25,902 nucleotides of DNA from a virus, in the IMG/VR virus record IMGVR_UViG_3300022752_000344, positions 1 to 25,902 of that record; one strand, given 5' to 3'. A model generated the notes under the pieces. It had not been told where the DNA came from. It worked only from the letters and a program-made list of their open reading frames with translations, and did no database searches. A program made the translations under genes and the position numbers. Position 1 is the first letter of the stretch. Each line of letters opens with the position of its first letter. Of the stretch, positions 1 to 25,902 are shown piece by piece.

Positions 1-12
1 TTCGTGAGCCAT
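1..12 (-). CDS. Start of a gene running off the left edge
   Basis: Only the first four codons (Met-Ala-His-Glu) lie in the window. The start is supported by a GAAAGG ribosome binding site 7 nt upstream and by a full promoter at 43-71 on the same strand. Nothing can be said about function. Confidence 0.55.
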
Positions 13-42
13 TTTTTTCCTTTCATTAGTTATTTACAACCA

Positions 43-71
43 ATCTTAGCAGACATGGGTGAGAATGTCAA
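43..71 (-). promoter_or_regulatory. Promoter for the gene leaving the left edge
   Basis: Reading the minus strand, TTGACA (66-71) and TAAGAT (43-48) are separated by exactly 17 bp. It follows the GCCGCC motif at 126-140 and a CGGCGTGTCG block near 93-102, the same arrangement as at other early promoters here. Confidence 0.8.
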
Positions 72-125
72 ACTATATTGGGGAAATGTCCCGACACGCC
101 GTAAACTTGACAAAGCCAGGTTTTG

Positions 126-140
126 CGTGGCGGCAAATTT
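126..140 (-). promoter_or_regulatory. Oriented GCCGCC motif, copy 1
   Basis: Minus strand AAATTTGCCGCCACG. This is one of six copies found only between early transcription units, each pointing in the direction of the following transcription. It sits between the end of the 150-aa gene and the next promoter. A phage-specific operator, or a stoperator-like site, is the likely role (inference). Confidence 0.6.
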
Positions 141-144
141 AAAA

Positions 145-165
145 GGCCAGTTTTAAATCATGGCC
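145..165 (-). repeat. Covarying hairpin, copy 1 (GGCCA/TGGCC)
   Basis: A five-base stem GGCCA/TGGCC with an 11-nt loop lies just downstream of the stop codon at 188. The loop TGATTTAAAAC closely matches those of the copies at 1018-1038 and 1373-1393, while the stem differs at two pairs, both compensated. This supports a real RNA or cruciform structure. In this copy the stem is followed by TTTT, so it could also terminate transcription. Confidence 0.65.
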
Positions 166-187
166 CAGGATCTTGGATAGCCCCCTA

Positions 188-640
188 TCACAAAGTTGTG
201 ATGTTATCCACTTCTGCATCTGCACTTACGTCGTATGCATATGAATCGACATTGACATACAAATCAAGATTATCAATATCAAAATCTTTGAGGTCTGCAA
301 GTGGGATGCTAACAGTTCCTGTGATTGTTGCAGTTGCTTCGAATTCAATATCTCTAGTTGGATTTAATCCAAAGATGCTGCAGATATCAGAGACAATCTC
401 CTCTGAATCCATATCAAGATATTCAGGAAGACGATTTTCTAATTGTCCTACCTTATCAGAATATTCTGATAGTCTCTTAGATTTTCTACGGGCTTGTTCT
501 AGGTCCCATTCAATCTCTGTTACCTTTACGGTGGGATATGAGATAGTTTGGTCCGTCGCATCCAAATCAATAACCTTGTAGGTTACTAACTGGTTAGGGT
601 TGTAGTGGGCTGGTACTACTGTTTCGTTATTTGTTTCCAT
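188..640 (-). CDS. Conserved-type phage hypothetical protein, 150 aa
   Basis: No function is recognised. The protein is acidic. Residues 45-70 (…EWDLEQARRKSKRLSEY…) look like a short amphipathic helix or coiled coil. The C-terminal half is beta-rich, with alternating hydrophobic residues (…EFEATATITGTVSIP…, …LDLYVNVDSYAYDV…). Its ATG directly follows the TAA of the 87-aa gene (TAA-ATG), so the two are translationally coupled and share the promoter at 935-963. Similar small proteins occur in actinobacteriophage early regions, as far as I recall. Hairpin copy 1 follows the stop. Confidence 0.85.
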   Translation of the reverse strand: METNNETVVPAHYNPNQLVTYKVIDLDATDQTISYPTVKVTEIEWDLEQARRKSKRLSEYSDKVGQLENRLPEYLDMDSEEIVSDICSIFGLNPTRDIEFEATATITGTVSIPLADLKDFDIDNLDLYVNVDSYAYDVSADAEVDNITTL

Positions 641-904
641 TTATTCAATGTCCTTTCCCATTGCTTCCATTTCTTTTATTGTTTCTAGCATATCATTTAT
701 TTGGCTTTCGGTCAAGCAGGCATGAGTAACTAGAGTAGCAGTCATCGCTGATAGATGAGCAGAATACATATACATTGCTTTGATAAAATCATCTTCATCT
801 AGTTCGTGTCTGTGATGAAAAATAGCAGAAGCCATTCCCATAACTTCCTCATCATGAACGGCATCTCTCGTTGCCTCTTGTATTGCTAATGCTGTTGATA
901 TCAT
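641..904 (-). CDS. Small acidic alpha-helical hypothetical protein, 87 aa
   Basis: No function is recognised. The sequence is predicted mostly helical and Met-rich, with a His pair at about residue 30 (IFHHRHEL) and an acidic C-terminus (…ETIKEMEAMGKDIE). A strong AGAAAGGAAAG ribosome binding site precedes the ATG. It is the first gene of the two-gene operon driven by the promoter at 935-963, which carries a CRP-like box 64 bp upstream of its predicted start. It is therefore a good candidate for a cAMP/CRP-responsive gene (inference). Confidence 0.85.
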   Translation of the reverse strand: MISTALAIQEATRDAVHDEEVMGMASAIFHHRHELDEDDFIKAMYMYSAHLSAMTATLVTHACLTESQINDMLETIKEMEAMGKDIE

Positions 905-934
905 TAGGGCTTTCCTTTCTGTTGGTAAGTATTT

Positions 935-963
935 AGTTTAGCAGAAATCAGGGAAAAATACAA
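935..963 (-). promoter_or_regulatory. Early promoter for the 87-aa/150-aa operon
   Basis: TTGTAT (958-963), 17 bp spacer, TAAACT (935-940) on the minus strand. The centre of the CRP-like box at 984-999 falls near -63.5 if transcription starts 7 nt after the -10, close to the classical class I position of -61.5. Confidence 0.75.
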
Positions 964-983
964 ATCGTGCCGTAAATGCCCCC

Positions 984-999
984 TGTGAGAAAAATCACA
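984..999. promoter_or_regulatory. CRP/GlxR-like operator, site A
   Basis: TGTGAGAAAAATCACA is a perfect match to TGTGA-N6-TCACA, the known consensus of CRP and of actinobacterial GlxR. It lies between GCCGCC motif copy 2 and the promoter at 935-963. Confidence 0.75.
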
Positions 1000-1000
1000 T

Positions 1001-1014
1001 GTGGCGGCAAATTT
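1001..1014 (-). promoter_or_regulatory. Oriented GCCGCC motif, copy 2
   Basis: Minus strand AAATTTGCCGCCAC, one base from CRP-like site A and just after hairpin copy 2. Confidence 0.6.
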
Positions 1015-1017
1015 TGG

Positions 1018-1038
1018 GAGCAGTTTTACATCATGCTC
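1018..1038 (-). repeat. Covarying hairpin, copy 2 (GAGCA/TGCTC)
   Basis: Stem GAGCA/TGCTC with an 11-nt loop TGATGTAAAAC and a conserved TCCT just 5' on the minus strand. It is the same element as at 145-165 but with two base pairs exchanged in a compensated way. Confidence 0.65.
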
Positions 1039-1047
1039 AGGATGAAG

Positions 1048-1121
1048 GTTCTCAAGGGACTTTCGCAACAAGATCAATGCAATCTAGTTTTGCATCGCAG
1101 GTTGCCTTGAACGCAGAGAAC
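1048..1121 (-). ncRNA. Candidate structured RNA, about 74 nt
   Basis: Four nested complementary segments enclose each other: GTTCTC (1048-1053) with GAGAAC (1116-1121), AAGG (1054-1057) with CCTT (1105-1108), CAAC (1066-1069) with GTTG (1101-1104), and ATGCAA (1077-1082) with TTGCAT (1090-1095) around a 7-nt loop. The region has no open reading frame with a ribosome binding site. It lies downstream of the 55-aa gene, so it may be a processed 3' RNA. The strand is assumed from the neighbouring transcription. It lacks a T-arm, so it is not a normal tRNA. Confidence 0.4.
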
Positions 1122-1128
1122 AATTTTG

Positions 1129-1173
1129 TTGTGACGGGAATCTAGATGATTACACAGTTCAAACCCGTCACAA
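1129..1173 (-). terminator. 10-bp inverted repeat after the 55-aa gene
   Basis: Perfect arms TTGTGACGGG (1129-1138) and CCCGTCACAA (1164-1173) with a 25-nt loop begin 5 nt after the stop codon of the 55-aa gene. There is no long U-tract, so termination is uncertain. It may instead protect the 3' end or form the 5' side of the structured RNA region. Confidence 0.45.
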
Positions 1174-1178
1174 TTCTA

Positions 1179-1346
1179 TTAGTATGTTTTTACCATAGCA
1201 AATCTGGTTTGGTTATTTGCCAAGCGTAGCATAACTTTGGTGACATTGTGACGCATTGGAACGAACTTTTCAATACGACCTGTGATACCTGTTTTGCTTG
1301 TGGTGAATAAGTCACCGACCTGGTAAGTATAGCCTCCGAGTGTCAT
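1179..1346 (-). CDS. Small beta-barrel-like protein, 55 aa, paralogue of the 54-aa gene
   Basis: Begins MTLGGYTYQVGDLF and contains KTGITGRIEKFVP. The pattern Y-x-VGD-x-(F/Y)-T-x(2)-K-x(0-2)-(I/V)TG-x-I-x(3)-VP is shared with the 54-aa protein at 1934-2098, so the two are paralogues. The size and beta-strand pattern suggest an SH3-like fold (inference); function is unknown. The start is set by AGAAAGGAAA upstream of the ATG. No promoter is seen between it and the 140-aa gene, so it is probably the second gene of that operon, separated from it by hairpin copy 3. Confidence 0.8.
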   Translation of the reverse strand: MTLGGYTYQVGDLFTTSKTGITGRIEKFVPMRHNVTKVMLRLANNQTRFAMVKTY

Positions 1347-1372
1347 TTGTATTTCCTTTCTGTTGGTGTGTT

Positions 1373-1393
1373 GAGCAGTTTTATCTCATGCTC
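1373..1393 (-). repeat. Covarying hairpin, copy 3, between two genes of one operon
   Basis: Stem GAGCA/TGCTC, 11-nt loop TGAGATAAAAC, preceded by TCCT. It lies between the 140-aa gene and the 55-aa gene, with no promoter following it. That argues against a simple terminator and for an RNA-processing, stability or translation-control element. Confidence 0.65.
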
Positions 1394-1404
1394 AGGAGAG
1401 TAAT

Positions 1405-1827
1405 TTACAAGTATCTTGCGATAGAGTTGTAAGTAGAAGTGGAAACTGTTTCCTCATCTGTCATCTTGAGAATACGGATAGCGTTCTCAATTTCATCTAC
1501 CATTTCCTTGTATTGCCACTCATGATAAGTGTCAAAATCCTTTTCAGGTTCTTTTGGTAGGTCAATAGCACCTTTAGGCAAGCCAAAAGAAACATGAACC
1601 ATGCCATTGTATCTTAGATTAGCAGATAAGTCCTCTGCCTTGCTGATAGCGTTGAGAGCGAGTTTAGCAACATCTTTAGACCACTTTTCGTGAGCCTTCT
1701 GATACTTCTCCTCGTTAGTTGCTTGATTAGCCTTATCCTTTTGGATTTGTGCTAACTTTGTTTCTAATGCCTTGATTACCTTTGTGGTGGCAATTTTGAC
1801 ATTTATGGATTTGTTATTTCTAGCCAT
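1405..1827 (-). CDS. Conserved phage hypothetical protein, 140 aa, coiled-coil
   Basis: Very basic N-terminus (MARNNKSINVKIATTKVIK), then a long charged helix at about residues 15-70 that could form a coiled coil, then NLRYNGMVHVSFGLPKG and a C-terminal helix with LKMTDEETVSTSTYNSI. I recall closely similar proteins in many actinobacteriophages, always without a known function. The start follows AGAAAGGAAAAAC, and the promoter at 1854-1882 lies 27 bp upstream. Confidence 0.88.
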   Translation of the reverse strand: MARNNKSINVKIATTKVIKALETKLAQIQKDKANQATNEEKYQKAHEKWSKDVAKLALNAISKAEDLSANLRYNGMVHVSFGLPKGAIDLPKEPEKDFDTYHEWQYKEMVDEIENAIRILKMTDEETVSTSTYNSIARYL

Positions 1828-1853
1828 TTGTTTTTCCTTTCTGTGGGGTATCT

Positions 1854-1882
1854 ATCCTAGCATTTCTAAGATAAAAAATCAA
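1854..1882 (-). promoter_or_regulatory. Promoter for the 140-aa/55-aa operon
   Basis: TTGATT (1877-1882), 17 bp, TAGGAT (1854-1859) on the minus strand. It abuts hairpin copy 4 and has no CRP-like box. Confidence 0.75.
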
Positions 1883-1885
1883 ATT

Positions 1886-1909
1886 GAGCAGTTTAGCCTT
1901 GACATGCTC
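1886..1909 (-). repeat. Covarying hairpin, copy 4
   Basis: Stem GAGCA/TGCTC with a longer 14-nt loop that still ends in TAAAC. It lies downstream of the 54-aa gene and directly against the next promoter. Confidence 0.55.
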
Positions 1910-1933
1910 AGGTCAGGTTAGCCTACGCTAAAA

Positions 1934-2098
1934 TTACGCTTTCCAAGTTGTCCAGCGTGTATTGCCTTCAACATCAAGTTTTACACGAACCGAGCCATTG
2001 GCGTTCGGCACGATTTCCTTGATAACACCTGTTACCTTAGACTTTTGTGAAGTGTAGGTATCTCCTACCTTGTATAGTGCTGACTTACGACCTGCCAT
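1934..2098 (-). CDS. Small beta-barrel-like protein, 54 aa
   Basis: Begins MAGRKSALYKVGDTYT, continues KVTGVIKEIVPNANGSVRV and ends TRWTTWKA. It is a paralogue of the 55-aa protein at 1179-1346, sharing VGD, the TG-x-I core and VP. Five or six short strands suggest an SH3-like barrel; no function is known to me. An AAAAGGAGAAAC ribosome binding site sets the start, and a TTGACA promoter lies at 2136-2165. Confidence 0.8.
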   Translation of the reverse strand: MAGRKSALYKVGDTYTSQKSKVTGVIKEIVPNANGSVRVKLDVEGNTRWTTWKA

Positions 2099-2135
2099 TT
2101 GTTTCTCCTTTTCTAGTGGTTGTTATTACTGTATT

Positions 2136-2165
2136 ATTATGACATTTTGGGTTGTATTTTGTCAA
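2136..2165 (-). promoter_or_regulatory. Promoter for the 54-aa gene
   Basis: TTGACA (2160-2165) and CATAAT (2136-2141) on the minus strand with an 18-bp spacer. Confidence 0.65.
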
Positions 2166-2179
2166 GTCCAAATACCATA

Positions 2180-2198
2180 AATCTCATTATTTGAGATT
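2180..2198 (-). terminator. Hairpin overlapping the micropeptide stop
   Basis: Arms AATCTCA and TGAGATT with a 5-nt loop overlap the stop codon of the 21-aa gene. There is no clear U-tract, so it may be a weak terminator or a 3'-end stabiliser of the gp88 transcript. Confidence 0.4.
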
Positions 2199-2262
2199 AG
2201 TGACCTAGCCCTGCGAACACAAGCAGAAGCCCTATCACTAATAAGATTATTATTGTTTCCAT
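2197..2262 (-). CDS. Membrane micropeptide, 21 aa
   Basis: METIIILLVIGLLLVFAGLGH is essentially one transmembrane helix. A good ribosome binding site, AAGGGGA, lies 5 nt before the ATG and overlaps the end of the gp88-like gene, so it is the second gene of that operon. A hairpin follows immediately. Function is unknown. Such short hydrophobic peptides can act on host membrane proteins or in superinfection exclusion (inference). Its very small size leaves some doubt. Confidence 0.55.
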   Translation of the reverse strand: METIIILLVIGLLLVFAGLGH

Positions 2263-2270
2263 TAGTCCCC

Positions 2271-2987
2271 TTATCTCTTTTTGGCACTAAACACTATGTC
2301 TGCCTTGTTATAGACACACAAGGAACATTTTACACAAGCAGAGCCTTCTTTGTCAATTAGGGGAATTGCTTTTTTATTTTCAGGGCATTTAGCACCTACC
2401 CTGCCAATCATATCTTTCATATCTGCCTGTCCTATTGCGAAAGTATCGGCAAGGTATGCTAATCTAATTCCACTTTGAGATAACTCTACGGCTTCTTGTT
2501 TGTTATCTGTATCAGTACTAAAATAGAGAGATAAGTTGTCAATCTCTTTTAGCATACGGGCTGCGGAGGGTACTCTAGTATAAACCCAAAATTGTATGTC
2601 AGGATTATTTAGAATAACGTGCTTCCATGCGAAAGTGTAAGTGTCATTGAAAAAGTCCCCGTCCCAATGAATACGAAAAAGTTTCGGGGCATTGCGTTTA
2701 TCACAATCAGCCCTAAACTCATCTATCATGTCGGAGATAAGTTTTTCCATAGTGTCATGGTCTGCGTCTTTGAGCAGGTTCCAATTATGGAGTAGAGTAT
2801 CCCTTACTCCTTTGTAAATCTTTTCGAGTTTTCCTGCGTAGCATACCTTAGAACAAGTAGGTGTTTGGTTAGGGCATGAGAAATCTTTTCCAGCAGGTAA
2901 TCCGAAAGTGTTGGCAATCGTTGGGGTTTTTCCGTTTGGTGATACGGCATTGGCTACCTTTCTATCGTTAGAGCGTTTTAGTTTCAT
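2271..2987 (-). CDS. Gp88-family phage protein, 238 aa
   Basis: I recognise the family of mycobacteriophage gene product 88 (GP88 domain). The sequence opens with a basic tail, then SCPNQTPTCSKVCYAGK with Cys at 38, 45 and 49, a central FRIHWDGDFFNDTY segment (residues 104-117), and WVYTRVPSA at about 134-142. It ends with a second Cys cluster, C201 and C218-x2-C221-x2-C224. The two clusters suggest metal or Fe-S binding. The biochemical role is not established to my knowledge. Length is normal for the family. The start follows AGAAAGGAACCCC, and the promoter at 3009-3037 lies inside the upstream 43-aa gene. Confidence 0.85.
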   Translation of the reverse strand: MKLKRSNDRKVANAVSPNGKTPTIANTFGLPAGKDFSCPNQTPTCSKVCYAGKLEKIYKGVRDTLLHNWNLLKDADHDTMEKLISDMIDEFRADCDKRNAPKLFRIHWDGDFFNDTYTFAWKHVILNNPDIQFWVYTRVPSAARMLKEIDNLSLYFSTDTDNKQEAVELSQSGIRLAYLADTFAIGQADMKDMIGRVGAKCPENKKAIPLIDKEGSACVKCSLCVYNKADIVFSAKKR

Positions 2988-3008
2988 GGGGTTCCTTTCT
3001 GACCTTCA

Positions 3009-3037
3009 AGAATAACATTTTAGTGTGGTTTTGTCAA
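3009..3037 (-). promoter_or_regulatory. Promoter for the gp88-like gene
   Basis: Consensus TTGACA (3032-3037), 17 bp, TATTCT (3009-3014). The -35 and part of the spacer are coding sequence of the 43-aa gene. Confidence 0.75.
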
Positions 3038-3151
3038 ATTTTTGTGTTTAACTTTTCGGGAATAAACTTTCTTGTTCCTTAATGGGGCAGCAGCGTTAGA
3101 TCTCCGTAACTCTTGAATACGGCGTATTTCTGACTGCGTTTTTTTATACAT
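3020..3151 (-). CDS. Leaderless basic small protein, 43 aa
   Basis: Begins MYKKTQSEIRRIQELRRSNA and ends VKHKNLTKPH. About a third of the residues are Lys or Arg, so nucleic-acid binding is possible. The motif RRSNAA-x-P-x-RNKK resembles short basic proteins I recall from actinobacteriophages, of unknown role. There is no ribosome binding site. Instead the -10 TAAGAT lies 6 nt before the ATG, so the mRNA should begin at the start codon. Its 3' third carries the gp88 promoter. Confidence 0.7.
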   Translation of the reverse strand: MYKKTQSEIRRIQELRRSNAAAPLRNKKVYSRKVKHKNLTKPH

Positions 3152-3157
3152 GAAATA

Positions 3158-3186
3158 ATCTTATCAGATTTCGGGAAAAAAATCAA
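3158..3186 (-). promoter_or_regulatory. Leaderless promoter for the 43-aa gene
   Basis: TTGATT (3181-3186), 17 bp, TAAGAT (3158-3163). The ATG at 3151 starts 7 nt after the -10. The upstream sequence contains CAAATCGGAC (minus strand GTCCGATTTG), also seen near 6491 and 7112. Confidence 0.75.
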
Positions 3187-3221
3187 ATCCCACGTAATTG
3201 GGAGTTTCTGTACAAATCGGA

Positions 3222-3236
3222 CGGGGCGGCAAATTT
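3222..3236 (-). promoter_or_regulatory. Oriented GCCGCC motif, copy 3
   Basis: Minus strand AAATTTGCCGCCCCG. It overlaps the stop codon of the 70-aa gene and is followed by GTCCGATTTG and then the 43-aa gene promoter. There is no CRP-like box here. Confidence 0.6.
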
Positions 3237-3447
3237 ATTCTAAAATAAATAATTCAAATTGTTCATCATCAAAAATTTCTAGCACATCTTTCTCGCCATA
3301 CTCATCTTCATGAATTAAAACAAAACCTTCTTTAGTTGGTGTGATAGAAATAATTTTGACAATACTCTCTGCAATACCAATTAGATCGTTTTCTTCTAAT
3401 TGGTCTGCATTGAGCACATCAACCATGCGATAATCCATAGTTAGCAT
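3235..3447 (-). CDS. Acidic small hypothetical protein, up to 70 aa
   Basis: Core NADQLEENDLIGIAESIVKI followed by FVLIHEDEYGEKDVLEI. It looks like a small acidic beta-barrel with a Gly-containing turn. No function is recognised. It is the last gene of a five-gene operon from the promoter at 4296-4324. The start is uncertain: ATG at 3447 has only a weak TAGG upstream, and ATG codons at 3438 and 3426 are in frame. Confidence 0.75.
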   Translation of the reverse strand: MLTMDYRMVDVLNADQLEENDLIGIAESIVKIISITPTKEGFVLIHEDEYGEKDVLEIFDDEQFELFILE

Positions 3448-3453
3448 TGTAGC

Positions 3454-3663
3454 CTATTTTATAGTTACTCTGCCGTCAGCATAAAAGTTTTTTGTATACA
3501 TTTTACCTGTTGGGTCTGTGAGATTATAGGTTGCGTATTCTTTAGCGTTGCCGTGGTCTTTACACAAAGCCCAAAGTTGAGCAGCATCAGTAAAGTCAGC
3601 AATTCGGTGAGTATTGTATAACTCTCCGTCATAGTAAGTAGTTATTACATACATATATTCCAT
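3454..3663 (-). CDS. Small hypothetical protein, 69 aa
   Basis: Begins MEYMYVITTYYDGELYNTHR. It is Tyr-rich, with YNLTDPTGKMYTKNFYADG near the C-terminus, a beta-alpha-beta-beta pattern. No function is recognised. The ATG lies one base after the TAA of the 26-aa gene, with GGAAG as ribosome binding site, so it belongs to the packed operon 4266-3235. Confidence 0.78.
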   Translation of the reverse strand: MEYMYVITTYYDGELYNTHRIADFTDAAQLWALCKDHGNAKEYATYNLTDPTGKMYTKNFYADGRVTIK

Positions 3664-3664
3664 T

Positions 3665-3745
3665 TTAGTCTTCCATTTCCTCTCTCATAGCCTCATGCCA
3701 CGAATTTTCATCATACCAAATTTTATTTAGTGTGTCATATTGCAT
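3665..3745 (-). CDS. Micropeptide, 26 aa
   Basis: MQYDTLNKIWYDENSWHEAM followed by REEMED. It is acidic and Trp-containing, probably one amphipathic helix. It has a strong GAGAGG ribosome binding site and fits exactly between two genes, with a TAA-A-ATG junction on both sides. That precise packing is the main evidence that it is translated. Role unknown. Confidence 0.65.
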   Translation of the reverse strand: MQYDTLNKIWYDENSWHEAMREEMED

Positions 3746-3746
3746 T

Positions 3747-4046
3747 TTAGTATTCCTCTCTTTCAATCACCCATGCGTCTAGGTGGTGTTGTTCAATAAT
3801 AGCCCAAGCAGGGGCAGTAGTCAAACCTTTATAGGTTATGCCTTCAGGCATAGGTATTTCCAAATCCCACAAGCCTAGGTCATTTACGGCGTCAATAGCC
3901 TCAATACAAGGTGCGACCATTGACTTAGGAACGGGTGGATAGTGATTAGCCCGTAGGTGAATACCTATCTGAGTTTCAATATCTAAGTGGATACCTAACT
4001 CATCAAGCGTTCCGTCTGCCATTTCTGTTGCCATATTGCTTCCCAT
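3747..4046 (-). CDS. Conserved-type phage hypothetical protein, 99 aa
   Basis: Starts MGSNMATEMADGTLDELGIH and contains NHYPPVPKSMVAPCIEAIDA and APAWAIIEQHHLDAWV. I recall this HYPPVP/EAIDA type from actinobacteriophages, without known function. The start at 4046 is preferred over the longer frame (4085) because it follows the TAA of the 72-aa gene by one base and has GAGG upstream. The longer version would overlap that gene by 38 bp. Confidence 0.82.
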   Translation of the reverse strand: MGSNMATEMADGTLDELGIHLDIETQIGIHLRANHYPPVPKSMVAPCIEAIDAVNDLGLWDLEIPMPEGITYKGLTTAPAWAIIEQHHLDAWVIEREEY

Positions 4047-4047
4047 A

Positions 4048-4266
4048 TTAGTTAGCCTCGCCTGTTGCGAAAATTGACAATTCACTTTCAGAGAGTAATC
4101 CGTTATCCCAAATTACATCTCCGTCCTCATCAAGAATTAGTCCATAAGGATTACACTCGCAATCCTCAATGTCATAGTCCTCGCCATTAGCAAAGCCATG
4201 ATAACCTTTTCCGTAGCACAAATCGCAATTAGCGATAGTGCGTAGTGCGTATTCCAATTTATCCAT
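4048..4266 (-). CDS. Half-DnaJ-type zinc-binding small protein, 72 aa
   Basis: CDLCYGKGYHGFANG is followed by ECN-type Cys residues (EDCECNP). This resembles one CxxCxGxG repeat of the DnaJ central zinc domain plus a CxC pair, so one zinc could be bound by four Cys. The acidic C-terminus (ILDEDGDVIWDNG…) is not part of DnaJ. A shorter relative lies at 7760-7867. It is the first gene of the operon, with an AGAAAGGATAA ribosome binding site and the promoter at 4296-4324. The target is unknown. Confidence 0.82.
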   Translation of the reverse strand: MDKLEYALRTIANCDLCYGKGYHGFANGEDYDIEDCECNPYGLILDEDGDVIWDNGLLSESELSIFATGEAN

Positions 4267-4295
4267 TTTTATTTATCCTTTCTTTCAATACTGAA

Positions 4296-4324
4296 ATCCT
4301 ATCATGGGGGACTGACAAAATCAA
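4296..4324 (-). promoter_or_regulatory. Promoter of the five-gene operon 4266-3235
   Basis: TTGATT (4319-4324), 17 bp, TAGGAT (4296-4301). TTTGTCAGT directly follows the -35, and GGGCGTG plus GGATTTGA precede it, the block shared with other early promoters here. Confidence 0.78.
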
Positions 4325-4338
4325 ATCCCCACGCCCTA

Positions 4339-4836
4339 TTACCACGAGGAAGTGTAGTAAAAGGACAATTTGGACATTTCAGGCAGAGCAAATACTCTGT
4401 CCAATTTAGACTTAGTATTCTTTAGGTCATTCCAATACCATTCGTCAATATCAGTAGAGCCAAAGAAAAATCCTTCTTGTGGGGGTAGCAAATTAGGGTT
4501 GCGTTCTGCCAAAGCCCTATTAACTAGATCAAGTAGGTCTTTCAATTTCTCATGGGATACATAGTATTCCCCACAATTATCGTTGCCACCTTGAACATTA
4601 TTTACAAACCAAGCGTGTATCTGATTAGCCTTACGCCAATAAGCACAAGTCACTTCAACATGAACGCCATAGATATCAACGGCAACATCTTTCATTCCTG
4701 CCGTTTCAACAATATTATTCCATAGAGGGAATACTACTTCAGGAGAGTCATAGGATAATTCATCATTATCCTGTAACGCCTGCCAATTAACTTTTTCCAC
4801 GTATTTCTTAGCGTGGAGATACATATCTAATCCCAT
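4339..4836 (-). CDS. Conserved phage protein of the MGLDMYL type, 165 aa
   Basis: The start MGLDMYLHAKKYV and the core VTCAYWRKANQIHAWFVNNV followed by GGNDNCGEYYVS are hallmarks of a widespread phage and bacterial family that I recognise by sequence but that has no established function. The length is typical. The ATG is fused to the TAA of the 64-aa gene (TAA-ATG), so the two are coupled. The C-terminus STDIDEWYWNDLKNTKSKLD is also conserved in this type. Confidence 0.88.
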   Translation of the reverse strand: MGLDMYLHAKKYVEKVNWQALQDNDELSYDSPEVVFPLWNNIVETAGMKDVAVDIYGVHVEVTCAYWRKANQIHAWFVNNVQGGNDNCGEYYVSHEKLKDLLDLVNRALAERNPNLLPPQEGFFFGSTDIDEWYWNDLKNTKSKLDRVFALPEMSKLSFYYTSSW

Positions 4837-5031
4837 TTAGATATTTCCTTTCTGTTTTGATTTTTCCAAATCTTTTTTTTCATTTGCTACAAAGCGTTGT
4901 AGGTCTTTTAGATTTTCATCTGTGAGGTAAGTGGAGATAACTCCAAAAGAATAAGCGTATTCGCTATAACCTTTTTCTTTTGCGATAGCAATTAGGCTAT
5001 CAAGTATTTTTGTTCTGTCTAAACTATTCAT
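4837..5031 (-). CDS. Small helical hypothetical protein, 64 aa
   Basis: MNSLDRTKILDSLIAIAKEK followed by GYSEYAYSFGVIS and a Lys-rich C-terminus. It is predicted helical; function unknown. The start at 5031 is chosen because it sits behind GAAAGGAAAACTA, the usual ribosome binding site pattern here. The ATG at 5046 lies inside that site. It is the first gene of a two-gene operon under the promoter at 5059-5087 and its CRP-like box. Confidence 0.8.
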   Translation of the reverse strand: MNSLDRTKILDSLIAIAKEKGYSEYAYSFGVISTYLTDENLKDLQRFVANEKKDLEKSKQKGNI

Positions 5032-5058
5032 TAGTTTTCCTTTCATTTTCAGGCTTCT

Positions 5059-5087
5059 AGCCTATCATTTTCTACTGACATTTTCAA
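5059..5087 (-). promoter_or_regulatory. Promoter of the 64-aa/165-aa operon
   Basis: TTGAAA (5082-5087), 17 bp, TAGGCT (5059-5064). ATGTCAGT follows the -35 and GGGCGTGTCTGA precedes it. CRP-like site B is centred near -77.5. Confidence 0.78.
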
Positions 5088-5121
5088 ATCAGACACGCCC
5101 AGATTTCGGGAAAAATTCAGG

Positions 5122-5137
5122 TGTGATAATAATCACG
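5122..5137. promoter_or_regulatory. CRP/GlxR-like operator, site B
   Basis: TGTGATAATAATCACG, one mismatch from TGTGA-N6-TCACA. It lies between the DnaA boxes and the promoter at 5059-5087. Confidence 0.6.
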
Positions 5138-5149
5138 TCATAAACACCC

Positions 5150-5170
5150 TGTGGATAACCCTGTGGAAAA
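5150..5170 (-). promoter_or_regulatory. Two DnaA boxes
   Basis: On the minus strand TTTTCCACA (5162-5170) and TTATCCACA (5150-5158) are in the same orientation, 12 bp apart start to start. The second is the perfect consensus; the first fits TTWTNCACA. They lie in a 140-bp gene-free stretch. Confidence 0.6.
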
Positions 5171-5185
5171 CGTGGCGGCAAATGT
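5171..5185 (-). promoter_or_regulatory. Oriented GCCGCC motif, copy 4
   Basis: Minus strand ACATTTGCCGCCACG. It abuts the DnaA boxes on one side and the inverted repeat on the other. Confidence 0.6.
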
Positions 5186-5219
5186 TGAAACTTCAACCAA
5201 TTTAGTCAAAGTTTCAACA
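5183..5219 (-). terminator. 11-bp inverted repeat after the 48-aa gene
   Basis: Perfect arms TGTTGAAACTT (5183-5193) and AAGTTTCAACA (5209-5219) with a 15-nt loop, 7 nt downstream of the 48-aa gene stop. It is AT-rich without a U-tract, so it could be a terminator-like 3' hairpin or, with the DnaA boxes, part of an origin. Confidence 0.5.
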
Positions 5220-5226
5220 ATTTAAT

Positions 5227-5373
5227 TTAGATCTTTATTTCATTCCATTTCATCTCAGCAATTTCTTTACGCAAATTTTTATTTTCAATTTCAAATCTAC
5301 GCAAATTCATTAGCATTCCAAAAAAGAAAACGCCGAATGAAATTAGAGCGAATGTCAAAATTATTTCTGTCAT
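5227..5373 (-). CDS. Single-span membrane protein with coiled-coil tail, 48 aa
   Basis: MTEIILTFALISFGVFFFGM forms one transmembrane helix, followed by a charged tail (LRRFEIENKNLRKEIAEMK) with heptad-like spacing. The ATG overlaps the TGA of the 63-aa gene (ATGA), so it is translationally coupled as the last gene of the operon 6139-5227. Positive charges after the helix suggest a cytoplasmic C-terminus. Function is unknown; an accessory lysis or membrane-anchoring role is possible. Confidence 0.72.
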   Translation of the reverse strand: MTEIILTFALISFGVFFFGMLMNLRRFEIENKNLRKEIAEMKWNEIKI

Positions 5374-5561
5374 GCGTTTATTAGTCCTAACTCATCAACG
5401 CCACACGCTTTCTCAAAACGGGCTTTATCAAATCTGTCATTATCAGCGAGAAAGAATTGAGCAAATTCCTCTACCAAATCCTCAAATACCTGTGGGTGTA
5501 TCTCGCCAGAAAATCCAGCGAGAATGTTAGCAGTTTCAATATAGTCTTTACGAGTCATCAT
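5370..5561 (-). CDS. Small acidic phage hypothetical protein, 63 aa
   Basis: MMTRKDYIETANILAGFSGE, then VFEDLVEEFAQFFLADNDRF and ARFEKACGV. This helical MTRKDY…FED…F…ADN…FD…RF…AC pattern is, as I recall, common in phages of actinobacteria and marine bacteria, with no known function. The start overlaps the previous stop (TAATG); a second ATG one codon later is equally possible. GAGGTG serves as ribosome binding site. Confidence 0.82.
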   Translation of the reverse strand: MMTRKDYIETANILAGFSGEIHPQVFEDLVEEFAQFFLADNDRFDKARFEKACGVDELGLINA

Positions 5562-5821
5562 TAGTTAGACACCTCATCTAGTAGAATGAACGCATGAGTG
5601 CCACCTTCATTGACACGCTCTAATTCTGAAAGTAATTCATCACGAGTTAGAAGTGAAGCATTACCTACTAATTCTGTTACTGCCTGAATATTTAGGTCTG
5701 TTACAACCTGCGTAGGAAGTTTAGCAAGTGAGCCTGCGAATGGAGAGTTAGCGTTAATGCGTGAAATAAATTTTACGCCATCTACCACGAATGGGTAGTC
5801 TGTATAGTTAGTTGTTGTCAT
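5561..5821 (-). CDS. Small hypothetical protein, 86 aa
   Basis: Begins MTTTNYTDYPFVVDGVKFIS and ends THAFILLDEVSN. A beta-hairpin-like N-terminus (FVVDGVKFISRI) is followed by two helices (VVTDLNIQAVTELVG, RDELLSELERV). No function is recognised. The start at 5821 is preferred to the longer frame at 5863, since it has AAGAAAGG upstream and leaves the 40-aa gene intact. Confidence 0.78.
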   Translation of the reverse strand: MTTTNYTDYPFVVDGVKFISRINANSPFAGSLAKLPTQVVTDLNIQAVTELVGNASLLTRDELLSELERVNEGGTHAFILLDEVSN

Positions 5822-5822
5822 T

Positions 5823-5945
5823 TTAGTTTTTACCTTTCTTGGGTGTGTTAGTTGTATTGACAAGTTTAGCGATTTTCTCTAGGTTTGTCAAGCGAGTAGC
5901 CTCACGCTCTTTCTTGACTAATTCTTGGAATTCATGAAGTTTCAT
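5823..5945 (-). CDS. Small basic helical protein, 40 aa
   Basis: MKLHEFQELVKKEREATRLT followed by NLEKIAKLVNTTNTPKKGKN. It is probably a single long amphipathic, Lys-rich helix. The start overlaps the previous stop (TAATG) and has AAAGGTGG upstream. The GAAAGG-like site for the next gene lies within its last codons. Role unknown. Confidence 0.7.
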   Translation of the reverse strand: MKLHEFQELVKKEREATRLTNLEKIAKLVNTTNTPKKGKN

Positions 5946-6139
5946 TAGTCTGCCACCTTTACTGCGACAGTAGCCCAACGAGAGCCATTGAAACGAATTG
6001 CGTAGGCTTCATAGCCGTCAAGCCAAATATCCTCACGCTTTTCAGCGAAAGTAATTTCGCCGTATTGGTATTTTCTCGCAAGTGAGCGAGGGTAGTAAGT
6101 TTGACCTACAAGAAGGTCTGGAATTGAATAAGTTTTCAT
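5945..6139 (-). CDS. Small hypothetical protein, 64 aa
   Basis: MKTYSIPDLLVGQTYYPRSL followed by YGEITFAEKREDIWLDGYEAYAIR and RWATVAVKVAD. It is beta-rich with a YYPR motif. I recall similar short proteins (MKTY…VG…YYPR…ATVAVKV) in actinobacteriophages, of unknown function. It is the first gene of the five-gene operon to 5227, with an AGAAAGGATAACTAA ribosome binding site. Confidence 0.82.
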   Translation of the reverse strand: MKTYSIPDLLVGQTYYPRSLARKYQYGEITFAEKREDIWLDGYEAYAIRFNGSRWATVAVKVAD

Positions 6140-6175
6140 TTAGTTATCCTTTCTAAGATACTTTCTAATAATTCT

Positions 6176-6204
6176 ATTATTTCATTTTTTAGCGTGAAAG
6201 TCAA
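6176..6204 (-). promoter_or_regulatory. Promoter of the five-gene operon 6139-5227
   Basis: TTGACT (6199-6204), 17 bp, AATAAT (6176-6181), with TAGAAT-like alternatives close by. GCGTGTGTCTAATTTGA precedes it, a variant of the shared -35 block. Confidence 0.65.
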
Positions 6205-6234
6205 ATTAGACACACGCTTGGGGAATGTGATTTC

Positions 6235-6414
6235 TCACACACCCAGAATGTCTGGACCATAGTATCCAACGGCAGCGACGACATTCATCACGCCTTTATA
6301 GTCTTTACAGTTTGGACAGAAGCGATCCCATCCATCCATCATGCGTGAGCAGAATACGCAGACATTATCAGTTAGGCATACGCCTAGATTTTCAATTTGG
6401 TTTAGTGTAGTCAT
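6235..6414 (-). CDS. Zinc-ribbon small protein, 59 aa
   Basis: MTTLNQIENLGVCLTDNVCV starts the protein. C19-x2-C22 (CVFC) and C33-x2-C36 (CPNC) form a zinc-ribbon pattern, followed by a hydrophobic C-terminal segment (VMNVVAAVGYYGPDILGV). It may bind nucleic acid or protein. It is a single gene with its own promoter at 6448-6476 and two CRP-like boxes upstream, the most heavily marked control region in the window. The ribosome binding site is AGAAAGGTAGG. Confidence 0.78.
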   Translation of the reverse strand: MTTLNQIENLGVCLTDNVCVFCSRMMDGWDRFCPNCKDYKGVMNVVAAVGYYGPDILGV

Positions 6415-6447
6415 TTTTGACCTACCTTTCTATTTTCTTACTCCGTA

Positions 6448-6476
6448 AGTTTATCAGAAAAGACTGACAAAATCAA
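6448..6476 (-). promoter_or_regulatory. Promoter for the zinc-ribbon gene
   Basis: TTGATT (6471-6476), 17 bp, TAAACT (6448-6453), with TTGTCAGT after the -35 and GATTTTCGA before it. Tandem CRP-like boxes are centred near -69.5 and -85.5. Confidence 0.8.
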
Positions 6477-6502
6477 ATCGAAAATCGGGGCAAATCGGAC
6501 AT

Positions 6503-6534
6503 TGTGACGTAACTCACATGTGACTAATCTCACA
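6503..6534. promoter_or_regulatory. Tandem CRP/GlxR-like operators, sites C1 and C2
   Basis: TGTGACGTAACTCACA (6503-6518) and TGTGACTAATCTCACA (6519-6534) are two perfect TGTGA-N6-TCACA palindromes that abut with no spacer, so their centres are 16 bp apart. Direct abutment would allow cooperative or mutually exclusive binding. Confidence 0.8.
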
Positions 6535-6553
6535 GCGTTGCGACACGCCCGAA

Positions 6554-6568
6554 CGTGGCGGCAAATTT
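6554..6568 (-). promoter_or_regulatory. Oriented GCCGCC motif, copy 5
   Basis: Minus strand AAATTTGCCGCCACG, identical to copy 1. GGGCGTGTCG lies between it and the tandem CRP-like boxes. Confidence 0.62.
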
Positions 6569-6570
6569 AT

Positions 6571-6600
6571 AGTCTGCCAAATTTATTGACAGACTTTTTT
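6571..6600. terminator. Hairpin after the 48-aa acidic gene
   Basis: AGTCTG (6571-6576) and CAGACT (6590-6595) form a 6-bp stem followed by a T-run on the plus strand. It lies just past the stop of a minus-strand gene. A terminator for either strand is possible, although no plus-strand transcript is evident here. Confidence 0.4.
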
Positions 6601-6602
6601 AT

Positions 6603-6749
6603 TTATTCAACAACATCTAAAATTTCAAATGCGTCAAACTTTTCTAATTCGCTATCAGGCAAATTACGTAGAGATTTTTGCAATGCAAAGTATGCATCTA
6701 AATCTGTATCAACATCAACGATGTATGAAATCAAAATATTTTTTTTCAT
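6603..6749 (-). CDS. Small acidic hypothetical protein, 48 aa
   Basis: MKKNILISYIVDVDTDLDAY followed by FALQKSLRNLPDSELEKFDA and FEILDVVE. The beta-strand/helix/helix/strand layout looks like a tiny ferredoxin-like or dimeric alpha/beta fold. No function is recognised. It follows the 52-aa gene after TAATAA, so it is the second gene of that operon. Confidence 0.72.
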   Translation of the reverse strand: MKKNILISYIVDVDTDLDAYFALQKSLRNLPDSELEKFDAFEILDVVE

Positions 6750-6752
6750 TTA

Positions 6753-6911
6753 TTACTCACACTCCTCTTCATCATTTTCAAACTTTTCTACTTCATTTAG
6801 AAAAGCGTTGAAGTCTCTAAGCACCTGAGCAGGTGTCTGATTACTTCTATCAGCGATACGATTAGCCATTGCTAAATCGTGTTCAGTAATTCTACCTATT
6901 AGATTTTTCAT
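6753..6911 (-). CDS. Small helical, possibly DNA-binding protein, 52 aa
   Basis: MKNLIGRITEHDLAMANRIA followed by DRSNQTPAQVLRDFNAFLNE and an acidic tail ending EECE. The ADRSNQTPAQVLRDF stretch resembles the helical part of ribbon-helix-helix or other small repressors, but this is weak. It is the first minus-strand gene beside the divergent control region, a usual place for an early regulator (inference). A GAAAGGAAAC ribosome binding site supports the start. Confidence 0.75.
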   Translation of the reverse strand: MKNLIGRITEHDLAMANRIADRSNQTPAQVLRDFNAFLNEVEKFENDEEECE

Positions 6912-6956
6912 ATTAGTTTCCTTTCTTTGGAACTTTCTTTATTTTGTTATGACTAA

Positions 6957-6985
6957 AGTCTAACATGACCCACTGACATTTTGCC
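6957..6985 (-). promoter_or_regulatory. Leftward promoter for the 52-aa/48-aa operon
   Basis: GGCAAA (6980-6985), 17 bp beginning ATGTCAGT, TAGACT (6957-6962). The -35 is poor, which fits a promoter needing an activator. CRP-like site D is centred near -74.5. Confidence 0.65.
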
Positions 6986-7016
6986 CTGTATTTCGGGCGT
7001 GTTGGAAAACTATTTT

Positions 7017-7032
7017 TGTGAATTGGGTCACA
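7017..7032. promoter_or_regulatory. CRP/GlxR-like operator, site D
   Basis: TGTGAATTGGGTCACA, a perfect TGTGA-N6-TCACA match upstream of the weak leftward promoter. Confidence 0.75.
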
Positions 7033-7084
7033 AGATCGTGGGCATAAAATAATTTGCCCGTAAGTATCGGCGTGTCGATTTGAC

Positions 7085-7102
7085 AATTGCCGCCATGCCG
7101 CC
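7085..7102 (+). promoter_or_regulatory. Oriented GCCGCC motif, copy 6 (double)
   Basis: AATTGCCGCCATGCCGCC on the plus strand, so it points towards the rightward promoter, as copies 1-5 point leftward. It is followed by GTCCGATTTG as at copy 3. Confidence 0.55.
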
Positions 7103-7163
7103 AGTCCGAAATGTCCGATTTGTTCTATAACAAAAATTTATTTTATTTTATCGGCGTGTCGCC

Positions 7164-7198
7164 TTGACTTTGTCGGAGGTATCGTGTAGAATACTCCG
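7164..7198 (+). promoter_or_regulatory. Rightward early promoter with overlapping palindrome
   Basis: TTGACT (7164-7169), 17 bp, TAGAAT (7187-7192). An imperfect palindrome CGGAG-G-TAT … ATA-CTCCG (7174-7198) spans the -10 and the predicted start, a natural position for a repressor operator. GGCGTGTCG precedes the -35. Confidence 0.75.
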
Positions 7199-7227
7199 TA
7201 TTAGAAAGTCAAGAAAGGACAACTAAG

Positions 7228-7341
7228 ATGCTATACGACCTACTCGATAACCTAGAATTATACCTTGATGAATACAAGGTGCCAGCAGTGATTATCACTG
7301 TCATGACAATCGTTACGATTATTTACAACGTTACTCACTAA
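7228..7341 (+). CDS. Small membrane protein, 37 aa
   Basis: MLYDLLDNLELYLDEYKVPA forms an acidic amphipathic N-terminus, followed by a hydrophobic span VIITVMTIVTIIY and NVTH. It is a single transmembrane segment with a probable N-in acidic head. It is the first gene of the rightward operon, with an AAGAAAGGACAACTAAG leader. Function unknown. Confidence 0.7.
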   Translation: MLYDLLDNLELYLDEYKVPAVIITVMTIVTIIYNVTH

Positions 7342-7356
7342 GAAAGGATAACTAGA

Positions 7357-7464
7357 ATGACTAAGAAAAATTGTATGCTCTGTGGTCAGACCACTCATGT
7401 CTCTAAACGCAGTATCCCTGCGATATGTCCGAATTGTATAGATTCGCTAAATAGTGTGAGATAA
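7357..7464 (+). CDS. Zinc-ribbon micropeptide, 35 aa
   Basis: MTKKNCMLCGQTTHVSKRSI followed by PAICPNCIDSLNSVR. C6-x2-C9 and C24-x2-C27 make a minimal zinc ribbon. The ribosome binding site is AAGAAAGGATAACTAGA. Its stop codon lies inside CRP-like site E. Possible nucleic-acid or protein-binding role; no family is recognised. Confidence 0.72.
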   Translation: MTKKNCMLCGQTTHVSKRSIPAICPNCIDSLNSVR

Positions 7465-7470
7465 GTCACA
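7455..7470. promoter_or_regulatory. CRP/GlxR-like operator, site E
   Basis: TGTGAGATAAGTCACA, a perfect match, overlapping the end of the 35-aa gene. Its centre is near -76.5 of the promoter at 7504-7532. Confidence 0.72.
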
Positions 7471-7472
7471 AC

Positions 7473-7492
7473 GGGTATGACCAGACATACCC
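7473..7492. promoter_or_regulatory. Inverted repeat between site E and the promoter
   Basis: GGGTATG (7473-7479) and CATACCC (7486-7492) with a 6-nt spacer. It is not followed by a U-tract, so an operator is more likely than a terminator. Confidence 0.5.
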
Positions 7493-7503
7493 ACAAACCA
7501 CCC

Positions 7504-7532
7504 CCCGAAATGTCAGTGGTAGCAGATAGACT
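7504..7532 (+). promoter_or_regulatory. Internal rightward promoter with weak -35
   Basis: CCCGAA (7504-7509), a 17-bp spacer starting ATGTCAGT, TAGACT (7527-7532). The spacer start and the -10 are the same as in the leftward promoter at 6957-6985; both have poor -35 boxes and a CRP-like box at about -75. Confidence 0.65.
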
Positions 7533-7566
7533 ACCATTATTAGAAACTAAAGAAAGGTTAGAAAAA

Positions 7567-7758
7567 ATGCTAACACTAAATTACACAATTGAAAAAGATG
7601 GAATTGAACTTTCCGAAATAAATAAACTCATGCTTTCAGAGCGTCAGATAAATGACCTCATGGATACTCTTGTGGCTCATGGCTACACAGTATTAGAAAT
7701 GTCAGTGGATAGTGCTACGATTATCCCTACAATTCACTATTCAGAAAGGAATAACTAA
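7567..7758 (+). CDS. Small hypothetical protein with helix-turn-helix-like core, 63 aa
   Basis: MLTLNYTIEKDGIELSEINK, then LMLSERQINDLMDTLVAHGY and TVLEMSVDSATIIPTIHY. The LMLSERQINDLMDTLVAHGYTV segment resembles a small winged-helix fragment, but this is uncertain. The start at 7567 is chosen because it follows AAAGAAAGG and the promoter at 7504-7532 lies inside the longer reading frame (from 7477). Confidence 0.7.
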   Translation: MLTLNYTIEKDGIELSEINKLMLSERQINDLMDTLVAHGYTVLEMSVDSATIIPTIHYSERNN

Positions 7759-7759
7759 G

Positions 7760-7867
7760 ATGATAAACTCAATTCAAAGAATAAACTGTGACGAGTGTTA
7801 TGGTCACGGCGTTATCTTCTACGGAGATGATGACGATTACGCCGTTGAGCCTTGTGAGTGTGTATGA
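7760..7867 (+). CDS. Minimal half-DnaJ-type zinc protein, 35 aa
   Basis: MINSIQRINCDECYGHGVIF followed by YGDDDDYAVEPCECV. C10-x2-C13-x-G-x-G and C32-x-C34 match the layout of the 72-aa protein at 4048-4266 without its C-terminal part. One zinc site is likely. It is coupled to the neighbours: AGAAAGGAATAA upstream, and its TGA overlaps the next ATG. Confidence 0.72.
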   Translation: MINSIQRINCDECYGHGVIFYGDDDDYAVEPCECV

Positions 7868-7989
7868 CCTACACTCATGAGCAACAATTACGGCTCGCAT
7901 GGATAACAAAATACGGAAGCCCCGAAGGGTATCACAAAGCAACACAACTAGAGAAAGAAGAAATACTAAATGAAACTAACAATAACTAG
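7864..7989 (+). CDS. Small helical protein, 41 aa
   Basis: MTYTHEQQLRLAWITKYGSP followed by EGYHKATQLEKEEILNETNNN. The ATG overlaps the previous stop (ATGA), and the 3' end overlaps the next gene by 20 bp. Mostly helical and charged; function unknown. Confidence 0.68.
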   Translation: MTYTHEQQLRLAWITKYGSPEGYHKATQLEKEEILNETNNN

Positions 7990-8152
7990 CATGGCAGGCA
8001 ATACTTCTAGCATGGAATTGCCAACTAAAGAAGATGTTTATTATTTTATTGACTTGTATAAATCAGCATTGAAAAAAAATCAGCGAGTAAAAATTACTTG
8101 CGATATTCTTGGAATTGACGGGTATTTACAAGGCACTAAACCAATTAGATAA
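7970..8152 (+). CDS. Small hypothetical protein, 60 aa
   Basis: MKLTITSMAGNTSSMELPTK followed by EDVYYFIDLYKSALKKNQRV and KITCDILGIDGYLQGTKPIR. The strand-helix-strand layout and KLTITSMAGNTSSMEL opening suggest a compact alpha/beta fold. No function is recognised. It is the last gene of the rightward operon, 8 bp before the terminator stem. Confidence 0.75.
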   Translation: MKLTITSMAGNTSSMELPTKEDVYYFIDLYKSALKKNQRVKITCDILGIDGYLQGTKPIR

Positions 8153-8159
8153 AATGCCG

Positions 8160-8198
8160 TAGTGCGATCTCTCCAATAGTGGTCGCACTATTTTTTTT
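8160..8198 (+). terminator. Intrinsic terminator of the rightward early operon
   Basis: TAGTGCGA (8160-8167) and TCGCACTA (8183-8190) form an 8-bp stem followed directly by eight T. Confidence 0.88.
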
Positions 8199-8258
8199 GT
8201 ATTTTTTTTCTAAATCATGCATCATACATCTTAGAAAAATATTCAGATTTTTATGAAA

Positions 8259-8630
8259 TTAGGAAATTAACCAGAACTTCTTCATGTCTGGCAAAGAAGC
8301 GGGATTCTTGGTTTTTATGCCTGCTCTACTATATGCAGCCCTAGCACCAGCATCATTGTCTATAGCAAGATCCACAGATCCTTTTAATCTCTCTGCAACT
8401 TCAGCCTTATGCTTGTTAGATTCACGGGTAGAGTATGGATTCATAATCAACCTAGAGTATTTGACACCTGCTGCTCTTAATGCTCTAACAGTTTCTGCTC
8501 TTTGAGAATTTGGCCTACCAGTTACAATAATAATAGATCCAGGCAGGGCATTAACATAATCTATAACCCTACGAATCGGGCGGGTACCGTAACGAAGCAA
8601 TGTATCATCAATATCTACAATAGTAGCCAT
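8259..8630 (-). CDS. HAD-superfamily phosphatase, 123 aa
   Basis: Motif I is DIDDT (D6 nucleophile, D8 acid/base), motif II is IIIVTGRP with T37, motif III is probably K73 or K75, and motif IV is DNDAGAR (D91, D93). It has no cap domain and is close in size to the phosphatase half of T4 polynucleotide kinase (Pnkp) and to small phage HAD enzymes. A nucleotide or polynucleotide 3'-phosphate is the likely substrate (inference). The TATAAT at 8637-8642 lies 6 nt before the ATG with no ribosome binding site, so the mRNA should be leaderless. It converges on the early terminator. Confidence 0.82.
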   Translation of the reverse strand: MATIVDIDDTLLRYGTRPIRRVIDYVNALPGSIIIVTGRPNSQRAETVRALRAAGVKYSRLIMNPYSTRESNKHKAEVAERLKGSVDLAIDNDAGARAAYSRAGIKTKNPASLPDMKKFWLIS

Positions 8631-8636
8631 AACCCC

Positions 8637-8658
8637 ATTATACCTAATTTGCTATAAT
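8637..8658. promoter_or_regulatory. Divergent pair of leaderless promoters in 34 bp
   Basis: Minus-strand TATAAT (8637-8642) serves the phosphatase gene. Plus-strand extended TGC-TATAAT (8650-8658) serves the 65-aa gene. Each -10 is exactly 6 nt from its ATG. The two polymerase footprints must overlap. Confidence 0.75.
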
Positions 8659-8664
8659 GAAAAC

Positions 8665-8862
8665 ATGACAAACCCCAAATCCTGTATCCACGTATACGAA
8701 TATGTCAATTCAGAGGTTTGCCCTCATTGTGGGCGGTATACACATGAACCAGATCGTGAACTACACTATAAACTCTTTAAGCAATATTATGAAGAAGGAA
8801 AACATCTAGCCTATAAATGCCCAGTAGAGGGCGGTACCATAAGAGGCTGGTGGTCTATATAA
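8665..8862 (+). CDS. Zinc-binding small protein, 65 aa
   Basis: MTNPKSCIHVYEYVNSEVCP followed by HCGRYTHEPDRELHYKLFKQ and AYKCPVEGGTIRGWWSI. C7-x-H9 and C19-x2-C22 suggest one zinc site, with a further Cys near the end. I recall short phage proteins of this CxHxW/Y…CPxCGR type without a known role. It is leaderless from the extended -10 at 8650-8658. Confidence 0.75.
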   Translation: MTNPKSCIHVYEYVNSEVCPHCGRYTHEPDRELHYKLFKQYYEEGKHLAYKCPVEGGTIRGWWSI

Positions 8863-8942
8863 AATACGCTATAGCGCTCTTAATCCTGCTATTTGGTTTG
8901 TTAAACTATTTTGCCTATTTGCAAAAAATCGGCGGGATGTAA
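8850..8942 (+). CDS. Possible membrane micropeptide with GTG start, 30 aa
   Basis: From GTG at 8850 the frame reads (M)VYIKYAIALLILLFGLLN then YFAYLQKIGGM, one transmembrane helix with a Lys on each side. AAGAGG lies 3 nt upstream, and the frame overlaps the 65-aa gene by 13 bp. The start codon and short length make this tentative. Confidence 0.45.
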   Translation: MVYIKYAIALLILLFGLLNYFAYLQKIGGM

Positions 8943-8944
8943 AA

Positions 8945-9151
8945 TTACCATTTCCCAATCGGACATTTAGCATTCTCTAATTTCGTCTTTAACTTCATAA
9001 AACATCCACACTTAGCACATTTCTCAACTCGTGGTTTAAAAAACTCACATGTCCGACATATTGCTAATCTAGATTCATGCAGATTTTCACTAGATCTTGG
9101 CTGACTTGGATTTAATAGATCCCAGGGTTTGACTTCACGTTCTTCATCCAT
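8945..9151 (-). CDS. Four-Cys zinc-finger phage protein (DUF6171-like), 68 aa
   Basis: SRLAICRTCEFFKPRVEKC, then AKCGCFMKLKTKLENAKCPIG and KW. The pattern R-x-x-IC-x-x-C…C-x-x-CGCFM-x-x-K…A-x-CP-x-GKW is one I recognise from marine and other phages and associate with DUF6171. It should bind zinc; function is unknown. The start at 9151 is preferred to 9160 because the -10 TATAAT (9159-9164) overlaps the upstream ATG and lies 7 nt before this one, giving a leaderless mRNA. Confidence 0.82.
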   Translation of the reverse strand: MDEEREVKPWDLLNPSQPRSSENLHESRLAICRTCEFFKPRVEKCAKCGCFMKLKTKLENAKCPIGKW

Positions 9152-9158
9152 ACTAGCC

Positions 9159-9164
9159 ATTATA
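9159..9164 (-). promoter_or_regulatory. Leaderless -10 box for the four-Cys gene
   Basis: Minus-strand TATAAT 7 nt before the ATG at 9151. No convincing -35. Confidence 0.6.
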
Positions 9165-9267
9165 TAGCATAGGAGAATATAAAACCAGAACTTTGACGCT
9201 ATAGAGTATGCTTACTCATATTAGTCATTGATGGTTTGTTATTCTTTTTGCGTCCCGCCGAAATACG

Positions 9268-9276
9268 TGATATAAT
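9268..9276 (+). promoter_or_regulatory. Extended -10 promoter of the holin-like gene
   Basis: TGA-TATAAT, 9 nt before the ATG at 9286, with no ribosome binding site between. Confidence 0.65.
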
Positions 9277-9285
9277 TTCTTCATT

Positions 9286-9513
9286 ATGTCACCACAAGAA
9301 TGGGCTGGATTCGTTGCAACGATCATAGGAATCGTCGGCTCGGTGGGATTAGTTTTGAGGTGGATCTTGAAAAAATATGTGCAAGAAATAATGATGGAAC
9401 TAAAGCCAAACAGTGGATCTTCAATGAAAGATCAAGTAACACGGCTTGAGGATAAAGTCGATAAACTATACGACGCTATTTTGATTCATCTTGAAGATCA
9501 CGCTAATAAGTAA
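9286..9513 (+). CDS. Holin-like membrane protein, 75 aa
   Basis: One transmembrane helix (FVATIIGIVGSVGLVLRWIL, residues 9-28) is followed by a basic stretch (KKYV) and a C-terminal coiled coil (VTRLEDKVDKLYDAILIHLE). The linker ELKPNSGSSMKDQV is, as I recall, common in actinobacteriophage membrane proteins annotated as holins. It would sit in the host inner membrane. The endolysin is 13 kb away, so lysis genes are not clustered. A holin or a spanin-like accessory role is inferred. Confidence 0.72.
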   Translation: MSPQEWAGFVATIIGIVGSVGLVLRWILKKYVQEIMMELKPNSGSSMKDQVTRLEDKVDKLYDAILIHLEDHANK

Positions 9514-9661
9514 CTATATATTATATATATTATATTCTTTTACTATTTTCTCTCTTAATTAATTATTATACACACACTAATTATTGTTGTCAAGCAAATG
9601 CCCCCACTTTTTGAAAAAATTTACCTAATCGTTATAAACTTTTATTTATTGTCCTAAATAA
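9514..9661. other. AT-rich gene-free spacer
   Basis: About 150 bp, mostly A and T, with alternating TATA runs at 9516-9535 and no open reading frame with a ribosome binding site. Nothing else is identified before the RNA candidate. Confidence 0.6.
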
Positions 9662-9739
9662 TGTTAAAATGAACGTGCTGGCCCGTCAGGTTGCTCTCTA
9701 CCCACCCCCACTGCCCCTGACGGGTTCAGCCTTATTTTT
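9662..9739 (+). ncRNA. Candidate small hairpin RNA with its own promoter
   Basis: Extended -10 TGT-TAAAAT at 9662-9670 places the start at about 9677, exactly where the stem begins. GCTG (9677-9680) pairs with CAGC (9727-9730) and CCCGTCAGG (9682-9690) with CCTGACGGG (9716-9724). The 25-nt loop is rich in C (CCCACCCCCACTGCC). CTTATTTTTA follows, so the hairpin may end its own transcript. Alternatively it is only the terminator of the holin-like gene. It contrasts sharply in base composition with the flanking AT-rich DNA. Confidence 0.5.
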
Positions 9740-9740
9740 A

Positions 9741-9749
9741 TGATATAAT
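9741..9749 (+). promoter_or_regulatory. Extended -10 promoter of the first tail gene
   Basis: TGA-TATAAT with the ATG 8 nt downstream and no ribosome binding site, so leaderless or nearly so. Confidence 0.7.
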
Positions 9750-9757
9750 CAAACATT

Positions 9758-10168
9758 ATGACCGAAAAATCCTTTGTTGTTTCTGACACCTATAAATTCG
9801 GAGCGAATCCAGCCACTATTCAATGGAATGTTGTTCGTGGCGATACTGCTACGCTAAAGGTAGATTTTCTAGATGATGATGAAGTAACAAAATGGAATAT
9901 ATCTACTTGGGATTTTGAGGCTACTGCTTATGATGCAAGTGGCGATGTATTAGATGAATTGTCTGTTACGGCTACTACTGGATCGGTTACTATTACTGCC
10001 CCCGCCTCGTTGACTGAAAAGTGGGGAACAGCCTATAAAACCGTTGTAGCAGAACTACCTTTTGATTTAACAGCACACATTCCAGTATCTGGTGAAGACA
10101 CATCTTGGACTCCAGTTATTGGTACAATTAGAGTATTGGGAGATGTAACTCCAGGAGGATCGTTATGA
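9758..10168 (+). CDS. BppU-like baseplate/tail Ig-like protein, 136 aa
   Basis: ATIQWNVVRGDTATLKVDFL, followed by WDFEATAYDASGDV. The WxVxRGDTxxxxVxxxDDD…W pattern matches the N-terminal beta-sandwich of phage baseplate upper proteins (BppU type). Relatives in this window are at 10260-10610 and 23604-24002. It is probably a structural adaptor between baseplate and fibres. It is the first gene of a four-gene translationally coupled run. Confidence 0.72.
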   Translation: MTEKSFVVSDTYKFGANPATIQWNVVRGDTATLKVDFLDDDEVTKWNISTWDFEATAYDASGDVLDELSVTATTGSVTITAPASLTEKWGTAYKTVVAELPFDLTAHIPVSGEDTSWTPVIGTIRVLGDVTPGGSL

Positions 10169-10260
10169 CTTTGCCTACCGTCGTAAAAATCAGTGATACA
10201 CGTACTGACATTCCGCCTGTTATTAAAGTAGACGGAAAGATTTATAAGGTGTCACGCTAA
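10165..10260 (+). CDS. Micropeptide between two baseplate-like genes, 31 aa
   Basis: MTLPTVVKISDTRTDIPPVI followed by KVDGKIYKVSR. The start overlaps the previous stop (ATGA) with GGAGG upstream, and the stop overlaps the next ATG (TAATG). This double coupling supports translation. VDGKIYKV looks like a beta-hairpin that could complete a neighbouring fold. Role unknown. Confidence 0.72.
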   Translation: MTLPTVVKISDTRTDIPPVIKVDGKIYKVSR

Positions 10261-10610
10261 TGGCATTTCCAGCAACATATAATTTTAGTTACTATCGTGG
10301 CGATACAAATGAATTTGTAATTCGTCCAAAAAATTCTGACGGATCTGCTTTTGACCTTGCTGGTTATGATGCAGATTTCTTTATTGCTACTGCTCGTGGT
10401 GCTGCGACAAGCGTTGTTCAGTATGAAGCACAGGCAGTAGTAGATTCAACAAATGATTTAGTTACATGCACGATTTTGCCAGGTGTTGGATCACAACTTG
10501 CACCAGGAACTTATGTTTATGACGTACAGGTTGATTCTGGTGCTTCGCTTGTCTATACTCTGCTAACTGGTACGATTACTGTAACAGAGCAGGTTTCGGG
10601 TGCTGTCTAA
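10260..10610 (+). CDS. BppU-like baseplate/tail Ig-like protein, 116 aa
   Basis: ATYNFSYYRGDTNEFVIRPK, then FDLAGYDADFFIATARG and a C-terminal TLLTGTITVTEQV. It has the same YRGDT start and beta-sandwich layout as the 136-aa gene, consistent with a duplicated baseplate or fibre-anchoring domain. TAATG junctions on both sides tie it to its neighbours. Confidence 0.72.
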   Translation: MAFPATYNFSYYRGDTNEFVIRPKNSDGSAFDLAGYDADFFIATARGAATSVVQYEAQAVVDSTNDLVTCTILPGVGSQLAPGTYVYDVQVDSGASLVYTLLTGTITVTEQVSGAV

Positions 10611-11176
10611 TGCCAGAGGTTTTGTTATCTAATGATGATATTACGGTTTTAGGTCCACCATCAACAATTGAATTGCTTGTAGATATTGGTCCACAAGGAA
10701 TTCGTGGTAGTCAAGTATTTGTTGGTACTGGAAATCCCAATAGTGTTGAAATTGGTCAAACTCCAGAACTTAATGATTTATATATAAATACATCTCCAGG
10801 TGCAAACTATGGATATTTATATCAGTATGTTTCAGAACCAGGTGGAGATACCTGGATTGAAGTATTAAAAATGAATCCTACTATTTTTAGCAAAAATTAT
10901 TCTGTTACATTTACAAGCGGTACTGCAGAAGTAATTATTCCTATTTCTGACATTACAAGTGCAGAAACAGCCTTTGTAGCCGATAACTTTAGCATTCAGT
11001 ACAGCATTGCCCATGATAGCCCAGTAGCCTCTGCAATGACCCTTGTAAGCATTTCTGGAGATGATCTAGTAGTAGATCTAGAAGCAGTTGAATATGTAAG
11101 TAGCGCTTGGTCTAATTTGGCTGAGGAAGTAGTTGTCCACTTTTTTATTACTATAGTCGAAGCAGGCGAATCGTAA
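10610..11176 (+). CDS. Tail fibre protein with short collagen-like turn, 188 aa
   Basis: IELLVDIGPQGIRGSQVFVG, then GNPNSVEIGQTPELNDLYIN and PGANYGYLYQYVSEPGGDTW. GPQGIRG is a short collagen-like motif often found at fibre necks. The G-x-PELNDLYIN…GYLYQY segment is, as I recall, common in tail proteins of marine phages. The C-terminal half is beta-rich. Likely a fibre base or connector. Confidence 0.7.
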   Translation: MPEVLLSNDDITVLGPPSTIELLVDIGPQGIRGSQVFVGTGNPNSVEIGQTPELNDLYINTSPGANYGYLYQYVSEPGGDTWIEVLKMNPTIFSKNYSVTFTSGTAEVIIPISDITSAETAFVADNFSIQYSIAHDSPVASAMTLVSISGDDLVVDLEAVEYVSSAWSNLAEEVVVHFFITIVEAGES

Positions 11177-11181
11177 GAATG

Positions 11182-11190
11182 TGGTATAAT
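11182..11190 (+). promoter_or_regulatory. Extended -10 promoter
   Basis: TGG-TATAAT upstream of the 404-aa fibre gene, followed by a GAGAGGTGAT ribosome binding site. Confidence 0.65.
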
Positions 11191-11207
11191 TTTCGAGAGG
11201 TGATCCT

Positions 11208-12422
11208 ATGGCAGTAGAAAGTATTGGCACGATATATAGTGTTAATATCCCAGGCTTAACAGATTCAGCAGATATCCAGAATGCGTTTAAAGCATATCAC
11301 TATGGAGCGTATACTTCTATTGCAACTACCGCTGGAATTGGTTCTGGTGGTATCGCTTACTGGCTAAAAGGAATTGAAGACGATATTGCATTGCTAGAAG
11401 CACGTCCATCATCAGGTGGAGATGCAACATCAAGTGCTCCAGTTGCTGGAGACTTTACACCATCAGGAATTCCAGATGGATATATTTGGGTTGATCTTGA
11501 TGGATCAATGACAAGTTCTGTTATTGGCGCTACTGCAATTTATAACAATAACGCACCTACATCAGGTTTAACATCAGGAATTATTTGGGTAGATAAAGAT
11601 TCATCTACTTCTACAACTGGAAATCCTTTTATTCCACAAGCAATTATTGCAGCAAAAGGAGATTTACTAGCGGGTAGTGCAAACGATACCGTAGTAGTTT
11701 TAACAGTTGGAAGTAATGGACAATATTTACGAGCAGATTCAAGTACAACAAGTGGACTTGCTTGGGGAGATCCAGGAGATTTAACTGCAGTATCTGCTGG
11801 TACTGGTATTACTGTTACAAATGGTACTGGTCCAATACCGTCAGTTGCTGTAGATACAACTCTTGTTGCAACAACTAGCAACACAATGACTCTTACAAAC
11901 AAAACTTTAATTGCTCCAACAATTCAAGGAGCATCTGTAACTGGTGGTACCTTTATAGGTGCAGCAATTACAAGCAGCACAACTTTTGCAGGTACATCAA
12001 CAGTAGAAACAATTGCATATCCAATTCTTATATCTCCAGAAGAACGTCTAAATGTTTCTGCTAGTACATCTACTGGTACGATTAATATTGATCTTGCTAC
12101 CGCTGGAACTTGGTATTATACAAATAACTCAGCAGCAAATCATACTTTAAATTTCCGTCACAGTTCTAATACATCACTTACAAGTATTTTGGCTACAAAT
12201 GATTCTATTACTGCTGTTTGGATGAATACAAATGGATCTACTGCTTATTATCCAAACGTAATTACAGTAGATGGCGCTACAAGCGGAGTAAGCGTAAAGT
12301 GGCAGGGTGGTACTGCACCAACGGCGGGGAATGCATCAAGCATCGACGCATATGTATTTAACATCATTAAAACAGCAGCCACTTCTTACACAGTTCTAGC
12401 ATCCCAGACTAAATTTGCGTGA
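11208..12422 (+). CDS. Tail fibre protein, 404 aa
   Basis: The N-terminus (MAVESIGTIYSVNIPGL, helical to about residue 70) probably binds the virion. The middle has fibre-type repeats (SAGTGITVTNGTGPIPSVAV, TTSNTMTLTNKTLIAPTI). The C-terminal 130 residues end KWQGGTAPTAGNASSIDAY … LASQTKFA and are shared with the 339-aa fibre at 14427-15446. I recall this C-terminal domain from other aquatic phages. A trimeric fibre with a receptor-binding or trimerisation tip is likely. Confidence 0.78.
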   Translation: MAVESIGTIYSVNIPGLTDSADIQNAFKAYHYGAYTSIATTAGIGSGGIAYWLKGIEDDIALLEARPSSGGDATSSAPVAGDFTPSGIPDGYIWVDLDGSMTSSVIGATAIYNNNAPTSGLTSGIIWVDKDSSTSTTGNPFIPQAIIAAKGDLLAGSANDTVVVLTVGSNGQYLRADSSTTSGLAWGDPGDLTAVSAGTGITVTNGTGPIPSVAVDTTLVATTSNTMTLTNKTLIAPTIQGASVTGGTFIGAAITSSTTFAGTSTVETIAYPILISPEERLNVSASTSTGTINIDLATAGTWYYTNNSAANHTLNFRHSSNTSLTSILATNDSITAVWMNTNGSTAYYPNVITVDGATSGVSVKWQGGTAPTAGNASSIDAYVFNIIKTAATSYTVLASQTKFA

Positions 12423-12431
12423 GGATAACCT

Positions 12432-13010
12432 ATGAGTCCAGTATTAGATTCAATAGGTAGTGTTAAAGGATTTGGATGGGGAAGTTTTAGTTTATCCACA
12501 TCTTTTGAATCTATTGCTACAGCATATCCAGATACTAATCAAAGTGTTACATTTAGTTCTATACCACAAACATTTACACATTTACAACTAAGATGTAGTG
12601 TTAAAGGAAATGATCAAGGAACCATAGATACATGGTTTTTGCGTTTCAATGGTCTTGCCCCATCTGGAGGATATGCAACAAACTTTTTAAGAGGCGATAG
12701 TGCTTCTATAACATCATTTACTGGTGGAGATAATTATATGAATTTAGGGAATCCAGGAGGACAGGGTAATAACTTTAATGTATTTGGGGCGTTTGTAATT
12801 GACATTTTAGACTACACTAATACAAACAAATATAAAACTATAAAAAACTTTGGTGGTTTTGAAACTAATACTATAGGAAGATCATTTTTAACAAGCGGAC
12901 TTTTAACAACAACAACAAATGCAATAACACAAATAGATCTCAGTGGACTTGCTGGTGGATTTGTAGACCGCACTAAAATTGCCTTATATGGAATAAAGGC
13001 GGTAGCATAA
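12432..13010 (+). CDS. Beta-sandwich virion protein, 192 aa (family of three)
   Basis: SVTFSSIPQTFTHLQLRCSV at the N-terminal side and DRTKIALYGIKAVA at the end. The SIPQT(Y/F)T-x-L block and terminal LYGI are shared with the next two genes. A jelly-roll carbohydrate-binding or decoration role is plausible but not shown. It starts with SPVLDSIGSVKGFGWGSF, similar in tone to the N-termini of the Gly-rich proteins. Confidence 0.7.
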   Translation: MSPVLDSIGSVKGFGWGSFSLSTSFESIATAYPDTNQSVTFSSIPQTFTHLQLRCSVKGNDQGTIDTWFLRFNGLAPSGGYATNFLRGDSASITSFTGGDNYMNLGNPGGQGNNFNVFGAFVIDILDYTNTNKYKTIKNFGGFETNTIGRSFLTSGLLTTTTNAITQIDLSGLAGGFVDRTKIALYGIKAVA

Positions 13011-13537
13011 TGCCAGCAGGTAAAACATATGAACCTATTGCAACATCAACTATTACAGGAAGCACTGTTTCAAGCGTTACCTTTAGTTCTATACCTCAAA
13101 CCTACACTGACTTAGTTGTAGTTATTCAGGCCAGAGGAACTTTTGCTCAAGACGGTATTGACATTACGTTTATATATAATGGAGATACTGGTAATAGCAA
13201 CTATTCTTGGAATTGGATTATAGGAAATGGATCATCCGCTTCTGCAGGAAGACTAAGTAATTATGGAATCGGTTATTTCTCTGTTATTCCTGCAGGAAAC
13301 AATACTGCAGGTGTGTTTTCATCAAATTTTCATCATATTATGAATTATTCTGCTACAGACTCATTTAAAACAACCTTGAATAGAGTAGCATCACCAACTA
13401 ATTCCGCTGGACTAAGTGTTGGGTTATGGAGAAGTACAGCGGCAATTACTAGTGTTCAATTGCAAATTAGCAATGGTGCCCAAGAGTTCTATTCAGTTGG
13501 ATCAACACTTACTCTATATGGAATTGCGTGTGCATAA
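13010..13537 (+). CDS. Beta-sandwich virion protein, 175 aa (family of three)
   Basis: SVTFSSIPQTYTDLVVVIQA and a C-terminus ending YGIACA. TAATG coupling with the previous gene. It is about 30-40% similar by eye to the 180-aa gene. Likely lectin-like tail or capsid surface protein (inference). Confidence 0.7.
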   Translation: MPAGKTYEPIATSTITGSTVSSVTFSSIPQTYTDLVVVIQARGTFAQDGIDITFIYNGDTGNSNYSWNWIIGNGSSASAGRLSNYGIGYFSVIPAGNNTAGVFSSNFHHIMNYSATDSFKTTLNRVASPTNSAGLSVGLWRSTAAITSVQLQISNGAQEFYSVGSTLTLYGIACA

Positions 13538-13546
13538 GGAGATAAT

Positions 13547-14089
13547 ATGCCAAATACGTTTACTTTTATAGCGTCAAGTACAGTTGGTAGTGGAGGAGCC
13601 TCAACTATAGAGTTTACTTCTATACCTCAGACTTATACCGATTTATTAGTAATGCTTTCTACAAGAACTAATAGAAATGATGGAGATTACGACAATATAA
13701 AAATAACATTTAATAATTCTACAAGTGGCTTTTCTGCAAGAACTTTAGGTACTGTTCTAAATAATGTTTTTTCAGGTCAAAATCTTGGACAATCAAATGC
13801 TATTTATACTTTGCAATATGGATCTACTGCAACATTGCCAGCAAATATTTTTGCAAATGGTTGTTTCTATATTCCTAATTATACAAGTTCAAACAATAAG
13901 TCCATAATTTCTGATATGGGCTATCCAAACTCTAAAGGATCTGCTCCAAATAATGATTGGCTTCTTACAATGGGCGCTGGTTTATGGTCAAATACATCTG
14001 CAATTACATCTATTCTTTTGGATCCAGAGTATGGATCATCATTTGTTCAACACTCTACTGCCTACCTTTATGGAATTAAGAAAAATTAA
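13547..14089 (+). CDS. Beta-sandwich virion protein, 180 aa (family of three)
   Basis: STIEFTSIPQTYTDLLVMLS followed by a Gly/Asn/Ser-rich middle and VQHSTAYLYGIKKN at the end. It is the third tandem paralogue. An AAGGAGATAAT ribosome binding site sets the start. Confidence 0.7.
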   Translation: MPNTFTFIASSTVGSGGASTIEFTSIPQTYTDLLVMLSTRTNRNDGDYDNIKITFNNSTSGFSARTLGTVLNNVFSGQNLGQSNAIYTLQYGSTATLPANIFANGCFYIPNYTSSNNKSIISDMGYPNSKGSAPNNDWLLTMGAGLWSNTSAITSILLDPEYGSSFVQHSTAYLYGIKKN

Positions 14090-14141
14090 GGAAAATAGTG
14101 TTAACTAAATTAATATTAAATAAAAAACAAAGGAGGAAATA

Positions 14142-14375
14142 ATGTCAGAAACATTAACTAAGATCGTAGTTAATTGTGAAACGGGAGAGCAGCAGGTTCT
14201 TCCACTTACCGCCGAAGAAATCGCACAGCGTGAGGCAGACGCAGCAGCATTTGCTGTAGCAGAAGCAAACCGTATTGCAGCGGAAGAGGCAGCAGCAGCA
14301 GCCAAAGCCAGCGGTATAGCAAAACTATTAGCCCTTGGCCTAACTGAAGAAGAAGCCAACGCACTAGTAAAATAG
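14142..14375 (+). CDS. Ala-rich helical tail-associated protein, 77 aa
   Basis: TKIVVNCETGEQQVLPLTAE begins it, followed by a long helix (EEIAQREADAAAFAVAEANR, then an Ala-rich stretch) and GLTEEEANALVK. I recall similar VVNxETGxxxxxPLTAEE proteins in tail-fibre clusters, where they resemble XkdW-type or assembly-chaperone domains. It probably helps fibre assembly or is a small tail component. It has a strong AAAGGAGG ribosome binding site. Confidence 0.72.
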   Translation: MSETLTKIVVNCETGEQQVLPLTAEEIAQREADAAAFAVAEANRIAAEEAAAAAKASGIAKLLALGLTEEEANALVK

Positions 14376-14399
14376 CCAGGGTATTCAAACCAGAATATC

Positions 14400-14408
14400 T
14401 GCTATAAT
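14400..14408 (+). promoter_or_regulatory. Extended -10 promoter
   Basis: TGC-TATAAT. The predicted start falls on the AAGGAG ribosome binding site itself, giving a very short leader before the 339-aa fibre gene. Confidence 0.7.
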
Positions 14409-14426
14409 AAACCATAAGGAGACACT

Positions 14427-15446
14427 ATGCCCACAACATTTAACTATTCAGGCAAACCAGCCTTTATGTACGATCAGGAAACTGACGTATGGTTACAATT
14501 GGGCGGTGCTATTGATACCTCGGCAGGTTATACATGGACAGGTGTTCATGCATTTTCTAGCGATGCTAGTTTTGCAGATTCTCTGACTTCAAGAGAAGGT
14601 ATTAATAACTTTTTAAATCCCGCTGCACGTGACGCAGCAATTACATCTCCTGTTCATGGAACAGTAGCATTTTTGCGTCAAGATGCTGGCGGTAGCACAA
14701 TTAATCAATGGCAATATTACAATGGATCTTCATGGGTTGCTAATGATGGTGATATTTCTGGAGTCACAGCAGGCACAGGTTTAAGCGGAGGCGGAACCGC
14801 TGGCAGCGTAACTTTGTCGGTAGATACAACATTCGTTGCTACCACAAGTAATACAATGACAATGAGTAATAAGACTCTTACTGCTCCCACTCTACAAAAT
14901 CCATCAGTCACAAGCGGAACGTTTGTAGCACCTACTTTACAGAATCCATCAGTTACAAGCGGTACTTTTATTGCAGGTACTTTTACATCTGCCCCCGCAA
15001 TTAATAGACCAACAATTACTGGTACAACACAAATTGCACAAATTCTTGAATCTGCTGCAGTAACTTCTTATTCTGCAACAGGAACTGTAACATATGATGT
15101 TCTTGATTTAGGTGCAGTTGCTTATTATACTTCCAGCGCAAGTTCTAACTGGACTCTAAATTTGCGTGGTAGTTCAACAACATCTCTTGTTAACTTAATG
15201 ACAACAGGACAATCACTTACTATTGCAATGCTCGTAACAAATGGAGCAACAGCATTTTATCAAACCGCTATGCAAATCGACGGTACTGCAGTAACATCTG
15301 TAACAAAATGGCAAGGCGGTACTGCACCAAGTTCTGGTAATGCATCAAGCGTAGATATTTATTCAATCACAGCAGTTAAGGTCGCAAATACTTCGACGGT
15401 AGCATCAGCATTCACAGTATTCGCAGCACAAACTAAATTCGCATAA
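14427..15446 (+). CDS. Tail fibre protein, 339 aa
   Basis: The N-terminus MPTTFNYSGKPAFMYDQETD followed by VWLQLGG is an anchoring type also seen at 17952. A two-copy 15-residue repeat (PTLQNPSVTSGTFVA and its variant) occupies about residues 154-183. The C-terminal 120 residues (from about YDVLDLGAVAYYTS to FAAQTKFA) match those of the 404-aa fibre. It is a probable trimeric fibre built from the same parts. Confidence 0.78.
   Translation: MPTTFNYSGKPAFMYDQETDVWLQLGGAIDTSAGYTWTGVHAFSSDASFADSLTSREGINNFLNPAARDAAITSPVHGTVAFLRQDAGGSTINQWQYYNGSSWVANDGDISGVTAGTGLSGGGTAGSVTLSVDTTFVATTSNTMTMSNKTLTAPTLQNPSVTSGTFVAPTLQNPSVTSGTFIAGTFTSAPAINRPTITGTTQIAQILESAAVTSYSATGTVTYDVLDLGAVAYYTSSASSNWTLNLRGSSTTSLVNLMTTGQSLTIAMLVTNGATAFYQTAMQIDGTAVTSVTKWQGGTAPSSGNASSVDIYSITAVKVANTSTVASAFTVFAAQTKFA
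14886..14975 (+). repeat. 45-bp tandem repeat, two copies, in a fibre gene
   Basis: Units 14886-14930 and 14931-14975 encode PTLQNPSVTSGTFVA and PTLQNPSVTSGTFIA. Several third positions differ, so it is an older duplication kept by selection on protein rather than a recent slippage. Confidence 0.8.
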
Positions 15447-15458
15447 GGGGTAGGTTAA

Positions 15459-17300
15459 ATGCCAATACTTGGATCTCGTGGTGGAGGATCGGCTAGAGGG
15501 TTTGGTCGGTTTGGCGCTGCTCCTTCTATATTGGTTCAATATTTAATTGTTGCTGGAGGTGGCGGAGGTGGCCCAGTAACATATGGTAACGGCACTGGTG
15601 GCGGTGGTGGTGCTGGCGGATACAGATCTTCTATTTCTGGAGAATCTTCTGGAGGAGGATCATCTGCAGAAACTAGTGCATCATTAAATCCTACAACAAC
15701 TTATACAATAACTATTGGTGCTGGTGGTGCTGGAAATAATTTTGGTGGCTCTACAGTTTCTAATGGAACTGATTCTTCTATATCTGGTTCTGGCTTAACT
15801 ACTATTTCTTCTACAGGTGGAGGAAAAGGTGGTGGAGGTGCAAACACTGGTGATGCACCAGGAACTGGTGGTTCTGGTGGTGGTGCTGGAGGTACTGGAA
15901 GTACAACTGGTGCTAGTCCAATAAGTAATCAAGGATATGCTGGTGGAACTGCTGCTGCTGGCGGTGGCGGTGGAGGTGGCGGAGCAGGAGGTGTGGGAGG
16001 AAATGCTCCATCAGACAAAGGTGGTCGTGGTGGTGCTGGATTAACCACATCAGTACTTGGTTATCAAGTATTTCTTGCAGGTGGAGGTGGAGCAGGAACA
16101 CCTTCAAGTACAACTACAATGGGTCTTGGATACCAAGGAGGTCACGCTTTAGGAGGAAATTCCAATTGGCCTTATCAAAATTGGCAATATGGTGCTGCTG
16201 AAGGAGGAAAAGCAGGAGAAATAAATGGAGGAACTGGAATTGCTAATACTGGCGGCGGTGGAGGAGGAGCACTTGGAGCAGGTGGTCCAGGTGGTTCAGG
16301 AAGAATTATCTTAAGATATGCAATACCACAAAAATTTACTGGTGGTTCGATTAAAAATGATGGAACATATATTATTCATGACTTTACATCTTCAGGAAAT
16401 TTAACACCAACAACTGTGCCAGCAGCAAAAGCAACTGGTGGAAATATTACATATGATGGTACCTATACAATTCATACTTTTACATCTTCAGGAACTTTTA
16501 CACCTAGCCAAAGTCTTAGTGTTGATTATCTAGTAGTTGCAGGTGGAGGTGGAGGCGGTTGTTGGAATGGCGGTGGTGGAGGTGCAGGCGGAGTAAAAAA
16601 GGGTTCAGCATTTTCTGTAACAGCACAAGCATATTCAATTACTATAGGTGCTGGTGGAAATGGATCAGGAACTGCTAGTAGTAAAGGAACTAATGGCACC
16701 AATTCAGTTTTTTCAACAGTAACTGCTACTGGTGGTGGTGGCGGCGGTTCTGACACTAGCGCTGCTGGTGCAAATGGAGGCTCAGGTGGTGGAGGATCAG
16801 TTCCAGGAAATGCTGCTGGTGGAACAGGAAATTCTGGAGAAGGAAATAACGGCGGTGCTGGTGGAGTTCAATCAATTTATCAAAGTGGAGAATGGCCTAC
16901 TATAGCAACTGGAGGCGGCGGTGGCGGAGCAGAGGGAACTGGATATGCTGGAAGTCTTGCCTACTATTCCAATGGAGGGTCTGGTGGATCAGCAACAACA
17001 TCCAATATAAGTGGAACAACAGTTTATTATGGCGGTGGTGGCGGTGGAGGTGCACAATTAAGAATTCCACCAGCAGGAACTCAAACTGCCGTTAGAGGTG
17101 GATTACCTGGAGCAAGTAATAGTCAAGTAACTAGTGGTGGTGGTGGTTTTGGAGGAAGCGGAACTGACGGTATGGCAGGAACTGTAAATACAGGCGGTGG
17201 CGGTGGTGGCTCTGGATACGGTAATGTTAACGGTGCAGATGGTCCAAATACTGGAGGCGCTGGTGGATCAGGTATAGTTATTATCAGATATACAGCATAA
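15459..17300 (+). CDS. Glycine-rich tail adhesin with two polyglycine modules, 613 aa
   Basis: Each module opens with YL(I/V)VAGGGGGG, alternates Gly runs with TITIGAGGAG and S-x-x-GGGGGG segments, and closes with GGSGR/IVIxRY. Module 1 spans about residues 27-286 and module 2 about 355-611. Between them are two linkers of the type GGxITYDGTYTIHTFTSSGT. Polyglycine II-type sandwiches of this kind form the receptor-binding tips of T-even/S16 gp38 adhesins (established for gp38); the same role is inferred here. Confidence 0.78.
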   Translation: MPILGSRGGGSARGFGRFGAAPSILVQYLIVAGGGGGGPVTYGNGTGGGGGAGGYRSSISGESSGGGSSAETSASLNPTTTYTITIGAGGAGNNFGGSTVSNGTDSSISGSGLTTISSTGGGKGGGGANTGDAPGTGGSGGGAGGTGSTTGASPISNQGYAGGTAAAGGGGGGGGAGGVGGNAPSDKGGRGGAGLTTSVLGYQVFLAGGGGAGTPSSTTTMGLGYQGGHALGGNSNWPYQNWQYGAAEGGKAGEINGGTGIANTGGGGGGALGAGGPGGSGRIILRYAIPQKFTGGSIKNDGTYIIHDFTSSGNLTPTTVPAAKATGGNITYDGTYTIHTFTSSGTFTPSQSLSVDYLVVAGGGGGGCWNGGGGGAGGVKKGSAFSVTAQAYSITIGAGGNGSGTASSKGTNGTNSVFSTVTATGGGGGGSDTSAAGANGGSGGGGSVPGNAAGGTGNSGEGNNGGAGGVQSIYQSGEWPTIATGGGGGGAEGTGYAGSLAYYSNGGSGGSATTSNISGTTVYYGGGGGGGAQLRIPPAGTQTAVRGGLPGASNSQVTSGGGGFGGSGTDGMAGTVNTGGGGGGSGYGNVNGADGPNTGGAGGSGIVIIRYTA

Positions 17301-17326
17301 TAAAATTAGAAATAAAACCTTAAACC

Positions 17327-17335
17327 TGCTATAAT
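17327..17335 (+). promoter_or_regulatory. Extended -10 promoter
   Basis: TGC-TATAAT upstream of the 64-aa gene, with AAAGGAAAA as ribosome binding site. Confidence 0.65.
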
Positions 17336-17361
17336 AAGTACACAACTAACAAAGGAAAATA

Positions 17362-17556
17362 ATGTCAGATAAAGAAGAAAAGAAAGATACACTCGAAACA
17401 TATGCTTATACATATGAGGTTAATATGATTATTCAAGTACTCGCCGAAGATGAGAAAAAAGCAAAAGAACAACTTGATGCTCAGGGCGGGTATGTAACAT
17501 CAAGAGTAGTATCATTAAAAGATTCGGTAAAATTGTTTAACGGAAAAGGAGAATAA
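17362..17556 (+). CDS. Small hypothetical protein, 64 aa
   Basis: MSDKEEKKDTLETYAYTYEV followed by NMIIQVLAEDEKKAKEQLDA and a short C-terminus. Charged N-terminus, one strand-helix-strand unit. Function unknown. It is probably transcribed with the following 120-aa gene (3-bp gap). Confidence 0.72.
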   Translation: MSDKEEKKDTLETYAYTYEVNMIIQVLAEDEKKAKEQLDAQGGYVTSRVVSLKDSVKLFNGKGE

Positions 17557-17559
17557 CCA

Positions 17560-17922
17560 ATGGCACACTTTGCTAAAGTAGTAGACGGCATCGTTGATCA
17601 AGTTATTGTTGCAGACTCAAAAGAGTGGTGCGAGAATAATTTGGGCGGTACATGGATTCAAACTTCTTACAATACCCGTGGCAACGTACACTATGGTCAA
17701 GACGGAAATCCAGATAGCGGTGTAGCGCTTCATAAAAACTACGCTGGTATTGGATATCATTGGGATGGCACGGGCTTTTATGCTCCACAGCCATTTGCAT
17801 CTTGGATAAAGAACGCTGACACATATTTGTGGGAAGCACCAGTACCATATCCAACAGATGGACAAATGTATACTTGGAACGAAGCAGATTTGGCCTGGGA
17901 TTTAGTAACACTCCCAGAATAA
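17560..17922 (+). CDS. Conserved aquatic-phage virion protein, 120 aa
   Basis: MAHFAKVVDGIVDQVIVADS, then GGTWIQTSYNTRGNVHYGQD, NYAGIGYHWDG and PQPFASWIKN, ending YTWNEADLAWDLV. I recognise the GTWIQTSYNTR…NYAGIGY…PxPFxSW pattern from cyanophages and pelagiphages, where it is a structural or hypothetical protein. The exact position in the virion is unknown. Confidence 0.78.
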   Translation: MAHFAKVVDGIVDQVIVADSKEWCENNLGGTWIQTSYNTRGNVHYGQDGNPDSGVALHKNYAGIGYHWDGTGFYAPQPFASWIKNADTYLWEAPVPYPTDGQMYTWNEADLAWDLVTLPE

Positions 17923-17925
17923 ATC

Positions 17926-17934
17926 TGATATAAT
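17926..17934 (+). promoter_or_regulatory. Extended -10 promoter
   Basis: TGA-TATAAT upstream of the 122-aa fibre fragment, with GAGGAG as ribosome binding site. Confidence 0.65.
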
Positions 17935-17951
17935 AAACCAGAGGAGCGATA

Positions 17952-18320
17952 ATGCCAACATTTAATACAGACACTCCAAAACCAGGATATGTCTATGACT
18001 CAACAGATGATACTTGGTATCCTCTAGCAGGTATAGCGATCCAATCTTTGGATGGTTTAACAGATGTTGTTATTTCTTCCGCTGCCTCTGGTCAAACTCT
18101 TGTTTATAATGGAACGAATTGGGTAAATACCGCCGAAACTGGCGATATATCTGCTCTTACTTCTGGGACAGGAATTACATTAACAAATGCTACTGGACCA
18201 GTTCCAACAGTTGCTCTTACAACATCTAGCATTACTATTAATGGTTCTTCTGTTTCCCTCGGCGGTAGCGTAACAATTACTGGAGAATCCTTCCATCCAT
18301 TTTTACTAATGGGTGCATAG
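17952..18320 (+). CDS. Short tail fibre or fibre adaptor, 122 aa
   Basis: N-terminus MPTFNTDTPKPGYVYDSTDD followed by TWYPLAG, similar to the 339-aa fibre's anchor. The middle has SGTGITLTNATGPVPTVAL, matching the 404-aa fibre. It then ends after a short GGSVTITGESFHPFLLMGA. It has anchor and shaft but no C-terminal tip, so it is either an adaptor or a shortened fibre that lost its receptor-binding domain. Confidence 0.7.
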   Translation: MPTFNTDTPKPGYVYDSTDDTWYPLAGIAIQSLDGLTDVVISSAASGQTLVYNGTNWVNTAETGDISALTSGTGITLTNATGPVPTVALTTSSITINGSSVSLGGSVTITGESFHPFLLMGA

Positions 18321-18323
18321 GTG

Positions 18324-18332
18324 TGGTAGAAT
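18324..18332 (+). promoter_or_regulatory. Extended -10 promoter
   Basis: TGG-TAGAAT upstream of the 109-aa gene; AAGGAG ribosome binding site follows. Confidence 0.55.
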
Positions 18333-18352
18333 AGGAAAACAAGGAGAAATAA

Positions 18353-18682
18353 ATGGCAACAGCATATAAAGTACTAGGACAGTTAAATCCTTCTGCTACA
18401 ACATCAACAACTCTTTATACAGTACCGTCTGCAACAGAGGCTGTAGTCTCTACAATTGCAGTTGCTAATCTAGCAGCAACTTCTGCAACATATAGAATTG
18501 CTGTTCGTCCAGATGCTGAAGCACTTGCAAATAAACATTATTTTGCATATGACATTACACTTGGTGCATCTGATACAACTGTAATCACAGCGGGTATTAC
18601 AATAAACGCATCTGATGTTATAACAGTTTACGCATCTAACGCTAATTTAACATTCCAGGCTTTCGGCACTGAAATTTCGTAA
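18353..18682 (+). CDS. Small beta-sandwich virion protein, 109 aa
   Basis: MATAYKVLGQLNPSATTSTT, then LYTVPSATEAVVSTIAVANL and ITINASDVITVYASNANLTF. I recall the GQxxPxATTxTxLYTVP…SxIxVxN type as a frequent tail or decoration protein in aquatic phages. All-beta, Ala/Thr-rich. Exact role unknown. Confidence 0.74.
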   Translation: MATAYKVLGQLNPSATTSTTLYTVPSATEAVVSTIAVANLAATSATYRIAVRPDAEALANKHYFAYDITLGASDTTVITAGITINASDVITVYASNANLTFQAFGTEIS

Positions 18683-18700
18683 TTTAGGGGGCTGCACTAA

Positions 18701-20509
18701 ATGACACTAAGCAGCATTAAGACTGGTATAGTCGGTAATAGTTTACTCGTAGGTAATTTAGGTTATAATACTTATTTAAATGTAGAATATTTAATTATCG
18801 CTGGTGGTGCAGGTGGCGGTGGTGGTTCTGGTGCATATGGTCCTGGTGGTGGAGGCGGTGCTGGAGGGTATCGCAATTCTGTTTCAGGAGAAACTACTGG
18901 TGGTGGAGGCTCTGCTGAAGCAGCATTACAGATGCCATATAATTCTTCTTATACAATTTCAGTTGGTGCTGGTGGTGCAGGTGGATCTGCTGGAACAAAT
19001 GCTACTGCTGGTACTAATGGATCTAATTCATCCATTTCTGGTAATATCACAACCCTTACTTCTACTGGCGGTGGCGGTGGTGGTGGAGCAAGTGGTGTAG
19101 TTAGTGATGTAGCAAAATCAGGTGGTTCAGGCGGTGGTGGTGCAGCACAAGGCAATGGTGGTGTAGGAAAATCTGGTGCTTCTGCTTCCTCTACAACACA
19201 AGGTTATGCTGGAGGAAATGCTGGAACCTACGCAAGTTCTGGTGGTGGTGGAGGTGCTGGCGCAGTTGGTGGAAATGCTGGCGGAGGTTCTTATGGATCA
19301 AGAACAAGTGGAGTTGGCGGAAATGGACTTTCATCTTCTATAACTGGTTCTGCTGTAACACGTGGTGGCGGTGGTGCTGGAGAAATAAACGAACAATCTG
19401 GAAGTGCAACTTCTGGTGGAACTGGTGGTGGTGGATCTGGTGGTTCATCTTCAACAAGTTATGCTGGTGGAAGTGGAACAGCAAATACTGGTGGTGGCGG
19501 AGGTGCTGGTGGTAATGCTGGTTCTGGTGGTGCAGGCGGAACTGGTGGCTCAGGCGTAGTTATTTGTCGTTATTCAGGTTCACAACAGGCAACTGGTGGA
19601 ACTATCACATCTTCTGGCGGTTACACAATTCACACATTTAATTCTTCAGGAACATTTGCGGTTCCTGGTTCTGTTTCAGCAACAGGTGGAAATGAAATAA
19701 AAACTATTGGTTCTTACAAATATCACTTATTTACAAGTTCTGGAACATTCTCAATTAGTTATTTACCTAGCGGTACAACGACTGTAGATGTATGCGTTAT
19801 CGGCGCAGGCGGAGGCGGTGGAGGAACTAACGTTGGTGGTGGTGGCGGTGGTGGTGAAGTAAAAACATTCACTGCTGCATCCGTAACTACAACTAATTAC
19901 ACTGTGACTATTGGTTCTGGTGGTGCTGCTGGAAGTGGAAACGCAAGAGGTACTAGTGGCAGTAACTGTTCGTTTGGATCAACTACCTCTCTTGGAGGAG
20001 GTGGTGGCGGTCAAGCCAATAATACTGCTGGTTTATCTGGTGGTTCAGGTGGCGGTAGTTCTAATGGTGGTACTGCTGGTTCTGCTTCTGGAAATAATAC
20101 AAATATTGGTGGTGTTGGTGGAACACAAGCATCTTCTTATTCTGGAGGTGGAGGTGGTGGCGCTACATCCGCTGGTTCTAACGGTACTGTAGGAGCACCT
20201 GGATCTACCGAAGGTAACGGCGGTAACGGTGGTGCTGGCTATACTCTTACCAATATAGATTCTAATCTTACAAGCGGTAACTTTACATCGTTTTCTGGTA
20301 TGACCGTAGTTTCATCTGGTGGCGGTGGTGGTGCCTATGTAAGTGGTATTCAAGGAACTGGTGGAACTGGTGCTGGTAGTGGTGCTACTAATAGTAATGC
20401 TGCCTCATCTTCATCATCCTTTGGTTCAGGTGGTGGCGGTGGTGGACCATCTACAAATGGTTCTGCTGGTTACGCTGGTATAGTAATAGTTAGATACTTG
20501 GCGGCATAG
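18701..20509 (+). CDS. Glycine-rich tail adhesin with two polyglycine modules, 602 aa
   Basis: N-terminus MTLSSIKTGIVGNSLLVGN is shared with the next two genes. Module 1 runs from YLIIAGGAGGGG (about residue 28) to GGSGVVICRY (about 290). Two linkers (GGTITSSGGYTIHTFNSSGT and an EIKTIGSYKYHLFTSSGT type) follow, then module 2 from VCVIGAGGGGGG to AGIVIVRYLAA. It has the same gp38-like architecture as the 613-aa protein, with clearly different loop sequences. Confidence 0.78.
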   Translation: MTLSSIKTGIVGNSLLVGNLGYNTYLNVEYLIIAGGAGGGGGSGAYGPGGGGGAGGYRNSVSGETTGGGGSAEAALQMPYNSSYTISVGAGGAGGSAGTNATAGTNGSNSSISGNITTLTSTGGGGGGGASGVVSDVAKSGGSGGGGAAQGNGGVGKSGASASSTTQGYAGGNAGTYASSGGGGGAGAVGGNAGGGSYGSRTSGVGGNGLSSSITGSAVTRGGGGAGEINEQSGSATSGGTGGGGSGGSSSTSYAGGSGTANTGGGGGAGGNAGSGGAGGTGGSGVVICRYSGSQQATGGTITSSGGYTIHTFNSSGTFAVPGSVSATGGNEIKTIGSYKYHLFTSSGTFSISYLPSGTTTVDVCVIGAGGGGGGTNVGGGGGGGEVKTFTAASVTTTNYTVTIGSGGAAGSGNARGTSGSNCSFGSTTSLGGGGGGQANNTAGLSGGSGGGSSNGGTAGSASGNNTNIGGVGGTQASSYSGGGGGGATSAGSNGTVGAPGSTEGNGGNGGAGYTLTNIDSNLTSGNFTSFSGMTVVSSGGGGGAYVSGIQGTGGTGAGSGATNSNAASSSSSFGSGGGGGGPSTNGSAGYAGIVIVRYLAA

Positions 20510-20517
20510 GAAAAAAC

Positions 20518-21420
20518 ATGGCACTTAAAAGTTTAAGATCAGGTACTAAAACAAGAAGTTTATTAGTAGGTAATAGACCTGCTAAAGTTGCAAGGGCAAC
20601 TGGTGGAACAATTACTTTTGATGGTGATTTTATTGCTGTACATACTTTTACTTCGTCAGGTACTTTTACACCTACCGCCGATTTAAATGTTAATTATCTT
20701 GTTGTAGCAGGTGGTGCAAGTGGTGGAGCAAACAATGGTGGTGGTGGAGGAGCAGGTGGACTTCGTTGTACTATTGGAGCAACTGGTGGTGGAGGTTCTT
20801 TAGAATCAGCATTATCACTTACAGGGGGAACTGGATACACAGTAACAATAGGCGCTGGTGGAGCAGGTATTAGTGGTGATCAAAAAGGTAACAATGGAAG
20901 TGATTCTGCATTTTCTACAATAACATGTACGGGTGGTGGTGCTGGTGGCGGAGCAAATCGTCAACAAGCACCTAATACTGGTGGTTCTGGTGGTGGTGGT
21001 TCTTCAGATGGTAATTTACAAAATGGTGCCGCTGGAACTGCAAATCAAGGATATGCAGGTTCAAATGTAACTGCTGGCGGCGGAGCAGGTGGTGGTGGTG
21101 CTGGTGGAACAACCGCTGGAACAACTGCTGGTTCTGCTGGTGGTGTGGGTGTTCAAACTTCTATATCTGGAACAGCAACTTATTATGCTGGCGGTGGAGG
21201 TGGTGCTGGACACTCAAGCGGAAACACAGGTGGCGGTGCAGGTGGTAATGGCGGGGGAGGTGCAGGTGGAACTTCTACCAATGGCACTAACGGAACTGCG
21301 GGAACTGCAAATACAGGTGGTGGCGGTGGAGCCGCAGGTGGTGGCGTAGGTGGCGGAGTTTCAGGAACTTCAGGCAATGGCGGTTCTGGTATAGTAATAG
21401 TTAGATATTCAATATTATAA
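20518..21420 (+). CDS. Glycine-rich tail adhesin with one module, 300 aa
   Basis: N-terminus MALKSLRSGTKTRSLLVGN, one GGTITFDGDFIAVHTFTSSGT linker, then a single polyglycine module from YLVVAGGASGG to GGSGIVIVRYSIL. It is the same module as in the larger genes. An 8-bp gap from the previous gene suggests co-transcription. Confidence 0.77.
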   Translation: MALKSLRSGTKTRSLLVGNRPAKVARATGGTITFDGDFIAVHTFTSSGTFTPTADLNVNYLVVAGGASGGANNGGGGGAGGLRCTIGATGGGGSLESALSLTGGTGYTVTIGAGGAGISGDQKGNNGSDSAFSTITCTGGGAGGGANRQQAPNTGGSGGGGSSDGNLQNGAAGTANQGYAGSNVTAGGGAGGGGAGGTTAGTTAGSAGGVGVQTSISGTATYYAGGGGGAGHSSGNTGGGAGGNGGGGAGGTSTNGTNGTAGTANTGGGGGAAGGGVGGGVSGTSGNGGSGIVIVRYSIL

Positions 21421-21439
21421 ATAGGAGTATGATTTTAAA

Positions 21440-22354
21440 ATGACAGTATCATCATTAAAATATGGAACAAGTGGAGATAATCTTTTAACTGCCGTTCGTG
21501 CATTAGGTGGTACTGTTACAATTTCTGGCGGGTATGTAATTCATACCTTTACATCTTCTGGAACATTTCAACCAACTACTAGATTAAATAATGTTGATTA
21601 TCTTGTAGTTGCAGGTGGCGGTGGAGGTGGCGTTGGCTATTACAATGTTAACCATGCTCAAGGTGGTGGCGGTGGTGGTGCAGGTGGACTTAGGTGTACA
21701 GTAACTGCTACTGGCGGTGGTGGCTCATTAGAATCTGCTTTATCATTGACTGCAAACACAAATTACATAGTAACTGTTGGAGCAGGCGGTGCTGGAGGAA
21801 CTTCAGACGGTGCTAACGGAACAAGCGGTAACAATTCTGTATTTTCAACTATAACATCAACAGGTGGTGGATATGGTGGAGGTTACAATACAGCAGGAAA
21901 CTCTGGTGGTTCAGGCGGCGGTGCTGGTTCAGGTTTAAATTATGCTGCTGGAGGATCTAATACGTCAAATCAAGGATATTCTGGCGGAAATGGAAGAAAC
22001 AATGCTAAGTCTGGTGGAGGCGGAGGCGCTGCTCAGGCTGGAGAAAATGCTTCAGATATTCCAACATCAAGAGGTCCAGACGGTGGAAATGGTTGTGGTG
22101 GAAACGGTGGAAATGGTGTAGCAACATCAATCTCAGGTACATCAACTTACTATGCTGGTGGTGGCGGTGGTGGTTCTTTGTATGTTGGAGGAACAGCAGG
22201 ATTAGGCGGAGGAGGAGCAGCAGTTGCTGGAGGCGCTGGTAATTCTGGAACAACTAACACAGGTGGCGGAGGTGCTGGAAGTCCTCAAAAGACAAGCGGT
22301 GGAAATGCGGGTTCAGGTGGTTCAGGTATCGTAATTGTTAGATACCCAATGTAA
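21440..22354 (+). CDS. Glycine-rich tail adhesin with one module, 304 aa
   Basis: N-terminus MTVSSLKYGTSGDNLLTA, linker GGTVTISGGYVIHTFTSSGT, then YLVVAGGGGGG to GGSGIVIVRYPM. LRCTVTATGGGGSLESALSL is nearly the same as in the 300-aa gene, indicating a recent duplication. It is the last gene before the bidirectional terminator. Confidence 0.77.
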   Translation: MTVSSLKYGTSGDNLLTAVRALGGTVTISGGYVIHTFTSSGTFQPTTRLNNVDYLVVAGGGGGGVGYYNVNHAQGGGGGGAGGLRCTVTATGGGGSLESALSLTANTNYIVTVGAGGAGGTSDGANGTSGNNSVFSTITSTGGGYGGGYNTAGNSGGSGGGAGSGLNYAAGGSNTSNQGYSGGNGRNNAKSGGGGGAAQAGENASDIPTSRGPDGGNGCGGNGGNGVATSISGTSTYYAGGGGGGSLYVGGTAGLGGGGAAVAGGAGNSGTTNTGGGGAGSPQKTSGGNAGSGGSGIVIVRYPM

Positions 22355-22374
22355 TATAAGAATTTAAAAAATAA

Positions 22375-22407
22375 CCCCGCTACTAAAAAATAGCGGGGTA
22401 TTTTTAT
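22375..22407. terminator. Bidirectional intrinsic terminator
   Basis: CCCCGCTA (22375-22382) and TAGCGGGG (22391-22398) with an 8-nt loop; TATTTTTATT follows on the plus strand and TTATTTTTT on the minus strand. It ends the adhesin run and the convergent endolysin transcript. Confidence 0.9.
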
Positions 22408-22416
22408 TCCCTAAAA

Positions 22417-22974
22417 TTAACCAGGGAATTTATGAAGCCATTTATTCACAGCACCTTTTTTATAGGATGACCATGAACTCCAATCAGTACCGCCTTTAGT
22501 CATGTGATACACAATCTCAGCGTTCTTGACTGGGCTAAATAACTCGGCATTTAAATCAAGATCAAATTTATCTCGTCTGTCTGGACCTAAAGTACCAAGC
22601 ATGTTAATCTGAAAGATACCAAATGAGGAATCTCCAGTTTTGGTGTTTCCATTGAAGGCGAATGGCCTTCCATTGGACTCAGCCTTAGCGACTGCCCAGG
22701 CCATTTTTAGCCCTTGTCCTTTGAACCCTACCGCCTTTAGTAATTCAACCAACTGGCTGTCAGTTAAACTTGTAGCATTCTCATATTTTTCAAGTACCTT
22801 GTCTTTGTTAGGCTTAATTAGCAAAAGAGCCGCTTTGTGAGCGGCGGCATTGGCTGATTGATTAACCTCACTAGATAAGTTATTCTTAGCAAAAGAGTTT
22901 GCTTGTGGTCCTAAAACCATAACCAAACAAAACGCAGTTGTAAGAACCCCCGATAGTATTTTCTTGTCTCTCAA
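22417..22974 (-). CDS. Secreted lysozyme/transglycosylase-like endolysin, 185 aa
   Basis: A typical signal peptide spans residues 1-29 (basic start, LTTAFCLVMVLG core, cleavage probably after NSFA). The catalytic domain follows, with AWAVAKAESNG (E99 the likely general acid) and SSFGIFQINM (117-125), the pattern of SLT/lysozyme-like enzymes that cut peptidoglycan. The signal peptide implies export by the host Sec system, so lysis may need only partial holin help. The start is TTG at 22974, chosen for the TAGGAGG ribosome binding site 5 nt upstream. It is encoded against all surrounding tail genes. Confidence 0.82.
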   Translation of the reverse strand: MRDKKILSGVLTTAFCLVMVLGPQANSFAKNNLSSEVNQSANAAAHKAALLLIKPNKDKVLEKYENATSLTDSQLVELLKAVGFKGQGLKMAWAVAKAESNGRPFAFNGNTKTGDSSFGIFQINMLGTLGPDRRDKFDLDLNAELFSPVKNAEIVYHMTKGGTDWSSWSSYKKGAVNKWLHKFPG

Positions 22975-22994
22975 GTTTTCCTCCTAGAAACGCA

Positions 22995-23015
22995 ATAGCA
23001 CCATAACGGTGCTAT
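22995..23015 (-). promoter_or_regulatory. Hairpin at the 5' end of the endolysin mRNA
   Basis: ATAGCACC (22995-23002) and GGTGCTAT (23008-23015) form an 8-bp stem with a 5-nt loop. The predicted transcription start falls on its first base, so it would cap the mRNA as a protective 5' stem, or act as an operator. Confidence 0.65.
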
Positions 23016-23021
23016 GCACCT

Positions 23022-23051
23022 AGTATAACACAAAAAATCGTATTTAGTCAA
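23022..23051 (-). promoter_or_regulatory. Endolysin promoter
   Basis: TTGACT (23046-23051), 18 bp, TATACT (23022-23027). It is of the -35/-10 type, unlike the extended -10 promoters of the adjoining tail genes. Confidence 0.75.
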
Positions 23052-23061
23052 GTTATGGAAG

Positions 23062-23070
23062 TGCTATAAT
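23062..23070 (+). promoter_or_regulatory. Extended -10 promoter, leaderless type
   Basis: TGC-TATAAT, 9 nt before the ATG at 23080; no ribosome binding site. It lies back to back with the endolysin promoter. Confidence 0.68.
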
Positions 23071-23079
23071 ATAAGAACT

Positions 23080-23607
23080 ATGGCATCTGGCGAAACAATT
23101 ACGTATGATTTACCTTATCCCGTCGCATCTGATCCAGTAAATGTACACGGTGATATTCAAGATTTAGCAGAAGCAATTGATGCTATTCTGCCTACCCTCG
23201 GACTTCCATATCATACATTAGAAGTTGTTAATAATACTGGTGCAACTATTGCAAAAGCATCTCCAGTTTATATTTCTGGATTTGGTGCAACAAAACCACG
23301 CATTACAAAATCAGACGCAAATACATCAGCAACATTTCCTGTGGTTGGTCTTGCACAAGCAGCAATTACAAATGGTTCTGATGGTGTAATTATTGTTAAT
23401 GGAATTTTTAGCGATGTTAATACTTCTGCATATTCTGCTGGAGACAGATTATATGTTGCAGCAGGTGGAGGTCTTACAAATGCACAACCAACAAGTGGTG
23501 GTGGCGTAATTGGCGTGGTAGCAAAAGCAGCAGCATCAGGTATAATTATAGTTGGTGCAAATAAAGGCAATGGTACATGGGGAGCACTTAAGGAAGGTTT
23601 GTCATGA
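23080..23607 (+). CDS. Virion structural protein, 175 aa
   Basis: MASGETITYDLPYPVASDPV, then NVHGDIQDLAEAIDAIL and a beta-rich C-terminal half (LEVVNNTGATIAKASPVYIS, VVGLAQAAITNGSDGVIIVN, GDRLYVAAGGGLTN). I recall the V-NNTG-x-x-I-x-KG/ASPVY…GDxLYVxxxGGLT pattern from phage capsid-decoration and tail proteins. The helical N-terminus may anchor it. ATGA-coupled to the next gene. Confidence 0.72.
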   Translation: MASGETITYDLPYPVASDPVNVHGDIQDLAEAIDAILPTLGLPYHTLEVVNNTGATIAKASPVYISGFGATKPRITKSDANTSATFPVVGLAQAAITNGSDGVIIVNGIFSDVNTSAYSAGDRLYVAAGGGLTNAQPTSGGGVIGVVAKAAASGIIIVGANKGNGTWGALKEGLS

Positions 23608-24002
23608 CAAGTTATAGAAACACTGGTAGCAGTGCTTATTCGATTGGTTCTGAGCCACCTACGATTACTTGGACGGTAGTTAGTGGAGATACTGCTTCAT
23701 TTCGTGTATACGTAGAAGATGATGACCGTAACCCATTAGATTTGTCTACTTGGACTCTTGCTATGGACATTGTTAGAACTGGTACTACTAGCACAGAAAC
23801 CATAGTTGCTTTAACTCCAACAATTACTGAAGATGACGATGCTACTGGTAGTTTTACAGTTTCCCTTTCAAGTTCTGATTCTCAAGCATTAGAAACCGAT
23901 GATGAGTTTGATATTCAAATTTCTGATACTGATCGTGTTTGGACTCTTGCTAAAGGTAAAATGATTATTATTGATGATATTACAGCAGATCCAACATCAT
24001 GA
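23604..24002 (+). CDS. BppU-like baseplate/tail Ig-like protein, 132 aa
   Basis: PPTITWTVVSGDTASFRVYV, then DDDRNPLDLSTWTLAMDIVR. It is the third relative of the Ig-like proteins at 9758 and 10260, here with SGDT in place of RGDT. Starts inside the previous stop (ATGA) and is followed by another ATGA junction. Likely a fibre-anchoring baseplate protein. Confidence 0.72.
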   Translation: MTSYRNTGSSAYSIGSEPPTITWTVVSGDTASFRVYVEDDDRNPLDLSTWTLAMDIVRTGTTSTETIVALTPTITEDDDATGSFTVSLSSSDSQALETDDEFDIQISDTDRVWTLAKGKMIIIDDITADPTS

Positions 24003-24196
24003 GAAATGCAACTTTTGAACAGACCTGGGAAACACGCAGGATAATTAAATTAAAAGATTTATCTCCAAGAGTAAAACCAAAACAAATACTGCCATTTAGA
24101 GTACAGTTTGAAACTCTTGGTTTATCGCTTGCTGGTGGATCTGGGGCTGCTGGTATCGGTGTTGCTATTATTGGCACTAATTTCTATATCAGATAG
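23999..24196 (+). CDS. Small tail-associated protein, 65 aa
   Basis: MRNATFEQTWETRRIIKLKD followed by a basic stretch (RVKPKQILPFRV) and a Gly/Ala hydrophobic C-terminus (LSLAGGSGAAGIGVAIIGTN). ATGA coupling is the main evidence for translation. Function unknown. Confidence 0.62.
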   Translation: MRNATFEQTWETRRIIKLKDLSPRVKPKQILPFRVQFETLGLSLAGGSGAAGIGVAIIGTNFYIR

Positions 24197-24209
24197 AAAC
24201 CTTATTTTG

Positions 24210-24218
24210 TGATATAAT
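24210..24218 (+). promoter_or_regulatory. Extended -10 promoter, leaderless
   Basis: TGA-TATAAT, 7 nt before the ATG at 24226; no ribosome binding site. Confidence 0.7.
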
Positions 24219-24225
24219 CAACATT

Positions 24226-24663
24226 ATGGCAATTGTCCCGATTACTACCCTGAAAACTAAGTTTGAAACTGGCGATAGGCCAACACAACAGGATTTCGTG
24301 GATCTAATTGATACTACTTCCTACCGTGCCGATTCTCTCGGCGGGGATGGAAACAACTCCGTAACAATCAATGGCATAGAAACTCCATTAGTATTTGACA
24401 CAATAGATACTACGGTTTGGAGAACTGTAAAGTATTTGCTTCAACTTTCTCATGCTGGATCTTCATCATATAGAAGTACTGAAATAAACTTGGTTTTTGA
24501 TGGTACCAATCAAAACATAACAGAGTACGGCTCTGTTAAGAACAATGCTAGTGATGTTGGGACAATCTCAGCATCATTAAGTTCTGGTACAATTAGCATG
24601 ACGGTTACCCCCGTCTTAACGCCTATGACCATAAGGTATTACCGCACTGGTCTTAAGGCATGA
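24226..24663 (+). CDS. Tail structural protein, 145 aa
   Basis: MAIVPITTLKTKFETGDRPT followed by QQDFVDLIDT is an N-terminal motif I recall from many phage tail proteins (F-x-TGDRPTQxDFxDLIDT). The C-terminal part is beta-rich (STEINLVFDGTNQNITEYGS…TPMTIRYYRTG). Probably a fibre base or baseplate protein. Confidence 0.74.
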   Translation: MAIVPITTLKTKFETGDRPTQQDFVDLIDTTSYRADSLGGDGNNSVTINGIETPLVFDTIDTTVWRTVKYLLQLSHAGSSSYRSTEINLVFDGTNQNITEYGSVKNNASDVGTISASLSSGTISMTVTPVLTPMTIRYYRTGLKA

Positions 24664-24683
24664 CCCTTATAAGGAGATAAAAA

Positions 24684-25902
24684 ATGGCGACAGTCGACAA
24701 AGCCTTCCGAATTAAGAATGGTTTAGTTGTTGAAGGTAGTACGGCTACCGTTAACGGTCAAAACGTTCTTACAGAAGCATCAACGTCATTTCTAGCAGAG
24801 TATGTTGCTGATACCGTAGGCGCAATGGTAACAAGCAATACAGAGTCTGGCATTACCGTAACATACGATGATGCAGATAATACACTAGATTTTGATGTTG
24901 CAGATTTTACAATTACACTTGGTGGAGATCTTTCAGGTTCTGTAACAATTACAGATCTTGCAAACGCAACTCTTACCGCATCTATTGCAACAAACTCTGT
25001 TGCACTTGGCACAGACACAACAGGTAACTATGTAGCATCTGTTACATCTGGCTCAGGACTTTCAATCACTGGATCAATTGGAGAAGGTTCAACAATTGTT
25101 CTAGCAAACGATGACAAAGGTTCTTCACAAAATATTTTCAAGAATATTGCAATCACTGGTGGGGCAACAGTTGTAGCAGACTCAAATGATGATACTGTCA
25201 CATTTACTGCTGGCACTGGTGTTTCTCTTGTTGCTGCTACATCAAGCGATACAATTACAGTAACAAACACTGGTGTAACACAACTTACTGGAACAGCAAA
25301 TGAAATTGAAGTTTCTGCTGCAACTGGATCAATTACAATTGGTCTTCCAGATAACGTAACAATTGGTCAAGACCTAACAGTTACTGGTAATCTAACTGTT
25401 AACGGTACAACCACAACTCTTAATACAGAAACGCTTTCTATTGAAGATAATATTATTCTTCTAAATGGCAATGTAACAAGCACCCCATCAACAAACGCAG
25501 GTATTGAAGTTGAGCGTGGTACTTCAGCAAACGCATCTCTATACTGGGATGAGACAGCAGACAAGTGGTATGTAAATGATTCTACAACTTCTAAGGCAAT
25601 TGCTTTGGTTGGAGATGCAACATTTAATACCTTCTCAACATTCACAGATGGTTCAAACAGCGCAACTCCAGATTCATCTTCAGATACATTTACATTTACT
25701 GGTGGAACGGGTGTTAGCGTATCAATTAACGCAGGTGCAGATAGTTTAACAATTACAAACGAAGGTGTTAGAACCATCACAGGAACTGCAGATCAAATTT
25801 CTACAACTGCATCAACTGGTTCTGTTACTTTGTCTCTACCACAGGGCATTGCAACAACTTCTAGCCCAACATTTGCATCACTTACTCTTAACGGAGCATT
25901 AA
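24684..25902 (+). CDS. Large tail fibre/structural protein, 3' end outside the window (406 aa seen)
   Basis: Starts MATVDKAFRIKNGLVVEGST behind AAGGAGATAA, and the frame stays open to the window edge. Thr/Ser/Ala-rich repeats (SGITVTYDDADNTLDFDVAD, ITVTNTGVTQLTGTANEIEV) lead to LTVTGNLTVNGTTTTLNTET, then SIEDNIILLNGNVTS, a segment I recognise from structural proteins of T4-like cyanophages. NAGIEVERGTSANASLYWDE follows, and then the repeat type resumes (VRTITGTADQISTTASTGSV). Likely a long trimeric fibre. Confidence 0.8.
   Translation, partial: MATVDKAFRIKNGLVVEGSTATVNGQNVLTEASTSFLAEYVADTVGAMVTSNTESGITVTYDDADNTLDFDVADFTITLGGDLSGSVTITDLANATLTASIATNSVALGTDTTGNYVASVTSGSGLSITGSIGEGSTIVLANDDKGSSQNIFKNIAITGGATVVADSNDDTVTFTAGTGVSLVAATSSDTITVTNTGVTQLTGTANEIEVSAATGSITIGLPDNVTIGQDLTVTGNLTVNGTTTTLNTETLSIEDNIILLNGNVTSTPSTNAGIEVERGTSANASLYWDETADKWYVNDSTTSKAIALVGDATFNTFSTFTDGSNSATPDSSSDTFTFTGGTGVSVSINAGADSLTITNEGVRTITGTADQISTTASTGSVTLSLPQGIATTSSPTFASLTLNGAL

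Follow-up and report, generated by a model that had tools for sequence, protein, structure and literature searches.

A compact H-type RNA pseudoknot with an invariant core behind the coding genes of diverse phages

Introduction

The stretch of viral DNA analyzed here (the window; a 25.9-kb virus record of 25,902 nucleotides) carries four copies of a short repeat among the genes near its left end. The locus raises two questions: which structure the repeat adopts, and what it does in the places where it stands. A contig 99.7% identical to the window (L133) belongs to a metagenome bin labeled Actinomycetota, which suggests a freshwater actinobacterial host for the virus. A megablast search of positions 1–6000 of the window against named phages gave no match.

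Four pseudoknots in the window

An earlier note, based on the letters of the window, had described four hairpins at positions 145, 1018, 1373, and 1886. All four elements are present. They are located on the minus strand, which is the coding strand of the left third of the window, and a pseudoknot descriptor matches the window at exactly these four places. A 21-base pattern with up to three mismatches is expected by chance 0.02 times in the window. The elements, their parts (stems S1 and S2, loops L1 and L3), and the genes around them are:

144–173, minus strand: pseudoknot copy 1, with S1 AGAUC/GAUUU, L1 CU, S2 GGGCCA/UGGCCU, and L3 ending in AAAC; the stop codon of gene 188–640 lies 14 nt before it, and a promoter-like TTGACA-N17-TAAGAT (71–43) follows
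188–640, minus strand: open reading frame of 150 amino acids, with copy 1 in its 3′ UTR
1018–1044, minus strand: pseudoknot copy 2, with S1 CAUC/GAUG, L1 CU, S2 GAGCA/UGCUC, and L3 UAAAAC; the stop codon of gene 1179–1346 lies 134 nt before it, and a possible 31-codon frame ends closer
1179–1346, minus strand: open reading frame of 55 amino acids, between copy 3 (upstream) and copy 2 (downstream)
1373–1399, minus strand: pseudoknot copy 3, with S1 UCUC/GAGA, L1 CU, S2 GAGCA/UGCUC, and L3 UAAAAC; it begins 5 nt after the stop codon of gene 1405–1827, and gene 1179–1346 starts 26 nt further on, with no promoter between
1405–1827, minus strand: open reading frame of 140 amino acids, with copy 3 in its 3′ UTR
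1886–1915, minus strand: pseudoknot copy 4, with S1 UGAC/GUCA, L1 CU, S2 GAGCA/UGCUC, and a long L3, AGGCUAAAC; the stop codon of gene 1934–2098 lies 18 nt before it, and a possible promoter TTGATT-N17-TAGGAT follows directly
1934–2098, minus strand: open reading frame of 54 amino acids, with copy 4 in its 3′ UTR

Promoter-like sites follow copies 1, 2, and 4 and are absent after copy 3. In the 5′-to-3′ direction, copies 2 and 3 read NNTCCTGAGCATGANNTAAAACTGCTC and copy 4 reads TGACCTGAGCATGTCAAGGCTAAACTGCTC.

The element is an H-type RNA pseudoknot in a 3′ UTR position. The compact form is 27 bases long and is composed of S1 of 4–7 bp with a closing C-G pair, L1 with the sequence CU, S2 of the form nnnYA/URnnn, a one-nucleotide linker, and L3 ending in AAAC. 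The 5′ strand of S2 is located within the loop of S1, and both helices covary. The earlier reading as a hairpin with a plain five-base stem has to be given up, as the GAnn of its loop pairs with the nnTC that precedes the stem. Copy 4 differs from the described flank TCCT and loop type TGAnnTAAAAC, having ACCT and the loop TGTCAAGGCTAAAC; this departure is informative because the TGAC of copy 4 pairs with GTCA. Copy 1 had been reported to carry two compensatory changes, and both of its S2 strands are indeed changed. The nature of the change is different, however: relative to the common form, copy 1 has gained one C-G pair by a paired insertion and exchanged an A-U for a G-C pair, giving GGGCCA/UGGCCU where the relatives L146 and L179 have GGGCA/TGCCC.

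Covariation of both stems

An exact scan of IMG/VR for GAGCATGANNTAAAACTGCTC found at least 119 stretches, and 109 distinct instances were among the matches listed. In all 109 of these strict instances, the base that precedes TCCT (position −5) is complementary to the loop's first N (loop position 8), compared with 41% expected; the combinations AT, TA, CG, and GC all occur. The next pair of S1 is formed, with G-U counted, in 80% of the listed instances against 44% expected. A plain hairpin was rejected on the grounds that S1 covaries in every strict instance listed. In scans for double changes, where both sides of a pair must differ and complementarity is not required, the two bases still paired in 30/30, 57/65, and 16/16 distinct cases within S2 and in 20/20 within S1.

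In an alignment of 71 distinct sequences, 96.7% of the cells are paired, compared with 74.9 ± 1.1% after shuffling (none of 500 shuffles was as high) and 28–42% when the partners were slid; the covariation score is 0.589 versus 0.181. The descriptor search yielded 311 matches, compared with 0–1 when the motifs were permuted, and 321 matches, compared with 2 on the reversed sequence. The double-change scans and the pairing in the alignment bear out the previous proposal of an RNA element with covariation. The pairing counts are not independent events, since many loci belong to related viruses; this is a small concern given how varied the pair types and hosts are.

Invariant core

The following are nearly fixed: the C-G pair that closes S1, the CU of L1 (in rare cases CC), the S2 pair A-U on the junction side, the one-nucleotide linker, and the AAAC that leads into the 3′ strand of S2. 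The linker base is most often U, then A, C, and G, and longer inserts are tolerated in L3 or the linker. S1 and the outer pairs of S2 vary freely. Among 2.9 million viral contigs, the junction A-U pair of S2 was never found changed on both sides, nor was the single A of AAAC at the position tested ever found changed; the second base of L1 was changed in four cases, every one from U to C. We infer that the core is kept invariant for the sake of a tight fold and not of contact with a protein. In such a compact, triple-stranded fold, the CU would occupy the deep groove of S2, and the strand with AAAC would run through the shallow groove of S1.

Distribution among phages

Further copies with covariation, looked for beyond the window, were found in many other phages, and the element is not private to one phage or to early genes; it also occurs in unrelated tailed phages and one microvirus. 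The carriers include phages of cyanobacteria (Synechococcus phage S-EIVl, cyanophage S-RIM4, and Nostoc phage NMeng1), actinobacteria, proteobacteria, and firmicutes, together with the crAss-like phage cr7_1 and the microvirus MW202581. Other named carriers are Mycobacterium phage Labelle, Paracoccus phage ParKuw1, Vibrio phage D456, Lentibacter phage ICBM3, Erwinia phage Berlingot, Roseobacter phage SIO1, and Lactobacillus phage phig1e. A virus record holds approximately 1–7 copies, and about 70 pattern matches compare with 2 for a backward-pattern control. The microvirus has a genome of 5 kb with only eight annotated genes, and a dedicated phage-encoded partner of the pseudoknot is therefore unlikely. 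No clear copy was found in T4, T7, lambda, N4, P-SSM2, SPO1, or phiKZ, and thus the pseudoknot is dispensable for phages generally; scanning classical phages with a very loose pattern yielded nothing but noise. The strict pattern occurs in 12 stretches among 84,980 bacterial and archaeal genomes. Five of these 12 cellular loci were checked: one has an integrase, and others gave matches to uncharacterized phage families.

Position behind coding genes

Of 321 copies, 295 (92%) follow a reading frame of at least 50 codons that ends within 160 nt. The distance between the stop codon and the closing C has a minimum of 7 nt and a mode of 8, whatever the length of S1. Distances of 8, 9, 10, and 11 nt are all common, and about half of the copies lie farther away, up to 150 nt. 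This spacing agrees with the clearance required by a terminating ribosome, as known from ribosome footprints. Behind some genes, a second pseudoknot follows about 80 nt on (L009, L109).

In gaps between tandem genes, 155 copies have the orientation of the genes and one has the opposite. A pseudoknot is present in 156 of 1116 tandem gaps compared with 8 of 136 convergent ones, so that convergent ends are not enriched, and at some convergent ends nothing co-directional lies downstream. Forty-six copies directly precede a tRNA, which starts 3–13 nt downstream (median 4), and in 66 cases the next start codon lies within 60 nt. The strict pseudoknot is found at 38 of 93 junctions between a coding sequence and a tRNA, with relaxed versions at many of the rest, but at none of 42 tRNA-to-tRNA junctions; the pseudoknot is therefore a feature of the coding gene's 3′ end. 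For the same reason, an element of tRNA 5′ ends was rejected. A mimic of the tRNA 3′ end, with ACCA after the stem, was rejected because the sequence found in the 3′ flank is instead A[AC][CT]T, and a 5′ UTR position was rejected because most apparently divergent cases contain a missed upstream reading frame. The upstream genes are of mixed function. Fifteen of 100 matched the same PHROG, whose function is unknown, and the remainder included Hsp20, RNA ligase, HNH, SSB, and tail proteins; a link to a single gene function was rejected on account of this diversity.

Exchange with stem-loops

The earlier note held that the element is not simply a terminator, as copy 3 lies within an operon without a promoter after it. 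The junction of copy 3 confirms this arrangement, and at least six T in the next eight bases follow only 26 of 295 copies. At the orthologous junction, 14 distinct sequences (the window and its relatives) have the pseudoknot and lack a consensus promoter, 8 relatives have a strong stem-loop plus a promoter-like site in place of the pseudoknot, and none has both. The 3′ arm of the replacement stem-loop supplies the −35 element (TTGACT, followed by a 17-nt spacer and a −10 such as TAAACT or TAGACT). At the site of copy 4 in L233, a stem-loop likewise appears to stand in for the pseudoknot. An intrinsic terminator was rejected because of the few U-tracts and the lack of a promoter before the next gene at the pseudoknot-bearing junctions.

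Proposed function and alternatives

The proximity to stop codons, the exchange with stem-loops, the lack of termination, and the neighborhood of RNase P sites are together best explained by protection of 3′ ends. We propose, with a probability of roughly one half, that the pseudoknot is a compact barrier that protects the 3′ ends of phage cistrons. The structure would fold once the terminating ribosome allows, at least 7–8 nt behind the stop codon, and would not halt RNA polymerase. Where the polycistronic RNA is cleaved or trimmed beyond it, as by RNase P when a tRNA adjoins, the pseudoknot would block 3′-to-5′ exonucleases from entering the upstream gene. PNPase and RNase II need a 3′ tail of roughly 7–10 nt; with the tRNA starting 3–13 nt after the pseudoknot, the tail left by RNase P would therefore mostly be shorter than these exonucleases need.

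Three observations run against protection of 3′ ends. The pseudoknot is dispensable, in view of the classical phages that show no clear copy. A simple 9-bp hairpin could block exonucleases without strict conservation, and the invariant CU, CA/UG, and AAAC therefore call for either a fold of a very special kind or a partner that recognizes them specifically. Convergent ends, where protected 3′ ends are most needed, are not enriched, though terminators may serve there; this distribution agrees with a role at internal 3′ ends, with terminators at the ends of operons.

The main rival explanation, which we regard as distinctly less probable than protection of 3′ ends, holds that the pseudoknot is bound by a conserved host protein or ribonucleoprotein, such as a factor of RNA decay, translation, or a chaperone, which the phage would recruit to its mRNAs, and that the invariant bases are its contacts. 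The near-absolute invariance of the L1 CU, the junction A-U pair, and AAAC, next to covarying outer pairs, speaks for such a partner, as does the lack of an obvious phage gene common to the carriers, the microvirus included. However, the hosts span Bacteroidota (by crAss-like affiliation), Lactobacillus, Synechococcus, Mycobacterium, and Vibrio, so that the partner would have to be universal, and the strict form is nearly absent from the cellular genomes. Rather unlikely is a translational device in which a pseudoknot just ahead of the terminating ribosome would prevent read-through, post-termination sliding, or re-initiation, and so insulate the next gene or tRNA. The sharp minimum and mode of distance would place the pseudoknot at the mRNA entrance when the stop codon occupies the A site, but the same minimal distance is expected of any 3′ structure. 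The many distant copies, the second pseudoknots farther downstream, and the stem-loops that relatives have instead also argue against it.

We give little credence to a cutting site for a host or phage endoribonuclease that separates cistrons, a reading that takes up the earlier note's suggestion of an element recognized by a protein or RNase: the intercistronic position without a promoter or terminator is in keeping with it, but the invariant bases lie in the helix junction and in the groove-crossing loops, RNase P already cuts near the copies that adjoin tRNAs, and we know of no universal RNase of such specificity. Transcription termination or pausing is improbable despite the promoters after copies 1, 2, and 4 of the window and the T runs behind a few copies, since termination at the promoter-free junctions (all 14 with the pseudoknot) would silence the next gene, and many copies stand immediately 5′ of tRNAs. 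The least probable alternative is control of the downstream gene or tRNA by a 5′ regulatory element (riboswitch) or a self-cleaving ribozyme. Compact pseudoknots with a conserved core, some directly 5′ of tRNAs like theta ribozymes, resemble such elements, but the phage pseudoknot tracks the upstream stop codon and not a kind of downstream gene, is missing between tRNAs, and occurs at convergent ends without a co-directional gene downstream.

Relation to known RNA elements

No Rfam 15 family matched at its gathering score, and none overlapped the copies at E-values up to 10, so that a riboswitch or other described RNA was rejected. The literature search, which covered mainly open papers, found no description of the element.

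REP-type and other 3′ UTR stem-loops shield bacterial mRNA from 3′-to-5′ exonucleases. The phage pseudoknot resembles them in its position behind stop codons and between co-transcribed cistrons, in lacking a U-tract, and in its exchange with stem-loops at an orthologous site. Unlike these hairpins of free sequence, it is a pseudoknot with an invariant core, found across unrelated phages and rare in cellular genomes. In structure, the layout is known from H-type pseudoknots of the luteovirus type, among them the BWYV frameshift pseudoknot, which have an S1 of about 5 bp, a two-nucleotide L1 starting with C, a one-nucleotide junction, and an A-rich L3 in the shallow groove. The phage pseudoknot shares this layout, but lies behind stop codons without a slippery site, and its 5-bp S2 has an A-U and a C-G pair fixed next to the junction. 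A frameshift or read-through function was rejected, as the spacing of 8–11 nt is not locked to the frame and the consensus at 8 nt contains an in-frame TAA.

The xrRNAs of RNA viruses stop 5′-to-3′ enzymes and define 5′ ends. The phage element is predicted to be a similarly small and strictly conserved fold that stops exonucleases, but it sits at 3′ ends; it belongs to the upstream coding sequence and occurs at convergent ends, and was not assigned to the xrRNAs. Type III toxin-antitoxin RNAs (ToxI and relatives) also fold as H-type pseudoknots, measure about 30 nt, and can be carried by phages; the phage pseudoknot differs in forming no tandem array before a toxin gene, as its copies are single or double and scattered behind diverse genes. 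HDV-like theta ribozymes adjoin phage tRNAs (PMC10879173), and both phage RNA elements often lie directly 5′ of tRNAs. In contrast, the pseudoknot is about 27 nt long, consists of a single pseudoknot tied to the 3′ ends of coding sequences, and matches no Rfam ribozyme; its distribution between the two kinds of tRNA junction also sets it apart from a theta-type tRNA-processing ribozyme.

Implications

The structure is thus that of an H-type pseudoknot, and its function is probably that of a 3′ UTR stabilizer. The scale of its occurrence, the invariance of its core, and its restriction to phages are surprising: an RNA of 27 nt shared by otherwise dissimilar phages points to a shared problem of gene expression with a shared solution. 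Protection of 3′ ends, if true, would explain how cistrons stay stable in long transcripts that are polycistronic or contain tRNAs, and would provide a tiny, portable stabilizer and a clean test of a fold that stops PNPase, RNase R, and RNase II. For genome annotation, the pseudoknot is a marker of phage gene ends. More tentatively, the element may represent a hitherto undescribed, phage-specific RNA family in which a minimal pseudoknot with a fixed core acts as a directional block to bacterial 3′-to-5′ exoribonucleases. If so, it would be the 3′-end counterpart of viral xrRNAs, common to dsDNA and ssDNA phages across bacterial phyla.

Sequences at the ends of early transcription units

A recurring AAATTTGCCGCCAC-like sequence closes early minus-strand transcription units of the window at five sites:

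127-140, minus strand, AAATTTGCCGCCAC-like repeat
1001-1014, minus strand, AAATTTGCCGCCAC-like repeat
3225-3236, minus strand, AAATTTGCCGCCAC-like repeat
5172-5183, minus strand, AAATTTGCCGCCAC-like repeat
6555-6568, minus strand, AAATTTGCCGCCAC-like repeat

The repeat is preceded by a pseudoknot at two of the five sites, by a hairpin at two, and directly by a stop codon at one. It is possibly tied to the promoter region downstream of it. Two near-perfect hairpins lacking a U-tract begin about 8 nt after a stop codon, which is the spacing of the pseudoknots:

5180-5222, minus strand, near-perfect hairpin without U-tract
about 6558-6600, minus strand, near-perfect hairpin without U-tract

Genes and repeats next to pseudoknots

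The conserved stretch 1045-1178 (minus strand) holds a possible 31-codon frame, the TGA end of which lies 10 nt upstream of the CCT of pseudoknot copy 2, and may be an unannotated small gene; an inverted repeat (1129-1138/1164-1173) lies beside it. PHROG 1221, a family of unknown function, supplied the gene preceding the pseudoknot in 15 of the 100 cases sampled (A1 members). In other sequence stretches, some genes have a single stop codon followed by two successive pseudoknots (L009, 7404-7508; L109, 3333-3444); L186 has one with an L3 enlarged by a long insert.

Possible host of the virus

Contig L133 (RGSB01000062.1), 99.7% identical to the left end of the window, was binned in a metagenome as Actinomycetota bacterium WB8_2xO_007. 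This label suggests either the host of the virus or viral contamination of the bin.
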